Below are positions 1 through 64,000 of a stretch of DNA of 64,000 nucleotides, piece by piece. How positions within the stretch are numbered: position 1 is the stretch's first letter; each line of letters starts with the position of its first letter. A model generated the notes under the pieces. The model did not search any database. It was not told the origin of the DNA and was given only the letters and a program-made list of their open reading frames with translations. Both the position numbers and the translations under genes were made by a program. Source of the stretch: Fuerstiella marisgermanici (lineage in GTDB: Bacteria; Planctomycetota; Planctomycetia; Planctomycetales; Planctomycetaceae). The stretch covers positions 434,001 to 498,000 of the forward strand of contig NZ_CP017641.1 of assembly GCF_001983935.1 (NCBI RefSeq), in the 5' to 3' direction.

Positions 1-302
1 GTCGAAGACGTGGCTCCGGCAAGAGCTTCTGTCGGATCAAAATCATCCATCGACGACAGGTCAGGCGGCGGGGTGATTTCCCGAGGCATGTCGATTGGAT
101 CTTCTTCGTCTGCCAAGGCGGTGGCAGAACGTGATGCCGGGCTTGCTGACGATTTGGCCGCGACTTTTGGCTTGCTGCCTTCGGACTGCTGAGGAACCTT
201 GAAAGCGGCTTTGCATTTGGGGCACTTCGCCGCCGTGCCGGCCAGTTTGGCAGGAATCTTCAGGACGGATTCACATTCCTCGCATTTGTAACGAATCGTC
301 AT
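1..302 (-). CDS. Zinc-ribbon domain protein, C-terminus cut by window edge
   Basis: An ATG at 300-302 on the minus strand opens a frame that runs off the left end (about 100 codons visible). The start reads MTIRYKCEECESVLKIP, with CxxC at residues 7-10 and a second CxxC (CPKC) about 20 residues later, a compact zinc ribbon of the kind planctomycetes place at the N-terminus of many proteins of unknown role. After the ribbon the chain becomes Ser/Ala/Asp-rich and linker-like (residues 40-100). The rest of the protein is outside the window, so its function cannot be told. It lies downstream of the DUF1559 gene on the same strand but is separated from it by about 210 bp and a terminator hairpin, so it probably has its own promoter. 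Confidence 0.75.
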   Translation of the reverse strand, partial: MTIRYKCEECESVLKIPAKLAGTAAKCPKCKAAFKVPQQSEGSKPKVAAKSSASPASRSATALADEEDPIDMPREITPPPDLSSMDDFDPTEALAGATSS

Positions 303-403
303 ACTCTGGACCTGACACTGGGTGGCCGACGAACTGGTGTGACGAATGATACCGAGAACTGAAAGCTCGATTCCACCGTCAACTTGCGGGATTGAAACGA
401 CAA

Positions 404-426
404 AACCGCAGTCGGGGACTGCGGTT
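404..426 (-). terminator. Intrinsic terminator hairpin after the DUF1559 gene
   Basis: A perfect 10-bp stem (AACCGCAGTC / GACTGCGGTT) closes a 3-nt loop. Read on the minus strand it is followed by a T-rich stretch (TTTTGTCGTTT). It lies about 90 bp past the stop of the leftward DUF1559 gene and fits a rho-independent terminator for it. Confidence 0.7.
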
Positions 427-512
427 CTGTTTGTGATGCTGTGTCTGGCGAGCGGGGGATCTCCGATGCCAGCCGCATTTGCCTACGTTTTCGCGTGGCG
501 CCACAACACGTT

Positions 513-1640
513 TTAGAATTCGCCGCCCGCTGCGACACCTTCATTCATCGTGCCCAGGCGTTGCCAGACGATCAGTCCGATATTCTCACCAACCGACCGA
601 GCTGAACCATCGCCCATGAGAACGTTGACGGTTTGCCCTGAATGCGACGAGCCAGCGGCTTCGAACCATTCCTGCTTGTTGGGTGGTCGGAATGTGGAAA
701 ACATTGTGGCTGGCCCACCCCAAGCCCAACCATCGCTGGGACGACGTCGAGTGTCATTGACCGCATTTCGGTATTCCGCCTTGGTGCCAATAAACCGCTC
801 CGCCTCAGAAACCATGATTGTCTGACTGGTCCCGTCCTGAATGTCTGACATGTTGGTGGAACTGTTCGGAGCAAAGATACCAGCCCGGTGCGACAGCTGG
901 TAAACCTGCCACGGTTGCTGAACAGTGGTGCCTTGATTGCTGTACACGCCCAACTCGGCCGGCGTCAGATTGTAGGTCGCTCGGGTCACTGGATCGAACA
1001 AAGCCCCTGAGCCTGCACAGCCAACGTAATCGTTTCCGCCCGTGGGCGTATTGACATCGACGCGGAAAGCGAACGGAATGCTACCGGTACTGGTGCGTCT
1101 GGATGGGCAGAAGTACGCTTTAATCTCAACGGCGCCCGGCGCTTTATCCACCTGCAGTGCCTGAGTGTTGGTCTGGTCCACGTAACTTTGCCAGAATGTG
1201 AAGTTGGTGTTTCCCCAAACGTTGAGAGCTGGATTCCAGGTCTCGTAAGTATTTGCCGCTTCGATCTGCGGCAGAATGTGCAGCATCCAGCTATCGCCGT
1301 GTGCGGAGAAGCCGTTATTCAGCATCTGCTGGGTTTCAGCTTCCTGTGGATTGACGGCAGACACGGTCCCGCCGCCGGGAGCGGCCACAGAAAATCCGTT
1401 CGCTCCGCCTTGCGGCCAGCCTGTGATCATTCCCGGTGGGAAGACGTTGTGAGTGTCATGGTAGTTGTGCAGGGCCAATCCCAGCTGCTTCATGTTGTTC
1501 AGGCACTGAGTTTTCTTGGCTGCTTCGCGAGCTTGTTGGATGGCTGGCAGTAGCAATGCGATCAGCAACGCGATGATTGCAATGACCACAAGTAGCTCAA
1601 TCAATGTGAAGCCGCGTGAGCGAGTTGATGCTCTTCGCAT
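513..1640 (-). CDS. DUF1559 family pseudopilin-like secreted protein
   Basis: 375 residues from the ATG at 1638-1640, chosen over an in-frame ATG 75 nt upstream because AAGGA sits at proper distance and the product then begins directly with a type IV prepilin leader. Residues 9-35 carry the leader [20 protein letters not shown], i.e. a G/F cleavage site followed by a hydrophobic helix with the conserved Glu at +5. [29 protein letters not shown] block follows, the hallmark of DUF1559, and the C-terminus has the H-x-G-x-x-N-x-L-M-GDGS motif of the family. DUF1559 proteins are massively expanded in planctomycetes; role unknown, probably pseudopilins at the cell envelope. Solitary here. A second copy lies at 32.6-33.7 kb. 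Confidence 0.93.
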
Positions 1641-1880
1641 GAAACGATCCTTATTTTCAAAACCCAAATGAGCCACAAGAAGACCTGCGTTGGACGAACC
1701 AAACTGGAGTAGCATTCTAAACCAGTCAGGCAGGAAACGTCATGGAATTTCCTGATGGAGCATCGAACTGACTCAGATTGTCCGGATTTTTCCAGATTTG
1801 GTGACTGAACGGCAGAGAAATACAAGTTTCGAGTTACCGCATCGCGGATATGACGCCCATTTTCCCGCCCTTCGCGTCCG

Positions 1881-3008
1881 CTAAGCTTGCGTCGGAGGCC
1901 CCTGCCTTGCCACTCGCCGCAGGACCTCCGCTCCCTTGCGCAACGTCTCATCTTCTGCAGCAAAGGAAAGCCTGAAATGAGTGTCGGACGGGCTGAAGAC
2001 ATTGCCCGGGATGATCAGCAGGTTGTTCCGAATCGCCTCCGTGACGAATTCTGTCCCTGTGCCCCAAGGCGCTTTGAGGAACAGGTAGAACGCTCCCTGG
2101 CCACCGTGAATTTCGAAATCGTCCTGCAACTCCGCCACCATCAGGTCTCGTTTGCGGTGGTAGTCTGCAAAGTTATCTGAAAGGTCCAGTTCCCACGCGG
2201 TCAGCCCCGCCCATTGCACGGGATGAGGCGCGCAGACGAAGGTGAATTGCTGCAGCTTCATCATCTGCTGCACAATCGACCTCGGCCCATGCATGTATCC
2301 CAGGCGGTGACCTGTCATGGAATGCGACTTGCTGAACCCGTCGATCACGATCGTCTGATCGTTGAATGATGCCGGGCTGTAGAAGTCACCGTCGTAGCAA
2401 AACGACTTGTAGATCTCATCGCTGATCAACGCGACGTCGTGCTTTGCGGCAAGGTCCGCCAGCGCTTTTACTTCTTCCTGCGACGCGACTGCCCCGGTTG
2501 GGTTAGCCGGGCTGTTGAACAGGATAACCTTCGTGCGGTCAGTAATCGCGGCTTCGACATCGGTGGCGCGAATGCGGAAGTCTGGGTAAGTCGAAACCTG
2601 GACGACGGTGCCACCAGCCAGCGTGACCAGGTGTTTGTACATTACAAACCACGGATCAAAGATGATGACCTCATCACCCGGATTCACCAGCGTACACAGC
2701 GCCAGCATTAGCGCGCCGCTGGTTCCCGATGTGACAAACACCTGACGGTCAGAATGCTTGTACGTGTTGTCGATGTCCTCCTGCAAAACTTTTAGCAGTG
2801 GCGCAATGCCTTGAGTCTGACTGTAGGCATTGCGGCCGCTCTGCACCGCATCGCATAGCGCATCTTTGACGGGTTGAGGCGTGTCGAAATGCGGCTGACC
2901 GATACTGAGGTTGATCGGATCTTTCATTGTTGCCGCAAGGTCAAACACTTTGCGGATGCCGGATGCATCAATGCGATGCATCCGGTCAGCAATCCACTTG
3001 TCGCTCAT
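1881..3008 (-). CDS. Class I/II PLP-dependent aminotransferase
   Basis: 375 residues, the normal length for fold-type I aminotransferases of the AspC family. Visible landmarks are the N-terminal INLSIGQPHFDTPQPV segment, the NSPANPTGAV substrate-loop motif, the DEIY motif (Asp that contacts the pyridine nitrogen) and the PLP-lysine region DGFSKSHSMTGHRLGY. A C-terminal Arg in FRLSFA would bind the substrate carboxylate. It should transfer an amino group between an amino acid and a 2-oxoacid in the cytoplasm; the exact substrate (aspartate, alanine or aromatic) cannot be told from sequence alone. Its ATG overlaps the stop of the upstream redoxin gene by 4 nt, so the two are probably co-translated. 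Confidence 0.93.
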   Translation of the reverse strand: MSDKWIADRMHRIDASGIRKVFDLAATMKDPINLSIGQPHFDTPQPVKDALCDAVQSGRNAYSQTQGIAPLLKVLQEDIDNTYKHSDRQVFVTSGTSGALMLALCTLVNPGDEVIIFDPWFVMYKHLVTLAGGTVVQVSTYPDFRIRATDVEAAITDRTKVILFNSPANPTGAVASQEEVKALADLAAKHDVALISDEIYKSFCYDGDFYSPASFNDQTIVIDGFSKSHSMTGHRLGYMHGPRSIVQQMMKLQQFTFVCAPHPVQWAGLTAWELDLSDNFADYHRKRDLMVAELQDDFEIHGGQGAFYLFLKAPWGTGTEFVTEAIRNNLLIIPGNVFSPSDTHFRLSFAAEDETLRKGAEVLRRVARQGPPTQA

Positions 3009-3544
3009 TTCGCTGAGTCTTTCTGCTCTATCTTCTTTAGGGCTTTCAACAGTTTGTCCGCTGTCACGCGATCTCGTAATGTGCCGTCGATCACAGCAGC
3101 CACGTTGCCGTCTTTATCGATAACAAAGTTATCGAACGTCCTGTGTTTGGGGCTGTACGCCTTAGACGACTTTTTGTCCAGATCGAGTGCCAGGGTGAAT
3201 GTTGTCTTTGTTCCGTTTTTTATCTTTGTCAGACCGTCGGTGCCGTCTTTCTCTTCTCGGAAGATGACAATCACCTCCGCGTTCAATGCTTCGAATTCAT
3301 CAGCGTGCTGTTGCAAATGGGCCAGTTGCTTCATGCAAAAAGGACACCAGTGGGCTCGACTAAAGATCAACACTACGTTCTTTTTGCCGCTTTTCAGTTT
3401 GTCCGACAATTTAAACGCTTTGCCATCAATGCCGGTGGCCGTGAAGTCCGGAGCCGGACTACTGATTTCGACTTTCGACGCTTCGTCGGCGAACGAAAAA
3501 GGGCAAGCGATTGCCACAGTGGCTGCGATGAGCAATGTACGCAT
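3005..3544 (-). CDS. Secreted AhpC/TSA-type peroxiredoxin-like protein
   Basis: 179 residues from the ATG at 3542-3544, which has GGAG upstream and gives a clean signal peptide (MRTLLIAATVAIACPFSFADE). The mature part starts with SSPAPDFTATGIDGK, typical of the redoxin/AhpC-TSA fold, and carries the active-site segment RAHWCPFCMKQL with cysteines at 67 and 70. It should act as a thiol oxidoreductase or peroxide reductase in the periplasm. The gene is followed by the aminotransferase with a 4-nt ATGA overlap, suggesting one transcript, though no functional link between the two is obvious. Substrate and reductant are unknown. Confidence 0.88.
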   Translation of the reverse strand: MRTLLIAATVAIACPFSFADEASKVEISSPAPDFTATGIDGKAFKLSDKLKSGKKNVVLIFSRAHWCPFCMKQLAHLQQHADEFEALNAEVIVIFREEKDGTDGLTKIKNGTKTTFTLALDLDKKSSKAYSPKHRTFDNFVIDKDGNVAAVIDGTLRDRVTADKLLKALKKIEQKDSAK

Positions 3545-3891
3545 AATCTGGAACTCCACGTAAAGGGAAGGCTCGGGAAACAGTTCGCGATATTTCTGAA
3601 CTCGTTGCACGAGCCCGCAAATGTTGCTGGGTGAAGTGAGCTGAAGTATTCGATGAGACTTTTGGTCAGGTTGGATCCGTCCGCGACTTGTGAAGCGTAG
3701 CGGGGAAGTCACGGGATCGGTAGGCAGAAACACGGTGAGACTGATTCGTTCTTCTTTGACCTGGCTGTTGGCCTTTGCTTCTGTCAGACCACTTTCATGG
3801 TCTTTGTTCAGTAAGGGATTCGGTGGCTATCTCATATCCTCACGATCCGTAAGGAAACTACGCAGCGGTCCAGATTCTGCCATCGTCCTCA
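3545..3891. other. Intergenic region, no gene recognised
   Basis: 347 bp between the redoxin start and the end of the secreted hydrolase, both leftward. It should hold the redoxin promoter. Short open frames here have no ribosome-binding site or recognisable protein pattern. Confidence 0.5.
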
Positions 3892-5217
3892 TTACTCCGC
3901 GCCGCTCGACCGCAGTCCCGCTGAGTTCACCGAGATCACGCGATAGTCGCCCGACGCTGGCGACTTTTCATCCAGTGAAAACTGCATTCTGACCAGCGGT
4001 TGCGTCGGTGTGTCGCTGTATAGCAACCCTTGAAACAGTGGCCTGCCATACGGGTTTTTCGGTGAAGGTGGAACTTTGCCGAGTTCCTTTCCACCACGCT
4101 CGATGATGAAATACGCAATGCCACTTTCGAGATCGGCCGCGGCATCCCAGGTTAACTTACCGCCTGATGATTTGATGTTTGTCGGTGGAGGTGGCGGTGA
4201 AGAATCTGCGACTTTCGTATCGGACACGTACTGCATCCATGCTTCGGCGACTTGTTGATTGGGCAGCCAAACGGACGCTTCTCTGTCACCATTGAATGAC
4301 GCCTCCGGCATCGCCGTTGTTTCTCGAACAGCAGCAAGCCACGTTTGCTCATTCGGGATCGACCGAAGCGGCTCACCGGACTTTGCAGGCAACCTTAGCT
4401 CAAGACACGCGTCGAACCACGGGATGGCAAGGTATCTTTGATTGCCACATTCGTGCCCGGTGAGCGGATCGATAGCGATGCCAATCAGTCCACCACGTTC
4501 CCGCAGCGGTTTGAAAAAGCGTTGGACTGTGGGCCACAGTCCCGAGAAGCGGCCGTCGGTTACCGTGACCCCTTCCTTCGTTCCGAGATTCAGCATCATG
4601 GGGACGGGCAGTGGTTCGTCCGGCAGGTCAACCGTTTTGGCGGAAGGACGGTCTGGCCGAGCGACGACCAGAGGAACACCGGATCGCAGCCAGGCGGCCG
4701 CCACACGGTCGGGGTGCAGCAACGTCATTCCACCGACCCACGTCGCGCCGCCACTGTGTCCCCAAAGTGCCCATGGGAGCGTCTCAAGTTCGGGATGATG
4801 GCTGGCCTCGCCAAGATCAGCCAGTGCTTTTTGAAAAGTCGCATCAGACCCATTGCGAGGGTCGCACCAAAGTTGGCAATCGGCATTCTGAGGTTGTTCG
4901 TAGACAGGCGACAACAAGGCGCAATCGTGCTTGGCAGCCAGAGCCTGCCAGTGCAGATCAAAGGCGCCGGTCAGCCCCGACTTGCACGAACCTTCGCCGC
5001 ACCCATGTTGGTGAACCACGACTCCACGCAAGGTTTTGACGTTCGGCGGAATCCAGATCGTGTACTGCACAGCGAGTTGTAGCTCGCCTTCATTCGGCGA
5101 CGCGTCATAACGCACTCGATAGTACGGCGGCTGCGCATTGGGAAAGACGTCGTATGGCGCGTCCTGAGCGAACGCAACTTCGACGAGAACAAGAGCCAGA
5201 ATCGCGGAAATTTTCAT
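3892..5217 (-). CDS. Secreted alpha/beta-hydrolase (esterase/depolymerase-like)
   Basis: 441 residues from the ATG at 5215-5217; a TTG five codons upstream is possible but weaker. The N-terminus [20 protein letters not shown] is a signal peptide. The core reads [12 protein letters not shown] (oxyanion region), then a Cys-containing loop, then [14 protein letters not shown], the nucleophile elbow G-H-S-G-G of alpha/beta hydrolases. DPLTGHECG later in the chain is a candidate for the catalytic His. The last ~90 residues, after a Pro-rich linker (PPPPPTN), look like a fibronectin III-type beta domain. It probably hydrolyses an ester substrate outside the cytoplasm. It resembles planctomycete proteins annotated as poly(3-hydroxybutyrate) depolymerase-like, but the substrate is a guess. 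Confidence 0.75.
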
Positions 5218-5382
5218 TGTCGTATCGATCAATCAAAAGGCAGATCAGCGAACTAGAAGCAATGGCGAGTTGTCCACCCGGTTCAGGAAGAAGGCTGCAC
5301 AAAAATCGAGCGGAATCGTCAACTGTATCGTCCGACGTTGGGGTTGCTGCTTTAAAATTCATTGGGTGCTGCCTCGGAGTAT

Positions 5383-5955
5383 CTACACACGTATTAAGCC
5401 ACAAAAACCTCTCGCTGCGTAGTACGATTGAGCGCCATTGTGATACACGAATACTCTGCCGAAGCGGCGATCACCGAAGATGGCGCCGCCGAGTTGTCTG
5501 ATTTCCTCTGGCGTTTGCAGCCAGCTTGATGTCTTTGTGTCGAATTCGCCAAGCGTCTGCAGTTCTCGATATTGTTCTTCCGTCAGAAGTTCAACACCCA
5601 TTTCCTCAGCCATGTCCACCACGTTGTTCTTTGGTTTGTTCGCTCTTCGTGACTCCAACGCCTCACGGTCGTAGCATAGGCTTCGACGGTCGGTTGGGGT
5701 TTCCGCTGCACAATCGAAGAAGGTGTACTCGTCCGATTTCCTGCTGTACCCAACAACATCCGGCTCACCGCCGGTCTTCTCCATTTCGTGCAACGACCAC
5801 AGTTTTTCGGGTTGGGCCGTCAGCTTTGACTGCAGCTTTTCCCACGACACACCTCTGTGGCGGTTCATGTTTTCCTCAAACCGCGTCGCCAACGTTTCGA
5901 GTAGTTTGTCGCGGTCTTTTGCGGACAGCTTTTTCTTAGGTACTTTGCTTTTCAT
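5383..5955 (-). CDS. DUF4256 family protein
   Basis: 190 residues from the ATG at 5953-5955; a start six codons further upstream is possible. The sequence matches DUF4256 as I know the family: an N-terminal region with LLETLATRFEENMNRHRGVSWEKLQSKL, then EKLWSLHEMEKTGGEPDVVG, FFDCAAETPTDRRSLCYDREAL and a C-terminal FGDRRFGRVFVYHNGAQSYYAARGF. Length (about 185-190) is the usual one. Soluble, no signal peptide. Function unknown; members are scattered in many bacteria as single genes, as here. Confidence 0.88.
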   Translation of the reverse strand: MKSKVPKKKLSAKDRDKLLETLATRFEENMNRHRGVSWEKLQSKLTAQPEKLWSLHEMEKTGGEPDVVGYSRKSDEYTFFDCAAETPTDRRSLCYDREALESRRANKPKNNVVDMAEEMGVELLTEEQYRELQTLGEFDTKTSSWLQTPEEIRQLGGAIFGDRRFGRVFVYHNGAQSYYAARGFCGLIRV

Positions 5956-6084
5956 AACCCGATAATACGGCAATCCCCAAAAAAGTTCGAGCGGCTGTCG
6001 ATTTCCCCTGGCGTCAATCGACCACTTTGCACGGACGCATGAATCAATGCGGTGATCGCCGCATCGCAGTGCAACTGGAAATGC

Positions 6085-6232
6085 CTAAATCACTCCCCAC
6101 CAAAAAGGGAACACGGTGCTTTCGAGTGTGGCCGGGGTTGGACTTAGCGAAGCGAAGGAAACCCCAGGGTTTCACTGGTTGCTGGCTCCAACTCCGGCCA
6201 CACAACTCGCTCCCAATTTCACGAGGATCTAT
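6085..6232. repeat. Dispersed foldable intergenic repeat, family A, copy 1
   Basis: About 148 bp that recur at 52452-52601 and 58786-58936. The three copies share an A-rich start, GGGAGCACG, GAGTGTGGCC, GGGTTGG, GAAGGAAACCCC, a CCAAC/CCACACA segment and the end GCTCCC...AAGGATCTAT. Arms GTGTGGCCGGGGTTGG and CCAACTCCGGCCACAC pair almost perfectly, and the outer ends of the copies can pair as GGGAGC/GCTCCC, so each copy can form one long hairpin. It lies just upstream of the DinB-like gene. Confidence 0.85.
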
Positions 6233-6265
6233 TTAGAACTGTCGACACGCTCACTCCTTCCGGAT

Positions 6266-6799
6266 ATGACCGCTTTTGCGGGAATGGCTACCGTGATTCA
6301 CAAAAATGACGATGCCGCAATTGATGTCTTGCTCGACATTTTCAGCGACCATCTCACGTGGCTTGAAGAAGCAATTGCCGACATCCCTGACGCTCGATTT
6401 GCCGAACAGCCGAATGGAGTGGTCAATCATCCGGCGTGGACGCTATGCCACCTGAATGCCAACGCGGCATTTCTACTGGATTTGTTGGATGAACCCGAAG
6501 GGGCGTCGGCCAACGAGGAAAATAGTGCGTACGGTAACGGCTCAATTCCCGTCGAAAATCGATCTCAGTATCCGCCAAAGGAAGAATTGCTGGCGACGCT
6601 CCGGCGACGACACGGGCAGCTTGATTCCGCAGTGAGGGCCAAACACGCTGACTACTTTGCACGTCCCACGCCAGATTTCCTTCAGGCCTATGCGCCTACG
6701 ATTGGCCGGATCGCCGCCTATTTGCTGGCGTCGCACGAGTCCTATCATCTCGGTCAGCTCATGCAGTGGCGACGTGCTGCGGGCATTGCGAAAAAATGA
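6266..6799 (+). CDS. DinB-like superfamily protein
   Basis: 177 residues from the ATG at 6266; an internal ATG at 6284 is an alternative and neither has a good ribosome-binding site. Longer frames starting further upstream would read through the repeat and are unlikely. The chain is alpha-helical with the DinB/YfiT metal-site histidines: NHPAWTLCHL (residues 53-62) and SHESYHLGQLMQWRR near the C-terminus. DinB-like four-helix-bundle proteins bind a divalent metal; some act as thiol transferases, most have no known substrate. It is followed 84 bp downstream by a YCII-VOC protein and then a VOC protein, a set often found together in bacterial accessory operons. Confidence 0.87.
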   Translation: MTAFAGMATVIHKNDDAAIDVLLDIFSDHLTWLEEAIADIPDARFAEQPNGVVNHPAWTLCHLNANAAFLLDLLDEPEGASANEENSAYGNGSIPVENRSQYPPKEELLATLRRRHGQLDSAVRAKHADYFARPTPDFLQAYAPTIGRIAAYLLASHESYHLGQLMQWRRAAGIAKK

Positions 6800-6883
6800 A
6801 ACTCTTGAATCGACATGTCGATTGCAGCGCGGCTGATTCGACTACTGGCAAATATCCCAAACAATTATTTCAGGAACGACACA

Positions 6884-7729
6884 ATGAAAGTGATGGTCAT
6901 TGTCAAAGCGACGCAAAGTTCTGAAGCGGGCGAATTGCCCAGCACAGAATTGCTCGAAGCGATGGGCAAATACAACGAAGAACTGGTCAAAGCAGGCATC
7001 ATGCAGGCGGGGGAAGGTCTCAAGCCGTCTTCCGAAGGCAAGCGAGTCACCTTTTCCGGCAAGGACCGCGCGGTCACCGATGGGCCATTTGCGGAAACCA
7101 AAGAACTGATCGCGGGCTATTGGATGTGGCAGGTCGATTCGATGGAGCAGGCTGTCGAATGGGTCAGGAAATGTCCCAATCCAATGCCCCAGGAATCCGA
7201 CATTGAGATCCGTCCGCTTTTCGAAATTGAAGATTTTGCGCAGAACGATCCGGACGGAACCATCGCGGCTCACGAGGACGGTCTTCGGCAGAAATTGGCA
7301 ATGCGTTCCTGTACCGTTCAGCCCTATCTGTTTTTTTCCGGCCGGTGCGAGGAGGCTCTCGATTTCTACAAAGAGGCACTCGGCGCAACCGTAAGCTATC
7401 TCATGCGGTTCAGCGAAAGTCCGGATCCGGTGCCGGACGGCATGCTGCAGCCGGGCTTCGAAAACAAGATCATGCATGCTTCATTCAGCATCGGCAAGAT
7501 GTCGCTGATGGCGTCGGATGGCTGTGGCGAAAGCACCACGTTCGATGGCTTTCGGCTGGCGCTGTCTGTGTCAACGGAAGAGGAGTGCAACCGAGCTTTT
7601 GCTGCTCTTGCAGACGGCGGCACGATTGACATGCCGCTCGTCAAGACATTCTGGTCGCCGCGATACGGCATGGTCACAGACAAGTTTAACGTCGGCTGGA
7701 TGGTGATGGTGGCGGCGGATGTTCAATAG
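6884..7729 (+). CDS. YCII-domain / PhnB-type VOC-domain fusion protein
   Basis: 281 residues from the ATG at 6884, preceded by CAGGA at suitable distance; upstream in-frame starts lack one. Residues 1-~115 are a YCII (DGPF) domain: MKVMVIVKATQSSEAGEL, then DRAVTDGPFAETKELIAGYW and a closing DIEIRPLFEIEDF. Residues ~143-281 are a VOC domain of the PhnB/glyoxalase-like type: QPYLFFSGRCEEALDFYKEALGA through SPRYGMVTDKFNVGWMV. Both parts normally occur as separate small proteins of about 115-140 residues. YCII folds carry a conserved His-Asp pair and may act as small-molecule enzymes; VOC proteins bind metal or hydrophobic ligands. Function unknown. The fusion is the noteworthy point. Confidence 0.9.
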   Translation: MKVMVIVKATQSSEAGELPSTELLEAMGKYNEELVKAGIMQAGEGLKPSSEGKRVTFSGKDRAVTDGPFAETKELIAGYWMWQVDSMEQAVEWVRKCPNPMPQESDIEIRPLFEIEDFAQNDPDGTIAAHEDGLRQKLAMRSCTVQPYLFFSGRCEEALDFYKEALGATVSYLMRFSESPDPVPDGMLQPGFENKIMHASFSIGKMSLMASDGCGESTTFDGFRLALSVSTEEECNRAFAALADGGTIDMPLVKTFWSPRYGMVTDKFNVGWMVMVAADVQ

Positions 7730-7841
7730 CTGCGGCCGAAGCTCTGTGTCGCATAGACGCGTCAACCCGGGCGTTGGCGGTCGACGCCGAAGGTAACCTG
7801 CTCGGTCTACACTCACAGTGGTAATTCCAGAAACAACGAGA

Positions 7842-8333
7842 ATGACTTCAAAACGCACACTCACGCCTTGCCTTTGGTTCGACAGCAATATCGAAGCAGC
7901 GGCTGAATTCTATGCTTCTGTGTTCGACAATTCGCGAATACTGAACAAGATGGTCAGCCATAACGACTGGCCCGGCGGCAAAGCTGGCGACGTGGTTGTG
8001 ATTGATCTTGAGCTGGCAGGTCAACAGTATCAGTTGCTTGCCGGCGGTCCGAACGAACCGTTCAACGATCGCGTTTCCATTTCTGTCGCCTGCAAAGATC
8101 AGTCGGAAGTTGATCGCTATTGGGCTGCACTGACGGCTGACGGTGGAGAGCCTGTCCAGTGTGGTTGGCTGAAGGATAAATACGGCATGCGATGGCAGAT
8201 TGTCCCCGAAGCGTTCTTCGAACTGGTCAATGATCAGGACGCCGAAAAATCACGCCGTGTTATGAATGCAATGATGCAGATGGTGAAGATGGATGTCGAA
8301 AAACTGAAGCAAGCTTACGACGGGCAGCAATGA
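7842..8333 (+). CDS. VOC family protein (PhnB / 3-demethylubiquinone methyltransferase-like fold)
   Basis: 163 residues from the ATG at 7842; a GTG 24 nt upstream is an alternative. It begins TLTPCLWFDSNIEAAAEFYASVF, the standard opening of the PhnB-like VOC family often annotated as 3-demethylubiquinone-9 3-methyltransferase, and contains LAGQQYQLLAGGP, VSISVACKDQSEVDRYW and CGWLKDKYGMRWQIVP. The annotation as a methyltransferase in this family is historical and not supported by any visible SAM-binding motif. The C-terminal 25 residues form an extra helix. It follows the YCII-VOC fusion by about 110 bp and is itself followed by a YCII relic. Confidence 0.9.
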   Translation: MTSKRTLTPCLWFDSNIEAAAEFYASVFDNSRILNKMVSHNDWPGGKAGDVVVIDLELAGQQYQLLAGGPNEPFNDRVSISVACKDQSEVDRYWAALTADGGEPVQCGWLKDKYGMRWQIVPEAFFELVNDQDAEKSRRVMNAMMQMVKMDVEKLKQAYDGQQ

Positions 8334-8434
8334 GCAGATCGAACAACATGCGGATAACTGGTTGCCAAAGTATGTTGCTGCATTCAGTTCCGCTGCATTC
8401 CGTGACCACAGCAACCAGCGTATGAGTTCGGTAA

Positions 8435-8623
8435 GGGAAGCGTCGGATTGCCGGCCGCCCATTTGCGAAAACGACCGAACAGCTCGGCGGGGGCTACTTG
8501 CGTGATGTAGTTGGCGCAAACGAAGCCACTGCGATCGCTGCCAGCATTCCGATTTCAAAGATGGGCACCGTCGAGATCCGCTCGTTGTTGCCGCCGCAGG
8601 AGGTCACGCCAGATGATGCGTGA
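8435..8623 (+). pseudogene. Relic of a YCII (DGPF) domain gene, N-terminus missing
   Basis: The frame from 8435 to the TGA at 8621-8623 reads GKRRIAGRPFAKTTEQLGGG, then YLRDVVGANEATAIAASIP and GTVEIRSLLPPQ. This lines up with the second half of a YCII domain (compare DRAVTDGPFAETKELIAGYW in the neighbouring fusion). The DGPF motif is changed to AGRPF, a stop lies immediately upstream at 8432-8434, and no N-terminal half is visible in any frame of 8334-8434. It is best read as a decayed YCII gene left behind in this YCII/VOC cluster. Confidence 0.75.
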
Positions 8624-8658
8624 CACGACACCACTCATTTTTAACGCAGCGGATTGGC

Positions 8659-10071
8659 CTATACCACTTCGCTGATCGGTTCGCCGTTATCCAGCAGGTA
8701 CTGTGGCCGGCCCTGTGGATCGTCGATCGTGAGGTGCCGAGCGTCGATGCCAAGATTGCGATACAGAGTCGCGAAAATGTCTTTGTAATGGACAGGGCGC
8801 GACACCGCCGAACCAGCGATGCGGTCTGTTGCTCCGATAACCTGCCCGGTTCGCATACCGCCACCTGCCAGTAAACACGGACCGACACGAGGCCAGTGGT
8901 CGCGGCCGCCGTTCTTGTTGTTGATCCGCGGCGTCCGCCCGAATTCGCCCCACGCCACGATGGAAACGTCGTCCAGCATGCCTCGTTCTTCCAAATCCGC
9001 GACCAGCGTGCATAGTCCGTGATCGACGATCGGCATCAGATGTTTCATGCGATCGAAGTTGGAAGAATGAGTGTCAAAGTCGCTGATGGAAACGCTCACA
9101 CACCGCACACCTGCTTCGACCAACCGACGCGCCAATAAGAATTTGCGGGTGCTGTCGGGGCCTTCACTGGTTGTCGACTGGATTCCGCGATTTGGAGTAG
9201 ATGCCGTGTAGCGAGCAATGACTGCGGGATCTTCGCGAGTCAGGTCCATGGCGTTGGCGAATTCACCGGACGTCAGAATGCCGACCGCTTGCTGTTGAAA
9301 TCGGTCCATGGCATGCATCATTCCGGACGCATCAACGTTGCGTTTGATCTGGTCCAGCCCGGCCAGCAAAGAGCGGCGATCGTCGAGTCGCTTATGCGAT
9401 AACGATGTGTTTAGCTTCAAGCTGACGGTTTGCTCTGCGCCGAGTCGTTTGAGTTCGCCCTTCATGGCTGGTTCCAATTCGCGTTGGAACAGCTTCGATA
9501 GGTCCGGGCGGAATGGTTGGAACGACGGTCCCAAAAATCCGGGGCGCGCCGAATTGCGGACAAGTGGTCGTCCCTGCATGAGGTCTACAAACGCGGGCGT
9601 GACGTCGGCAGCGGACCCTTGCAATTTTGAAACGACGCACCCCATTGCGGGACGCCCACCAAAGGCGGCCAGGTCCTTTTCGCGGAATCCCGACTGACAC
9701 TGAAACGCATGATGCCGCCCGTCCGAACCCACCAGTGTGCGGATGAACGTAAACCGCTCTGCGGCTGCGGCAATCTGTGGCATCAGTTCGCTGATTTGCA
9801 CGCCGGGCAGCGCGGTCGAAATTGGAGCGAACTCGCCTCGAAATTCCGCGGGAGCATTTGGCTTCGGATCGATTGTGTCCAGTTGAGGCGGGCCGCCGTC
9901 CAGGTGCACATTGATCACGGCTTTGCGAGACGACCGGATGCCGCTGGCATCTTCGGCCTTCAACAGATCCACCAGCCCCCAGCCGCCGAACCCCAATGTG
10001 CCCGCAGTCAGGAACGTGCGGCGGGAAACTCCATCGCAATTGCGAAAACTTCGACCGGTGACTGTCAGCAT
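8659..10071 (-). CDS. DUF1501 family protein, Tat-exported
   Basis: 470 residues from the ATG at 10069-10071, with GGGA eight bases upstream. Residues 15-35 contain the twin-arginine signal SRRTFLTAGTLGFGGWGL. The core shows landmark segments of DUF1501: NVHLDGGPPQLDTIDPKP, FTFIRTLVGSDGRHHAFQCQ, VSISDFDTHSSNFDRMKHLMP and VAWGEFGRTPRINNKNGGRDHWP, and the end VHYKDIFATLYRNLGID. DUF1501 proteins are related to the alkaline-phosphatase/sulfatase superfamily and in planctomycetes usually pair with a DUF1553/DUF1549 cytochrome-like gene. No such partner is next to this copy. Periplasmic location is expected; function unknown. Confidence 0.94.
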   Translation of the reverse strand: MLTVTGRSFRNCDGVSRRTFLTAGTLGFGGWGLVDLLKAEDASGIRSSRKAVINVHLDGGPPQLDTIDPKPNAPAEFRGEFAPISTALPGVQISELMPQIAAAAERFTFIRTLVGSDGRHHAFQCQSGFREKDLAAFGGRPAMGCVVSKLQGSAADVTPAFVDLMQGRPLVRNSARPGFLGPSFQPFRPDLSKLFQRELEPAMKGELKRLGAEQTVSLKLNTSLSHKRLDDRRSLLAGLDQIKRNVDASGMMHAMDRFQQQAVGILTSGEFANAMDLTREDPAVIARYTASTPNRGIQSTTSEGPDSTRKFLLARRLVEAGVRCVSVSISDFDTHSSNFDRMKHLMPIVDHGLCTLVADLEERGMLDDVSIVAWGEFGRTPRINNKNGGRDHWPRVGPCLLAGGGMRTGQVIGATDRIAGSAVSRPVHYKDIFATLYRNLGIDARHLTIDDPQGRPQYLLDNGEPISEVV

Positions 10072-10374
10072 GGCTGGTCCCTGTGTCGGTGGGAAGGAAT
10101 GGATCGCCAAGGATTGATGATGGCGAGTGGTGAATCGAGCGGACCGCTATTTTGACCGAAACGTGGCGGATTCGACAACCGTCGATTGGCTGATCGGCGA
10201 ATTTTGCCGAAGTCCACCAGAATTCACTTTATGAGTTGCGATCCCGGGTTGAATTCTGCGCAACGAGCTCAAGCAGAAATTGTTGGCAGCGAGTAGACTC
10301 ACGCCCCCACCGGCTGCCGTGTCTACAGGCAGCGCAATCCTTCCTTTCATTCATCGACGAAACCAGCAGGTTTC
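10072..10374. other. Divergent promoter region, nothing else recognised
   Basis: 303 bp between the leftward DUF1501 gene and the rightward lipoprotein gene. It must serve as promoter region for both. I see no clear operator, riboswitch or small gene in it. Confidence 0.5.
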
Positions 10375-11181
10375 ATGCGAGCCATAGCAATTCAGATAGT
10401 CATCGTCTGCACGATGCTGACCACGATCGGCTGCGGTACCACGCAGCAGCGAAGCGGCACGGAACAGCTACTGCTTTCGGATTCCGTCGACCGCACTGTT
10501 GACCAACTGGACTTTGCCGCGCTTTCCGGCCGCAAGGTGTATCTCGACACGACTTACATCCAGGCGGTTAAGGGAACGATGTTTGTGAATGCCGACTACA
10601 TCATCAGTGCAATGCGCCAAAAGCTGACGACGTCTGGTTGTGTCGTGCGAGATAACAAAGCTGACGCAGACTATGTCGTGGAAGCTCGCGTCGGCGCATT
10701 GGGCACTGATTCGCTGGAAGTCACATACGGGCTGCCGGCCAGCAATGCGTTGAGCCAGGCGGCAACCGTTTTGAGCACCGCTCCGGCGATGCCAGTCATC
10801 CCCGAAATCAGCTTTGGAAAACGTAACGCGTCACTATCGACATCCAAGATCGTGTGTTTCGCATATCACCGTGAAACCGGCACACCCGTGTGGCAGTCTG
10901 GTTCCGCGATCTCGAAAAGTGACGCGAAAGATACGTGGTTGATGGGAGCCGGGCCGTGGCAGCGAGGCTCCATCTACGAAGAGCCGAAATTTGCCGGCAT
11001 GCGACTACGACTTCCGTCGTTTCTACGGCGTTCGAACGAAAATAAACCGCCGGAAGCTGTCACCGTCGCGGACGCTCATCAGTTTGTGCATCCGGCCGTG
11101 TTGGAACAGCAAATCGCAGACGCCGCAAAGTCTGATGATTCAGTGGTGCCCGCGTCGCATGAAGAAGAGAAGAAGGAATAG
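10375..11181 (+). CDS. Putative lipoprotein, DUF6655-like
   Basis: 268 residues. The N-terminus MRAIAIQIVIVCTMLTTIGCG is a lipoprotein signal with lipobox TIGC (Cys20), so the protein should be anchored to a membrane. The region DRTVDQLDFAALSGRKVYLD through DYVVEARVGALGTDSLEVTYGLPA, followed by FGKRNASLSTSKIVCFAYHRETGTPVWQSG, resembles planctomycete lipoproteins that I recall as DUF6655; this assignment is from memory. The C-terminal 50 residues are charged and low in structure (EEEKKE). No function is known. The gene stands alone and converges on the ThuA gene 24 bp downstream. Confidence 0.75.
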   Translation: MRAIAIQIVIVCTMLTTIGCGTTQQRSGTEQLLLSDSVDRTVDQLDFAALSGRKVYLDTTYIQAVKGTMFVNADYIISAMRQKLTTSGCVVRDNKADADYVVEARVGALGTDSLEVTYGLPASNALSQAATVLSTAPAMPVIPEISFGKRNASLSTSKIVCFAYHRETGTPVWQSGSAISKSDAKDTWLMGAGPWQRGSIYEEPKFAGMRLRLPSFLRRSNENKPPEAVTVADAHQFVHPAVLEQQIADAAKSDDSVVPASHEEEKKE

Positions 11182-11205
11182 GCGTCCCGCTGTTCAGGTC
11201 CGGGC

Positions 11206-11964
11206 CTACTTTCCAGCGGCCCAGACCATCCCGTTGATCACGACATTCAGAAATACGTTGTCTTCAAACGTTTCATTCGAATGCCCATACGTGGTCCCAA
11301 AGACTCGGCCTTTGCCGTACGTGTTTGTCCAGATCACCGGATGCAGGTCGCCGGTTTTTTCACTTACTGAAGTCGCCAGGACCTCGGTGTTCGGCCACAC
11401 CTTTTCGATGATGTACAACTCATCACTGGGAGTCGTCCATTCCTTCGGGAAGTCCTTCATCACCGGATGATCAGGTTTGGCGTTGCGGACGGGATAGTTG
11501 CTCTTGTGTTCATGTCGCCGACTTGTCACGCCCAGCATATGCCGCCAGTCGTCGATCTTAGCATCGCGATACGTGTGCATTGCACAATGAATGACGACCG
11601 CGTTTGTGCCTTCAAAGTGTGGCTTCGTGATACTCTTGATGTAGTTTTCGTCGGTCGTTTTGGCGAAGCATTCGTTGTGGATGACGACGTCGAAACCTTT
11701 CGCCCAGTCCGCGTTTTTGTACAAGTCAATCTGAGCGTCGGTGCCGTCCCCACCCTGATCAATGATTGTCCAGTCGACGTTTAGCTTGCGAGCCTTCGCC
11801 GCCTTCTGCAACGACATCGTTTGAAACGGATAATCATGGCAACAGCCGCCCGTGATTAGCAGCACCTTGATTGGCGCTGATTCGTCGGCCGCTGCGTGCG
11901 GTAAGTTGACCAGCGCGAGAACGCAACAAATTGGCAGAATGTGAGTGAAGAGTGTGCGAAGCAT
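11206..11964 (-). CDS. Secreted ThuA-like domain protein
   Basis: 252 residues with a signal peptide (MLRTLFTHILPICCVLALVNLPHAAADE). The mature part has the ThuA pattern: IKVLLITGGCCHDYPFQ, the DWAKGFDVVIHNECFA segment, AVVIHCAMHTYR, and HPVIWTNTYGKGRVFGTTYGHSNETF near the C-terminus. ThuA proteins have a class I glutamine-amidotransferase-like fold but lack the amidotransferase chemistry; they are linked to sugar metabolism (first seen in trehalose use) and are very common as exported proteins in planctomycetes. Substrate unknown. Stands alone. Confidence 0.92.
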   Translation of the reverse strand: MLRTLFTHILPICCVLALVNLPHAAADESAPIKVLLITGGCCHDYPFQTMSLQKAAKARKLNVDWTIIDQGGDGTDAQIDLYKNADWAKGFDVVIHNECFAKTTDENYIKSITKPHFEGTNAVVIHCAMHTYRDAKIDDWRHMLGVTSRRHEHKSNYPVRNAKPDHPVMKDFPKEWTTPSDELYIIEKVWPNTEVLATSVSEKTGDLHPVIWTNTYGKGRVFGTTYGHSNETFEDNVFLNVVINGMVWAAGK

Positions 11965-12035
11965 GGCGTTTGTTTCCGGATAGTGATTGTGTGCGTTCGG
12001 CGACGATATCGATGTTCGAGACGGAATCCAACTGT

Positions 12036-13214
12036 CTACGTGAGTTCTGTTTTCAGCGTCGCCCGACCTGGAAGATCCGCCGTTTCGGGCACGACGTACC
12101 CGGCTCCGATATGTTCGGCAAGTTCTGACAGTCGAGAATTATAACGGCGGCTGAAGGTCAGTTCGGTGGAATGCACGCCGGTGAGTTTCAGGCTGTTGGT
12201 AAAGTATCCCTGATGAAGTTCGAGGCAGCAGTCGCTTGCCGTAACGTCCAGCAGCAGGCTACTCCGCAGCAGGCGCGGTTGAGTCAACGACCAACCGTTC
12301 TCAGTTCTTAGTAGGAAGCATCGTGCACGAGCCGGAAACGGGCCCACCGCTGATGTCGGGAATACAACAAGCTCTGGCTTTGCGACCCGCTTCGGCGGCG
12401 CGAGGACACTCCAAACGGCGTCCAGCAGGACCGTGCGGAAGAAGACTTCTCGCCGATAGATCCACCGGAACACGACCAGCGACACCAACAGCATCGCAAG
12501 GTTTATGGCCGTTGCAATCGATGGGCTGAATCCGTAAACCGCCATTAGCCCGCCGCACACTGTCTTGTTGCCAACTTCAAACACAGCATCGATGGCAGGG
12601 ACGGGAGTGATCCAGATCAGCATTTCAAAGAAGAACTTGACCGCATTGATCACAAAAATGTTTATCGCTGCCGCAATCACAAGAAGAGTGTCGATTGTGA
12701 ACGAAACAAGTCCAAGTTGAACGACGTCAAGCTGTTCAGCATCCGGAGCGCTGACCCCCATCATGATCTTCAGTACGACCATGGTGATGATGCCAGCCCA
12801 CGCTTCAATTTGGTCGACAGACTGAGCGAACGGCTTACTGACTTTGGTTAACCGCGGAATGGAAGTCAGCAAGGTCAGGCCAAGAAACGTCCAGAACACG
12901 GCTGGGTTGTGCAGCGGCGATGCGTCACCAAGAAACGGGTTATCCGGCGAAACCCAGCTACCACCGTACAATGACATGCCGGAAAGCCACGCGATGCCAA
13001 AGAATGGCGACAACGCCACCGGAGCCAGCGGTCCAAGCCAGTCGGTGATTCCGAGTGTACTCGCAAATTGCTGAGCGGCCGCAACGTCCGCTGCCGAGAA
13101 ATCTTTCTTAGACTGCCGCTCCTCGCCTGTGTCCTGCGCCGTCACCACTGAGCAGGCCGCGACTGCCAGGGCCGCCATCAGGCATACGATTTTCACTCGA
13201 AACACCGAACGCAT
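12036..13214 (-). CDS. Hypothetical multi-pass membrane protein
   Basis: 392 residues; not recognised. Residues 1-26 look like a signal peptide (CLMAALAVAACSVVTAQD). Then come about five hydrophobic segments, around residues 65-85, 105-120, 140-155, 170-205 and 235-255, the last ending at FRWIYRRE. The C-terminal 130 residues, from WSVLAPPKR, are soluble, rich in beta-strand pattern and contain a Cys-Cys pair (ASDCCLELHQG). The layout suggests a membrane protein with a soluble C-terminal domain. Neighbours are unrelated, so no role can be proposed. Confidence 0.75.
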   Translation of the reverse strand: MRSVFRVKIVCLMAALAVAACSVVTAQDTGEERQSKKDFSAADVAAAQQFASTLGITDWLGPLAPVALSPFFGIAWLSGMSLYGGSWVSPDNPFLGDASPLHNPAVFWTFLGLTLLTSIPRLTKVSKPFAQSVDQIEAWAGIITMVVLKIMMGVSAPDAEQLDVVQLGLVSFTIDTLLVIAAAINIFVINAVKFFFEMLIWITPVPAIDAVFEVGNKTVCGGLMAVYGFSPSIATAINLAMLLVSLVVFRWIYRREVFFRTVLLDAVWSVLAPPKRVAKPELVVFPTSAVGPFPARARCFLLRTENGWSLTQPRLLRSSLLLDVTASDCCLELHQGYFTNSLKLTGVHSTELTFSRRYNSRLSELAEHIGAGYVVPETADLPGRATLKTELT

Positions 13215-13638
13215 ATTCGAAACTCATGGTTTGCTCGAAACGAAAAGGACCTCAACACTGCCCGAATAATACCTTCATCTCCAGAATTTGTCGGCGCTGC
13301 AGGGCCATAATGGCGATCAGCGTCTCGCGGGGCACGTCGCAACTCTTGCCCGCGCGTCGCTGGATCTTCAGCCAGCGCCGTCGACAGAAAGGCTGTCCGA
13401 CGCAGTTTCAGCGGCCTGCCGGCCCTGAAGATCCAGAACAGGCCGACGCGTAAAGTGTTCCAGCCACTGATTGAGGGCGCGTGGTTCGATTAGAGCTCCC
13501 GAATTGAGTTTTCCGAGCTTTGCGGCGACGAAACACGGCGAACTATGTTGCGAAAAATGGGTCCGTCGATAGTATTCGTGGCCGTAACGCTGAGCCGAAC
13601 TTTCCGCATTCCCATGCGAGTCAGTTTTCGGACAAGCC
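13215..13638. other. Spacer with an imperfect inverted repeat upstream of tRNA-Ser
   Basis: 424 bp without a credible gene. It contains the 12-bp perfect inverted pair CTGGATCTTCAG (13360-13371) and CTGAAGATCCAG (13425-13436). Outside this core the flanks still pair in part (CGCGTCG near 13353 with CGACGCG near 13444), so the span 13353-13450 could fold into a large hairpin. Confidence 0.5.
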
Positions 13639-13730
<92 letters not shown>

Positions 13731-13769
13731 AGCAGCCGTCATCATCTGATGACAGGCAACTGCAATCAT

Positions 13770-13814
13770 CACCTCAACCCCGGCCCATGCCAGGGTTGAG
13801 GTGTTTTGCGTTTT
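13770..13814 (+). terminator. Intrinsic terminator after tRNA-Ser
   Basis: A perfect 11-bp stem CACCTCAACCC / GGGTTGAGGTG with a 12-nt loop is followed by TTTTGCGTTTTG. It lies 45 bp past the tRNA end and should stop its transcript. Confidence 0.85.
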
Positions 13815-14661
13815 GCCCATTCGTATCAGCCGATGGCCGGGCCAATCACGCCGGGCCGCCTTGCCTCTTTCGCTGGGGGTGCCTCACTACCCCACGTCTC
13901 CGCGTACCATGTGACGCTGTCGCTGCCGTTGAATCGGTGAGAGTAGTCTAAGTCAGGCCGGGTAATTCGGCGTGAAACCCGGGTATTGATGATTGTCACC
14001 GTGTCGCCAAAATTTTGTGCCTGGGCACGTAGGTTTGTTGGCGGGTTTGAGTCATTCCGCAAACGTTTATCCCTGGCACATTTTCCAGGTCGTCGCATAG
14101 AAGCGTGGAGGAGGAACTGATCGAACGAGCGCATTGCGCAAGCTGGCGAGCCATCGCCTCGCGGCGACACGGTCCAGCGCGAAACACGTTTCGGTCGCGC
14201 CTCGGATCATTGATGTTTTCGATGAGATTAGAGCCGTTTTCCCTTTATTGTGGACGCGGTGGGGCTAATGGGAAACAGCCTTCATCGTGCGAAAAGCTTG
14301 TTCCGCGGTCACAAGTCAGTGAGATTCGCTGTAACTTGTCTCCATCCGTTCGTTTGTCACTGCCGCGTTCGTTGCAGCTGCACTTTGAGCTTTCTGGCGC
14401 GAAGAATTGCCACATTAAGGACCGCACCTCGCCGGCCACAGCATTGCCTTGGGCATCGCGCTAATCATCGGACGCAACAGCGGTGACACGCAGTCGGGCT
14501 GGTGATACCATGCCGTTTGAGAAAGTTCGGTGACGTCATCGAGTTTTCAACGTCTGACACACGTCCGCCGTTCGCGGAGGCGGCAAAGTTCAACCCACGT
14601 TCCATAGGCATCCGACCGTGCCAGCACTATCGAACGCAATTCGTTTTAGTTCATATAAAAT
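13815..14661. other. Long gene-poor spacer holding one family B repeat
   Basis: About 850 bp between the tRNA terminator and the PNPOx-like gene. Open frames of up to about 119 codons exist on both strands but have no signal peptide, motif or convincing ribosome-binding site. Apart from the repeat at 14248-14331 I see nothing I can name. Confidence 0.5.
14248..14331. repeat. Dispersed foldable repeat, family B, copy 1
   Basis: About 84 bp matching 48332-48414. Shared blocks are TGGGAAACAG, CTCATCGT/TTCATCGT, CGAAA, TGTTCCGC and GTCAG(T/C)GAGATTCGCTG. The ends TTGTG...CACAA pair here where the other copy has TCGTGGC...GCCACGA, and the distal CAGTGA-GAT-TCGCTG is a small hairpin in both. Confidence 0.75.
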
Positions 14662-15282
14662 ATGGTTTCCGAAGACTCCGGCGAACGTCGAATTCAGCAT
14701 GAAATGGGATCATCTGCCCGAGCAGATCGGTTTTACGATCGACAGATGCTCCAATCGTTAAATGCAAGGATGATCGATCTCATTGGCCGCCAGGAAATGT
14801 TCTTCGTCGCAACAGCAGACGCGGGCGGCAACTGCGACTGCTCGCCGCGGTTTGGGAAACCGGGATTCATCAGCGTGATTGACGAAACGACGTTGGCCTA
14901 CCCCGAATTTCGAGGAAACGGGGTGTTTGCAAGTCTCGGCAACATTCTTGAAAATCCACATATCGGATTGGTGTTTGTCGACTTTTTTGACACGACCGTT
15001 GGGTTACACGTGAACGGCCTCGCTCACAGCTATCAGCCGGACAAGCTTCCACGTTCAATCGCCGAACACCTTCTGGATGGCGACTCGAAAAACGTCAGAA
15101 TCGTAGAGCGGTGGGTAGTTGTTACGGTGGAAGAGGCGTACATACACTGCTCAAAGCATGTGCCACGACTTAGCAAACTGCAGAAGCCGATCGACTGGGG
15201 CACTGATGATGTGATCGCTAAGTCCAACGACTACTTCGTCGACGACACTGACTGCGAACATGGCAGCCATCCACAAAGCTAA
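14662..15282 (+). CDS. Pyridoxamine 5'-phosphate oxidase-like flavin-binding protein
   Basis: 206 residues. The core has the split-barrel PNPOx pattern: LIGRQEMFFVATADAGGNCDCSPRFGKPGF, then TTLAYPEFRGNGVFASLGNILENPHIGLVFVDF and the strand GLHVNGLAHSY, followed near the C-terminus by VEEAYIHCSKHVP, a motif of the PNPOx-like subgroup that binds FMN or F420. Classic PdxH is longer and has other residues, so vitamin B6 synthesis is unlikely. It is probably a cytoplasmic flavin-dependent reductase of unknown substrate. No clear ribosome-binding site precedes the ATG at 14662; an ATG at 14704 is an alternative start. Stands alone. Confidence 0.85.
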   Translation: MVSEDSGERRIQHEMGSSARADRFYDRQMLQSLNARMIDLIGRQEMFFVATADAGGNCDCSPRFGKPGFISVIDETTLAYPEFRGNGVFASLGNILENPHIGLVFVDFFDTTVGLHVNGLAHSYQPDKLPRSIAEHLLDGDSKNVRIVERWVVVTVEEAYIHCSKHVPRLSKLQKPIDWGTDDVIAKSNDYFVDDTDCEHGSHPQS

Positions 15283-15451
15283 CACCTGTGAGTGCTTGCA
15301 AGCCAAGCGGCACGCACCGGTTGTTCAGAGATGTTTGACAGGTTATTTGGTCCCAATGTCGTTTCTATCCGGCGGCCATGCTCCGGCTTCGTTGTTTTGA
15401 CACTGTGAGCTGCGATTGCTTCGGCGTAGGCAGTCGTGCTTCAGGTGGCAT

Positions 15452-16387
15452 TTACTTCAACGCCGGGCCCTGCAGTTTTTCGTTGTTGGTCGTGAGGATT
15501 TGAAAGTGGTGAATTCCGGCTTTTTGGCCGTCGGCGTATTTCCACACGACCTGCTTTTCACGAGTCACCTCGAACAGCTTTGGGGCGTTGCGGTCAGCAC
15601 GACCGCCGGCGTAGCTGGTGACGACGATGTTGCCGTTGGGCAGAACCTGGCCGCCGCATGGATCCTGTAGCCATTTGCCGGGAAGGTCGTCGTTGGTCAA
15701 CGTCCAGACGATCTTTCCGTTGGCATCGAAATCGACGGCTCGGTTTCCGTTGGTGCAGCAGACAAGCGTATGGCCGTCGCCGTGCCGGATGGCGGTGAAC
15801 GGCCATGTGTGAATCTTGCGATCGGGGTCGCCCGGGACGGTTGTGTCCAGCTTGCCAAGAACCTTGCCGTCGCGGCCATAGTGAAAGACGGCGAAGTTCA
15901 GCAGGTGTGGTGCGAGATAAGTTCCGTCGGGCAGCTTGCGAGCCATACGGGTTTGCATGTGGTGATTTTCCTTCTGGCAGGCCAGCGGGAATTCAACAAG
16001 CACTTCGCCAGCAACGCTGACTTCGAGCAGTCTTGGATTGTTGCCTGCCTCGGTGATGACGAACGAACCGTCTGCAGTTGGTTGAGCACTATTGACCTCG
16101 CTTTGAGTGCCTTTCCAGATCAGTGTTTCTTTGCCATCAGGGGCGATGCTGACAACCGCACCGCCGGAGTGAAGTTTCGATTTGCTAAGGGTCAGGATAA
16201 TTATGCCATCATCCAGTACATAGCCGTCACGCGTGTTGGCTGGGTAGGTCCAGCTTGGGACACCGTCTGCGCCCATGATGTACGTCTTTTGGCCGCAGGC
16301 GAGGAAGCTGTGCGTGATCTCATCGGCACGAGCGCCTGTGCCGACGAGGCTGATTGCGAACGCCGCCACGAGTAATTTCAGTCTCAT
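15452..16387 (-). CDS. Secreted beta-propeller protein (PQQ-like / arylsulfotransferase-like repeats)
   Basis: 311 residues with signal peptide MRLKLLVAAFAISLVGTGARADE. The mature chain is built of repeated strands around aspartate/asparagine-Gly turns: GADGVPSWTYPANTRDGYVLDDG, APDGKETLIWKGTQSEVNSAQPTADG, VAGEVLVEFPL, DANGKIVWTL and VTREKQVVWKYAD, with LPNGNIVVTSYAGGRA. This is the pattern of six- or seven-bladed propellers related to PQQ-like and arylsulfotransferase repeats, common among exported planctomycete proteins. There is no quinone-binding or sulfotransferase catalytic motif I can point to, so it may be a binding protein. Stands alone. Confidence 0.8.
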   Translation of the reverse strand: MRLKLLVAAFAISLVGTGARADEITHSFLACGQKTYIMGADGVPSWTYPANTRDGYVLDDGIIILTLSKSKLHSGGAVVSIAPDGKETLIWKGTQSEVNSAQPTADGSFVITEAGNNPRLLEVSVAGEVLVEFPLACQKENHHMQTRMARKLPDGTYLAPHLLNFAVFHYGRDGKVLGKLDTTVPGDPDRKIHTWPFTAIRHGDGHTLVCCTNGNRAVDFDANGKIVWTLTNDDLPGKWLQDPCGGQVLPNGNIVVTSYAGGRADRNAPKLFEVTREKQVVWKYADGQKAGIHHFQILTTNNEKLQGPALK

Positions 16388-16882
16388 TGGATTTCTATCT
16401 GTTCAGGTTGATTTCATCGGCGAGCGAACTTCACTCAGGCAGTTCTGAGTCAGTTAACGCTCCTTGCTTTCAGGCAATTCGCCAACTGCGGAGTGTCCGT
16501 ACAATCGTGCCTGGAGTGAACGGGCGTCGGGATCATCATCCCGCGCCCGTCATGCAAATTCCAGTCGCCGTCACGCATGTCCCGTAGCAGCAGGTTGAGT
16601 TCGTGTGTTTGTATGGGAAGTGCCCGGAAAAAGGCACCATGATCAGGTTCGTCTGCGCCGCCGATCCTGCTGCAATTGTGTCTTCCCGGTGCGGCTGGAA
16701 GCATTCTGAAGCGAGGACGTCAGTGGGGGGGGCGCAGCGGCGCTGGATGTTTCAGCTTCGAGGGACAGCGGGGCTGATGGAATTGTTTCTGTTGCTGTAG
16801 TAGATTGGCACTCAGACGTTCGCTGAACGCTCGTCACTGGACCGTAGTTTCCGCCGAATCGTTTCCGTTCCGGAGCACCAAC
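16388..16882. other. Divergent intergenic region with a strong hairpin
   Basis: 495 bp between the propeller gene (leftward) and the next rightward gene. At 16521-16549 a near-perfect hairpin (CGGGCG-T-CGGGAT, loop CATC, ATCCCGCGCCCG) occurs without a T-run on either side, so it is not a standard terminator. Nothing else is recognised. Confidence 0.5.
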
Positions 16883-18517
16883 ATGCCCTCTGGCAACCGT
16901 ATTTGTTTCATGATCGCCGCCACACTGATGACTGCTGTTGCGCCCGGTGACGATTGCTCGGAAGATGCACGGACGACGGCGAACTCTGCAACCCCTGGAG
17001 CCTGCGAGGAGCTGGATTCCGAGAGAGCTGCGACGACGAAACGGATCAGTGTCACGATCGATCGAGGGCAGGATACTGGAGACAGCTTTGGTTCTCTGTT
17101 TGAAGTCGCCAGCACTGATGGCTCCGTCGTAATCGGTGCGGGGTTTCAGAATGGATACAACACGCGTTATCGAGCGGACAGGCATTCGCTGCAGTTTTTT
17201 GTCCGCCCCACAGATGGCAAGCGGTCTCTTAGAACCGAACAACTGCCGCGACCTAATCAACTGTGTGGGACATACATTTATGGCCGTGATGACGTTGTCC
17301 GGTCGACCTACGGAGGCGTGAAGGCTTGGGGGTCGAAGTCAAACTCGTGGAAATCAGAACGTGAAATTGGCGGTACGAATGAATCGATGCGAGTCGCTGG
17401 CAAGCTGTTGACGTTTGGTGACAGCGAAGTGCAGTTTGACGGACGCACGATCCTAAGTCGCCCGGAACAGGGTAGCTACCAGTTGTTCTTCTACGCGAAT
17501 GGCCATTTGTGTTTTTATCACGTGAATCGAGGCGGCGGTGGTTATCGAGCCTATGAAAACGACGCCGCAGGATTCAGTAAGCTGTATGCGTGCCCGTGGA
17601 CATACGACCAACCGGTTGTCGATCTTTCGACCGCCATCGTGCTCACTCTTCCTGTTGTTGGCGAAACGACTTTCGCGTGGGGGCAGTTGAACGAGCAGAT
17701 TGTTACGGGATCCAACATTGGCGGATTCTATGTCTTCGAAGAAGACAAATGGCGCACACTTCGCCAGCCAGAGCTCGGCGTCAGCTATCAACTGTATTCG
17801 ACGATGATTTTTCATGACCGTCTACTGATGGGGCAGTATCCAACAGGCCGTGTGTTTCAGTATGACGGCGCTAAGATCAGTGACCTGGCGGGCTGGCCGC
17901 CGGTGCTGGATGGCGTTTCGAAGAGTGCTCGGGAAGCTCAGACGACGGCGATTTATGGCGGCGACGTTTTTGTCGGCGTCTGGCCGTGGGGAGAACTCTG
18001 GTGCTACAACCCCGACAGTCGAGCCTGGTCGTTTGCTCAACGAATGTTTGACCATCCGGAACTTTCCAACAAGATTACTCATCCCTATGACTTAGAGAAC
18101 GAAGGCGCTGACGTTCCCAATCAATGGGGACAGCGAGTGACAAGCCTTGTTCCGAGTGGCCCGAGTTTGTTCGTTTCGACGTCTGCGAAATCGCCTTGCA
18201 ATCGGGATGCCGACAGGTTTCCGTTTCTGGAACCTGATAAATGGAAGTCGTACGGTGCGGTCTACGCGATAACAATGCCCGGCCATCTGAGTGCGCCAAC
18301 GACGTGGACGGATGGTCCAACGACTTTTGAATTCCTAGTAAGCGGCGCAGAAATTTCGATGACTCAGGATGGAAAAGAAATCGGATCAACCACGCTGACC
18401 GGGCAACTGGCAGAACGGTTGGGCTCAGGTCTTCGACTGGATAAAGATCTTAATTGGGGGCAGGGGATCTATGGACCGTTCAGAGGCAAGTCGATTCAGG
18501 GCGAGGTCCAGGAATAA
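16883..18517 (+). CDS. Large secreted protein, kelch/propeller-like, function unknown
   Basis: 544 residues from the ATG at 16883, chosen because GGAG lies eight bases upstream and the product then starts with a signal-like segment (ICFMIAATLMTAVAPGDD). The chain has repeated short motifs ending in aromatic-Gly patterns such as FFYANGHLCFYHVNRGGGG, GSNIGGFYVFEEDKWRTL, GRVFQYDGAKISDLAGWPP and GELWCYNPDSRAWSF. These resemble the blades of a kelch- or WD-like propeller, but I cannot assign a family. The last 70 residues differ and may be a beta-sandwich. Probably exported; it has no partner genes. Confidence 0.75.
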   Translation: MPSGNRICFMIAATLMTAVAPGDDCSEDARTTANSATPGACEELDSERAATTKRISVTIDRGQDTGDSFGSLFEVASTDGSVVIGAGFQNGYNTRYRADRHSLQFFVRPTDGKRSLRTEQLPRPNQLCGTYIYGRDDVVRSTYGGVKAWGSKSNSWKSEREIGGTNESMRVAGKLLTFGDSEVQFDGRTILSRPEQGSYQLFFYANGHLCFYHVNRGGGGYRAYENDAAGFSKLYACPWTYDQPVVDLSTAIVLTLPVVGETTFAWGQLNEQIVTGSNIGGFYVFEEDKWRTLRQPELGVSYQLYSTMIFHDRLLMGQYPTGRVFQYDGAKISDLAGWPPVLDGVSKSAREAQTTAIYGGDVFVGVWPWGELWCYNPDSRAWSFAQRMFDHPELSNKITHPYDLENEGADVPNQWGQRVTSLVPSGPSLFVSTSAKSPCNRDADRFPFLEPDKWKSYGAVYAITMPGHLSAPTTWTDGPTTFEFLVSGAEISMTQDGKEIGSTTLTGQLAERLGSGLRLDKDLNWGQGIYGPFRGKSIQGEVQE

Positions 18518-18697
18518 TCAATCGAGAGTCCGCCAGACAGATAACACAGACTTTCTGGCTGACCCGGATCAGCAGCTGAGAGCCTGTTCGGAGGATGAAT
18601 CCCGTCTCAGTTCAAGCCGCTTCTTGGGTGCGTTTGTTGCTTGTCGCGGCCCTGCAGACCGACTGCTGGTGTTAACTATTCGCGATGAACGAACTTT

Positions 18698-20671
18698 TCA
18701 ATGCGTCAAGTTCGAATTCGCCGGACGTTCGTGCAGGCGATTGGTCTTGTAGGCTTCGATAAGTCTTTCAAGCATCGCGAAACGGTATCCAATCCGTTGG
18801 CCTCGTTCAGTGTCGCTGGTACGCCTGGGAGAATCGAACACGCGAATGTCCTGGACCTTGGGGACAATGTCGACGCCATCGCGAATCGCCGCCTCGACCG
18901 AATCAAAGTGTGAGTGCTGTGCCAAAACGATGCGATCCGGCTCCAGCAGCAGCGTGTACCCGTGATCGCCATACGCCTCAGAGAACGCTCCGTCGATCGT
19001 GATCGCTTTGCCGCTGCGTTTCAACGGCGATTCACCGGCTTCGACTTTCACCGGAACATGACCGTTGACAATCAGTCCATCGTCGGATGCCATGCCGAAT
19101 TCATTTAACACCTTGTCGCAGAATTCGACTTCATGAATTAGTGAGAAGTAAGCGTCCTTCGTTTCTCGATGCGGCGTCTTGTCGGCGATGAAGTCTCGTT
19201 CCAGTGTCGCAATCCGGTCCTTGCCAAATAACGGTGACCTCGGACCGCTCCAGAGATACCAAAGAAAATCGAGGTCGGCTTGTTCCGAATTGACCACGGC
19301 ACGCCGAACGACCTTTTCGATTTCTTCGAACATCGCACGCCCGGCGAGTGATTGTCCATCGAGTTCAAGCGGAAGGAAGTTGCCATCGGCATCGACGGGC
19401 ACGCAACCGTGAAAGATCAAGCACTCATCCCGTCTGAGATACATGGAACCGTGCCCGACCATGAATCGCATTTGCTCGCTGAGCTTTTGGCTGCTTAGAA
19501 ACGAGTGCTTAAGGCGTGACAGGCAGAGTGATTCGTCGTCGGAAAGTTCGTAAGGATTTTTGGGATCGATTGTCGGAAAGCTGGCATCACGCAGTTCGTA
19601 AGTTTTTCCGTCAATCTCGATGGTCCCTGCTTCGTGGTTGAGCCGATGCAGCAATCGCCGATGCTCCAGATTCCAGTGCGGATTCCGTTCAATCATTTGT
19701 CCTTCAAGCTTGAATTGCATCACGGCAGCCGCCTTTTGCATTCTCGCGACGACAATCTTTGGCCGCATGCCTTCGCGCTGAGGCATGAAGTGTTCAGCCG
19801 GGTCGTCGGCGTACACCGTTTGAGCAAGGTGTTCCAACGGCGTCAGTGGTACGCTGTAGCCTTCGTCCAACTGGCCCAACCGACGGTAACGCAGTGACAC
19901 TCGCAGAACTGTGCAAATCAACGCTTCGTGGCCCAGCGACGCGCCCAACCACAGGACATCGTGGTTGCCCCAAATGAATTCGACGTTGGGCTGCTGCCGA
20001 AGGTACTCCATCACACGATCACCTCGTGGCCCTCGGTCCCAAAGGTCGCCCGCAATGATCAATTCATCAACGGCAAGGTTGCGAATCAAACGTCCCAGCA
20101 GATGGATGAGGTGCAATGCGCGATCGCGTCGCACGAGTTCATCAAGCATGGCGCCGACAAACTCGGGGCCACGCTCGGTCGACGGTGCGTGCATGATCTC
20201 AAGCAACAGTTCCCGGTACTCAGCAGGGAACACATTCGTCGCGAGCCGCAGGCTGAAGTTCGAGACGAGGTATCGCAGCAATTCGAGCTGCGGCATAAGC
20301 ATCCGCAGCGCGTATGCACGAATTTCGTCTGGCTGCGTCAGTGTGGCACCAACGCGTTTGGTCACTTCGGCGGGATAAAACGTGAGCTTTAGAAACTCCT
20401 CCCGCGCAGTAGCGTCCATCGTTTCAGCGAACAATTCTTCAACCAGTGGACGCAACGTACCCGATGCGTTGTTGATCACGTGTTGAAGTTTTTTGTCTTC
20501 GCCGTGAATGTCACTAATGACGTGCACGACGCCTTTAGGAAGCGTTCGCACGGCTGCAAGCCGCGCCGATTCAGCGATCGCAGCATCAATGTTGGGATAC
20601 TCTAAGGCCAGCAACTCCAGCATCGAGAGATCGGCTTCGGGACGTTTGAACGAATGGGATGTCGTCTGCAT
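18698..20671 (-). CDS. fbp: Fructose-1,6-bisphosphatase class III
   Basis: 657 residues, the usual length for the class III (Firmicutes-type) enzyme, EC 3.1.3.11, which removes the 1-phosphate of fructose 1,6-bisphosphate in gluconeogenesis. It has the calcineurin-like metallophosphatase signatures: SDIHGE at 53-58, GDLWDRGPRGD at 208-218 and GNHD at 235-238, plus MVGHGSMYLRRDECLIFHGCVP and VNGHVPVK toward the C-terminus. These residues bind the two divalent metals. It is soluble and cytoplasmic. The gene stands alone, with 180 bp to the convergent secreted-protein gene and 357 bp upstream. Confidence 0.95.
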   Translation of the reverse strand: MQTTSHSFKRPEADLSMLELLALEYPNIDAAIAESARLAAVRTLPKGVVHVISDIHGEDKKLQHVINNASGTLRPLVEELFAETMDATAREEFLKLTFYPAEVTKRVGATLTQPDEIRAYALRMLMPQLELLRYLVSNFSLRLATNVFPAEYRELLLEIMHAPSTERGPEFVGAMLDELVRRDRALHLIHLLGRLIRNLAVDELIIAGDLWDRGPRGDRVMEYLRQQPNVEFIWGNHDVLWLGASLGHEALICTVLRVSLRYRRLGQLDEGYSVPLTPLEHLAQTVYADDPAEHFMPQREGMRPKIVVARMQKAAAVMQFKLEGQMIERNPHWNLEHRRLLHRLNHEAGTIEIDGKTYELRDASFPTIDPKNPYELSDDESLCLSRLKHSFLSSQKLSEQMRFMVGHGSMYLRRDECLIFHGCVPVDADGNFLPLELDGQSLAGRAMFEEIEKVVRRAVVNSEQADLDFLWYLWSGPRSPLFGKDRIATLERDFIADKTPHRETKDAYFSLIHEVEFCDKVLNEFGMASDDGLIVNGHVPVKVEAGESPLKRSGKAITIDGAFSEAYGDHGYTLLLEPDRIVLAQHSHFDSVEAAIRDGVDIVPKVQDIRVFDSPRRTSDTERGQRIGYRFAMLERLIEAYKTNRLHERPANSNLTH

Positions 20672-21028
20672 GCTATGAGTTGGAGTGGGAGAAGCGATAG
20701 GTAAACGGACGTGCGACGATGGATCGCTGATTCGTTCGTGAGTATACGGATGGAGGACTCGTGTTTCGAACTGCGCGACGGCAATTTGTGGGCAGTTGTT
20801 TCAGCTTTGAAGATGTTCACTGTGCGGACTGGAATGAAGTTCCGTGCTGACTTTTCGCGGCTTCTGGCCCGCTTTCCTGGTCGCTTGAGCTGAACCCGTA
20901 GCGTTGTTGCATCCACTTTTTGTTGTATGGCGGACGCATGCCTGATCGAAGCGGCCCCGTTGCCGGAATGCGAGAATTAGATCGATCGCAAGAGCCAAGG
21001 TTTTCGTTTGTGGCTCTTTTTGAATCTC
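20672..21028. other. Spacer upstream of fbp, with a terminator-like hairpin
   Basis: 357 bp between the end of the esterase-sulfatase gene and the start of fbp, both leftward. Apart from the hairpin at 20990-21018 I see no gene or regulatory element. Confidence 0.5.
20990..21018 (-). terminator. Terminator-like hairpin after the esterase-sulfatase gene
   Basis: An 8-bp stem AAGAGCCA / TGGCTCTT with a 13-nt loop lies about 10 bp past the stop codon of the leftward gene ending at 21029. On the minus strand the run of T after the stem is short, so termination may be partial. Confidence 0.55.
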
Positions 21029-23233
21029 TTACTCGCCGCTGGCCGTGCTGGTCAGACGGTCGATCCACATAGCATGTTGTGTCTTGATCGCGGTCATTGA
21101 AGGATCGTCTGCGAGGTTATGCCACTCGTTTGGATCCTTGTCATGATCGTAAAGTTCCTCCGAACCGTCGACGTAGCGAATATAACGCCACCGCTCCGAC
21201 CGAACGGTGTGGTTGCCAGCTTTCGTCGATGTGAGTGCGGGCCGTTCCCATTCGTCATTTGGGTTCTCAAGTAGTTGTCGAAAACTCAAGCCCTGAAGGC
21301 CATTGGGCGGTTTCAGTTCGCAGAGATCTGCAAGAGTCGGGTAAATGTCGATCAGCCCGACCGTTCGTTTGCAGACGCTGCCGTTGCCGGGGGCGTTCGG
21401 AGTTCGCACGATCAGCAAACTTCGGGTCGATTCTTCCCATGGCATCCATTTTCGCCAGTGGTGCTTTTCTCCTAAATGCCAGCCGTGATCAGAACACAGG
21501 ACGACGATTGTATTGTCCGCGTAGGGACTCTTGTCGAGCTTGTCCAGAACCTGACCGACACAGTCGTCGATCAATGCAACACAGGCATGGTAAGCGTGAA
21601 CAAGTTCTCGCCGGTATGTCGGGCTGTACTGCCTGACTGCCTCTTCTGCAATCAGCTTGCTCCGGTCGAGAACCCATCGACGTCCGATTTCAGGCACGTC
21701 ATCCAGATCGTTCTCCAGTACGTTCGGAAGTGTCAGGCTGTCTCGGTCGAACTGTTCGAAGTAGCGTTTCGGCGCCGTCATCGGTGTGTGCGGTTTATAG
21801 AAACCCAGTGACAGGAAGAACGGCTGGTCGTAGTCGTGGTTGAGTTTTTCGATTCCCCAGGCAGCGATTTGCTCATCGGGCATTTCCCCTTTTTCGATGT
21901 CGAGCGCGGCCCAGGCAAGTGAATCCTGGGCGTCTTTGCCGAACCGTTTCTTGAACTGCCGACCGTCGGGAGGTTCCGGTCCCCAACGAAGTGTTTTTGG
22001 ACCGATCTCGTCCCAGTACACCTTCTTGCCGTGGTCGTTGTGGTAAATCTTCCCCATGCACATCGTGCGATAACCGTACTCCCGAAACCAAACCGGCATG
22101 TGCTTCGCCTGATGGTAAGCGGGGCTGGCCGACTTCGACGAATTGTTGTAGATGCCGGTCTTCGATGCGTACATGCCCGTCATAAACGAGGCTCGCGACG
22201 CATAGCACAACGCCACCTGACAATGGGCGTTGCTGAACAGGACGCTCTGTTTTGCGAACCGATCGAGATTCGGAGTTTGTGCGTCAGGGTTGCCGCCAAG
22301 GCATCCGACCCAGTCGTTGAGATCATCGACGGTAATGAACAGCACGTTGGGCTTGTCGATTTTATCTTTCCTGGGCGCCGCTGGCATTTTTACGGGCTTG
22401 GGTATGGGAAGGTCCCGCATGGCGACCGAGTACCGTTCTCCCAATAGCAGTTGGCTGGCCGTGTCGAAGTGTGTGCCGGGATCAGAGGTCTTCGTGCCCT
22501 CAGACGAAACCAGCCCTACGCTTGCACTTTCCGCCGCAACCTTCTGGATCGCCTCGCGGACAGTATCGCGTTTGCCGTTGTCGAAGACTTCGCCAACCAC
22601 AACGGGGAGATCGGGCACACCGACGTCTTCACGGATGCGGCCGATTAGTTCGTTCAACCGGCGATGGTAAATATCGGTGCTTGACTTTGAATCGGATTCG
22701 CCCTGATGCCACAGCAAGCCGCGAATCGTAAATCGGTCGCCCCGTTGGCTTAGCTGCGTCGTCGCCAATTGAATGGTTTCGACAAAGTCACGATAACGCG
22801 GCCCCTGGCTTTCTTTGTCTGACGGCACACCAGGCTTCCAGTCGGAGCGCAGATTTGTGCCGCCTTTCGAGCCTTTAATCAAGGCAATTTTGCGGTTCGG
22901 GTCGGCCTTCAGCATTGAACGAGCAAACCCAATTTCGGGGCCGAACGTTGGCGAAGGAAGTTCGCGTTTGAATTTCGGCGGCACACTGAACCCGGGTGCG
23001 AGGTTCTGCCAGCCATCGCTTGTGCGAGGCACACTCCGATAGAAAATGATCGCCTGGTCCATCGGCCCCTTCAGGTCTTCTGGCAACTCGCTGACGAGTC
23101 CACGTCCATCCATGTTGGACTGGCCTGCGAGAAGATAAACATCGTAGTCGTCGGCCGCGCAAATCGGCTGCAAAGTCAGGACAATGCAAGCCACGGCCGC
23201 TTTGCGAGTCAGCGTTGAAAGAGTCTGAGGCAT
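21029..23233 (-). CDS. Secreted fusion: SGNH carbohydrate esterase + sulfatase
   Basis: 734 residues with a signal peptide to about residue 27. Residues 30-275 are a sialate-O-acetylesterase-like (CE6/SASA) SGNH domain: LAGQSNMDGRG with nucleophile Ser39, GLLWHQGESD at 172-181 and DPGTHFD at 251-257 with the catalytic His255. Residues 294-734 are a type I sulfatase: NVLFITVDDLNDWVGCLGG, CYASR at 343-347, CMGKIYH, SLGFYKPHTP, CSDHGWHLGEKHHWRKW. The Cys of CxP/AxR is converted to formylglycine; here Pro is Ala, a tolerated variant. It resembles iduronate/choline-type sulfatases. The fusion would remove acetyl and sulfate groups from the same algal polysaccharide. It is followed upstream, 114 bp away and in the same direction, by another sulfatase. 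Confidence 0.93.
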   Translation of the reverse strand: MPQTLSTLTRKAAVACIVLTLQPICAADDYDVYLLAGQSNMDGRGLVSELPEDLKGPMDQAIIFYRSVPRTSDGWQNLAPGFSVPPKFKRELPSPTFGPEIGFARSMLKADPNRKIALIKGSKGGTNLRSDWKPGVPSDKESQGPRYRDFVETIQLATTQLSQRGDRFTIRGLLWHQGESDSKSSTDIYHRRLNELIGRIREDVGVPDLPVVVGEVFDNGKRDTVREAIQKVAAESASVGLVSSEGTKTSDPGTHFDTASQLLLGERYSVAMRDLPIPKPVKMPAAPRKDKIDKPNVLFITVDDLNDWVGCLGGNPDAQTPNLDRFAKQSVLFSNAHCQVALCYASRASFMTGMYASKTGIYNNSSKSASPAYHQAKHMPVWFREYGYRTMCMGKIYHNDHGKKVYWDEIGPKTLRWGPEPPDGRQFKKRFGKDAQDSLAWAALDIEKGEMPDEQIAAWGIEKLNHDYDQPFFLSLGFYKPHTPMTAPKRYFEQFDRDSLTLPNVLENDLDDVPEIGRRWVLDRSKLIAEEAVRQYSPTYRRELVHAYHACVALIDDCVGQVLDKLDKSPYADNTIVVLCSDHGWHLGEKHHWRKWMPWEESTRSLLIVRTPNAPGNGSVCKRTVGLIDIYPTLADLCELKPPNGLQGLSFRQLLENPNDEWERPALTSTKAGNHTVRSERWRYIRYVDGSEELYDHDKDPNEWHNLADDPSMTAIKTQHAMWIDRLTSTASGE

Positions 23234-23346
23234 TGCGTTTTCTATCTTTCGTGAGCACCCGGGACGCTATCGACCGGGCGATTATTCGATTCGGGAAGGC
23301 TTCGGCGAACCTGATACTGCAACCGACTGAGGGCTGGAGTTGGCGA

Positions 23347-24771
23347 TCAATACCGATAGTCGGCTCCGTCGCGACTTCGCTGGCAACTCGCTTCCAGTTC
23401 TTCCAGCTGTTTGCGAAGTCGCATTGTCTGTTCTGGCTGTTCAGCCGATAGGTCGTGTTTCTCGAAGGGGGCTTTCGCGAGATCATAAAGACGTACGCGA
23501 CCGTCCTTTTTTGCTTCCTGAAGCAGCTTCCAGTCACCTGAAATGATTGCTTTGCCGTCGATGCCTTTGTGCAGCCTTCGATACCCCAAGAACAGGCTTC
23601 GATCTCGATGTTTGACCTCACCGCGAATCACGGGCATCAGGTCAATTCCATCGATCGGGCGAGATGTCTTTCCGGACCTGGAATCACCCACAATGGATGC
23701 GACGGTCGGCAGGAAATCCACGGTACTGCATCGCACGTCGGTAGACGTGTCTGCTGGAATTACGGCGGGCCATTCAGCACAGGCAGGAACCAAAACGCCA
23801 CCTTCAAACATGGTGTGTTTGTGGCCTTTGAAAGGGCCGGCAGAAGCGACACCTTTTTTTGCCAGTCCGTCGGACGGGCCGTTGTCGCTGCAGAAGAAGA
23901 CCACGGTATTCTTGTCGATCCCCAACTCCCGCAGCTTTGTTCTTAGGCGGCCAATCTGTTGATCCATAGCTGTGATGCAGCCGTAGTAGTTCTTCCGTTT
24001 GTTGCCCGCTGTGGGGTATAGTTTTTTGAACTCATCGCCAGCGACAACCGGTTCGTGAGGAGCGTGGAACCAGACCGTTGCGAGAAATGGTTTGCTCTGG
24101 TTCGCCTCGATGAACGGAATCACACGATCCATGATGATGCGGCTGTCGTCACCAGAAAGGTTCTCTTTCGCTTCGTCACCGTTGTGAACGTATGGGAAGC
24201 CACCTTTCCATGGACCGCCCGGCTCGCCACCAAAACTGTCCCAATCGTCGGGTGTGACTGTCGGATTCCAGGTCGGTACAGCGCTGGTTGTGGCAAAGTA
24301 TTCGTCGAAACCATGATGTGATGGCGGCGAATAGAAACCTCGCGTACCGACTTCGTCCGGCTTCACCCAGCCGACGTGCCACTTGCCAAAGAACCCCGTC
24401 GCATACTTTTTCTTCTTCAACATTTCTGCGATCGTGATTTCTCCAACACGCATGCCGCCTGTGTGAGCGGCCAGGATTCCGAATCGGAACGGGTAACGTC
24501 CCGTCAGACAACTTCCTCGCGTCGGGGAACAAAGTGGTGCGGCGGCGTAAAAGCGGTTGAAGCGAATTCCGGCGGATGCCATCGCGTCAAGGTGAGGAGT
24601 CTTAACGACATCGTTGCCGTTGAAGCCGACATCGCCCCACCCCTGATCGTCGCTCATCAGCAGGATGATATTGGGCGACGCACTGTCTGAGTTTGCGGCG
24701 CACGATTTCGACGACGGCACCGCCAGCATGGCGGCAAGAACTGTGATGGAGATGAGCGATTGATGAATCAT
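23347..24771 (-). CDS. Secreted type I sulfatase
   Basis: 474 residues from the ATG at 24769-24771; a longer start would put a hydrophilic stretch before the signal peptide, and AAGG lies just upstream of the chosen one. Signal peptide to about residue 25. Motifs of formylglycine sulfatases: PNIILLMSDDQGWGDVGFNGN with the two metal-binding Asp, PLCSPTRGSCLTGRYPFR with the formylglycine site CSPTR (81-85), ATGFFGKWHVG, VWFHAPHEPVV and FFCSDNGPSDG. The enzyme hydrolyses sulfate esters outside the cytoplasm and needs formylglycine-generating enzyme, which is not in this window. Same direction as the esterase-sulfatase gene that follows it, so co-transcription is possible. Confidence 0.95.
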   Translation of the reverse strand: MIHQSLISITVLAAMLAVPSSKSCAANSDSASPNIILLMSDDQGWGDVGFNGNDVVKTPHLDAMASAGIRFNRFYAAAPLCSPTRGSCLTGRYPFRFGILAAHTGGMRVGEITIAEMLKKKKYATGFFGKWHVGWVKPDEVGTRGFYSPPSHHGFDEYFATTSAVPTWNPTVTPDDWDSFGGEPGGPWKGGFPYVHNGDEAKENLSGDDSRIIMDRVIPFIEANQSKPFLATVWFHAPHEPVVAGDEFKKLYPTAGNKRKNYYGCITAMDQQIGRLRTKLRELGIDKNTVVFFCSDNGPSDGLAKKGVASAGPFKGHKHTMFEGGVLVPACAEWPAVIPADTSTDVRCSTVDFLPTVASIVGDSRSGKTSRPIDGIDLMPVIRGEVKHRDRSLFLGYRRLHKGIDGKAIISGDWKLLQEAKKDGRVRLYDLAKAPFEKHDLSAEQPEQTMRLRKQLEELEASCQRSRDGADYRY

Positions 24772-25112
24772 TGCCGCCTTCGCTGGTGCCGGATTAGGTA
24801 TTCGGTGAGTTATGGCCTGCCCCATAGTAATTCGCAACCCGTGATCGCCCAGCTTCGTTGGGACCTGGCTCACCGAAAAGGCCGGAATTTGAGCACGAAC
24901 AGCCGCGATGAAGCTGAAATCGGAGGTCCCGACTGGTCAGCAGGTGGTCGACAAGCGATTCGAAAAGTGCGGGAACTGCATGTCGATGGAGGATCAATCG
25001 CGCACTTGACGCAGCGCAATGGCGAATGACTACGCCCGCAAGTTTAGAGCCATCACCGTACACGGAGATGCTAAACCGGACATCCTGCGCCGCTGCGATT
25101 CCGCATCCGTCG
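24772..25112. other. Intergenic region, no gene recognised
   Basis: 341 bp upstream of the sulfatase and downstream of the ImmA/IrrE gene. I see no feature other than the presumed sulfatase promoter. Confidence 0.5.
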
Positions 25113-25853
25113 CTAAAACAGAAGCATCTGGCCCACAAACCGATCTTTACCCGCAAAGATCTGTTTTGAACCCTGCGGAATGAAGATGATGTCCATGCGA
25201 TGCAGCCGGACAACGAGGTTCGAGATCGTCACCTGAGCTCGCTCGGCAAGCTCGTACAGGTCGCTCCAATTGGTGACGTCGATATCCTGCACAGCGTCGC
25301 GAATCAGCCAGGATGGCATCAACAGCGAAGACTGATAGCGATCGACCGCGCTTTTGACTTCCGGCGTATCCTGCCCGGCCGTCAGATGGCGATACAATTC
25401 GAAGTACCGATCATCGTAGACAGCTCGATTCAGCACCTCCACCAGAATACTATTGTCGGCCGTCTGTCGGCGGACGACGCTGTCCTGTATATCAAAACCT
25501 GGCAAACGTGGATGATGTAAACTGGTGCGATCGATATCGATGTCCCAGTGACCGGCTTCGTGGCCAATTGTGCTGCGTTCCAGCCCCGGCTTTTCGGCAA
25601 AGAGATTCAGGTGGCGACTGTTCAGCACAATCCGTTTTTGTTCGGGCACCAGACCAGCCAGGATTTGTTCGCCCTCGCGTTCGTCGATATCGATCCAGTC
25701 GAAATCCAGCTTCAGAACCTGTTCGACAATGTTCTCCACCGGCACAGGTAACTTAACGGACGTGCCACTAAGTTGTTCGTACTGACGAATGCGCATCGCC
25801 GTGATCTCGTCAATCACTGAGGTGCTAATGTCGGAAAGATCAAATCGTCGCAT
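25113..25853 (-). CDS. ImmA/IrrE family metallopeptidase
   Basis: 246 residues. The zinc-protease motif is STIGHEAGHWDID, with His98, Glu99 and His102. Downstream is the family segment YQSSLLMPSWLIRDAV, followed by a helical region (WSDLYELAERAQVTISNLVVRLHRM) that usually recognises the partner regulator. ImmA/IrrE proteins cut or inactivate an XRE-type repressor on a stress or DNA-damage signal. The XRE gene lies 91 bp upstream in the same direction, so the two form a likely repressor/anti-repressor pair. The sequence between them holds a small hairpin (GACGCC/GGCGTC near 25909-25924). Nothing nearby shows what the pair controls beyond itself. Confidence 0.9.
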   Translation of the reverse strand: MRRFDLSDISTSVIDEITAMRIRQYEQLSGTSVKLPVPVENIVEQVLKLDFDWIDIDEREGEQILAGLVPEQKRIVLNSRHLNLFAEKPGLERSTIGHEAGHWDIDIDRTSLHHPRLPGFDIQDSVVRRQTADNSILVEVLNRAVYDDRYFELYRHLTAGQDTPEVKSAVDRYQSSLLMPSWLIRDAVQDIDVTNWSDLYELAERAQVTISNLVVRLHRMDIIFIPQGSKQIFAGKDRFVGQMLLF

Positions 25854-25944
25854 GCCGAACGGACTCCATACCAGTCGACGTGGTGAAGAAAAACGAAGGC
25901 GCTGTCAGGACGCCTGCCGGCGTCTTCATTTGCGGCCGAACTAT

Positions 25945-26331
25945 TTATCGAGCCTTCCGGCGGCGCAGGTCCTCCGATGTATCGTCCTTCGCACTGCTGT
26001 CGGTTGCTGTTTCCAAACCATTCAGCAGTCCTTCCAGATCGCTGTCCGACATCTGGATAATACGCCGAAAGATACCGGGCTTCGCCAAAATCCGTTCTCG
26101 GTACGTATCCGGAATTCGTCGCGCAAGCAGTAGTAACTCGTCCGCGTCGGCTTGCAGTGCCTTTGCAATTTTTTGCAGCGTGTCTTCGCGCGGCGTCTGC
26201 TCTGCATCCAGCCGGTCGTTTTCTACGCGGCTAAGATAAGTGAAGTTAATCCCAACTTTTTCGGCAAGCTGCCGTTGGGTCATATTGCGTTCTTTGCGAA
26301 TCTCGCGGATCCGCTGGCCAACCGTGGTCAT
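25945..26331 (-). CDS. XRE-family helix-turn-helix regulator
   Basis: 128 residues from the ATG at 26329-26331. This start is chosen over a frame 150 nt longer because a perfect AAGGAG lies seven bases upstream. Residues 1-65 are an HTH_3 domain: GQRIREIRKERNMTQRQLAEKVGINFTYLSRVENDRLDAEQTPRED with the recognition helix around INFTYLSRVEN. The rest is helical and ends in a basic tail (RRRKAR). It should bind DNA as a dimer and repress its own operon, with the adjacent ImmA/IrrE protease as anti-repressor. The operon is divergent in no sense from its neighbours: ThiC upstream is also leftward and ends 262 bp away. Confidence 0.92.
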   Translation of the reverse strand: MTTVGQRIREIRKERNMTQRQLAEKVGINFTYLSRVENDRLDAEQTPREDTLQKIAKALQADADELLLLARRIPDTYRERILAKPGIFRRIIQMSDSDLEGLLNGLETATDSSAKDDTSEDLRRRKAR

Positions 26332-26337
26332 GTTTCG

Positions 26338-26343
26338 CTCCTT
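26338..26343 (-). promoter_or_regulatory. Ribosome-binding site that fixes the XRE start
   Basis: AAGGAG on the minus strand, six bases before the ATG at 26331. It supports the 128-residue product over the longer frame starting at 26481. Confidence 0.8.
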
Positions 26344-26592
26344 GCGATGAGTTGTGAACGATTGTCGGGCCCGCTCACGATTTCTGCAGTCAAAGGTAGC
26401 AGATTGACATTCACAGTCAATAGCAACTTGTTCGGCAGCCGCTTTGCATTCTCCGCACGGCGCCGCGTTCTTGTGGGCCATCGGGCACGCCGTTCGGCCG
26501 ACGGCCCTGGCGTGCCCATGCCGTCCCGATGAAACGAAATTTCGCGCGTCGTTTACGAATGGTTAGCGGGAAACTACGAGTCTTCCAGGTGT

Positions 26593-28398
26593 TTAGTCGG
26601 CCGAGCCGAGTTCCACGATCTGTAGCATTTGAGCCTTGTCCGCGTCGCTCACTTCGCTGTGGCACGACGCTTTGCCTTCTTCGGCACCCATCGTTTTTTT
26701 CGTTTTGGACGCCAGGCGATGCAGCTCTTCCGGGCTGAGGACTCCGCGTTTTTCCAGGATTTCTTGTTGCTCTTCGCTTAGCGCTGCACTCACTTTGGCC
26801 TTCTGCCATTGGTAGTCATCAGACTTGCCGCTGGCGAATTCCTGAATCTCTTTACTGATGCGAACGCTACACCAATCGTGCCCGCACATTGCGCAGAAGT
26901 CAGTGTCGACATCCAGATCTTCGTCGTGATATGCCCGAGCCGTGTCCGGGTCGAAGCTTAGGTCGAAGTGTTTCTGCCAGTTCAGAGCGGCTCGTGCGCG
27001 AGTCAGATCGTCATCCCAATCTCGAGTGCCCGGAATTCCCAGAGCGACGTCGGCCGCGTGTGCTGCAATTTTGTAGGCGACGCAGCCCTGCTTGACGTCG
27101 TCCTTTTTCGGCAGCCCCAGATGTTCTTTCGGGGTCACGTAGCACAACATGCTGGCACCGTGCCACGCTGCGTTGGTTGCTCCGATACAACTTGTGATGT
27201 GGTCGTAACCCGGAAAAACATCTGTGACCAATGGACCCAGTACGTAAAACGGTGCTCCATGGCAAAGCGTTCGCTGCACCTTCATGTTGAATTCGATCTG
27301 GTCCAGCGGCACGTGCCCCGGGCCTTCGACCATGACTTGGATGCCCTTCCGCCAGGCTCGTTCCGTTAGTTCGCCCAGCGTAGAAAGTTCGGCCAGTTGA
27401 GCGATATCGGTGGCATCAGCCAAGCCGCCGGGGCGCAGACCATCGCCGATGCTGAAGGTGACGTCGTGCTGCCGCATCACGTCGCAAATGTCTTCCCACA
27501 AAGTGTACATCGGGTTTTGTAGCGAATGATGAATCATCCACTTGGCCAGCAGCGAACCGCCTCGACTGACGATGCCGATCAGTCGATTCTTGACATATTC
27601 CAGATGTTCATGCAGCACGCCCGCATGAATGGTGAAATAGTCAACGCCCTGATCGGCCTGGTGCCGCAGCGTGTTCAGGATCGTTTCTTCGTCCAGATCT
27701 TCGATTCGTCGCCCAATGATCATTGAGTAGATTGGCACGGTTCCGATCGGCACAGTGCTGTTCTGAATAATGGCTTCGCGGCAGGCGTCGAGATCTCCAC
27801 CGGTGGACAGGTCCATCACGGTGTCGGCACCCCAGCGTTCGGCCCACTTCAGCTTCTCGACTTCTTCGTCCGTGCCGGAAGACACTGGCGACGCGCCCAT
27901 ATTCGCGTTGACCTTGGTCTTCGACGCGCGGCCAATCGCCATGGGATCCAGATTGTGCTGTAGATGGTTCCGGTTGGCCGGAATCACCATGCGTCCGGCC
28001 GCGACTTCGTCTCGCACCTGCGTCGCGGTGAGATGCCCTTCACGGTCGGCGACTCGCTGCATTTCCACCGTGACAATCCCGCAGCGAGCACTATCGAGCT
28101 GCGTGGAAGGTTCGTAATTTTGCGGCCGCTGCCAGGCTTCCGCCTTTTCGTAGTCGTCTTCGAACCCTTCGATCAATGTCCAGTCGGTCGGCATAAAGTC
28201 CCAGGCCGTTTTGTTGGACGGTTTTGGGATGCCGGGCGAATCCTGAGACGAATAGGTCTTCGCGCCAGCGCGGCCCGCTGCAATTTCGGGAGCCGATGCG
28301 AAGCTGCCGGGAGTGGTCCCTGCGTGAGTGCTGCTGGGGTCAGACGCCAGAATTTCGGGCATCAGTTCCTTAACGCGAGCGATGTGATCAATAGCCAT
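26593..28398 (-). CDS. thiC: Phosphomethylpyrimidine synthase ThiC
   Basis: 601 residues. ThiC converts aminoimidazole ribotide to the HMP-phosphate moiety of thiamine with S-adenosylmethionine and a [4Fe-4S] cluster. Characteristic segments are [102 protein letters not shown] and the cluster ligands CAMCGHDWC at 502, 505 and 510. Length and order match bacterial ThiC. The N-terminal 70 residues are a little shorter than in E. coli. No other thiamine genes lie beside it, and no TPP riboswitch is evident in the 336 bp upstream. Confidence 0.97.
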
Positions 28399-28734
28399 GG
28401 TCTGATTTCCGGCGAAGCGGTCCTTGATTGCAGTTTCGGCACGTGAATACGTCCGCGTCGACGTCCGGTCGCGCGATCCGTGTGCGGCCTAATCGTAGTC
28501 TCCGCATCGTTATTTGCAATTGTCAGGTTCAGACCACCTGCGGTAACACGAGGTTTCTCGACGGCCAAAGCATAAAAAGGCGAATCGATTCATTGCGTAG
28601 CGCGAAGATAGTCCGCCTCGGGTAAGATTGAGCGTGCCTCCGAAGCGGTTTCGCGAGTTTCAAAATTAGTCACTTCCGGCGAATCGGTCGCATCTTCCGA
28701 CTGCGCACACAAATCCACGATTGGTGATTCTGCT
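28399..28734. other. Divergent region between thiC and a membrane protein gene
   Basis: 336 bp. On the thiC strand a GAACCTGA segment recalls part of a TPP riboswitch, but the CTGAGA box and the second stem are missing. No other element is seen. Confidence 0.5.
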
Positions 28735-29238
28735 TTGATTCGGCGTACAGCTAAATTTGTCGCACTGCTGGCGGTATCCTGGGTTGTGATGACCTTCACG
28801 CACGAAGTTGGCCATCTGATTGGCGGAATGATCTGCGGCGCGACTCTCACTGACTACGACCTCGCTCCGTGGCGGATGCCGTACAGTTTGCATTCCCCGG
28901 ATCCACATCCGCTCATCACGCTCTGGGCCGGACCGATTCTTGGTGTGGCTATTCCGCTGACGATCGCAGATGTTGCTCAGCGGCGCTGGGTTTGGTTTAT
29001 TGCCGACTTCTGCCTGATCGCCAATGGCAGTTACCTCGCCTTGGCATGGGTGTCAGGCGATCGGTTCCTCGACACCCCGCGACTGCTCGACGCCGGAACG
29101 CATCCGGCCATCATCGTGGTCTATTGCGTACTGACGATCGGGATTGGTTATGTCTGGTTTCGGGCCGATTGCATTTACTATCTGGCTGGCGAAACGAACC
29201 CAAAGGACGGTGCTATAAAAAGCGAAACAGATAGTTAA
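28735..29238 (+). CDS. Small membrane protein with an HEVGH zinc-protease motif
   Basis: 167 residues from a TTG at 28735; no ATG upstream in frame, and the first ATG (28789) would remove the first membrane helix. The first helix (FVALLAVSWVVMTFTHEVGHLIGG) contains HEVGH (His23, Glu24, His27), as in M50 intramembrane or site-2-protease-like metalloproteases. Further hydrophobic segments lie around residues 60-80, 85-105 and 120-140. An M50 enzyme also needs a downstream Asp (LDG-like motif); DTPRLLDAG at about 112-120 is the only candidate. It may be a minimal M50-like protease or a degenerate relative with a structural role. Stands alone, divergent from thiC. Confidence 0.7.
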   Translation: MIRRTAKFVALLAVSWVVMTFTHEVGHLIGGMICGATLTDYDLAPWRMPYSLHSPDPHPLITLWAGPILGVAIPLTIADVAQRRWVWFIADFCLIANGSYLALAWVSGDRFLDTPRLLDAGTHPAIIVVYCVLTIGIGYVWFRADCIYYLAGETNPKDGAIKSETDS

Positions 29239-29334
29239 TTCGCTTTGAGTTCGCGGACAGGCATCAGCCGGCAAGTTCTCACCAGCCGAACGCGAAGCCC
29301 TGTTCGGCCCCGCGTTCGGCCCTCTTGCCACACG

Positions 29335-30720
29335 TTACTCTCGCACACAGAAAAGCGAACTGCCTGTTCTAAGCACGATTGATCCGTTAACGACCGCCAC
29401 ACCGTACAGCGTCGGCTTCGAAAACATGGCGACTCCGCGGCGGCGTTCTTCTGACGTCTCCTCGGCCGTTGGCACGTTGTTGATCGGTGGTGAGTCGTCA
29501 CTCCAGAGAGCATTCTGTTGAACCACTTCGAATTCAGATCCCGCATTAAGGACCGACGTGAGCCCTTCCTTGCCGAAGATGTAAACGTGATCGCCGATGC
29601 CAACCGGAGTCGCCCAGGCGGATTGTTTGATTCGCTGAGTGTAGGCGGGTTCGCCCGTTTCGGCATGCAGGCAGTAGACGGCACCGACACGGTTAACCCA
29701 GTACGCAAAGCCTTTGTGCATCATCGGAGACGCCCATGAAGGAGTTGCATCGGGCGTCTTCCAGGCAAACTCCGCTTTCCACTCGTCGCCGTTGCGGCGA
29801 ACGGTCATCAGGCCGTTGGATTTCTTTGCCAGTTCTGAATTTTCACCGCGACGACCGGGTGATGCAGCGATGAAGAACCGCCCTTCTCCAAGGTCGATGG
29901 GAGTCGTGGCAGTGTTGCCGCCGACTTCTGTGAACGTCCAAAGTTGCTCGCCGGTTGCGGCATCGTAGCCATCTACACTTCCCGCCGAACTGCACACGAC
30001 CTGTGGCACACCGTCGATGGTCACAATTGATGGAGAACTCCAGCTTGTCCGCGCGGTGCGATCTGTTTTCCATGCTGTGCTGCCGTCCGTTTTGTTCAAC
30101 GCCACAACGTAAGAAGTCGCTGGATCGTCGATTAGCATGATCACGTGATCAGCCGTCTGCGCGGGAGATGCCGACAGGCCGAATTCATTGGTGGGTTTCG
30201 CAAATTCTTTCGTCAATGACTGGTGCCATTTTGCCTTTCCATCGTGCGAGACCGCGACAACGTCGCCGCTTTCGAAGTACGCATACACGCCTTGATTGTC
30301 GACTACCGGAGTCGGCGCGGCTCGACTGATGTAAACGCTGTTCTTTTCAGGGAATGTCGACTCTGTGATCGAATCCCAAACCTGTGTTCCCGTGGCCAAA
30401 TCGTAAGCCACGACGTGCAGTTTCTGTTTCGAGTCGCCTTCCACCGATGTTAGGTAGACGCGAGAATTGCGAATCACGGGACTGGACTGTCCGTACCCTG
30501 GAATCGCAACGTTCCAGGCGATGTTCTTCGTCGGAGACCATGTCATGGGAATCGAATCGGCTGCGATGTCGGATGCTCCGGCTCCCAGGAACGCGGGCCA
30601 CCGATTGGACGCAGCCGCCGGTTCATCGCCGTAACAGGACCACAGCGTAAATGCCGTCGCGCCCAGGGCGATCAGTGTGTGGCGGAATATTCTCGTGATG
30701 GAAGGTTGAGTTGTATTCAT
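29335..30720 (-). CDS. Secreted PQQ-binding-like beta-propeller protein
   Basis: 461 residues from the ATG at 30718-30720, with GGAG eight bases upstream. Signal segment around residues 12-30 (TLIALGATAFTLWSCYGDE). The mature chain begins RWPAFLGAGASDIAADSIPMTWSPTKNIAWNVAIPGYGQSSPVI, the usual opening of planctomycete PQQ-like propellers, then repeats the blade motif AYDLATGTQVWD, ALNKTDGSTAWKTD, GYDAATGEQLWTF, CLHAETGEPAYT. These proteins look like BamB/quinoprotein propellers; no quinone ligand set is evident. It is the last gene of a leftward group with redoxin, DUF4198 and DUF1559 genes, 122 bp after the redoxin gene. Confidence 0.9.
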   Translation of the reverse strand: MNTTQPSITRIFRHTLIALGATAFTLWSCYGDEPAAASNRWPAFLGAGASDIAADSIPMTWSPTKNIAWNVAIPGYGQSSPVIRNSRVYLTSVEGDSKQKLHVVAYDLATGTQVWDSITESTFPEKNSVYISRAAPTPVVDNQGVYAYFESGDVVAVSHDGKAKWHQSLTKEFAKPTNEFGLSASPAQTADHVIMLIDDPATSYVVALNKTDGSTAWKTDRTARTSWSSPSIVTIDGVPQVVCSSAGSVDGYDAATGEQLWTFTEVGGNTATTPIDLGEGRFFIAASPGRRGENSELAKKSNGLMTVRRNGDEWKAEFAWKTPDATPSWASPMMHKGFAYWVNRVGAVYCLHAETGEPAYTQRIKQSAWATPVGIGDHVYIFGKEGLTSVLNAGSEFEVVQQNALWSDDSPPINNVPTAEETSEERRRGVAMFSKPTLYGVAVVNGSIVLRTGSSLFCVRE

Positions 30721-30842
30721 TGATCGACTCCGTGAGAGTTTCGCTTCTGCGTAACACCGCATGCTGCGCAGAATCGAAGGACTGCCGAAGGGCATCTGCT
30801 GCCCTTCGGACATATTGTGTTTAGCTGGTCGTTATTGGTGTG

Positions 30843-31682
30843 CTACTCGGCAGGGGCCAGATCGCTGCCTGTGGCGGAACCGGATTCGTTCAGCCATTGC
30901 AGCAGTGACCGATTATCGACAAATGGTTGGTAGCCACGATTCGCGAAGACAACTTTGCCGCCACGATCGATCACGAAAGTCCCGTGAAGCATGTCTTCCT
31001 GCTGGTCGTCGGTTTCGCGAACGTAGGTGCCCCACGTTTCGGCGACCTTCAGGTCCGGATCAGACAGCACCGGAAACTCAAATCCACCATACTCTTCGTA
31101 CTTCTTGCGAGTGGCTGCGGGAAGATCGGCGCTGACGGCAACTAATTGAGCGCCAAGTTCGTTGAAGTGTTCGAGATCCTTCTGCAAAGCAAACAACTGA
31201 GCCACACAGTGACTGCAGTTGTAGCCGTAATAAAACACCAGAACCACGGGCCCCTGGCGATTGAGTTCCGCCAGCGACTGCGACTGATCCTGCGTGTCGG
31301 ACAGGACAAAATCCGGAGCCGGCTTTCCGATCAAAGGATGATCTTCCGTGACGGCTCGTTCGAAATTGTCGGTTGAGAGCAGGTCCTGCAGAGACGCGGA
31401 CAGCTTTTGGCTGTCGACAGCTTCCAGGTACGCATTGGCATCGGCACTGACATCGCCCGTGGCGACCAGCCCATAGTCAGCACAGATCAGTCGGCACCTT
31501 TCCAGAAAGCCTGGCGATTCGGTTCCGGTACCCGTCATTGGATGAGTCACGTGCCAGGCCATCGCGCTGCCGTACAGCAGCGCGAATCCGCCTAATACGG
31601 CCAGAAACAGTTTCGTTCCGGATCCTCGTTCCGGCGCAGTGCCGTCTTCCGGAGTAACTCCGTTCAACTCTTGATTAGCCAT
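30843..31682 (-). CDS. Membrane-anchored redoxin/AhpC-TSA-like protein
   Basis: 279 residues. Residues 24-45 (LFLAVLGGFALLYGSAMAWHV) form one membrane anchor. After a linker of ~90 residues comes the redoxin fold: LIGKPAPDFVLSDTQDQSQSLAEL, VVLVFYYGYNCSHCVAQLFALQKDLEHF, QLVAVSADLP and HGTFVIDRGGKVVFANRGYQPFVD. The active site has C-x-x-C (NCSHC) rather than a single peroxidatic Cys. It probably faces the periplasm and reduces thiols or peroxides. The start lies 13 bp after the stop of the DUF4198 gene, so these two are almost certainly co-transcribed. Confidence 0.9.
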   Translation of the reverse strand: MANQELNGVTPEDGTAPERGSGTKLFLAVLGGFALLYGSAMAWHVTHPMTGTGTESPGFLERCRLICADYGLVATGDVSADANAYLEAVDSQKLSASLQDLLSTDNFERAVTEDHPLIGKPAPDFVLSDTQDQSQSLAELNRQGPVVLVFYYGYNCSHCVAQLFALQKDLEHFNELGAQLVAVSADLPAATRKKYEEYGGFEFPVLSDPDLKVAETWGTYVRETDDQQEDMLHGTFVIDRGGKVVFANRGYQPFVDNRSLLQWLNESGSATGSDLAPAE

Positions 31683-31695
31683 GATGGCGAATTCC

Positions 31696-32514
31696 TTATC
31701 TGGAGGCAGTTGTTGTTTTTATAGCAGGCTTAGGGAACGGAACTTGTGGTACGGCCACTGTGAGTGCGGCCGAGTAATAGGTGGCATCGTAGCCATCGCC
31801 GCTGCGTTCCGCTTCCTTGTGATGAATCACGACCAGTATGACGTTGGCTTCGGTCGGTGTGAATTCAGCTTCCCCCTTGGCATCTGTGCGGCGTTCGAAC
31901 GTTTCGTCAAACTCTTCCGCCAGTTGCTGACCTCGCGGAATAAACGTGACTCGACCATTAGCCAGCGGCTTGCCTTCAAAAAGCACTCGCACGCGAATGG
32001 GCGTATTCGGACCGCTTTCCGTGACTGGGTTCGTCACCGGAACCAGTTCCAACGGATGTCCCAGCGGACGATCACAACGCATCAGCGGCCCTTTTGTGGC
32101 CGTTGGATCCGGACCGACAACAAAGTAAGTCTTGGCACTCTTGATGGCTCGGATCTTACCATGCAACGTATCCAATTCATGCGACACGACATGCAGGCCG
32201 GGCTTTGTGGTCGTGTACGGCGCGGTCCAGTAACCCTGTTTGGGTTCATAGGCCGTGCCAATCAAATTCGGTTTCAGATCCGCTTCGCATCCACACGGAG
32301 CCATCACGGAAAGCGAAACGTTGTCCAGCGTAATCAGGCTGTGTAGTTTGAAGTCGCGATGATCGTTTCCGTGGTTGCCCAGCTTCAGGTCAACATGCAC
32401 GACGTTGCCTTCGCGAACTTCCGGAGTATTCACTTCCACCCAGGTGTCATGAGCATGAGCCTGAGCCGAAGCAGTCAGCAAGGCGGCAGCAACAATTGTA
32501 GACAGCGTTTTCAT
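31696..32514 (-). CDS. DUF4198 family periplasmic protein
   Basis: 272 residues from the ATG at 32512-32514, with AAGGAAA upstream; a longer start would bury the signal peptide. Signal MKTLSTIVAAALLTASAQAHA is followed directly by HDTWVEVNTPEVREGN, which is the usual start of DUF4198 (a family related to NikM/CbiM-associated nickel or cobalt periplasmic proteins). An inner segment APCGCEAD holds a Cys pair, and the C-terminal half is a transthyretin-like beta domain (TPIRVRVLFEGKPLANGRVTFI) with ANVILVVIHH. The His-Asp after the signal cleavage site may bind metal. In the same transcript as DUF1559, redoxin and propeller genes. Confidence 0.88.
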   Translation of the reverse strand: MKTLSTIVAAALLTASAQAHAHDTWVEVNTPEVREGNVVHVDLKLGNHGNDHRDFKLHSLITLDNVSLSVMAPCGCEADLKPNLIGTAYEPKQGYWTAPYTTTKPGLHVVSHELDTLHGKIRAIKSAKTYFVVGPDPTATKGPLMRCDRPLGHPLELVPVTNPVTESGPNTPIRVRVLFEGKPLANGRVTFIPRGQQLAEEFDETFERRTDAKGEAEFTPTEANVILVVIHHKEAERSGDGYDATYYSAALTVAVPQVPFPKPAIKTTTASR

Positions 32515-32609
32515 TTGAAGTTTCCTTGTAAAATAAGTTGAGTAGATTCCGAGGACCACCGAAACAGGTCCGGCGGTTGGTGAAGCAATTGAGGGAACAG
32601 GATTGGGAC

Positions 32610-33701
32610 TTACCATTCACCGATGACTTCGCCGCCGCCTCGTGTTGCGAGGGCTCGCCAGGTGTCCAGGTCGATGCTGTCACTTGCGAAACGCACGGAA
32701 CCGTCGCACATCAGCACGTTGACTCCGCCCATGTGTTCGCTGCGAGCACCGAAGATGCCGTTTCCGCAGCTTCCCATGTCTGGCACTGTGCTGTTGGGCG
32801 GGTGATAGTGATGGTAGTTGGTCCAGTATTCTCGGCCGTGAATCCAGCCCGCTCCGCGCTGCCCGGCCCAGCCGCGACTGATCGCGACCGTCGCCGCTTC
32901 AAACTGTGCAGGATCGTTAGGCGGCTGGTATCCGTTTGCCAGGCCGGGCGGAGACGGCGGGATCGATCGTGACGTCCAGACGCAGGCCACGTTGATGTAG
33001 CTGCGTCGACGTTCGTAATCAGAAGTCGGAGCAGACACGGTTTGCTCAGGCAGCCCAAACACTGATTCAGAAAAAGCGGCCGTGTTGCTTAAACCGTCGG
33101 TGATTGATGCAAATTTGACTTTGCTATTGGTCCAGACCAGCCCATCGGTTTGAGCACGCCCATCGTAATTGGTGCCCAGCCCGGTTCCCTGATTCAGGTG
33201 GTAGTTTGTGCCTGCGTAATAGTCGATGCGACCGGTTGCTCCATCGCGATTGCCGGTTGTGATCTCGAAGACGTCCGTCCCCGGGTCACTGGGGCAGCGA
33301 AAGACGGGCAACACTGTTTTGGCCACTTCAATAAACGGAGTATTCAGATCGCCAGGGCAACAGCCGATCTGCATCTTTTCGCTGAAGTCCAACAGATTGT
33401 GCAGCGCCGCCTGATCCATATAGGGCAGCAGTTGAGCCTGCACAGAAAAGTTTCCGGTGGATCCATGGCCGTAGGAATAGTTGCTGGGCAGCACGGTGTG
33501 AGTGCTTTCATAGTTGTGTAAAGCCAGGCCAAGCTGCTTCAGGTTGTTCTTGCATTGAGTCCTCCGAGCCGCCTCGCGCGCTTGTTGGACGGCAGGTAGC
33601 AACAACCCAATGAGGATGGCGATAATCGCAATCACGACAAGTAATTCGATAAGTGTGAACCCGCGCTGACGCACGCGAGGTGGGGGTATATGTTCTCTCA
33701 T
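32610..33701 (-). CDS. DUF1559 family pseudopilin-like secreted protein (second copy)
   Basis: 363 residues with AAGG about ten bases before the ATG. The leader [20 protein letters not shown] is a prepilin signal, followed by [28 protein letters not shown] and near the C-terminus [20 protein letters not shown], all hallmarks of DUF1559. It differs well from the copy at 0.5-1.6 kb in its middle region. It sits upstream of DUF4198 in the same direction (95-bp gap), a gene pair I have seen repeatedly in planctomycetes. It may form or decorate a surface structure; role unknown. Confidence 0.93.
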
Positions 33702-34016
33702 GTCTGAGCCTTATGAACGATGGGCGGAAACCCATGTGTGATGGAAATGAGTGCAATTCCGAATACTGAACACCCTGTTTCGCGCAGCGGCAAACCTGGC
33801 GTGGGAATGTACTCAGAAGACGATCGCATCGAGTCATTCTGAATGCTTGCGCGGCCGGTGATGGCACGCTCACAACAGGTGTTTCAACCAGCCTTGTGAG
33901 GAGCGAGCTGAATCCCGCGTGAGCGTGCGAACACAAGCCGCGCAACAGGCACTGCGACCAGCTAAAACGGGCGCGTGCGAGTGCTTCACGAAACCACTCG
34001 ATGGGATTGATGGCCA
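33702..34016. other. Intergenic region between DUF1559 and the Cys-rich gene
   Basis: 315 bp. It should hold the promoter or leader of the DUF1559-DUF4198-redoxin-propeller group. An overlapping leftward open frame (33508-34020) runs into the DUF1559 gene in another frame and is not credible. No terminator is obvious. Confidence 0.45.
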
Positions 34017-34694
34017 TCACACCAGTCGCGGCGGCGGCTCAGGCGGATCGGCGGCGACAGAAGCCACGGTCGCAGATTGAGGTCGATCCCAGCGTCCAGG
34101 TTCGACGGGAAGTTCAGAAACGCAAGGGCTGGGAATGACGGCCCATGGCAGTGAATTCCAGAAGACACCCTGTCCGCGACACTTCATCGCTTCGAACCCG
34201 ATGACGTAACGCGGGGCTTCAGAATCCGCTTCGTCAGTCTTCCGCTGTTCGCGTTGGTCACTCCCGTCGGCACTGCAACAGGATTTCGCATCCCTGGCTT
34301 CGCAACAACTTTTGTTGTTGCCACTAGCGTCGGTCGCCGGCTTCTTACACAGCGAGCAGATTTCCCGCGACAAAAGGTTCGCTTTCGCGATCTTCTCGCT
34401 CGATTCGGCTCGCGCCGCTTTAACGACGTAGTCCGGCGGAGTAACGCCGTTCTCTCGCGCCCAGACAACCTTTTGAGCGTTGGTGAAACAACAACATTGT
34501 TTCCAGCATTGTTCTGCTGAAGCACAGCCGCAGGGCCGATTCTGGCAGGGAAAAGGTTGAGACTGATCCTTTTCCAGCGAGGGTGCGTTCGGCATCGGAA
34601 GTGGGACGAACGACGCGCACAATGACGCCAGCAGCGCAAGGCCGATTAGCCTGCGTCCGATGCCGCGTCCAGAATACACTCGCCGACTAAACAT
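34017..34694 (-). CDS. Cys-rich secreted protein of unknown function
   Basis: 225 residues, with GGAAGG just before the ATG. Signal-like segment RLIGLALLASLCASFVPLP. The mature part contains dense cysteine clusters: PCQNRPCGCASAEQCWKQCCCF, then ICSLCKKPA, then SCCEARDAKSCC, about 15 Cys within 110 residues, and a C-terminal soluble part without Cys. The block after the first cluster reads FTNAQKVVWARENGVTPPDYV. Similar short proteins with this cluster pattern occur in planctomycetes near metal-related genes (recalled, not checked). Metal binding is the natural guess. It lies upstream of the DUF1559-DUF4198 group in the same direction. Confidence 0.75.
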   Translation of the reverse strand: MFSRRVYSGRGIGRRLIGLALLASLCASFVPLPMPNAPSLEKDQSQPFPCQNRPCGCASAEQCWKQCCCFTNAQKVVWARENGVTPPDYVVKAARAESSEKIAKANLLSREICSLCKKPATDASGNNKSCCEARDAKSCCSADGSDQREQRKTDEADSEAPRYVIGFEAMKCRGQGVFWNSLPWAVIPSPCVSELPVEPGRWDRPQSATVASVAADPPEPPPRLV

Positions 34695-35239
34695 TGAACC
34701 TTCCAGTAACCCTGATACAGAATCACCGAATCAAAATGCCGCCAGCTCACTCCTCACAGTGCCCGAGGTTACCGTCCCGTCTGCAGCCCCGCAATGGAAT
34801 CATTGGATCATGTGTACCTGGGAAGCCAGCTTCCACAAATAGAGAACTCGCCCATTGAGGTGCAGCAATCGCCGACGAAACTTAAGAAAGATTGAAGCGG
34901 TTGATCTGCTGCACGATGAGCCACTCGTCGCATGCGCTGAAACAAATCAAACTCCGGCCGCCTGGTCGTCGTAAGCTTCCCTGATTGGCAATCGTCGCGC
35001 GGTGGGGGACGCTGAGCATCCACATCTGACAATGCGACGGTCACGCGCAATCACATCTCTCAATAATTTGCGGGCTGTTTTCTAACTTTTGTGGCCCTTG
35101 CGGCGCCTCGATCTCGCATTGCTCGGAGTCGATCCGCCACAGGGAAAATGCTTGCGAAACAGCATCAACGCATTGCAAGTGCAGCCATCAAACAGTGCCG
35201 CAGCCCTTTCTATGTTTTCTTAAACTATAAGGTAAGACC
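34695..35239. other. Divergent intergenic region, no gene recognised
   Basis: 545 bp between the Cys-rich gene (leftward) and the frameshifted peroxiredoxin gene (rightward). Likely promoters for both. No convincing operator, small gene or RNA motif was seen; AT-rich tracts lie near 35065-35090 and 35200-35235. Confidence 0.45.
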
Positions 35240-35979
35240 ATGAAGTCGATCTTCCAGGTTTCCGTCATCGCATTTTCTGCGTCGATCTTTGTGATGAGCC
35301 CGGCGCTATCGCAGGATTCGCAAACGTCAGGAAGCCTCAAAGAACAACTTGCCGAAAAGGCGGATCAGTTTGCCAAGCGTGCTTCCGCCGAACGGCGGGC
35401 CGCTGCGAAAAAGGGGATCGAAGCGGTTCGTGCGACCGGCATTGAGAAATCGGCAAGGCAGGTGGGCGATGTAGCGATCGACGGCGAACTGAAAGACTGG
35501 AAGGGCAACACGGTCACGCTAAGCAAACTGTGGAGCGAAGGGCCTGTCGTGTTGATGTGGTACCGCGGTGGTTGGTGCCCGTCTGCAACATTCAACTGCG
35601 AGCGATGCAGAAGAACCTCGACAAGCTGGAAGGTGCCGGTGCGAAGTTAGTCATCCTGTCACCCGAACTTCCGGAGAAGGCGAAAGAAACGGCGGAAGCC
35701 AACGACCTAAACATCGTCGCCCTTCATGACAGCAACAACGCCCTGGCAAAGAAGTACGGCATCGTCTTTGATCTGCCTCCCACAATTGCCGCGTCGTATC
35801 GCGACAGCGGACGACTGAAAACTTACAACGGCAATGACGATCTTCAGTTGCCATTGTCAGCAACTTACGTCGTCAACAAATCCGGCAAGATCACTTACGC
35901 CTTCCTTGATGCTGACTACAAAAAACGAGCGGAACCTGCTGACGTGATCGCTGCTGTGAAAGCTATCGCGGACAGATAG
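35240..35979 (+). pseudogene. AhpC/TSA-type peroxiredoxin-like gene with a frameshift in the active site
   Basis: The frame from the ATG at 35240 encodes a signal peptide (MKSIFQVSVIAFSASIFVMS), a helical region and the redoxin start up to VVLMWYRGGWCP (the TGC codon at 35576). There the frame breaks: the natural continuation VCNIQLRAMQKNLDKLEGAGAKLVILSPELP lies one base back, from 35581, and runs to the TAA at 35979. Restoring one C in the CCC run at 35578-35580 would give C-P-V-C-N-I and a 246-residue protein. As it stands the first frame ends after 136 residues in nonsense (SATFNCERC...). This is either a sequencing/assembly error, a true recent inactivation, or less likely recoding. Confidence 0.85.
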
Positions 35980-36279
35980 CATTGAGTATTGAGCGGCGCG
36001 GGCGGCAGCTTTTCAGAAACAGCTCAACCAGTGTGGGCGGGATGGTGCCGCAAATGACTGTGCGTGAACGCGGTTGGGAACTGCGCCGCGGACCTATGGC
36101 TGATCAACGACCCGATTTCAGGCTTTCTGACGATCGGCAAATGTGACCGACAAGGATTCGTCGATGCTGAATTTGCGATATACCGAGGCGTCTGCATGAG
36201 TGATTTCTCAGACAGCGTCATCAGCCGGCAGAACTGGCATACCATGCGCGGCGGTGGAATATCAGAATCGCTGCTACCT

Positions 36280-37755
36280 ATGTTGCGCCTCAATCACAAT
36301 CGCCTGCGAACTGCTCGGTGGTTCCTTGTCCTGCTGCTGGCCACTTGTGGCTGCGCTGACCGGAGTCTGCTGCGGCCGACGTTGCACGAACAGCCACCGG
36401 CCGCTTTTTCAGAAAGCGGCGACGAGATTACTCAGAGTCGCTGGTGGACGAGCTTCGGGGATCCGAACCTCAACCGTCAGATCGAAGCCGCTCTGGGAAG
36501 TAACTATTCGCTGGCGTCGGCCGAAAAACGAGTCCGTGCGGCACGAGCGTTGGCGCGACGGGAAGGGTCAGACCTGTTTGGAGATCTGGACGGCGTCGTC
36601 GGACTGAACAGTACGTTCGGTCCTGGCGAAGATCGGACGACGCTGCAGTGGGGCCTGGACGGAATTTATCCCGTCGACCTGTGGGGTGAGATTCAATCGC
36701 GCGTCGACGCGGAACATTTGCGAGCAGACGCGACCAATCTTAATTACCACGACTTTGCTCTGACACTGTCTGCGGAAATTGCTCGCACATGGTTTGCGCT
36801 GGTTGAAGCTCATGCCCAGGTGAAGCTGCTGGACGAGCAAATCGAATCCAACCGCACGGGGACGGAGTTGCAGGAGTCACGATTTGAGGAAGGGTTGATT
36901 CGCCTGGCTGACGTGCTGCGGCAGCGACAGTTGCTGGAATCCACATTGGAACAGGCTGCAATTGCCAAGGCACGCATCGAAGTTCTGGAACATCAGCTGG
37001 CGATTCTTGTGGGCGAGATGCCTCAAACGGCGAGCTACAATACGGGAGCTCAGTTGCCGGAATTGCCGCCGCTGCCACAAACCGGACTACCGTCAGAATT
37101 GTTGCAACGCCGACCGGACGTTCGACGTGACTACGTCGCGTTTCAGGCCGCGGATCGAGATGTTGCGTCCGCGATAAGTCGGTTGTATCCTCGCGTGAAC
37201 CTGACAGCGTCGCTGCTTAACGTTGCCGACAGTCCTGAAACGGTGCTGCGAGACTGGTTCGTTTCCATTGGCGGACAACTGATCGGGCCGCTGCTGGATG
37301 GCGGTGAACGGCAGGCGGAAATCGATCGGACATCGGCGGTGTTGTGTGAGCTTTTCCTTCAGTACGCTCAAACCATGTTGACGGCGTTTGGCGAAGTTGA
37401 GGATGCACTGGCTCGGGAAAAATATCAGCTCGAAAGGATCGAACATCTTGAGAATCAGGTTAAACTGGCAGGCCAATCGTCACTCCAGTTGCGGGAGCAG
37501 TATCTGATCGGTGACGCGGAGTATCTGGATGTGTTGAGTGCCAGTACGGGGCAGCAAAGTCTGCAGCGTCAACTGTTGTCGGCTCAACTTGATTTGGTAC
37601 TGATTCGTGTCAACCTGTATCGAGCGTTGGCGGGCGACTTCGATACTCGTCCGCAACAGAGTTTCCTACAATCACCGTTGGTGGACGATGAATTTGACGT
37701 TGTACTGGACTTTGAAGAACTCGCCGAAAAACAAGAAGACGAATCTGAGGATTGA
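36280..37755 (+). CDS. TolC-family outer-membrane efflux lipoprotein (NodT-like)
   Basis: 491 residues from the ATG at 36280; earlier in-frame starts add a hydrophilic stretch. The N-terminus LRTARWFLVLLLATCGCADRS is a lipoprotein signal (lipobox ATCG). Then SRWWTSFGDPNLNRQIEAALGSNYSLASAEKRVRAARA and a second repeat with YLIGDAEYLDVLSASTGQQSLQRQLLSAQLDLVLIRVNLYRALAG, both typical of the OEP/TolC duplicated helical domain. It would form the trimeric outer-membrane duct of an efflux system together with the adaptor and RND pump encoded next (233 and -4 bp apart). The C-terminus is acidic. Confidence 0.93.
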   Translation: MLRLNHNRLRTARWFLVLLLATCGCADRSLLRPTLHEQPPAAFSESGDEITQSRWWTSFGDPNLNRQIEAALGSNYSLASAEKRVRAARALARREGSDLFGDLDGVVGLNSTFGPGEDRTTLQWGLDGIYPVDLWGEIQSRVDAEHLRADATNLNYHDFALTLSAEIARTWFALVEAHAQVKLLDEQIESNRTGTELQESRFEEGLIRLADVLRQRQLLESTLEQAAIAKARIEVLEHQLAILVGEMPQTASYNTGAQLPELPPLPQTGLPSELLQRRPDVRRDYVAFQAADRDVASAISRLYPRVNLTASLLNVADSPETVLRDWFVSIGGQLIGPLLDGGERQAEIDRTSAVLCELFLQYAQTMLTAFGEVEDALAREKYQLERIEHLENQVKLAGQSSLQLREQYLIGDAEYLDVLSASTGQQSLQRQLLSAQLDLVLIRVNLYRALAGDFDTRPQQSFLQSPLVDDEFDVVLDFEELAEKQEDESED

Positions 37756-37988
37756 CGGTCGCGATCGTCGTCCTACAGCGTATCACGCTGGCTTGTGGCC
37801 GCGGAAAGCGTTTTTTGTCCTACGTGGGCCGGGTCCCACGAGCCAGAACCGTCCACAACAGAACGTAAATTGCTCTAATGTTCGACGTTCTGCCATGCCC
37901 GCCGAAAATTCAGATCCCTTTCGTCTGACAGCGGGGCATTCCCCTGCCACTCATTTTAAAACGGCGAGTCCACTGGAGACCGACAGCG

Positions 37989-39563
37989 ATGAATGATGCG
38001 ATTCAACAGCGGCCTAACGCGAGGTGGCGCTGGCTTCGCGTACTCGGGACGTTGTTTGTGTGCTGCGCGATTCTAGGCGCAGCCGTCGCAGCGGTTGTTG
38101 TGATCAACAAAACAGAACCGACCGCACAAAAAGAGAACTCATCACGAAAATCGGCGGCGCTGGTCGAAACGGTGACGGTCGAACGTGGAACGTACGCCCC
38201 ACGGCTGGTGGTTTTGGGGACTGTGCAGGCAGCGCAGGACATTGTACTGAGTCCGCGTGTGAGCGGGCAGGTGATCGATATGTCATCGAAACTTGTGCCC
38301 GGCGGGATGGTTCGAAAAGGTGACCTCCTTTTGCGGATTGATCCAGCCGACTTCGAGAACGCGGTGTCGATTCGCCAAAGCGAGCTCGCCCAAAAGGAAG
38401 CATCGCGCGAGATCGAACAGGCACGCCAACGGCTGGCCGAAAAAGAATTGAAGATGTTGGAAGGTTCGATCGATGGCGCGAACCGTTCGCTGGTGTTGCG
38501 AGAACCTCAGATCGCGTCGATCGAAGCCGAAGTTTCGGCGGCCAAAGCGCAGGTAGAACGAGCGACCCTGGATCTGGATCGCACCAGCGTTCATGCTCCG
38601 TTTGATGCGCAAGTGTTGTCGCGTTCCGTGAACATTGGCTCGCAGGTTGGCCCGAATGACGAACTCGCTCGACTAATTGGTCTGGATGAATACTGGATTA
38701 TGGCAGCCGTTCCCGTGAGAAGTCTGCGGTGGGTGCGATTTCCAAAGGTGACCGACCAGGATTCGGCGTCGTCAAACAGCGAATCGTACGATGGTAGCGG
38801 CTCAACAGTCATTCTGCGAAATCCGGACATCTGGGGACCAGGCGTCGAACGCACAGCGCGAGTGGCTCGCATGATCGGGACGCTGGATTCGCAGACGCGT
38901 TTAGCGCGAGTGCTGATAATTGTGGATGACCCGCTCGGGCTTGAGTCCGACGCGCCACCGCTACTTCTGGATACACTGATTGAAACCGAAATCGAAGGCC
39001 AGCCGATTGAAGACGTCGTGCGGTTGCAGCGAGATTACGTCCGTGGCAATGACACGGTCTGGGTGAAGAAGGACGACAAGCTTGAGATTCGGGATACCGA
39101 AATCATCTTCCGTGATCTTCAATATGCTTACGTCACCTCGGGACTGGAAGCCGGCGAGGAAGTCGTCACAACAACACTCGCGACCGTGGCGGAAGGTATT
39201 GGGCTGCGAAAGGTTGGGGAGGAAGCTCCGGAAGACACGGCAGAAACAAGCTCCGAGGAAGTATCATCTGACGATGCGTCGTCAGATGAAAATGCATCGG
39301 ATGAAGCATCAGGCCAGTCCGAATCGAACAGCGCCGGCGAATCCAGTGATACGTCCAAAGCTGAACAGGCCATAGACGTGACCCACACTTTATCCGCCGT
39401 CTTGGCTCGTACAGTAGCAGCATGTGCCACGTCTGGCCTTCGGTCTTCGTCGCACTCGCACTCGCACTCGCACTCGCACTCGCAGGAGCGAACGCCGGAC
39501 TGTCAGGCTGCATGCTTTCACGGTGCATGTTGGCGGACGTCGCAGAAGGACGCCGTTGCATGA
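37989..39563 (+). CDS. RND efflux periplasmic adaptor (MFP) with acidic and His-Ser tail
   Basis: 524 residues. One membrane anchor at 18-40 ([22 protein letters not shown]). The adaptor core follows: [40 protein letters not shown] (lipoyl half), a helical hairpin with [40 protein letters not shown] (second lipoyl half) and a beta-barrel. Residues beyond about 415 are unusual: a Ser/Asp/Glu-rich stretch ([21 protein letters not shown]) and a tail with five His-Ser repeats, encoded by the hexamer repeat at 39451. The tail could bind metal. It connects the pump and TolC. Its stop overlaps the RND start by 4 nt (ATGA). Confidence 0.92.
39451..39484 (+). repeat. Hexanucleotide tandem repeat (CGCACT) in the adaptor gene
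   Basis: Five perfect copies of CGCACT plus a partial CGCA. In the adaptor frame it encodes the His-Ser repeats of the C-terminal tail; in the +1 frame, upstream of the RND start, it would read Ala-Leu repeats. Copy-number change would keep the frame, altering only the length of the His-Ser tail. Confidence 0.9.
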
Positions 39564-42500
39564 CGTCCTCAGACAAAACACCCGCCACACCGCGCGGGGC
39601 TATTGCCTGGATGGCTCGCAATTCCATCGCGGCCAACCTTCTCATGATGCTGTTGCTGGGCGGTGGCATCTGGTCGGCGGTCGTCATTCAAAAGGAAGTG
39701 TTCCCTCAATACCTGCTGGACGTCGTCGAAGTGAACGTCGGCTATCCCGGCGCCGCTCCGGAAGAAGTTGAACAGGGGATTTTGCGCCCGATTGAAGAAG
39801 CCGTTCGAGGTGTCGAAGGCATTCGTGAGATCACTAGTTCGGCTCGCGAAGGCAGCGGCGAAGTCTTGATTGAACTGGTCGCTGGCCAGGATCGGATGAA
39901 GGTCTATCAGGACATCGATCAGGCCGTCAGTCGCATTCGCACCTTTCCGGATCAGATTGAACAGCCGGAAGTCAGTCTGCAGGCCGAACAGCAGGAGGTC
40001 ATGCAGATCTCATTGTACGGTCCCATGGAAGTCCGCGCGTTGCGGAAGCTTGCCGAACAACTGCGCGACCAACTGCAGGCTCACGAACAAATCACACAGG
40101 TCGAACTACGACGCGCGCCCGCTTACGTGACGCACGTCGAAATCCCCCGCCAACGTCTGCGCGAATATGGACTCACGCTGCCTGATATTGCGGACATCAT
40201 TCGCAGGTCCAGTCAGGACGTCGCGGCCGGTTCGGTTCAGACGATTGCCGGCGAGGTCTTGCTGCGCGTGAAGGCCCGAAAACAGTGGGCCGAGGAATTT
40301 GCGAAGATCGAAATCGTGTCCGGTCGTGATGGCGAAGTCATTACGCTGGGAGACATCGCGACCGTTCGCGACGGATTCGAAGAAGTCGGCTTTCATTCAC
40401 AATTCAGCCAGACGCCATCGGTTGAACTTGACATCTTCCGAGTCGGTTCGCAATCGCCCGGCGATGTGGCGGAAGCCGTCGATGAGACGATGGAGAATTT
40501 CGAATCTCAACTGCCACCAGGAGTCAAGTGGCGCATCGACAGCAACAACGCGGAAGAGTTTCGTCGCCGTCTGGCACTGGTGACGGAAAACGCGATCATG
40601 GCTGTTGTGATCGTGTTTAGCATCCTTGCGCTGTTTCTGGAATTCCGGCTGGCGTTTTGGGTGATGATGGGAATGGTTGTCTCCTTCATCGGCGGCTTGC
40701 TGTTGTTGCCCATTGCCGGTGTCAGCGTCAACATGATTTCTCTGTTCGGCTTTCTGGTCGTGCTGGGGATCGTGGTGGATGATGCCGTCGTGGTGGGCGA
40801 AAACGTCTACGAAAAACGTGAGACATCAGATGGCGACGAAGCGGCGGCGGTGGAAGGAACAGAAGAAGTTGCCGGACCGGTAGTGTTCAGTATTCTGACC
40901 AACATTGTGGCGTTTGTTCCGCTGATGTTTATCCCCGGCGAAACGGGGAAATTCTGGAGCCCGCTGCCGGTCGTTGTGATCATTGTGCTGTCACTGTCGC
41001 TGGTGGAATCACTGTTCATCCTGCCGGCTCACCTGGCTCATGCACGCAGCAGGAAACAGCGTGGCGGGCTGGGCGGTTGGCTGCACAATCTACAGCAGGG
41101 TTTCAGCCGCGGCTTCAATCGCCTGATAGAAATTATCTATCAGCCGATCATCAGAATGAGTCTCCGCTTTCGCTACATCACTGCGTCGCTGGCGCTGGCG
41201 TCGCTGTTGGTTCTGGGAGCCTACGCGACAAGTTCTCACATGGGCATGGTGCTGATGCCCGAAGTTTCGGCCAACGAAATCGAAGCGGGCGTGCGAATGC
41301 CGGTGGGCACGACGCCCGATCAGGCGGCCAGAATTGCCAACGAAGTTACCGAAGCCAGCTTGCGAATGTTCGAGGAACATAATCTGCACGAAGTGGCTGA
41401 AGGAATCAAAACCAACGTCCGCCGAGGTAGTTTTGTGGACGTCGAAATTGTGATGAAGCCACCGGATCAGCGCAACATGACGTCTCGACAGGTCATCGAC
41501 CTGTGGCGTGAATCCATCGGCAATCTTCCCGGCGTGACTCAGATCACGTTTCGAGCCGAACGTGGCCCCGGTGGACATCGCCGCGCCATCTACGTGGACC
41601 TCAGTCACAGCGACATCGACGTTCTGGAAAAAGCGGCCGCCGCCTTTGTGGAGCGTGTCGAAGCGTATTCGAACACCCGCGACGTCAGCGACAACTACGA
41701 CAAAGGCAAGTCGCAGTACGACTTCCGTCTGAAACCTGCCGGCCGCGCGCTGGGACTGACCGACGAAGAACTCGGCGAACAATTGCGAGGCGCGTTTTTC
41801 GGGTCGCTCGCGTTGCGATTGCTGCGTGGGACGAATGAAATCGAAGTTCGCGTCAAATTGCCGGAAGACCAGCGCGAAGACATGCATCACCTGGAAGACC
41901 TGGTGATTCGCACGCCCAGCGGCGCGGAAGTTCCTCTGCTGGACGTGGCCGAAGTTACTCAGAATTCTGCCTTCACCTCCATCAACCGCCGAGATGGCCG
42001 CCGCGTAATCGGCGTGTCGATGGACGCTCAACCAGCCGGCGCCGTCAGTCAGGTTGTGCAGGCACTTCGCGACGAAGAATTGCCGAAGCTGCGAGAAGAC
42101 TTTCCGGGCATCACATGGACGTTCGAAGGCAGTAACGCCGAAATGCGTCAGGCCACGGCTTCGCTATGGGGCTACTTCGGCTTGGCGCTGGCCGTTATCT
42201 ATTCTCTGCTGGCGATAGCGTTCCGGGACTATGTGCAACCGTTCATCGTGTTGGTGGCGATTCCCTTCGGTATCGTTGGAGCCGTCATCGGTCACATCAT
42301 CCTCGGCTATGATCTCTCGCTGGTCAGCTTCATGGGAGTCATCGCGTTGTCCGGCGTCGTGATCAACGACTCACTCATCATGGTCGACTACGCCAACCGC
42401 TACCGCAAAGGCGAAACCGGTGGCGGGACATCCGCCGCGAACGCGATCACTCAAGCGGGAGTCCGACGTTTTCGTCCGATCATGCTGACGACACTCACCA

Positions 42501-42670
42501 CCTTCGGCGGTCTGATCCCACTTATCTTCGAAACCTCACTCCAGGCTCAATACATCATCCCGATGGCCATCTCACTGGGCTTCGGCATCCTGTTCTCCAC
42601 CGCCATCATCCTGATCCTCGTGCCATGCCTGTACATGATCCTGGAAGACATTAAGGGCGTGTTTCGGTGA
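39560..42670 (+). CDS. RND efflux pump permease, HAE type
   Basis: 1036 residues from the ATG at 39560, which overlaps the adaptor stop by 4 nt; a longer start at 39422 would read through the adaptor tail. The order is typical of AcrB-type pumps: N-terminal helix ([20 protein letters not shown]), porter segment, helices with [21 protein letters not shown], the second half with [36 protein letters not shown] and [18 protein letters not shown]. The two Asp in [11 protein letters not shown] belong to the proton relay of the HAE (hydrophobe/amphiphile) type, not the CzcA heavy-metal type. So it likely exports organic compounds although the adaptor has a His-rich tail. Completes a three-gene pump with the adaptor and TolC. 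Confidence 0.95.
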
Positions 42671-42878
42671 GTCCTGGCGACGTTTCGTAGTTCACGCGGT
42701 CAGACACCCACAACAAAGTGCGACTGCTAAAGTGGCTGTGCTTTTAAACGCTTTCGCCGAAATTAAAAAAGGTGTACGCTCATCGGGACTGGGACCGAGC
42801 GGTGTGACTCGAACGAGATGCCGCTCTTTCGCTGGCTGAGCAATTCGGGAGCCTGATTTGAACGGTGGAAGAACACGA

Positions 42879-43631
42879 ATGTACGAAAGTAGCAATACCC
42901 TTCGACGGATGGGAACAGCGATTGTGCTAATGGCGCTGATGACCGGCGTTGCAAAGGCCGGGGATGGACCGGCGGAACAGTTGCCCAAGCCCGGCACGAT
43001 TGTCGTGGACAAGGGGCGCAGCGAAGTCATTCTTTCCGCGAAAGTTCAGTTTCCGGAAGGCAAGCCGTGCATCAATGAGTTTGGTGAACGAGTTCAGGCG
43101 TTTGCCGGCTGTGCGACGGCAGCGGGGGGAGACGCCAAGATGGCGGCTTACTTCGTTTTCCTGGTCGATGTGCCGACTGAAGACGTTTACAAAGGCCTGA
43201 CGGAACTGGGCTGCCGACCTATGGTGCACTACAGCATTCAGGAAGGGCGAAAACGCAGCGGGCTGTCTGAAAAAACGGTTCCGGAAGACTACCTGCAGGG
43301 CGATCCGGTCGTGCTGTCGGTGTTCTGGAAAGCGGAAAACGGCGAATGGGTTGAGAAAGCCTACCAGGATTTCGTGGTCGAATCGGCAACTGTTGGCGAC
43401 AAGAAAATCGAAAAGCCCTGGACACCTCATTTTGTCTTTCATGGCAGTGGAGCTATTCACAAGTCTGGCACGGGATGCATTGCCTGTCCGTGTGACTGCC
43501 CCGGAGGCATCATTGCCGATAACCGGTTCCCCATTTACGACCCGAAACCGCTGGTACGTTTCGACATGTCGAAAGCTCCGCCAGTCGGCAGCCAGGTGTA
43601 CGTTCGCATTCGAGCCATCGCTTCACGATGA
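42879..43631 (+). CDS. Secreted YdjY-domain-like protein with a Cys cluster
   Basis: 250 residues from the ATG at 42879, with GGAAG about nine bases upstream. Signal peptide MGTAIVLMALMTGVAKAGDG. The mature part PKPGTIVVDKGRSEVILSAKVQFPEGKPC followed by AYFVFLVDVPTEDVYKGLTELGCRP has the pattern of YdjY-like proteins (family assignment from memory). Near the C-terminus TGCIACPCDCPGGIIAD has four Cys within ten residues and is probably a metal or cluster ligand set. Function unknown. The stop overlaps the start of the next gene by 4 nt, so translation of the WD40 protein is coupled to it. Confidence 0.75.
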   Translation: MYESSNTLRRMGTAIVLMALMTGVAKAGDGPAEQLPKPGTIVVDKGRSEVILSAKVQFPEGKPCINEFGERVQAFAGCATAAGGDAKMAAYFVFLVDVPTEDVYKGLTELGCRPMVHYSIQEGRKRSGLSEKTVPEDYLQGDPVVLSVFWKAENGEWVEKAYQDFVVESATVGDKKIEKPWTPHFVFHGSGAIHKSGTGCIACPCDCPGGIIADNRFPIYDPKPLVRFDMSKAPPVGSQVYVRIRAIASR

Positions 43632-44722
43632 CGGCCAACGTCCCGGTGAGGTTCGTTTTTATGGCTCGACAGCTCTGTGGCAGAGGGGCGGATCACGCAG
43701 CAACACGGCTTGCCCGCCTGCTTCTGGTTGCGTTACTAAGTTTCGTCTGCGCGGGTGCGACGACTGCTGTCTGTGGCGATGAACCTCCGCCAGCGAAGCC
43801 GTCAGCTTTCGAACCGTTTCCCGGTCATGCGGAATACGTTTACGAAGCACGGTTCTCGCCCGATAACCGTTTCGTCGTGACGGCATCCGGCGACAACACG
43901 GCTCAGCTTCGTGCTGCGCGAACGCTGAAGACCGTGCACGAACTTTCTCATGAGGCCGCTGTTTACGCCGCCGCATTCAGCCCGGATGGATCGCTAATTG
44001 CCACCGGAACCGGAGTTGGAATGGTGACGCTGTGGAATGCGAAGACCGGGCAAGTCGTCATTCAGAAACAAGCTCATCGTGATGCCGTTTACAGTGTGGA
44101 TTTCTCACCAGACGGTCAACATCTGGCGACGGCAGGTGGCTCAACGGATGGCGGAGACACGACCGTGCAGATTCGAGACGTGGCGACCATGCAAATCGTT
44201 CGTCGGTTGTCGGGCCACAGCCGCCAGGTTTACGGTGTTACCTATTCGCCAGACGGGACGCGCGTAGCCACGTCCAGCAGTGATCGGACTGTCAGAATCT
44301 GGAACACGACCAATGACGAGTACGTGGAACTGAAGGGACACACCAGCGACGTTTACCGCTGCCGATTTTCTGCGTCCGGTCAGCAACTGGCATCGACGAG
44401 CCAGGATGGAACCGTCAGGATCTGGAATTCGAATTCCGGCAAGCTGCTGACGACACTTACGACAGGTAAAGATCCGACGTACAGCGTTATCTTCCTGCCC
44501 AACAAGGACGGCGAGCAGCTCCTGGTCGCAGTAGGCGGCGATGGACACTTCAGAGCATGGGCTTTGAATCCGTCGATGCAGGCGACACCGATGGCGGATC
44601 TGAATCTGGTTCGCAGTGCGTTGTATACCGTCGATGTCGACTCAAAACAGACCACCATTCTGGTCGCCGGTGAGAACGGGCAACTGTTTAGGAGTTCGCA
44701 GGTCCACGCTACATCGGAATAG
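43628..44722 (+). CDS. Secreted WD40-repeat protein
   Basis: 364 residues; the start ATGA overlaps the upstream stop. A hydrophobic segment at 29-47 (ARLLLVALLSFVCAGATTAV) exports it. Six to seven WD40 repeats follow, with DGSLIATGTGVGMVTLWNAKTG, DGQHLATAGG..., DGTRVATSSSDRTVRIWNTT, HTSDVYRCRFSASGQQLASTSQDGTVRIWNSNSG, so a beta-propeller that binds a protein partner is predicted. Its partner is most likely the coupled YdjY-like protein encoded just before it. No enzyme motif. Confidence 0.92.
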   Translation: MTANVPVRFVFMARQLCGRGADHAATRLARLLLVALLSFVCAGATTAVCGDEPPPAKPSAFEPFPGHAEYVYEARFSPDNRFVVTASGDNTAQLRAARTLKTVHELSHEAAVYAAAFSPDGSLIATGTGVGMVTLWNAKTGQVVIQKQAHRDAVYSVDFSPDGQHLATAGGSTDGGDTTVQIRDVATMQIVRRLSGHSRQVYGVTYSPDGTRVATSSSDRTVRIWNTTNDEYVELKGHTSDVYRCRFSASGQQLASTSQDGTVRIWNSNSGKLLTTLTTGKDPTYSVIFLPNKDGEQLLVAVGGDGHFRAWALNPSMQATPMADLNLVRSALYTVDVDSKQTTILVAGENGQLFRSSQVHATSE

Positions 44723-45051
44723 CAGGATCCGTGCGGTTCGCTTCGTCGTAGAGGATGCTCAGCCTCTGAATTGCCGTCGAGCGATGTCCGCAGACGAGAT
44801 CCAACATCGCAGGCGAGCAGTGGTCGACGCAACGCAGAATCGCCGGCGGAAATGTCTAAGCGAAAGGGATCCGGTGCCGCGGTTGTTGCACGCCGTTGGC
44901 TGCACGTCTGCGAGCCCCGCCAGTAGTATTGAGCATTCCAAAAATGTAAAATCAGATGGCCCGAATCGCCTCGAACTTCGCATTGGCTATTGGCCGGTGA
45001 ATCGCTATTTGGCTCACGTTTTCCGCACCACGCTGTTGAAGGCTATAAACG
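44723..45051. other. Intergenic region, no gene recognised
   Basis: 329 bp between the WD40 gene and the DUF3500 gene, both rightward. Presumed DUF3500 promoter. An open frame crossing it (44616-45347) lies in the wrong frame of both neighbours and is not credible. Confidence 0.5.
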
Positions 45052-46071
45052 ATGAAACTTGTGATCTCACTGATTGTTTTGGCAATGTGCGGTGCTCCCG
45101 CGTTTGCTCAGAACGCTGCGACTGCCGAGGCCGTCGTTGGCGATGCTGTCAAAGCAGCGAATGCTTTTCTGGGGACGTTGAACGCGGCTCAAGTGGAAAA
45201 AGTGCAGTATTCGTTTACCGACGAAAAGCAGCGGCACAACTGGTCAAACCTTCCTGTTCAAATGGTGCCTCGCGGTGGGCTGCGTTGGGGCGATCTCAAC
45301 CAGACGCAGAAGGACGCGTTGACCGCGTTGCTGAAAGCATCGCTTAGTGATTCGGGGTACCAACAAATCATTGACAATATGGACGGCGACGAAGTTCTGA
45401 AACGAGAGAGCGACGGTCGACGCCGGACAATGTTTGGCCGAGACGAGTACTTCGTGTCCTTTCTGGGTAAACCGTCCACTGAAGAACCGTGGATGCTGCA
45501 GTTTGGTGGACATCATCTGGCCTTCAATGTCACGTTTGTCGGCGCGCAAATGACGATCTCTCCCAGTCTCACCGGGGGACAACCTGTCGACTATACGCTG
45601 GACGGTCGGACCGTTCGGCAACTGGCCGCAGAAGAAGACAAGTCGTTCAAAGTTATAGCGGCACTGAAACCAGCGCAATTGAAAACGGCTCGGCTCGGTG
45701 ATCGCTATACCGATATGCGATACGGTCCCGGAAAAGAAGGAGCACAGCCGCAGCAGGAGGGAATCAATGCTGGTTCTTTGGAGCCGCAGCAGCAAAAGCT
45801 TCTGCTGGAATTGATGGGTGAACGGCTTGGCCTGCTCAAGGAACCTTTCGCGAAACAACGAATGGAACGAATTGAAAGCGATCTCGACCAGACGTGGTTC
45901 TCATGGTACGGCGACGTGAAAGATGGAGGTGCCGCAACGTTTCGTGTGCAGGGGCCAACAATTCTGATGGAATACTCGCCTCAGAAGTTAGGAGGACGTC
46001 CGACCAATCATATTCACGCAATGTATCGGGCCCCGACCAACGATTATGGCCTTGGGTTTCTGAAGAAGTAA
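45052..46071 (+). CDS. DUF3500 family secreted protein
   Basis: 339 residues with signal peptide MKLVISLIVLAMCGAPAFAQ. Family landmarks are FLGTLNAAQVEKVQYSFTDEKQRHNWSNLPVQMVPRGGLRWGDL, GRDEYFVSFLGKPSTEEPWMLQFGGHHLAFNVTFVG, SPSLTGGQP and DLDQTWFSWYGDVKDGG...PTNHIHAMYRAPTNDYG. Members are widespread, exported, and of unknown function; the conserved His-rich GGHHLAFN and NHIHAMYR segments may bind a metal. Stands alone. Confidence 0.93.
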   Translation: MKLVISLIVLAMCGAPAFAQNAATAEAVVGDAVKAANAFLGTLNAAQVEKVQYSFTDEKQRHNWSNLPVQMVPRGGLRWGDLNQTQKDALTALLKASLSDSGYQQIIDNMDGDEVLKRESDGRRRTMFGRDEYFVSFLGKPSTEEPWMLQFGGHHLAFNVTFVGAQMTISPSLTGGQPVDYTLDGRTVRQLAAEEDKSFKVIAALKPAQLKTARLGDRYTDMRYGPGKEGAQPQQEGINAGSLEPQQQKLLLELMGERLGLLKEPFAKQRMERIESDLDQTWFSWYGDVKDGGAATFRVQGPTILMEYSPQKLGGRPTNHIHAMYRAPTNDYGLGFLKK

Positions 46072-46177
46072 CCGCCCACGCGGCGGCCTCGCTTTTCCAT
46101 TGAATTGACTTCCGTGGCGGAGCACCGTCAAAGCCATTGAATGCCTGCCATCCATTACTTTGAAGAGGATTACGATC

Positions 46178-47068
46178 ATGGACCGCAAAGAAGCCAAAGA
46201 ATTCGACAAAGAAGTTCTCGACCTATATGACGACTACGCTCACGGACGACTGGATCGTCGTGACTATATCAGACGGCTTGGCGCATTCGCCGTCGGCGGA
46301 CTGACGGTCGAAGCGTTGATGTCGAACCTAAGCCCGAACTACGCCTGGGCCGAGCAAATTAAGCCCGATGATTCGCGTATCACGACGGAAAAGATCACGT
46401 ATCAGTCGCCCAACGGAGCCGGCGAAATGAAAGGCCTGTTGGCTCGTCCGGCCGAAGGCGACAAGTTTCCAGCAGTGCTGGTTGTCCATGAAAATCGCGG
46501 GCTGAATCCTTACATTGAGGACGTCGCTCGCCGATTGGCTGTCGAAGGCTTCCTTGCTCTGGCCCCGGACGCTCTGACGCCTCTGGGCGGCTATCCGGGC
46601 AACGACGACGAAGGTCGAGCGATGCAGGCCAAGCGTGATGGTGAAAAGATGACGCAGGATTTTATCGCCGCCGCAAAGCTGCTCGATTCGCACCAGTTGT
46701 CAACTGGCAAGGTGGGAGCAGTCGGTTTCTGTTATGGGGGCGGAGTCGTCTATCAGCTGGCCGTCCGCATTCCTGACGTCATCGACGCTGGCGTCCCCTT
46801 CTACGGCCGACAGCCAGACCTGGCTGACGTCGCAAAAATTAAGGCCCCGCTGTTGATCAATAATGCGGAAAACGACCAGCGGATTCTGGCGGGAGCACCC
46901 GCGTTTGAAGCGGCTTTGAAAGAGCAAAATAAGTCTTTCACTTCGTATGTTTATCCAGGCGTGAACCACGGCTTCCACAACGACACGACTCCCCGCTACG
47001 ACGATGCCGCCGCGAAACTGGCATGGAAGCGGACGATCGGCTTCTTCAAGAAGCATCTTACTTCGTGA
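46178..47068 (+). CDS. Dienelactone hydrolase family protein
   Basis: 296 residues from the ATG at 46178, with AGAGGA eight bases upstream (a TTG 18 nt further is possible). The first 55 residues are unlike the catalytic core: charged, then [18 protein letters not shown], a Tat-like export signal embedded after about 28 residues. The catalytic part is an alpha/beta hydrolase of the DLH type: [41 protein letters not shown] with nucleophile Cys185 as in [12 protein letters not shown] (Asp) and [11 protein letters not shown] (His). It should open lactone rings or cleave esters; the true substrate is unknown. Not next to other ring-degradation genes. Confidence 0.92.
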
Positions 47069-47493
47069 TGAGTCGCACGCGTCCGCGTCGTGAATGAAGA
47101 TGAATGGGCTGTGCCTCATCCGCGTTGTTGAGCTGTACAGAAACGGTTTTCGCAACGCTGAGTAACTCGGCTTCAATAGTTCGCCCGTTGAAGCCCACGG
47201 CGACGATTGAAGCCCGGTCGGTTGCGGAGTGTAGGGACTTTCGTGCCCCTCGTTCCGCATCACAGTTTCCATCGTCGCTTCGTGCGCGTCTTCTGAGCTA
47301 CGGCTGCCAGGCTTTTGTTCTACTTGGCACGGGTTTTCTGGCTTACAGCAGACACCAACTGTTTGTCTTCAGGATGTCAATTTTGCTCCGGTAAGCGAAG
47401 CGGCTGAGCAAATTTGGTGGTGGCCGCTCCCGAATGGGATCACAGCTTTCGAAAATCATGAACGATGGCTTGACCGCCCGAAGTGTCTCGGCT
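47069..47493. other. Intergenic region upstream of the ars operon
   Basis: 425 bp, no gene called. On the minus strand a frame from about 47250 down to a stop at 47058-47060 reads DRASIVAVGFNGRTIEAELL and then VSVQLNNADEAQPIHLHS, which looks protein-like but has no start and overlaps the hydrolase gene end; see findings. Confidence 0.45.
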
Positions 47494-47521
47494 ATCGTTT
47501 ATCGTGGATTTACGATAAAGG
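47494..47521 (+). promoter_or_regulatory. Probable ArsR operator, copy 1
   Basis: The core is a perfect inverted pair TTTATCGT-GGATTT-ACGATAAA (47498-47519). It abuts the ribosome-binding site of arsR. A 28-bp window matches 47883-47910 upstream of arsD at 21 of 28 positions. The position and symmetry suit binding by an ArsR dimer, which would block its own promoter. Confidence 0.7.
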
Positions 47522-47523
47522 AG
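47518..47523 (+). promoter_or_regulatory. Ribosome-binding site that fixes the TTG start of arsR
   Basis: AAGGAG lies five bases before TTG 47529. No ATG or GTG in frame has such a site, so TTG is the start. Confidence 0.8.
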
Positions 47524-47528
47524 CTGCG

Positions 47529-47858
47529 TTGGCCAGTCGATCAATAAAAAAGAAACCTTGCGACTCTTCACCGGTGAAGCTGAAAGCTGACCCGACTGCG
47601 GAGGAGTTCGCGAAGTTGACGTGGGCAATCGCTCATCCGGCGCGGGTGCAGATTGTTCGCCTACTGATTGGTCGCGAGGCTTGTGTTTGTGGTGAGATTG
47701 TTGATTGCCTGCCACTGGCTCAGTCGACGGTGTCTCAGCATCTGAAAATCCTCAAAGAATCGGGCTTGATCCAGGGTGAAGTTGATGGACCGAAGGTCTG
47801 TTACTGCATCAATCAGGGGCAGCTCGAAAGACTAAAGACATTGGTGGCGGGCCTGTAG
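47529..47858 (+). CDS. arsR: ArsR/SmtB-family arsenic-responsive repressor
   Basis: 109 residues from a TTG at 47529, which has an AAGGAG five bases upstream. The winged-helix core is FAKLTWAIAHPARVQIVRLLIGREACVCGEIVDCLPLAQSTVSQHLKILKESGLIQG. The metal-sensing segment ACVCGEIVDC carries Cys52, Cys54 and Cys60, as in the ELCVCDL box of arsenite/antimonite-responsive ArsR, and STVSQHLKILKESG is the recognition helix. It should leave the DNA when As(III) binds. First gene of the arsRDAC group; a symmetric operator-like site overlaps its leader. Confidence 0.93.
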   Translation: MASRSIKKKPCDSSPVKLKADPTAEEFAKLTWAIAHPARVQIVRLLIGREACVCGEIVDCLPLAQSTVSQHLKILKESGLIQGEVDGPKVCYCINQGQLERLKTLVAGL

Positions 47859-47882
47859 GCTCGTGTTTTTTTGCCGAGATTA

Positions 47883-47910
47883 ATCGTTATTCGGCGATGT
47901 ACGATATTGG
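47883..47910 (+). promoter_or_regulatory. Probable second ArsR operator, upstream of arsD
   Basis: 28 bp matching the site before arsR at 21 of 28 positions, with outer half-sites ATCGT and ACGAT kept. The centre differs. It lies in the 85-bp arsR-arsD gap, 33 bp before the arsD start, and suggests a second controlled promoter inside the operon. Confidence 0.6.
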
Positions 47911-47943
47911 CCGTGTGGTTCGTCTTTTGAAAGGAATGTAGCA

Positions 47944-48315
47944 ATGAGCAAGGTTCAAATTTACGACAAGGCGATGTGCTGTTCGACGGGAGTTTGCGGC
48001 CCGCAGGTTGATCCTGTGTTGCCTCGTTTCGCTGCCGACCTGGACTGGTTGAAATCACAAGGGCACTCGGTGACGCGATTGAATCTGTCGCAGGACCCTG
48101 CAGAGTTCGCGAGCAATCCTGTCGTGAACAAGATGCTCGCCGACGAAGGCGTTGAATGCCTGCCGTTGGTGATTGTGGACGACCGAGTGGTTAGCCGCAG
48201 CGAATATCCGTCGCGCGAAAACCTCGCGATGTGGACCGGCACGACAGTGAAGCCCAAAGTCACACTGCCGATGGCGGATGCCGGCGGATGTTGTGGCGAC
48301 ACCGGCTGCTGTTAG
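47944..48315 (+). CDS. arsD: Arsenic metallochaperone ArsD
   Basis: 123 residues, with AAGGAATG upstream of the ATG. ArsD takes As(III) from glutathione-like carriers and hands it to ArsA. The metal-binding cysteines are present as in E. coli: Cys12, Cys13 and Cys18 in MCCSTGVCGPQVDP; also two C-terminal pairs in GGCCGDTGCC. Thioredoxin-like fold expected: FAADLDWLKSQGHSVTRLNLSQDPAEF and ECLPLVIVDDRVVS. It precedes arsA, the expected order. The 137-bp gap to arsA contains a family B repeat. Confidence 0.95.
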   Translation: MSKVQIYDKAMCCSTGVCGPQVDPVLPRFAADLDWLKSQGHSVTRLNLSQDPAEFASNPVVNKMLADEGVECLPLVIVDDRVVSRSEYPSRENLAMWTGTTVKPKVTLPMADAGGCCGDTGCC

Positions 48316-48331
48316 AGCAGTTGCCGATTTG

Positions 48332-48414
48332 TCGTGGCCGGTTCGGGCTCGTGGGAAACAGTCCTCATCGTCCGAAACGCCTGTTCCGCAGCCACGAGTC
48401 AGCGAGATTCGCTG
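48332..48414. repeat. Dispersed foldable repeat, family B, copy 2 (between arsD and arsA)
   Basis: About 83 bp matching 14248-14331. Ends TCGTGGC and GCCACGA can pair, as can the distal CAGCGA-GAT-TCGCTG. It sits in the arsD-arsA gap, 16 bp after the arsD stop, so it will be part of the operon mRNA. Confidence 0.75.
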
Positions 48415-48451
48415 CCAACTGAGTTTGAGTCACACTATTGGGAGAATAACG

Positions 48452-50230
48452 ATGCAGTTTTTAGATGTTCCGACGCGAAACCTGTTCTTCACGGGTAAAG
48501 GCGGCGTCGGAAAAACGTCAATGGCCTGTGCGACGGCCGTCAAACTAGCTGATCGTGGCTTGCGAGTGCTTTTGGTGTCGACTGATCCCGCGTCGAATCT
48601 CGACGAAGTGCTGGGGACTCAACTGGAAAACAGTCCGACAGCGATTGAATCCGTGCCGGGTTTGTTTGCCATGAACATCGACCCCGAAGAAGCCGCACGC
48701 GAGTATCGTGAGCGCATGGTTGGTCCCTATCGAGGCGTCCTGCCCGACACGGCTGTCGCCAGCATGGAGGAACAGTTTTCCGGTTCGTGTACTTTGGAAA
48801 TCGCGGCCTTCGATGAGTTCGCGAAATTGCTCGGCGACAAAGACGCAACAAGTCCGTTCGACCATGTGATCTTTGATACGGCACCCACCGGTCATACGCT
48901 GCGACTGTTGACGCTGCCGTCGGCCTGGTCCGGGTTTATGGAAACGAACACGTCGGGAACGTCGTGCCTTGGTCCTCTCGCGGGCCTGCAGGCACAGCAG
49001 GCGATCTACAAACAGACCGTGGATGCGCTTGGCGATGCAGCCGTGACGACGTTGATCCTGGTGACTCGCCCGGAGCCCTCCGCATTCCGCGAAGCGGCGA
49101 GAACAAGTGCAGAGTTGCAGACACTGGGTGTCAGCAATCAGCATTTAATCGTGAATGGAGTCTTCACAAGCCAAACGCCCTCGGACGCAGTCGCGGTCGC
49201 AATGCAGGAACGAGCGGACAGTGCCGTTGCTGCGATGCCGGACGCGATCAACGCATTGCCACGAACGACGATTCCTCTGGCCGGGGCCGGGTTGATGGGA
49301 ATCGAATCTCTGCGGCAAGTGGGGGAACTACAGGTCGAAAAGATTGAACCTCAATTCGACGTGGTTGAGGCAGATTCTATTCCCGGCGAACTTGGTTCGC
49401 TGGTCGACGAACTTGCTGAGGTCGGGCACGGCGCGATCCTTGCGATGGGGAAAGGCGGTGTTGGCAAGACGACCGTCGCAGCGTCAGTTGCGGTTGCATT
49501 GGCTGAACGCGGCTTTGACGTGCATCTGTCAACAACCGATCCAGCGGCCCATATCGCTGCAACGATCACAGCAGACGCGATATCCGGGCTGACAGTCGGC
49601 CGAATCGATCCAGCAAAAGAAACGGCGGAGTATACCGCTGAGGTCATGCAGACCGCCGGACAAGGGCTGGATGCCGAAGGCAAGGCATTGCTGGAAGAAG
49701 ACTTACGTTCGCCGTGTACCGAAGAAATTGCCGTGTTTCGAGCGTTCGCAAGAGCGGTCGCGGAAGGTTCCAACAGCTTTGTGGTATTGGACACCGCTCC
49801 GACGGGCCACACTGTTCTGCTGCTCGATTCGGCGTTGGCGTATCACCGTGAGGTGTCACGTCAGACAAACGAAATTCCCGAGTCCGTGGAAAACCTGTTG
49901 CCACGGCTGCGTGATCCAAACTTCACGCGGGTGCTGATCGTCACGCTTCCCGAAGCGACTCCAGTGCACGAAGCCGCTAAGTTGCAGGACGACTTACGGC
50001 GAGCTCAAATCGAACCATTCGCGTGGGTTATCAATCAAAGCCTGGCTCCTTTGACGGTGTGCGATCCAGGATTGAAATCTCGACAACAGCACGAAATGCA
50101 GTTCATCCGCGAAGTGACCGAACAGCATGCGGTTCGCACTGCGATCATCCCATGGCAGGCAGAACCGCCGACAGGCCGCGAAGGTCTCAGTCGGCTGGCT
50201 GCCACGGCTGCCAACATGGTTGCCGAATAG
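48452..50230 (+). CDS. arsA: Arsenite-stimulated ATPase ArsA
   Basis: 592 residues from the ATG at 48452 with GGGAG eight bases upstream; a longer frame would read the repeat. E. coli ArsA is 583 residues. Two homologous nucleotide-binding halves: GKGGVGKT at 15-22, DTAPTGHTLRL in the first half; a second GKGGVGKT near 333 and DTAPTGHTVLL. The three metalloid Cys of E. coli ArsA (113, 172, 422) are conserved in context: SGSCTLEIAAFDEF, TSCLGPLAGL and RSPCTEEIAVFRAF. The protein should bind As(III)/Sb(III) from ArsD and energise an ArsB-type channel; no arsB or acr3 lies near. Confidence 0.97.
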   Translation: MQFLDVPTRNLFFTGKGGVGKTSMACATAVKLADRGLRVLLVSTDPASNLDEVLGTQLENSPTAIESVPGLFAMNIDPEEAAREYRERMVGPYRGVLPDTAVASMEEQFSGSCTLEIAAFDEFAKLLGDKDATSPFDHVIFDTAPTGHTLRLLTLPSAWSGFMETNTSGTSCLGPLAGLQAQQAIYKQTVDALGDAAVTTLILVTRPEPSAFREAARTSAELQTLGVSNQHLIVNGVFTSQTPSDAVAVAMQERADSAVAAMPDAINALPRTTIPLAGAGLMGIESLRQVGELQVEKIEPQFDVVEADSIPGELGSLVDELAEVGHGAILAMGKGGVGKTTVAASVAVALAERGFDVHLSTTDPAAHIAATITADAISGLTVGRIDPAKETAEYTAEVMQTAGQGLDAEGKALLEEDLRSPCTEEIAVFRAFARAVAEGSNSFVVLDTAPTGHTVLLLDSALAYHREVSRQTNEIPESVENLLPRLRDPNFTRVLIVTLPEATPVHEAAKLQDDLRRAQIEPFAWVINQSLAPLTVCDPGLKSRQQHEMQFIREVTEQHAVRTAIIPWQAEPPTGREGLSRLAATAANMVAE

Positions 50231-50415
50231 AATTGACGATGTTCGCTGTTTAGGTTCTTACCCGTTGGTAACGTTTTGTTCGCAGTTCGAATTCCAATGC
50301 TCGTCGCAGTTGTGATGCTGGTGTGTCGCAGTGCAATCTACGATCGTCAAAAGTGTGACACACGGGAATGTCTGTCGACCATCGAACTTAACCCCAATAT
50401 TCAAAGGCAATCTGA

Positions 50416-50847
50416 ATGACCCGGAAAAATGTTTTGTTTCTCTGCACGGGCAACTCGTGTCGAAGCCAAATGGCTGAAGGCTGGGCGCGCCACTTTCATG
50501 GCGACGCTGTCGAAGCTTACTCTGCCGGCATCGAAGCTCATGGAATGAATCCCAATGCGATGCAGGTGATGAAGGAAGCCGGAGTGGATATCTCCGGCCA
50601 ATCCTCGAAGCTTGCGAGTTCATTATCCGATGTTGAACTGGACGTGGTTGTCACCGTCTGCGGTCACGCCGACGAGAACTGCCCGACGTTTCTCACGAAG
50701 GCCAAAGTCGTTCACGTGGGGTTTGACGATCCACCGAAACTTGCCAAAGAAGCAGCGGACGAAGAAGCCGCCCTGGACTGCTACCGCCGCGTTCGCGACG
50801 AAATTCGTGACTTCGTGCGGGATGAGTTGCCAGGTCTTGTCGAGTAG
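50416..50847 (+). CDS. arsC: Arsenate reductase ArsC, thioredoxin-coupled LMW-PTPase type
   Basis: 143 residues. It reduces As(V) to As(III) using Cys10, Cys82 and Cys89 as in the S. aureus enzyme. Visible: FLCTGNSCRSQMAEGWARHF with the P-loop CX5R, VTVCGHADENCP with the two resolving Cys seven residues apart, and VGFDDPPKLA. This class draws electrons from thioredoxin. The gene is 185 bp after arsA in the same direction and is the last of the group. No terminator was identified after it. Confidence 0.96.
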   Translation: MTRKNVLFLCTGNSCRSQMAEGWARHFHGDAVEAYSAGIEAHGMNPNAMQVMKEAGVDISGQSSKLASSLSDVELDVVVTVCGHADENCPTFLTKAKVVHVGFDDPPKLAKEAADEEAALDCYRRVRDEIRDFVRDELPGLVE

Positions 50848-51027
50848 GCTCTGGCGGCATTCAAGAATGCGTTGTCGAGTCGTGTCCTCTGCTTCGGCCG
50901 GAGGCATGCCCGATCCTTGAGACTTCCAGATCGCGAAGTTTGAAGGCAAAGGTCACCACATCAACTCGTCGACGTTGTCGCGCGGGAGACCTGGATGCGC
51001 TGTGCTAAACGGCATACTTCGCGCATC

Positions 51028-51762
51028 TCAGTTGGACATCCCGCCGTCGGCACGAATATGCTGGCCGGTGATCCACTTTGCATCGTCGCTGGCGAGAAAC
51101 GCGACTACGCCTGCGATGTCGGTTGGTGTACCGAGTCGGTTGAAGGCGGAAAGTTTCCGAAACTGGTCCGCTCGTTCTTCATCGCTGTCATCGAACATTC
51201 CAGGCGCGGTCGCTCCGGGGCGAACGCTGTTGATGGTGATCCCGGCATCGCCAACTTCTTTAGACATGGAGACCAGCATTGCGTCGATGGCGGCTTTGGT
51301 GGCTGAGTAGACCCCGGTGCCAACTCGTGGACGTTCGGCGAGCTGAAAAGACGTGAAGATAATGCGGCCGCCGTTGCGAACCTGTCGTGCCGCTTCGCGC
51401 AGTGTTAAGAATGCTCCGCGGAAATTTACCGCGATCAATCGTTCGAACTCCGAGATTTCAGTCGCAGCAATTGGGCCAAACCCGGACGCGCCCGCATTCG
51501 CGACGACGACATCGACTCCGCCGAACCGCTTGGTGACCGCAGCGAATAAGGTAGCGACTTCAGCTTCGTCACTGACGTTCGCACGAGCCGTCATGGCCGT
51601 CCCGCCTGCTGCTTCGATGTCGGCGCAGACACTCGCTGCAGCGCTCGCGTCAGATCCGTAATGAACGGCCACGTTGAATCCGTCTGCGGCAAGTCGTCGG
51701 CATATTTCGCTGCCAATACCGCCGGAACCACCCGTGACGATCGCCGTCCTTTTTTCGTTCAT
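51028..51762 (-). CDS. Short-chain dehydrogenase/reductase (SDR)
   Basis: 244 residues from the ATG at 51760-51762, with GAGG upstream. Classical SDR: TGGSGGIG for the dinucleotide, NAG in VVANAGASGFG, VYSATKAAI with the catalytic Tyr and Lys (IIFTSFQ holds the Ser), and an end GQHIRADGGMSN as in FabG-like members. The N-terminus before the glycine motif is short and the preference NADP(H) likely but not proven. It stands convergent with arsC; no pathway partners nearby. Confidence 0.93.
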   Translation of the reverse strand: MNEKRTAIVTGGSGGIGSEICRRLAADGFNVAVHYGSDASAAASVCADIEAAGGTAMTARANVSDEAEVATLFAAVTKRFGGVDVVVANAGASGFGPIAATEISEFERLIAVNFRGAFLTLREAARQVRNGGRIIFTSFQLAERPRVGTGVYSATKAAIDAMLVSMSKEVGDAGITINSVRPGATAPGMFDDSDEERADQFRKLSAFNRLGTPTDIAGVVAFLASDDAKWITGQHIRADGGMSN

Positions 51763-51860
51763 CAAGATGCCTCGTGGCTAACGGTTGATCATAAAGGTGT
51801 TCGTGGGGCAGTGGTGACAGTCAAGATCCAGTTAAAGCGCCGTTGCAAGATCCATAGTGC

Positions 51861-51887
51861 AACGAAGGCAGAATTCCTGCCTTCGTT
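51861..51887 (-). terminator. Terminator-like hairpin after the DoxX gene
   Basis: A perfect 11-bp stem AACGAAGGCAG / CTGCCTTCGTT with a 5-nt loop. It lies 27 bp past the DoxX stop, between the leftward DoxX and SDR genes. The T-run on the minus strand is only TT, so attenuation rather than full termination is possible. Confidence 0.55.
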
Positions 51888-51913
51888 ACGATGGCGAATC
51901 GCACCAACCGGCT

Positions 51914-52369
51914 CTAACTTTGTTGCCGCTTTGACACGATAAGCTGGTCGAGTGAAAAACATCCCGGGCCAGTGAAGATGAGTGCCAGGTAACCGCAGAG
52001 ATAGACGGCTGCGAGTTCCCTCATCTTCCACGGATCTGCACCGTGGACGATGAACAAAGCCACAAACATGGTGAATGCCAGTGGAATTGCGGCCACTCGC
52101 GTTCCGAGGCCGACGATCACCAGCAACGCACAACCAACCTCGGCGCCGATTGCGGAAATCAGACTCAGTTGACTGCCCATTCCCAACGGGTCTGGAAACT
52201 TGCCGGACATCTTGCTGAACCCCATCAATTTAGGCACGCCATGCACCAGCATCAGGCCGCCCATCGAGACGCGGAGAATAAGCAATCCAATGGCCAGCGA
52301 TGGGCGAGCGGCAGCGTTCTTTTCCACGTTACCAGTTGAGTCTGAAGTTATCTGCAGCGAATCGGTCAT
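51914..52369 (-). CDS. DoxX family membrane protein
   Basis: 151 residues, four membrane segments: LAIGLLILRVSMGGLMLVHGVPKLMGF, SLISAIGAEVGCALLVIVGLGTRVAAI, PLAFTMFVALFIVHG and LAAVYLCGYLALIFTG. The opening LRVSMGGLMLVHGVPKLMGF followed by ISAIGAEVGCALLVIVGLGTR is diagnostic of DoxX. The first 22 residues are soluble. GAGG lies eight bases before the ATG. DoxX proteins are linked to thiosulfate or redox reactions in some bacteria but mostly have no known function. Leftward, followed by the SDR gene. Confidence 0.93.
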   Translation of the reverse strand: MTDSLQITSDSTGNVEKNAAARPSLAIGLLILRVSMGGLMLVHGVPKLMGFSKMSGKFPDPLGMGSQLSLISAIGAEVGCALLVIVGLGTRVAAIPLAFTMFVALFIVHGADPWKMRELAAVYLCGYLALIFTGPGCFSLDQLIVSKRQQS

Positions 52370-52451
52370 TGATGGTTCCTCTTACCGGAAGTGGTTCGTT
52401 TCCAAATTCTGAGTGTTAAACAAATTGTTACACGAAGGACTGCGACGGCAT

Positions 52452-52601
52452 CTAAATTACTCCGCACCCAAAAAAGGGAGCACGGTTCCTTTGAGTGTGG
52501 CCAGGGGTGGCATCAGCGAAGCAAGGGAAACCCCAGGGCTTCGCTCGTTCCTTGTTCCAACCCCGTCCACACACCGCGTTCCCAATTCCGCAAGGATCTA
52601 T
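52452..52601. repeat. Dispersed foldable intergenic repeat, family A, copy 2
   Basis: About 150 bp matching 6085-6232 and 58786-58936. Here the inner arms AGCGAAGC / GCTTCGCT pair fully and the outer GTGTGG / CCACAC pair too. It lies between the divergent-promoter side of DoxX and the end of the low-complexity protein gene. Confidence 0.85.
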
Positions 52602-52626
52602 TCTGCGTGAGACGGAGTGAATATTG

Positions 52627-53631
52627 CTAATTCTGATATGGGCGAGATCGCGGATTGCGGTCCGTCCGGTCATTGCGTTGGTTGTTGCTGCGCTGATTGT
52701 GACTCGCTTCGTGGTAACGCGTGTCGATCCCGTGATCGTTCATGACGTCATGCAAAGTCGTTTCACAATTTCGAATCATTGCTGCCAATTGGGTTCGCGG
52801 CGAATAGCCGGAGCTTGGTCGCCAACCGCTGACGTTAGCTTCGAATTCGTGGAACAGGCGATCCATCTCGTGAAGTGCTGAGACGACACGACTGTCCGAG
52901 GCTGAGGCTCGGCCATTCTGTTGTTGAACATACGCCTTCAGTTTTTTCGCGACTTCTTTGATTTCGTAGATGTTTCGGTAGACCGCCGTGTAGTTGGTGT
53001 TTTGTTTGTAGTAGCGATCCATCTCCCAGCAAATTGCATTTGTTTCGCTGTACAGGTCTGATGCTCGCTGAGCGATGCCGCGACTGGTTGTGGTCGACTG
53101 GCGAGACAGCGTTGACGGAACTGCGGGATGGAATTCGTCTGTGCGAGTGTCGCGGTCATACGAACTGTTGTAGATTCGTTCGTCATTTCGATTTGTGGTT
53201 GGGCCATAGTTGGAACGGTATGGATCGTTGTACGAAGACGACCCGCTGCGATACGGAATGGTTGAGTTACTCGGCTGATAGGGGGCCACGTACGTATTGG
53301 AATTCGTGCCGGAATACGATGAGCCGGGGACATACCTGTCAGCCGGCGTGCTTTCCAGACGCCTGCTATCGTAGCGACGATCATTCGGGTCGTGATACGG
53401 ATTGTAGCCTGGGGCGTTGTTCGACGATTGTTGCGAATACGGTACCGAGTTGTATCGCGGGGATTCGTTGTAGGCAGGCGGATTTGCGTACTGCGGCTGG
53501 TACGGCGAGGTGTGTGAATTGTTGTAGGTCGGTGCAGCGCTATTGGGGTACCGAAGCTGGGCATCAGCTGTGTTCGCGATAGTTAGCGTTGCAACAACAC
53601 TCACTATGGTGAAGCCGTTGAAAATGTTCAT
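52627..53631 (-). CDS. Secreted Asn/Ser/Tyr/Pro-rich low-complexity protein
   Basis: 334 residues from the ATG at 53629-53631, with GAAGGA about seven bases upstream; longer frames would start far before the signal. Signal peptide MNIFNGFTIVSVVATLTIANTADAQ. Residues 25-190 are nearly devoid of hydrophobic core and rich in N, S, Y, P, R and D (NNSHTSPYQPQYANPPAYNE, SSYSGTNSNTYVAPYQPSNS). Residues ~195-300 are helical and conserved-looking: RASDLYSETNAICWEMDRYYKQN, IYEIKEVAKKLKAYVQQ, LHEMDRLFHEFEANV, ending MIRNCETTLHDVMNDHGID. A basic tail ends it. Probably a cell-surface or matrix protein. Family not recognised. Confidence 0.8.
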   Translation of the reverse strand: MNIFNGFTIVSVVATLTIANTADAQLRYPNSAAPTYNNSHTSPYQPQYANPPAYNESPRYNSVPYSQQSSNNAPGYNPYHDPNDRRYDSRRLESTPADRYVPGSSYSGTNSNTYVAPYQPSNSTIPYRSGSSSYNDPYRSNYGPTTNRNDERIYNSSYDRDTRTDEFHPAVPSTLSRQSTTTSRGIAQRASDLYSETNAICWEMDRYYKQNTNYTAVYRNIYEIKEVAKKLKAYVQQQNGRASASDSRVVSALHEMDRLFHEFEANVSGWRPSSGYSPRTQLAAMIRNCETTLHDVMNDHGIDTRYHEASHNQRSNNQRNDRTDRNPRSRPYQN

Positions 53632-54455
53632 CCTTTGTCCTTCGAAAGATTTGATCGTATCCATGAAACCTGAAATCACGCCAAAGGTGTGAGGCGTGTC
53701 GACGCTGCAGGACTTAACCGAATTACGGTCGAAGCCACCAACGTCCTTGATTGGAGCCACCGTTTCCTGCCCGCGCCCGAACGGTCCGGCGGGTTGTACA
53801 TGACTGAGCCTGTTGGAAGCGATGGCAGTTCTCTGTTGAGGAGAACCCAACGATTCCGCTTTTGTCTCTTCCTTTTCAACTTCAAATTGCGGCGTTGCCA
53901 GTCGCAGATTTGATTGATGAAATTTCGTTTTCCGACAGCCTTCAAATGTAAAGTCGAAAGCATTCCTGGCTGCTGATAAACGTCAACGTTTAGGGTCGCA
54001 TCCAGGACTGCGCTGCCGTCAGAAGGTCTCACCAACCATGACACTGCTTACAAGCGATCGGTCGCCAATTGAACAAACGGCAATGCGTTGAAAACGTTCA
54101 AAAGGGGCCAGGAAAAATGGCAGAAACGACATCGACAGCCAAGATCGCATTCTCACCCGGAAATTGAAGACATTGTGTCGCGAATCGGACGGCAGCTTTC
54201 TGTCCGGCTGATGACAGTCGCGTTGTAAATTTGACAAGGTGCGAACGGCCGCGACTGCGAAAATGCAGGCAGATGCAATCTTCACGGGCCTGGCACGAGT
54301 CGTGCATTTTCAGTTCGCTGTCGACCGATGACCAAACGTCACTTTCTAAGTGAAGGCAATGGTCTCGCAACGGTGGCGCAGATTACATTCGAAGCGAATG
54401 CTTTGGATGTCCTCGTCACCTTCTTTGTTAATTTGTGAACATGAAAGAACGCTAA
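53632..54455. other. Long divergent intergenic region, nothing recognised
   Basis: 824 bp between two low-complexity secreted-protein genes that diverge. Short open frames of 65-122 codons occur on both strands without ribosome-binding sites or motifs. It may hold long leaders or a small RNA that I cannot recognise. Confidence 0.45.
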
Positions 54456-55169
54456 ATGAGATGCTCATTTCTGAAAACACTGGCAGCAACATTCGTCACT
54501 TGTGCCGGACTGTCTGGATTACACGCGCAGGACTATTTCTTTGCTCCAACAACCGGGACCACCTACGACTCGCGTCTGCCAATGAATCCGTCCGAAGGGC
54601 GCTACGATCAGCGTCCTTACGAACATAGGCAAATGCAGCCGCATCCGTCGTACCGGCCGACAGGTTTAGACGACCCCCATGGTGATTTCAGCCCGAATAC
54701 ATTGGCACCCGGTGGCTGTATTGGTGGCCGCTGCCGTCGTGAGCGTGGCGATCGCGTGGATGGAGCGGACCAGGCGGCCAATCGCAACTGGCGAAACAGT
54801 CGCCGCGACGTCAATGCACCTCGCCGCTACCAAGCGCGACTGGCCGAAAACTCAGGCTGGGACCCGCTGAATGATGTTATGTCGGACTCAGGCCGGCAGC
54901 ATTTTTCCGGTGACGGCCATGGCCACGGTGACGGCATGGGCCGCCGAAGTGGACCAGGGCATCGGGGTGGACGATGCGGCAATGGCCAACGTCATCGCGG
55001 GAACATGGATTGCGATTGTCCGGACGGCCAGTGTGACTGTGTCCCCAATCACCAGAATCTGCAAAGCAATTATCGACATTCGCGTCCAAACGGCTACGAC
55101 GATTTCGATCTGATTCGCCGCAACAATGCCGGGCCTTACGTTCCTGTATCGGCACCTTACCGCAACTAA
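54456..55169 (+). CDS. Secreted Gly/Arg/His-rich protein with a Cys motif
   Basis: 237 residues; the start ATG follows AAAGAACG. Signal peptide MRCSFLKTLAATFVTCAGLSGLHAQ. The mature chain is polar and low in hydrophobics: GTTYDSRLPMNPSEGRYDQR, CIGGRCRRERG, HGHGDGMGRRSGPGHRGGRC, and a cluster MDCDCPDGQCDCVP with four Cys in nine residues, which may bind metal. The end DDFDLIRRNNAGPYVPVSAPYRN is more regular. Family not recognised. It diverges from another low-complexity secreted-protein gene. Confidence 0.75.
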   Translation: MRCSFLKTLAATFVTCAGLSGLHAQDYFFAPTTGTTYDSRLPMNPSEGRYDQRPYEHRQMQPHPSYRPTGLDDPHGDFSPNTLAPGGCIGGRCRRERGDRVDGADQAANRNWRNSRRDVNAPRRYQARLAENSGWDPLNDVMSDSGRQHFSGDGHGHGDGMGRRSGPGHRGGRCGNGQRHRGNMDCDCPDGQCDCVPNHQNLQSNYRHSRPNGYDDFDLIRRNNAGPYVPVSAPYRN

Positions 55170-55269
55170 GAATTGTGATCGATTTTTCTGAGTTGACTGA
55201 TCAACAATCCGCGAACAAGTCGAATTTTCCCACCACGCGTCTCACCTGCCAATGCACGCGGTTTCACCA

Positions 55270-56840
55270 GTAGCTGTCCATTTCCGCGTGGTGCGCAGCG
55301 TGAGGTGTGGTGTTCAGTTGGCGGGGACGAGTTTGGACAGTCGCGACTGACCGGGCGGCGCGGAGGTCAGGCCGACTTCAAGTTTCAGTCGATCAAACAG
55401 ACTGAATCCATCCTGCTGCCACGTCATGACCTCGGCCACCACGGAACTGAGCGTTGGTGTTTTCAGATGGAGATTCAGCGATTCCAGGACGCTTGTAAGA
55501 ATGCTGCGGCGACGGGCTCCCTTCGATGTTTTGCTCGTTCGACCTGTGCGACGGTCCATGGCCGCGCCGCGAAGACTGCGTTCCGCTTCGTTGTTCGTTG
55601 CTGGCGCGGCCGGGCTTGTCACAAAACAAAACAACTCCTCTTCCGTCATCAGCCGAATCAGTTCTGAGACCAGGTTGTCAAAATCCTTGCCGAAGTCGGC
55701 CGCCCGAACATCGGAATCCTCGGCGCAGTAACGCACCAGCAGAGCCGCCAGCGTGTTATCAAGTTCATCGACCTTCGCCGCACGACCGGCATCGCCAAGA
55801 CGACCATCGGCGGCGTGGCGTTTGGCCGCGTAGAAAATTTCCAGCAGGCCGTCGAGCAGTCGCTGGTACTCTTCGTTGTCCGGCTTCAGCAGCGTCAGAC
55901 GGATGGCCTTCCGCAGCAGGTGAGCCCAGCATTTCTGTGCGTGACTGAAACCTCGGTACACGGCCGCATCGTCCGAAACAAGCACGCCTCCAAACAATTC
56001 TTTCGACAGGATCTGAGCCAGTGTGTCGCCGTCTTTGCGGCATCCGAAGATCAGCACGCGCGCCTTCTCCGACAAAAAAGCCCACACGCTGTTGATACTC
56101 CAACTGGTTTCGTCTGCATGCACAATCGCACTGAACGCCATCAGGTCACACAGAGATTCGAATTCCTGTTCCCAACGCCGTGCCAGTTGATTCAACAGAG
56201 CGTCCGCCTGGGATTTGCCGAGCGGCAGATTCCAGAAGAATTCAATCAATGCACACGTCTTGTCGATCGACAGTCCCGTGATGGTCACAATGCGAGCCAG
56301 CGCGATATGAACTTCAATGCCGAATTCGGACCGCGGCCACACGCCCGGAATTTCGGATTTCTCGCCGTTGGGGCCGTGATAGATTTCATAGACGACCTGC
56401 ACGGCTTGGCCGTTGATCACTCTCCAGACGAAACGTTCCCGAACGAAACGGCACTCTGCGACGTTGTAACCTTCCGGCAGAATGAGTTCGCGTCGTTCGG
56501 CGTTGTCCGCTTTCTGCTCGGTTGTGCGACGACCGCGACGCGCCGAGGATTGTTTTTTGCGACCTTTTCGGCGGCCCGTTTCAGCGCGGCGTCTCTCTTC
56601 CGCCGTCACCGAAAACGCCTCGTCGAGTCGCTCTGTGGGGTTCTTACCTTCGAGCTCTTCAATCCGATCACGCAGCCGCCGGTTCTCGTCCCGCAGCTCC
56701 GCAACCTCACGCTGCAGGCTAAGCACAAGCTGCTTCACTTCCACAGCGATGATCTGACTGACATCCGTGTCCATCCACCTGTCGTATCAAAATCTAACCG
56801 ACAGAAAAAGACCAGTCTCCAAGCTGAAATGGACAGCTAC
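55270..56840 (-). mobile_element. IS66-family insertion sequence, intact
   Basis: 1571 bp. Ends GTAGCTGTCCATTTC are inverted (left 55270-55287, right 56823-56840; 15 of the first 15 bases agree). The element is flanked by direct copies of GTTTCACCA at 55261-55269 and 56841-56849; IS66 elements duplicate 8 bp, so the ninth base may be chance. Only one gene, the large transposase, is present; the small TnpA/TnpB (orf1/orf2) genes of classical IS66 are not, as in the ISBst12-like subgroup. Confidence 0.92.
55314..56774 (-). CDS. IS66-family transposase (TnpC)
   Basis: 486 residues. N-terminal coiled coil LVLSLQREVAELRDENRRLRDRIEELEGKN, then a basic stretch RRKGRKKQSSARRGRR, a zinc-finger-like/HTH region and the catalytic DDE core: IVHADETSWSINSVWAFLSEKAR (first Asp), GVLVSDDAAVYRGFSHAQKCWAHLLRKA (second Asp), SPAAPATNNEAERSLRGAAMDRR (Glu). 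Length is typical. No frameshift or stop, so it may be active. Encoded inside the element whose inverted ends lie 44 bp (left) and 66 bp (right) beyond it. Confidence 0.97.
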   Translation of the reverse strand: MDTDVSQIIAVEVKQLVLSLQREVAELRDENRRLRDRIEELEGKNPTERLDEAFSVTAEERRRAETGRRKGRKKQSSARRGRRTTEQKADNAERRELILPEGYNVAECRFVRERFVWRVINGQAVQVVYEIYHGPNGEKSEIPGVWPRSEFGIEVHIALARIVTITGLSIDKTCALIEFFWNLPLGKSQADALLNQLARRWEQEFESLCDLMAFSAIVHADETSWSINSVWAFLSEKARVLIFGCRKDGDTLAQILSKELFGGVLVSDDAAVYRGFSHAQKCWAHLLRKAIRLTLLKPDNEEYQRLLDGLLEIFYAAKRHAADGRLGDAGRAAKVDELDNTLAALLVRYCAEDSDVRAADFGKDFDNLVSELIRLMTEEELFCFVTSPAAPATNNEAERSLRGAAMDRRTGRTSKTSKGARRRSILTSVLESLNLHLKTPTLSSVVAEVMTWQQDGFSLFDRLKLEVGLTSAPPGQSRLSKLVPAN

Positions 56841-56925
56841 GTTTCACCATGATGGTATTCCGTGTTCATTTCGTTTACCGGCATCCATTCCATAAGCAAT
56901 GAATCACCAAGGACCCGAAAAAGTT

Positions 56926-58220
56926 GGTCCATCCGGGATTATTGTGGGTAGAGGTCGAGTCCTCCGCAGTAGAAGAGGATGGCGGTTTTGAAGTTGTCGC
57001 GGTTTCGGTATCCGCCGACTCTTCGTTTGATGGCCATGATTTTGCTGTTCATTCCTTCGGCGACGGCGTTTGTGATTCCGTGAGTGCAGTAGCTCACCAC
57101 ATTGGCTAAGCGTTCTTTGATCGTGCGAGCGACTTTCTTCATTGGCTCCAGCTTTGTGTGGATGACTCGCTTGTACCAGTCATTGAAGAACGTCGTGGCC
57201 TCTGCCGGAGTGTCATGAACCCAGAGGTCTCGCAGCATCTCCTTGTAGGCCCACGCTTTGCCCGTGAGTAACTCTGCCTTCCATGCGGCATCAAAGCGTT
57301 CCTGCTGTTTTTCGCTGAGATTCTCCTGGCCTGAAAGCCACAGATACCGAGTTCCCGTCAATCGATCATCGCCTTCGGCGCGAAGCTTCTTCTGCTCCGA
57401 CCGACGGACCTTGTCGACGGCTTCGGTTGCCAGCTTCATGATGTGAAAGCGGTCGTGCACAATCTTCTGTTCGGCCAATGCAATGTTGCCTTTGGTGCTC
57501 TTGACGTATGCGGCACTCATGTCCATCGCAACCGCCTCCACAGACTGCTTTTCACTGTCGGAAAGCTGATCGAAACAGGCATCAGCGGCTGCCGTGTCAT
57601 GACCATCGGAAATCGCTTCGACAGTGCTCTTGTCCAAGTCATAGATCAGCGTGACGTAGTTGTGTCGTTTTCGAAAGGCTTTCTCGTCGATGCCGATTCG
57701 AGGGAGGTTCTTCGATTGTTTGCGATCCTTCCCGCGAGCCACCGCCTTCTGCAGAATGTGCCACGATTCATCCCATGAGATCCCCAGAATGCTGCACGCC
57801 CCTTTCACGGTTTGTGTGGCCAGAAGAACGTCGATGGCGAAGCGTTCAAAGAACAATGAGAAGCGGCTGTTCTTTTCCGCCCAGGGAAGCCTGATCTGTT
57901 TGACGCCATGATCCGGGCACTTCACGCGAGGCGTGCGGGCATGAAGGATGGTCGCAAATTGCATCGTGTCCAGATGCCGCCATTTGCGAGACTTCGTGTG
58001 GTCATAGCACGGCAGCTGCCTGTCGCAATCCGGACAGCAAAAAGTTTCGCCCTCGCCATGTTCGACGAAAACGTCGACCTGTTGAGCTTCCATATCCAGC
58101 TGAACGTCCGCCACAAACCACGGCCCCGTCAGTCCCAAAATCTGTTCGTAAAAGTCTGTTCCCTGCATCCCACGAAAACTAACGAATTAACGCCTCACCC
58201 ACAAAGAACCCGGATGGACC
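56926..58220 (-). mobile_element. ISL3-family insertion sequence, intact
   Basis: 1295 bp. Ends GGTCCATCCGGG are inverted (left from 56926, right to 58220), and similarity continues with TTGTGGGT a few bases in. The element is flanked by a perfect 8-bp direct repeat AAAAAGTT (56918-56925 and 58221-58228), the length ISL3 elements duplicate. It lies only 77 bp right of the IS66 element and in the same orientation. Confidence 0.92.
56939..58168 (-). CDS. ISL3-family transposase
   Basis: 409 residues. N-terminal zinc-finger CPDCDRQLPCYDHTKSRKWRHLD with later CPDH; then FERFAIDVLLATQTVKGACSILGISWDESWHILQKAV (HTH) and the catalytic region with GIDEKAFRKRHNYVTLIYDLDK (first Asp), AVAMDMSAAYVKS (second Asp) and ITNAVAEGMNSKIMAIKRRVGGYRNRDNF (Glu). 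The order and length (about 400) are typical of ISL3. No frameshift. Encoded inside the element described above. Confidence 0.97.
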   Translation of the reverse strand: MQGTDFYEQILGLTGPWFVADVQLDMEAQQVDVFVEHGEGETFCCPDCDRQLPCYDHTKSRKWRHLDTMQFATILHARTPRVKCPDHGVKQIRLPWAEKNSRFSLFFERFAIDVLLATQTVKGACSILGISWDESWHILQKAVARGKDRKQSKNLPRIGIDEKAFRKRHNYVTLIYDLDKSTVEAISDGHDTAAADACFDQLSDSEKQSVEAVAMDMSAAYVKSTKGNIALAEQKIVHDRFHIMKLATEAVDKVRRSEQKKLRAEGDDRLTGTRYLWLSGQENLSEKQQERFDAAWKAELLTGKAWAYKEMLRDLWVHDTPAEATTFFNDWYKRVIHTKLEPMKKVARTIKERLANVVSYCTHGITNAVAEGMNSKIMAIKRRVGGYRNRDNFKTAILFYCGGLDLYPQ

Positions 58221-58329
58221 AAAAAGTTCGGAAAATTCTGGCCCCATTTCCAGGTAGATTGCGCATTGGACGACACAGTCCCATGCCTGCAGCCTACCCC
58301 TCCTTCATTCCCCGTATCAAGAGAACACG

Positions 58330-58758
58330 ATGTCTCAAACTACTGAATCTCTTCTCCATTTCCAATGTTCCAACGGCCACAAAATTCGGGCTGACGTACG
58401 GCACGAAGGCCGAAGATCCAAATGCCCCGTGTGTTCTGTTGCCGTCACTGTTGGAGGCAAACCATCGACCACGGTCGCCCCCATTACCGATTCCGGCGTC
58501 TGCCGCCTGCTTAGCGAGTTGGATGCAGATGCGGCGTATGTCGGTACTGCTCAGCCATCTTCGGTTAACTTCAGTGCACCGTCGGTTCCTGCTGAAATCG
58601 CCGCTACGCACAAGCACAACCACAAGCACTGCCCGCGTTGCACCTATCCAATGGAATCAAATCAGCGAGTCTGCCCCGACTGCAAGCTACTTCTGGAATC
58701 CAGTCGCAGCCCCTTCAAGCGGATCTATCGAGCGGCGATGAGAAGCTTGTCGCGGTAG
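58330..58758 (+). CDS. Small protein with two zinc-ribbon motifs
   Basis: 142 residues. An N-terminal ribbon, LHFQCSNGHKIRADVRHEGRRSKCPVC, with Cys at positions 13, 32 and 35 plus His17, resembles the planctomycete zinc ribbon also seen at the left end of the window. A second ribbon HCPRCTYPMESNQRVCPDCKLLL lies at ~100-125, before a basic tail. The middle is Ser/Thr-rich. No enzyme motif; possibly a nucleic-acid or protein-binding adaptor. Two insertion sequences (IS66, ISL3) sit in its upstream region, 110 bp and more from the start, and may have displaced its promoter. Confidence 0.75.
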   Translation: MSQTTESLLHFQCSNGHKIRADVRHEGRRSKCPVCSVAVTVGGKPSTTVAPITDSGVCRLLSELDADAAYVGTAQPSSVNFSAPSVPAEIAATHKHNHKHCPRCTYPMESNQRVCPDCKLLLESSRSPFKRIYRAAMRSLSR

Positions 58759-58785
58759 CGAGCGATTCCTTTTTCTCGCGTCTGT

Positions 58786-58936
58786 CTCAATAACTCGCCA
58801 CCAAAAAAAGTGGGAGCACGAATCCTTCGAGCGTGGCCTGGGTTGGACTGAGCGAAGTGAAGGAAACCCCGGGGGGGCACTCGTTCCTCGCAACGACCCA
58901 TCCACACACTTCGCTCCCTATCCCACAAGGATCTAT
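58786..58936. repeat. Dispersed foldable intergenic repeat, family A, copy 3
   Basis: About 151 bp matching 6085-6232 and 52452-52601. Contains GGGAGCACG near the start and CGCTCCC near the end, which pair. It lies between convergent genes (zinc-ribbon protein, rightward; HAD hydrolase, leftward). Confidence 0.85.
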
Positions 58937-59016
58937 CTGGCAGGAAATCAGAACGGCACCGATGGTACGCGGTGCCGTTCGTGATATCGCGCTGCGATGG
59001 GCAGCGTCTTGCGAAA

Positions 59017-59868
59017 TCAGGATGCCTGAGCGACGGTCTTCTGTCCGATGGCGATCGCACGAAACGTGGCTCGTTCAGCATCGTTTCGGCCGAAGAGTTC
59101 CTCCATCGATGCGGCTGCGTTCAGGTCGGCAATACTGTCCACCACGCGGTCCGGCCGGAAAGCAAACTTGCCGATGTCAGACTGTTGTGTTCCTCCGCTG
59201 AGAACAAGAATCGAACGGAAGCCCGACTGCACACCGCCAAGGATGTCCGTTTCCATCGTGTCGCCCACGACGATTGTTTCATCAGTCGCGAGTCCCATTT
59301 CTTTACGAGCCGCTCGCATCATGATTGGGCTGGGCTTGCCTACGCTGAAAGCTTTAATGCCGGCGGCAGATTCCAGCATTGCGACGATCGCTCCGCAACC
59401 TGGACGAGTTCCGTTTTGAGTCGGACAGTTGGGGTCTGGATTGGTAGCGACCAGCATGGCTCCGTTAAGAATCATTTGCAGCGCCATTTCCATCATTTCG
59501 AACGTCAGAGTGCGGCCTTCGCCGACCACGACGTAGTCCGGATCTTTTTCGACGATGGAATAGCCGTTGCGATGCAGCGCCATGTGCAGGCCACCTTCAC
59601 CAATGACGTACGCTGTGCCATTTGGCTTTTGATGAGCCAGGTAGCGTGCGGTCGCCATGGCACACGTGAAGATGTGTTTTTCATCAACTTCGATTCCTAA
59701 TCGCTGCAGTTTGGTCGTGACGTCGCGCCGTGTTCGCTGACTGTTATTGGTCAGAAAACGAAACGGAATTCCCAGTGCAAGCAATTGTCGTATGAACTGA
59801 TCCGCGCCGGGAATCAACTCGCCACCTCGATATATCACTCCATCCATGTCAATCAAATAACCGTGCAT
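59017..59868 (-). CDS. HAD-superfamily hydrolase, NagD-like (subfamily IIA)
   Basis: 283 residues. Motif I DMDGVIYRGGELIPGA with the nucleophile Asp8 and acid Asp10; motif II LTNNSQRTR; motif III Lys in VGKPSPIMMRAAR; motif IV VVGDTMETDILGG. These mark the HAD-IIA group (NagD/4-nitrophenylphosphatase-like), with the C2 cap between motifs II and III. It hydrolyses a phosphomonoester in the cytoplasm; the substrate (sugar phosphate, nucleotide, pyridoxal phosphate) cannot be told. No NagA/NagB nearby. Confidence 0.94.
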   Translation of the reverse strand: MHGYLIDMDGVIYRGGELIPGADQFIRQLLALGIPFRFLTNNSQRTRRDVTTKLQRLGIEVDEKHIFTCAMATARYLAHQKPNGTAYVIGEGGLHMALHRNGYSIVEKDPDYVVVGEGRTLTFEMMEMALQMILNGAMLVATNPDPNCPTQNGTRPGCGAIVAMLESAAGIKAFSVGKPSPIMMRAARKEMGLATDETIVVGDTMETDILGGVQSGFRSILVLSGGTQQSDIGKFAFRPDRVVDSIADLNAAASMEELFGRNDAERATFRAIAIGQKTVAQAS

Positions 59869-60309
59869 AACTCACTCTCTGTGTGTCTTCCGTGAATGTT
59901 CGTCCAAAAGGGTCTCGCCCAAAATTCGTGGTGCCGACAACATCCAGCGTCGACACGCCAGCCCCCAACGCAATTGCCATGCCGAAGCGGATTCGCCAGC
60001 GTTTTTCCACGTCGGTGCCATATGGCCGTTCCGGCGCAGCGTGTACGAGTGGCAGTAACTGCGGCCGGTGCTGAGGAAGTGAGCAGCTTTGCCAAACGCC
60101 CATGCGGTCCCTCGAACAGGCCGCATGACGGCAAAATGAGCCCTGCTTTTGTGCAAATCCGTGCGATCGACGCGTGACGAAGGAATTCGATCTGCGGCCG
60201 GGGCGTGGCGCCGGAATTTCACGCTGCGGGCGTTAGACGCACACTACCAATCCAGTTTGGTCGTTGAAGGTCTTCGCCGGCTGAGTTCCGATACCGGCGT
60301 CAAACGAAT
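59869..60309. other. Intergenic region, no gene recognised
   Basis: 441 bp between the HAD gene start and the end of the EF-hand gene, both leftward. Presumed HAD promoter. Open frames of 60-115 codons on both strands show no ribosome-binding site or protein-like pattern. Confidence 0.5.
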
Positions 60310-60987
60310 CTAACTGAGTGACCGAATGAAGGCTGTCGCGAGCGCTCGGGTTTCTGCGGCGTTAAGCGTGGCACTGTTGTCTCGGTCGTAGCTTAGCGCT
60401 TTGCTGACAAACGCGTTGGTTAGTTTTTCCATTGACGCATTCGGCGGGATCGCATTGGCCGGCCGCCCTTGATTACCTGCCACCACAGATCTGTTGCCGC
60501 TGGCACGCGGTGGCGAAGCATGCTGACGACTTCGAAGCTCGTTAATGACGGCAGTTGCAACCTCGGTCAATTCCGTTTCGTTCAGCTCACCATCGCTGTC
60601 GGCGTCAAACCGACTCGCCGCTCGAACGAATTGATCGGCTGTTGGACGATTTCTATTTGCCCCAGCCGCGACAGCATTATTCTGTAACCTCTGCCCCCGC
60701 TGTTGCCTCATGCCTGCCATCGGGGTCATCAAATTTGAACCGCCAGCGCTGTTCGCAAAGAAATTCCCGGTGATGGCGTTGCCCTGATTTCCGCTTGATG
60801 CTGAACCACTCATCCTTGAACACATCCCGCCGCCGCCCGTGCTCGCATTGCCTCCACCGCCAAGTCCGCCTTGCCCACCGGCTCGGCCACGCGGGCCTCC
60901 GCCACCGCCCCGTTGAGCGACGGCGAAGTCAGATAGAACGCTAAACACGCAAACAATGGCAATAATTCTTGTGACGTCCTTCAACAT
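60310..60987 (-). CDS. Secreted Gly-rich protein with two EF-hands
   Basis: 225 residues from the ATG at 60985-60987, with GGGAG eight bases upstream; the longer frame to 61206 lacks one. Signal peptide MLKDVTRIIAIVCVFSVLSDFAVAQ, then a Gly-rich linker (GGGGGPRGRAGGQGG, GGGGNASTGGGG). Two calcium-binding loops follow: FDADSDGELNETEL and YDRDNSATLNAAET, each in a helix-loop-helix context. Exported EF-hand proteins with Gly/Arg/Gln-rich linkers are common in planctomycetes; role unknown (envelope or adhesion). It diverges from the ECF sigma-factor gene 351 bp away, whose promoter region it may share. Confidence 0.85.
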   Translation of the reverse strand: MLKDVTRIIAIVCVFSVLSDFAVAQRGGGGGPRGRAGGQGGLGGGGNASTGGGGMCSRMSGSASSGNQGNAITGNFFANSAGGSNLMTPMAGMRQQRGQRLQNNAVAAGANRNRPTADQFVRAASRFDADSDGELNETELTEVATAVINELRSRQHASPPRASGNRSVVAGNQGRPANAIPPNASMEKLTNAFVSKALSYDRDNSATLNAAETRALATAFIRSLS

Positions 60988-61338
60988 GGCAGATCTCCCG
61001 TGGCTCAACGAACATGACTCCTGTTGAAAGAAGTAACGCGATGCCCACGAAAGATTCCGGCGTGTTCTTACACAGTAGTCTGGATTCTTCAAAAAGTGCG
61101 GAACGCGCGGAGTCATCTTTGATGCCACGCCCGTGGCGCGCGTTGGTTGAGATGATCCACAATAAAGGGTTGGCCCAAGTTCGACTGAGGCGGGCAGTAG
61201 AATCACCAGTTCATAAGATTTCTGAGATCGGTACGGTGGGTTCTATGTCGGGCGGGGTTGAATGTGTTTTCAAGCACGGGGACGTATCATTCCGTGCAGC
61301 CAATCGTCGCACTGCCAGAGCACTCGAAAATCTGAAGA
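60988..61338. other. Divergent region between EF-hand and sigma-factor genes
   Basis: 351 bp. Likely holds promoters for both genes. An AT-rich patch with the sigma gene start at its right edge; no repeat or operator stands out. Confidence 0.45.
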
Positions 61339-61980
61339 ATGAGCCAGCACGGAATTCCCAACGAAATCACTGACCGCCTTCGCACTGGTGACACCGCGGC
61401 GTTGGGCGAGTTGTTTGTTCTGTGCCAGGAACGGCTGCGGCAGATGATTCATTTCCGCCTGGATCGGCGCCTTGTACGCCGGGTTGATGTGGACGACGTT
61501 TTGCAGGATGCGTTTATCGATGCGGAAACGCGGTTGCAGCACTTCGCGAAGACTGATGCTGAGGCGTCGCCGTACGTCTGGTTGCGCTTGGTGGCTCTGC
61601 AGACGTTGCATGATGTGCATCGTCGGCACTTGGGAACGCAGGCTCGTGACGCGGCGCGCGAACAAAGCGTAAACGTTTCGGGCAGCACCGATCAATCCAC
61701 GCGATATTCGATGGCTCAACTTCTGGTCGGACAACTGACGTCGCCCAGCCAGGCGATTCAGCGAGCCGAAGCTATTGAACAAATTCAGACCGCTCTTGAG
61801 CAGATGAATCCCATCGACCAGGAAATCCTGGCTCTCCGGAATTTTGAAGAACTCACGAACACGGAAGTGTCCGAAGTCTTGGGAATCGAAACGGGCACGG
61901 CCAGCTTACGCTATATCCGAGCATTAAAACGGCTGCAGCAGGTGATGTCGCAGCATCCTGATTCGGGAAGAACCTGGTGA
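61339..61980 (+). CDS. ECF-type RNA polymerase sigma factor (planctomycete type)
   Basis: 213 residues. Region 2: LGELFVLCQERLRQMIHFRLDRRLVRRVDVDDVLQDAFIDAETR, with the conserved VDDVLQDAF of sigma-70 region 2.2 to 2.4. A short linker follows, then region 4: ALEQMNPIDQEILALRNFEELTNTEVSEVLGIETGTASLRYIRALKRLQ (HTH, with the recognition helix near GTASLRYIRALKRL). No C-terminal anti-sigma domain. In planctomycetes such factors often work with Ser/Thr kinases; the TPR end of a possibly kinase-like protein and an ATP-binding anti-sigma-like gene are coded leftward at the right end of the window, about 1.2 kb away. Confidence 0.93.
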   Translation: MSQHGIPNEITDRLRTGDTAALGELFVLCQERLRQMIHFRLDRRLVRRVDVDDVLQDAFIDAETRLQHFAKTDAEASPYVWLRLVALQTLHDVHRRHLGTQARDAAREQSVNVSGSTDQSTRYSMAQLLVGQLTSPSQAIQRAEAIEQIQTALEQMNPIDQEILALRNFEELTNTEVSEVLGIETGTASLRYIRALKRLQQVMSQHPDSGRTW

Positions 61981-62009
61981 TGGACATTCCGGCTTCGGTC
62001 TACCGTCGG

Positions 62010-63143
62010 TCATCGTGCGAAGCGGAAGAACGATAGCAGTCGAGTCCCAAGGCGTTGAACCGTTTCCATCATGCGTTCCAACGAGCGACCGCGAAGACCG
62101 ACGGCGCCCAGGATCAGGCTTGCCATCGCCGCGTCCGCTCCGACGCTGTGCTCGCCATCCTGACCAGCGTCAGATTGCGCGACGTGGCGCAGTTCGACGG
62201 CTGTCAGCATCGTGGTGTGAGATGATTCTTCAAACGGATTGAATCTCCCCAGCCCTGCTTTCAGACTGGTTGCCATGTTGGCCGAACGGTGGGATCCGGC
62301 GATGCCAACGGCTGCTTGAAGTTCGTCAAGGTCCGCGTTGACAAAACCACCCTCCGACTGCTGGTTGAAGAACGCCATCGCTGCATTGATGGCAGAATCA
62401 TCGTCGTCGGTCGTGCTGTCCTCATTATCCCTCGACATGTCGAAGAATGGTGTGTGAAGCTTCGAAGGGCCCTCCGCATCATCGCAGTTCAGGCTGTCCT
62501 GCAACAGGCCCCCGAAACTGGAAGCAGGCGGCCCGCTGCGCGGGATTTCTACGAACCCATCGGCAAGTAGCAAAGAGGCTTCGTCGCTGTTGCTGTCATG
62601 CGATTGTTCAACAGGCGGTAACGGTTGGACGTCAGCCTCGACCGGAATCGGCTGTTCGCCAGCATCATCCGCGTTCTCAAAAGCACTGTCCGTTGCGGCG
62701 GCAGTCGCTGAATTCCAAAACGGCGGGTGACGTCGACGTAGTTGATCCATCTGCGGACCGTCGCCTGCGCGGGGCTGGTCAGCCCAAAAAGCGTCGAATG
62801 CACCCGCCGGAAATATGCCGGGATTCCAATTGCTGTCCTGCTGCGCGCCAGCCCCAAACGCAGGATTTTCCTGTGGTGGGGGAACCGCACCGTCCTGAGG
62901 TGCGAAAATGTTCGCAGTGACAAATTCCGCGACTGCAAGCGATTCCGCGACATCATTAGATACGGATGCGGACGAAGTGTTGTCAGCATCCACCGGTGAC
63001 TCTTCAATGAGGCTCACTGCGTTGACGGCAGACAGCACGAGACGTGTTTCGAAGGTTTCGCAGGAGACGTGGCGACTCCGCAGCTGGTGTCGGCGCTGTG
63101 GGCGTGACATCGAGCGTTGCAGAGCTTGCAGAAAGTGGAACAT
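62010..63143 (-). CDS. LEPR-XLL-like surface protein, acidic
   Basis: 377 residues. The N-terminus SRHVSCETFETRLVLSAVNAV has the L-E-x-R-x-L-L-S-A-like pattern (here F-E-T-R-L-V-L-S-A) that marks planctomycete exported proteins with an LEPR-XLL leader. The rest is acidic and disordered-looking (NSDEASLLLADG, DNEDSTTDDDDSAINAAMAFF), ending in a basic amphipathic tail (GLRGRSLERMMETVQRLGTRLLSFFRFAR) that could sit on a membrane. Convergent with the sigma gene (30-bp gap). It follows the HATPase gene by 52 bp in the same direction and is probably in its transcript. Confidence 0.75.
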   Translation of the reverse strand: MFHFLQALQRSMSRPQRRHQLRSRHVSCETFETRLVLSAVNAVSLIEESPVDADNTSSASVSNDVAESLAVAEFVTANIFAPQDGAVPPPQENPAFGAGAQQDSNWNPGIFPAGAFDAFWADQPRAGDGPQMDQLRRRHPPFWNSATAAATDSAFENADDAGEQPIPVEADVQPLPPVEQSHDSNSDEASLLLADGFVEIPRSGPPASSFGGLLQDSLNCDDAEGPSKLHTPFFDMSRDNEDSTTDDDDSAINAAMAFFNQQSEGGFVNADLDELQAAVGIAGSHRSANMATSLKAGLGRFNPFEESSHTTMLTAVELRHVAQSDAGQDGEHSVGADAAMASLILGAVGLRGRSLERMMETVQRLGTRLLSFFRFAR

Positions 63144-63195
63144 TGTTTGACTCCCGATTAAAGGCTGTTGGTGAATACGCTTCGCACAATTTTGC

Positions 63196-63621
63196 TCAGA
63201 CTTTTTTCGATGATCGGACTTTCTCCATCACGACCAAGCGGCCACCGTTCGAATGCAAAACGCGGGTCATGTAGTTTCGCATCAGGTACAGCCCGCGGCC
63301 GTGGAAGCGGCCCACTCCTTTGGGCGTTGTCGGATCGGGAACTTCGCTGGGGTTGAATCCCAGGCCTTCGTCTTCCACTTCCACCACCAGGCGGACCGGT
63401 GTGACCACGCATTGCAGCCGCACGGTTTTCTGTGCATCAAAAGAATTGCCGTGTTTCATGGCGTTTATAAGTGCTTCTTCAAGGCTAAGTCGCACTGCAA
63501 ATCGATCACGATTTCCGTACCTGTGTTCGATCATCATGTCGTCGACTCGCGTCTGAACGGACACAATCCGCGTGGGATCCGTTGGCAACTTCAGGTTCAG
63601 AAAATAATCAAGCATCATCAT
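63196..63621 (-). CDS. RsbW/SpoIIAB-like ATP-binding anti-sigma or kinase protein
   Basis: 141 residues; the first of three consecutive ATG is chosen (GGGGG at seven bases). HATPase motifs: N box RLSLEEALINAMKHGN; G1 VEVEDEGLGFNP; G2 GRFHGRGLYLMRNYM. No His-phosphotransfer domain, so it belongs to the anti-sigma/serine kinase group (HATPase_c_2) which controls sigma or STAS factors by phosphorylation. It overlaps the end of the TPR gene by 14 nt, so the two are translated together. The ECF sigma factor 1.2 kb away is a plausible target, by analogy only. Confidence 0.93.
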   Translation of the reverse strand: MMMLDYFLNLKLPTDPTRIVSVQTRVDDMMIEHRYGNRDRFAVRLSLEEALINAMKHGNSFDAQKTVRLQCVVTPVRLVVEVEDEGLGFNPSEVPDPTTPKGVGRFHGRGLYLMRNYMTRVLHSNGGRLVVMEKVRSSKKV

Positions 63622-64000
63622 TGTTGGTCCCCCTTTGCAGATCGTTGAGTACGGCGCTAGCTTCCGAGGCTTTGCCCTGGCGTTTTAGAACCCGAGCAAG
63701 GTTCGCACCTGCTCGGTTGAGTGTGGCACGTTGACTTTCTGACGAAGTGCTTTCGTCGAACGCGGCCTGTAGTTTTTCGACGGCGAGGCGATACGCGTTT
63801 TCGGCGGCGATGAGATCGCCATTTCCTTCGGATGCAAAACCGTAGTTGTTCCAGATCCCGCCAAGCGTCCAGACATCCTGTGGATTATTAGCAGTGATGT
63901 CACAAACCGGTTGCTGCGACTTCAATGAATTGCCAAGGGCATGGATGGCGGCCGACACGTGGCCAAGTCGAGCCAGCGATTGTCCCAGGCGATTGCTGCT
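63608..64000 (-). CDS. TPR-repeat protein, N-terminus outside the window
   Basis: The frame enters from the right edge (130 residues visible) and ends at 63608. It reads SSNRLGQSLARLGHVSAAIHALGNSLKSQQPVCD then YGFASEGNGDLIAAENAYRLAVEKLQAAFD and AGANLARVLKRQGKASEASAVLNDLQR, i.e. TPR helices. In planctomycetes such C-termini often belong to large Ser/Thr kinases with TPR repeats; the kinase part is not visible, so that is inference. Its stop overlaps the start of the RsbW-like gene by 14 nt. Confidence 0.8.
   Translation of the reverse strand, partial: SSNRLGQSLARLGHVSAAIHALGNSLKSQQPVCDITANNPQDVWTLGGIWNNYGFASEGNGDLIAAENAYRLAVEKLQAAFDESTSSESQRATLNRAGANLARVLKRQGKASEASAVLNDLQRGTNNDDA

Follow-up and report, generated by a model that had tools for sequence, protein, structure and literature searches.

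A repeat family of Fuerstiella marisgermanici that joins a REP-like doublet core to terminal arms resembling the ends of an IS630-family element

Small repeats of bacterial genomes are usually classed either as MITEs, which are built from transposon ends, or as REPs and REPINs, which are built from hairpin doublets. Several described systems lie close to the repeat family reported here. RUP is a 107-bp intergenic element of pneumococci with 108 copies, and the account of it that we consulted proposes IS630-Spn1 as its mobiliser (PMC2229807). For the IS630/Tc1-mariner group, the description of ISY100 gives cut-and-paste insertion into TA, with duplication of the TA (PMC2170065). REP dimers lying within long palindromes have been reported as GTAG-15 in A. 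variabilis and CGTC-1 in H. neapolitanus and, according to the same report, palindromes free of a core are absent from these two genomes (PMC3733652).

Our repeat, hereafter family A, was noticed in a window of 64,000 nucleotides (positions 434001-498000 of the single 8.92-Mb contig of F. marisgermanici, genome G000). The window holds three copies of ~152 bp, all on the + strand and all with E values far beyond chance: copy 2 matched copies 1 and 3 by BLAST at E 3.8e-33 and 6.6e-23, while the profile E values of the three copies were 3.1e-37, 2.7e-33 and 9.5e-32. The first-pass annotation, made from the letters alone, had located all three, and both BLAST and the profile agreed; when the boundaries were refined by the ends of the genome-wide family, the right ends moved outwards. 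The features are as follows.

6085..6236, + strand: family A copy 1, full element (C-TA-AAT ... ATT-TA-G), from sequence, BLAST and profile, with ends taken from the genome-wide family
52452..52605, + strand: family A copy 2, full element, from sequence and profile, right end placed by eye
58786..58940, + strand: family A copy 3, full element, from sequence and profile, both ends diverged and placed by eye
6130..6203, + strand: REP-doublet core of copy 1 (core model R2, E 1.1e-15)
52499..52572, + strand: REP-doublet core of copy 2 (core model R2, E 1.4e-9)
58835..58907, + strand: REP-doublet core of copy 3 (core model R2, E 1.5e-10)

From three copies, the same annotation had supposed a chromosomal family of many members, and such a family does exist. 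BLAST returned 16 matches in the whole genome, and the profile returned 86 at E<=1 (56 at E<=1e-3), which reduce to 61 places once 25 of the 86 are merged as second-strand matches at the same place, the element being palindromic. These places are spread from 0.09 to 8.79 Mb, 28 on the + strand and 33 on the - strand. Among the 57 distinct cores of this genome, family A arms were assigned to 40 (at both ends in 13), arms of another type (type II, see below) to 1 and none to 16; thus, not every one of the 61 places is a full family A element. Six copies lie inside 30 kb at 2468088-2497714, two of them (2468088 and 2468234) adjacent to each other. At L119 1501-1563 (own genome, from 1227037), an element of ~63 bp has family A ends and no core, being either a deletion derivative or a core-free form. 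At L052 1501-1650 and L048 1501-1642, the core, judged by eye, has the opposite orientation to the arms, and the profile matches on the two strands score 87.4 and 82.9 bits and 97.2 and 71.9 bits, respectively.

The comparison set included 8 genus genomes, and the assemblies of relatives are mostly drafts. With model R1, a covariance model whose 5-bp structure is meaningless and which was therefore used as a sequence profile, matches were found in 8 of 58 genomes, the own one included. Under the stricter settings used with core model R2, only the own genome was positive out of 149 from the phylum, and G035, positive with R1, was lost as well. Named genomes contain at least 116 matches; the 80 matches listed come from 12 assemblies, of which, by their titles, 11 bear planctomycete names and 1 is named only 'bacterium'. 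When 35 loci of relatives, which are highly diverged, were compared with the own loci by blastn, flank similarity was found right beside the copies in one pair (L058/L082) and farther from them in two (L143/L037 and L081/L097).

Alignment of the copies defines the element sharply. Conservation ends at the outer C of CTAAAT on the left and at the outer G of ATTTAG on the right, and the columns outside are near random (30 left and 31 right ends). These two motifs head inverted terminal arms, which appear only once the copies are aligned, so that the initial impression that no insertion-sequence ends were visible did not hold. Nor are the A-rich start and the AAGGATCTAT end the most constant blocks, as had been thought: the central 74 bp average 89% identity to the consensus against 68-79% in the arms, a contrast that is partly one of ascertainment, since the 27 own-genome rows were found with a centre-dominated profile. 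This core consists of two inverted REP-like halves, both containing CCCCGGGG.

The domain DDE_3 has five matches at four places in the own genome. One of these, L322, is an apparently complete IS630-family element of 1176 bp (8325838-8327013), which surfaced in an anchored 17-mer scan; its gene encodes a transposase of 347 aa, which matches the NCBIfam IS630 equivalog (E 1.2e-54) as well as DDE_3, and is bounded by inverted CTAAATAGCT... ends. Both ends of L322 agree with the left arm of own-genome family A at 22 of 30 letters and with its right arm at 21 of 30; against G004 family A, the two ends score 23 and 24/30 with the left arm and 21/30 with the right arm, and the two ends of L322 agree with each other at 24/30. 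In the reversed control, run with the G004 left arm only, the best score was 17/30 across six IS630 loci, rising to 19/30 over the 64-kb window. The first-pass annotation had suggested looking for a transposase with matching ends; here the ~30-bp terminal arms of family A resemble the ends of an IS630-family (Tc1/mariner-type) element of the same genome. A broken relative of L322 with a similar end lies near 1.48 Mb. L322 itself directly adjoins the stop codon of a 394-aa ORF, and the TAA of that stop sits inside the CTAAAT end. More distantly related is another DDE_3 element, L321, whose ends begin, by eye, with CTAAATGA.

When 44 transposase loci were screened earlier by local alignment for six motifs at a 99% threshold, L322 was not flagged. 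Five loci exceeded the threshold, L294 clearly, for the core, and L301, L317, L318 and L321 weakly, which is about the chance level. Among the 8 genus genomes, the L322 transposase occurs only in the own genome, apart from a fragment in G005. No match to it was found in G004 at E<=1e-10, despite 24 cores with family A ends there; the partner in G004 has therefore been lost, been missed or is a different one. As the own arms match L322 at 70-73%, L322 need not be the actual partner.

The early suggestion of a MITE-like element is supported by the inverted arms at the ends, the dispersal over 61 places and the similar ends of an IS630-family element, and family A is probably a non-autonomous IS630-type MITE of ~152 bp, with a REP-doublet palindrome at its centre in place of a transposase gene. 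IS630 prefers CTAG as a target. An IS630-type transposase made elsewhere would bind the family A arms in trans, cut the element out and paste it at the TA of a C-TA-G site, so that only the TA would be duplicated. A TA-only duplication of this kind would account for the lack of a longer one, and also for C and G being the last conserved letters on either side.

Indeed, no convincing duplication of 4-12 bp was seen in 23 own copies or in 11 copies of G004, no convincing long one in a 21-copy test, and none of 2-11 bp in 21 copies of G004, where the best z was 3.1 at k=2, off the TA position. At the TA position itself, letters on the two sides matched in 29/54 cases under strict anchors (27 copies) against 22.1 in shuffles (p 0.008), and whole dinucleotides were equal in 7 copies against 4.3 (p 0.09). 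Under laxer anchors (39 copies), 37/78 letters matched where shuffles gave 30.0 (p 0.027), and dinucleotides were equal in 8 copies where shuffles gave 5.5 (p 0.14); an earlier, looser test based on the alignment (33 copies) gave p 0.0145. The TA letters are constant in 15-18 of 27 copies, below the outer C (23) and the outer G (20), and no empty insertion site was found for family A. These figures are weakly suggestive of a TA duplication. The family A copies are old and decaying.

The core is not confined to family A arms. Cores of this kind lie inside type II arms, GGGTGCAGTAACGGATTGTGG...CTGCACCC, in G001 and G007, and there exactly 8 bp are duplicated at the flanks of the element (identity 0.546 vs 0.251, z 8.4, in the 19 both-ended, non-duplicate elements of 30 loci). 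Starting from 54 type II left ends in G001, 36 two-ended entries were obtained, a few elements being counted from both ends, and 11 of them had at least 6 of 8 matching letters where 0.23 were expected. Among 22 copies of G001 and G007 picked by their core, 15 had type II ends, 7 none assigned and 0 family A ends (type I). The 69 distinct cores of G004 divide into 24 with type I ends, 17 with type II, 12 with a third type and 16 with none assigned, both ends being typed in 15, 8 and 4 elements of types I, II and III; as the cut-off for each type was set at 99% of shuffled flanks, chance may account for a few per cent of the calls made at one end only. Arms of the third type, resembling GTCGCTNAGAGGCTGTGAATTAA by eye, surround the same core at L351, L350, L364, L366 and L376 of G004, and no type III ends were called in G000. 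At L095, L101 and L102 of the own genome, cores lie, by eye, inside arms that differ again (TCATGGAT...) and may represent a fourth end type. An opposing pair of type II ends 400-4500 bp apart, as an autonomous partner would have, was not found in 70 loci, of which 30 extend no farther than ~1.5 kb per side. A general inverted-repeat test of the arms of cored copies gave mostly no signal, palindromes being counted from both strands, and we do not rely on it.

We compared 111 cores, a subset of the typed copies (type I, 37 from G000 and 23 from G004; type II, 15 from G004, 14 from G001 and 15 from G007; type III, 7 from G004). Within G004, the core consensus is identical over 73 positions across types I, II and III, and the core shows no association with end type (p 0.35 for I vs II and 0.33 for II vs III). 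Between genomes, cores of the same end type differ, both for type II (G004 vs G001+G007) and for type I (G004 vs G000), with 0/2000 permutations in either case and 4-6 consensus differences per comparison; the type II cores of G001 and G007 gave p 0.057. Diagnostic core letters agree with this result. A tree of the cores proved too noisy (23 changes for genome and 28 for end type), and the consensus and permutation comparisons were used in its place. The core consensus follows the genome and not the end type; cores are thus shared between backbones within one genome lineage, by what would have been capture or conversion.

How this sharing arose can be read in two ways, both compatible with family A being a MITE. 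Arms and core might form a fixed composite of single origin that spread as a unit, the identical cores of G004 being due to later gene conversion; this is quite possible, if short of probable. It agrees with the fact that 33 of the 36 two-ended G001 entries, which were selected solely on their type II left end, have a recognisable core (29 by motif and 4 by eye). In 21 elements of G001 and G007, moreover, the core stands at 91% and the right end, unused in picking, at 80%, and a core less diverged than the right end is what conversion predicts. A fixed composite fits less well with the type II backbone of G001 carrying an unrelated core too: the 36 entries comprise 25 with the REP-doublet core (4 of them by eye, and 1 scored as having both cores), 8 with a palindrome starting with GTAG, and 3 with neither. 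The second palindrome, mostly GTAG...CTAC with GGGACCATCGTCCC...GGGACAATGGTCCC, occurs inside type II arms at the following loci.

L158, L160, L172, L391, L392, L397, L401, L405, L420 (G001): second palindrome in type II arms

Two cores in one type II backbone mean that cores do get replaced. We propose, tentatively, that the core may be a genome-specific passenger that was repeatedly copied into unrelated backbones (the IS630-type one, the one with the 8-bp duplication and the third) and spread by several transposases, while backbones swap cores. MITE ends and REP core look like combinable modules, given several kinds of ends around one core in a single genome, and, if cores do move between backbones, a sequence without a transposase could ride on several of them. 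A single REP-doublet core in several transposon backbones was not found described in the literature searched, most subscription papers being outside it.

The doublet invites a different explanation, in which family A would be a REPIN. A RAYT (Y1) transposase would then move the REP doublet itself, in single-stranded form, and the CTAAAT arms would be its palindromic target sites. The early comparison with REP-like elements stands for the core, where an inverted doublet of REP-like hairpins is present, and fails for the rest of the element. In favour of a REPIN, cores from other Planctomycetota contain spacers and in many cases lack clear arms (a variable spacer frequently lies between the two halves in RI_301 and bin120), different backbones of one genome share a single core consensus, and REP dimers inside palindromes have a precedent in the report cited above (PMC3733652). 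Compensatory changes between lineages also suit two separate hairpins: among 34 hand-chosen cores, the two-hairpin fold showed 12 both-side changes against 3.9 in shuffles (0/500), 10 of the 12 falling at one column pair and perhaps reflecting a single event. Across 160 cores, positions 60/85 read C-G in 90 and T-A in 45, positions 99/123 read T-A in 46/87 and C-G in 14/87, and positions 60/123 form a broken C-A in 41/87, a pattern that fits master copies constrained hairpin by hairpin and a small number of independent events. A single long cruciform as the conserved fold showed nothing beyond chance between lineages, unlike the two hairpins.

The partner that such a REPIN would need is not in evidence. 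The core lies near 0/9 of the own Y1 loci, and of 39 Y1 loci (the 9 own and 30 of 33 matches in other genomes), 1 has a clear core within 1.5 kb and 1 further place a weak match, a lack of linkage that speaks against a RAYT/Y1 transposase as the partner. By eye, neither a GTAG nor a CGTC tag is present at the ends of the core consensus. Moreover, the family A arms resemble an IS630 end, and the 8-bp duplications of G001 and G007 lie outside the type II arms, meaning that arms and core moved together there. We thus regard a REPIN as an unlikely account of family A. Long inverted repeats distinct from family A lie on both sides of the Y1 genes at L017 and L018 of the own genome (local alignment, no control).

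The gene context was read with a home-made hexamer ORF caller. At 59 of the 61 places, no predicted ORF is overlapped (overlap being counted from 25 bases upward); 33 places are tandem, 14 convergent, 9 divergent, 3 undecided and 2 overlapping. In the window, the ORFs around copies 1, 2 and 3 are divergent, tandem and convergent; the caller makes copy 3 tandem because the left-hand ORF, which also lacks a Pfam match, is uncalled there. Copy 1 is crossed by a mechanical ORF that has its GTG start at 6116 and continues into a DinB_2 protein; the DinB_2 domain starts at residue 83, downstream of the copy. Several copies appear to adjoin a predicted stop codon directly, because, as read from the coordinates, the CTAAAT end supplies the TAA.

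A place outside ORFs would also suit a structured RNA or a cis-regulatory hairpin kept for its fold (a terminator, an sRNA or something riboswitch-like), and predicted RNA folding is strong in copies 1 and 2 (z -4.9, -3.5 and -1.6 for copies 1-3 on the + strand; -4.2, -2.6 and -0.9 on the - strand). In 33 aligned copies from G000 and G004, pairing is retained at 80.7% against 80.6% in shuffles and covariation is 0.086 against 0.085; for the two-hairpin fold, covariation in the 33 sequences is 0.102 against 0.091, which 86/500 shuffles reach, and the left-end hairpin is borderline, with 9 both-side change cells against 5.7 (44/500). Pairing within copies is at the shuffled expectation, and there is no fold under selection in family A; the pairing looks inherited from a palindromic ancestor and now decaying. 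An Rfam search of the window gave no match to family A at the gathering score, reporting only a tRNA. The window has a tRNA gene on the + strand at 13639-13725. With covariation no higher than in shuffles, no Rfam match, and copies on both strands in mixed gene contexts, the structured RNA raised in the first-pass annotation is very improbable.

Overall, we return to family A as a probable IS630-type MITE with a REP-doublet core, a reading in which the IS630-family element of the own genome makes the mobilisation step directly testable. ISY100 belongs to the same family as the transposase proposed here, and it is autonomous, whereas family A has no gene (PMC2170065). The MITE described in PMC3189936 has a 4-nt duplication of CTAG or YTAA, a pattern unlike that of family A. 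REPINs, as presented by Bertels and Rainey (2011, PMC3116915), share with our core the two inverted REP-like hairpins and the extragenic location; in family A, by contrast, the doublet lies inside transposon-like arms and has no consistent RAYT linkage. GTAG-15 and CGTC-1 likewise place a REP dimer inside a longer palindrome, although one backbone is described for each of these families, while here three or more backbones share one core and a single backbone carries two different ones; for a REP dimer in a palindrome, the palindromes of PMC3733652 are the closest known case. RUP, according to its description, has terminal repeats that resemble an IS630 element of the same genome and TA at its insertion sites, as family A does in its arms; it differs in sequence and host, and that description mentions no REP-doublet core (PMC2229807). 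For the element as a whole, RUP with IS630-Spn1 is the closest known case.
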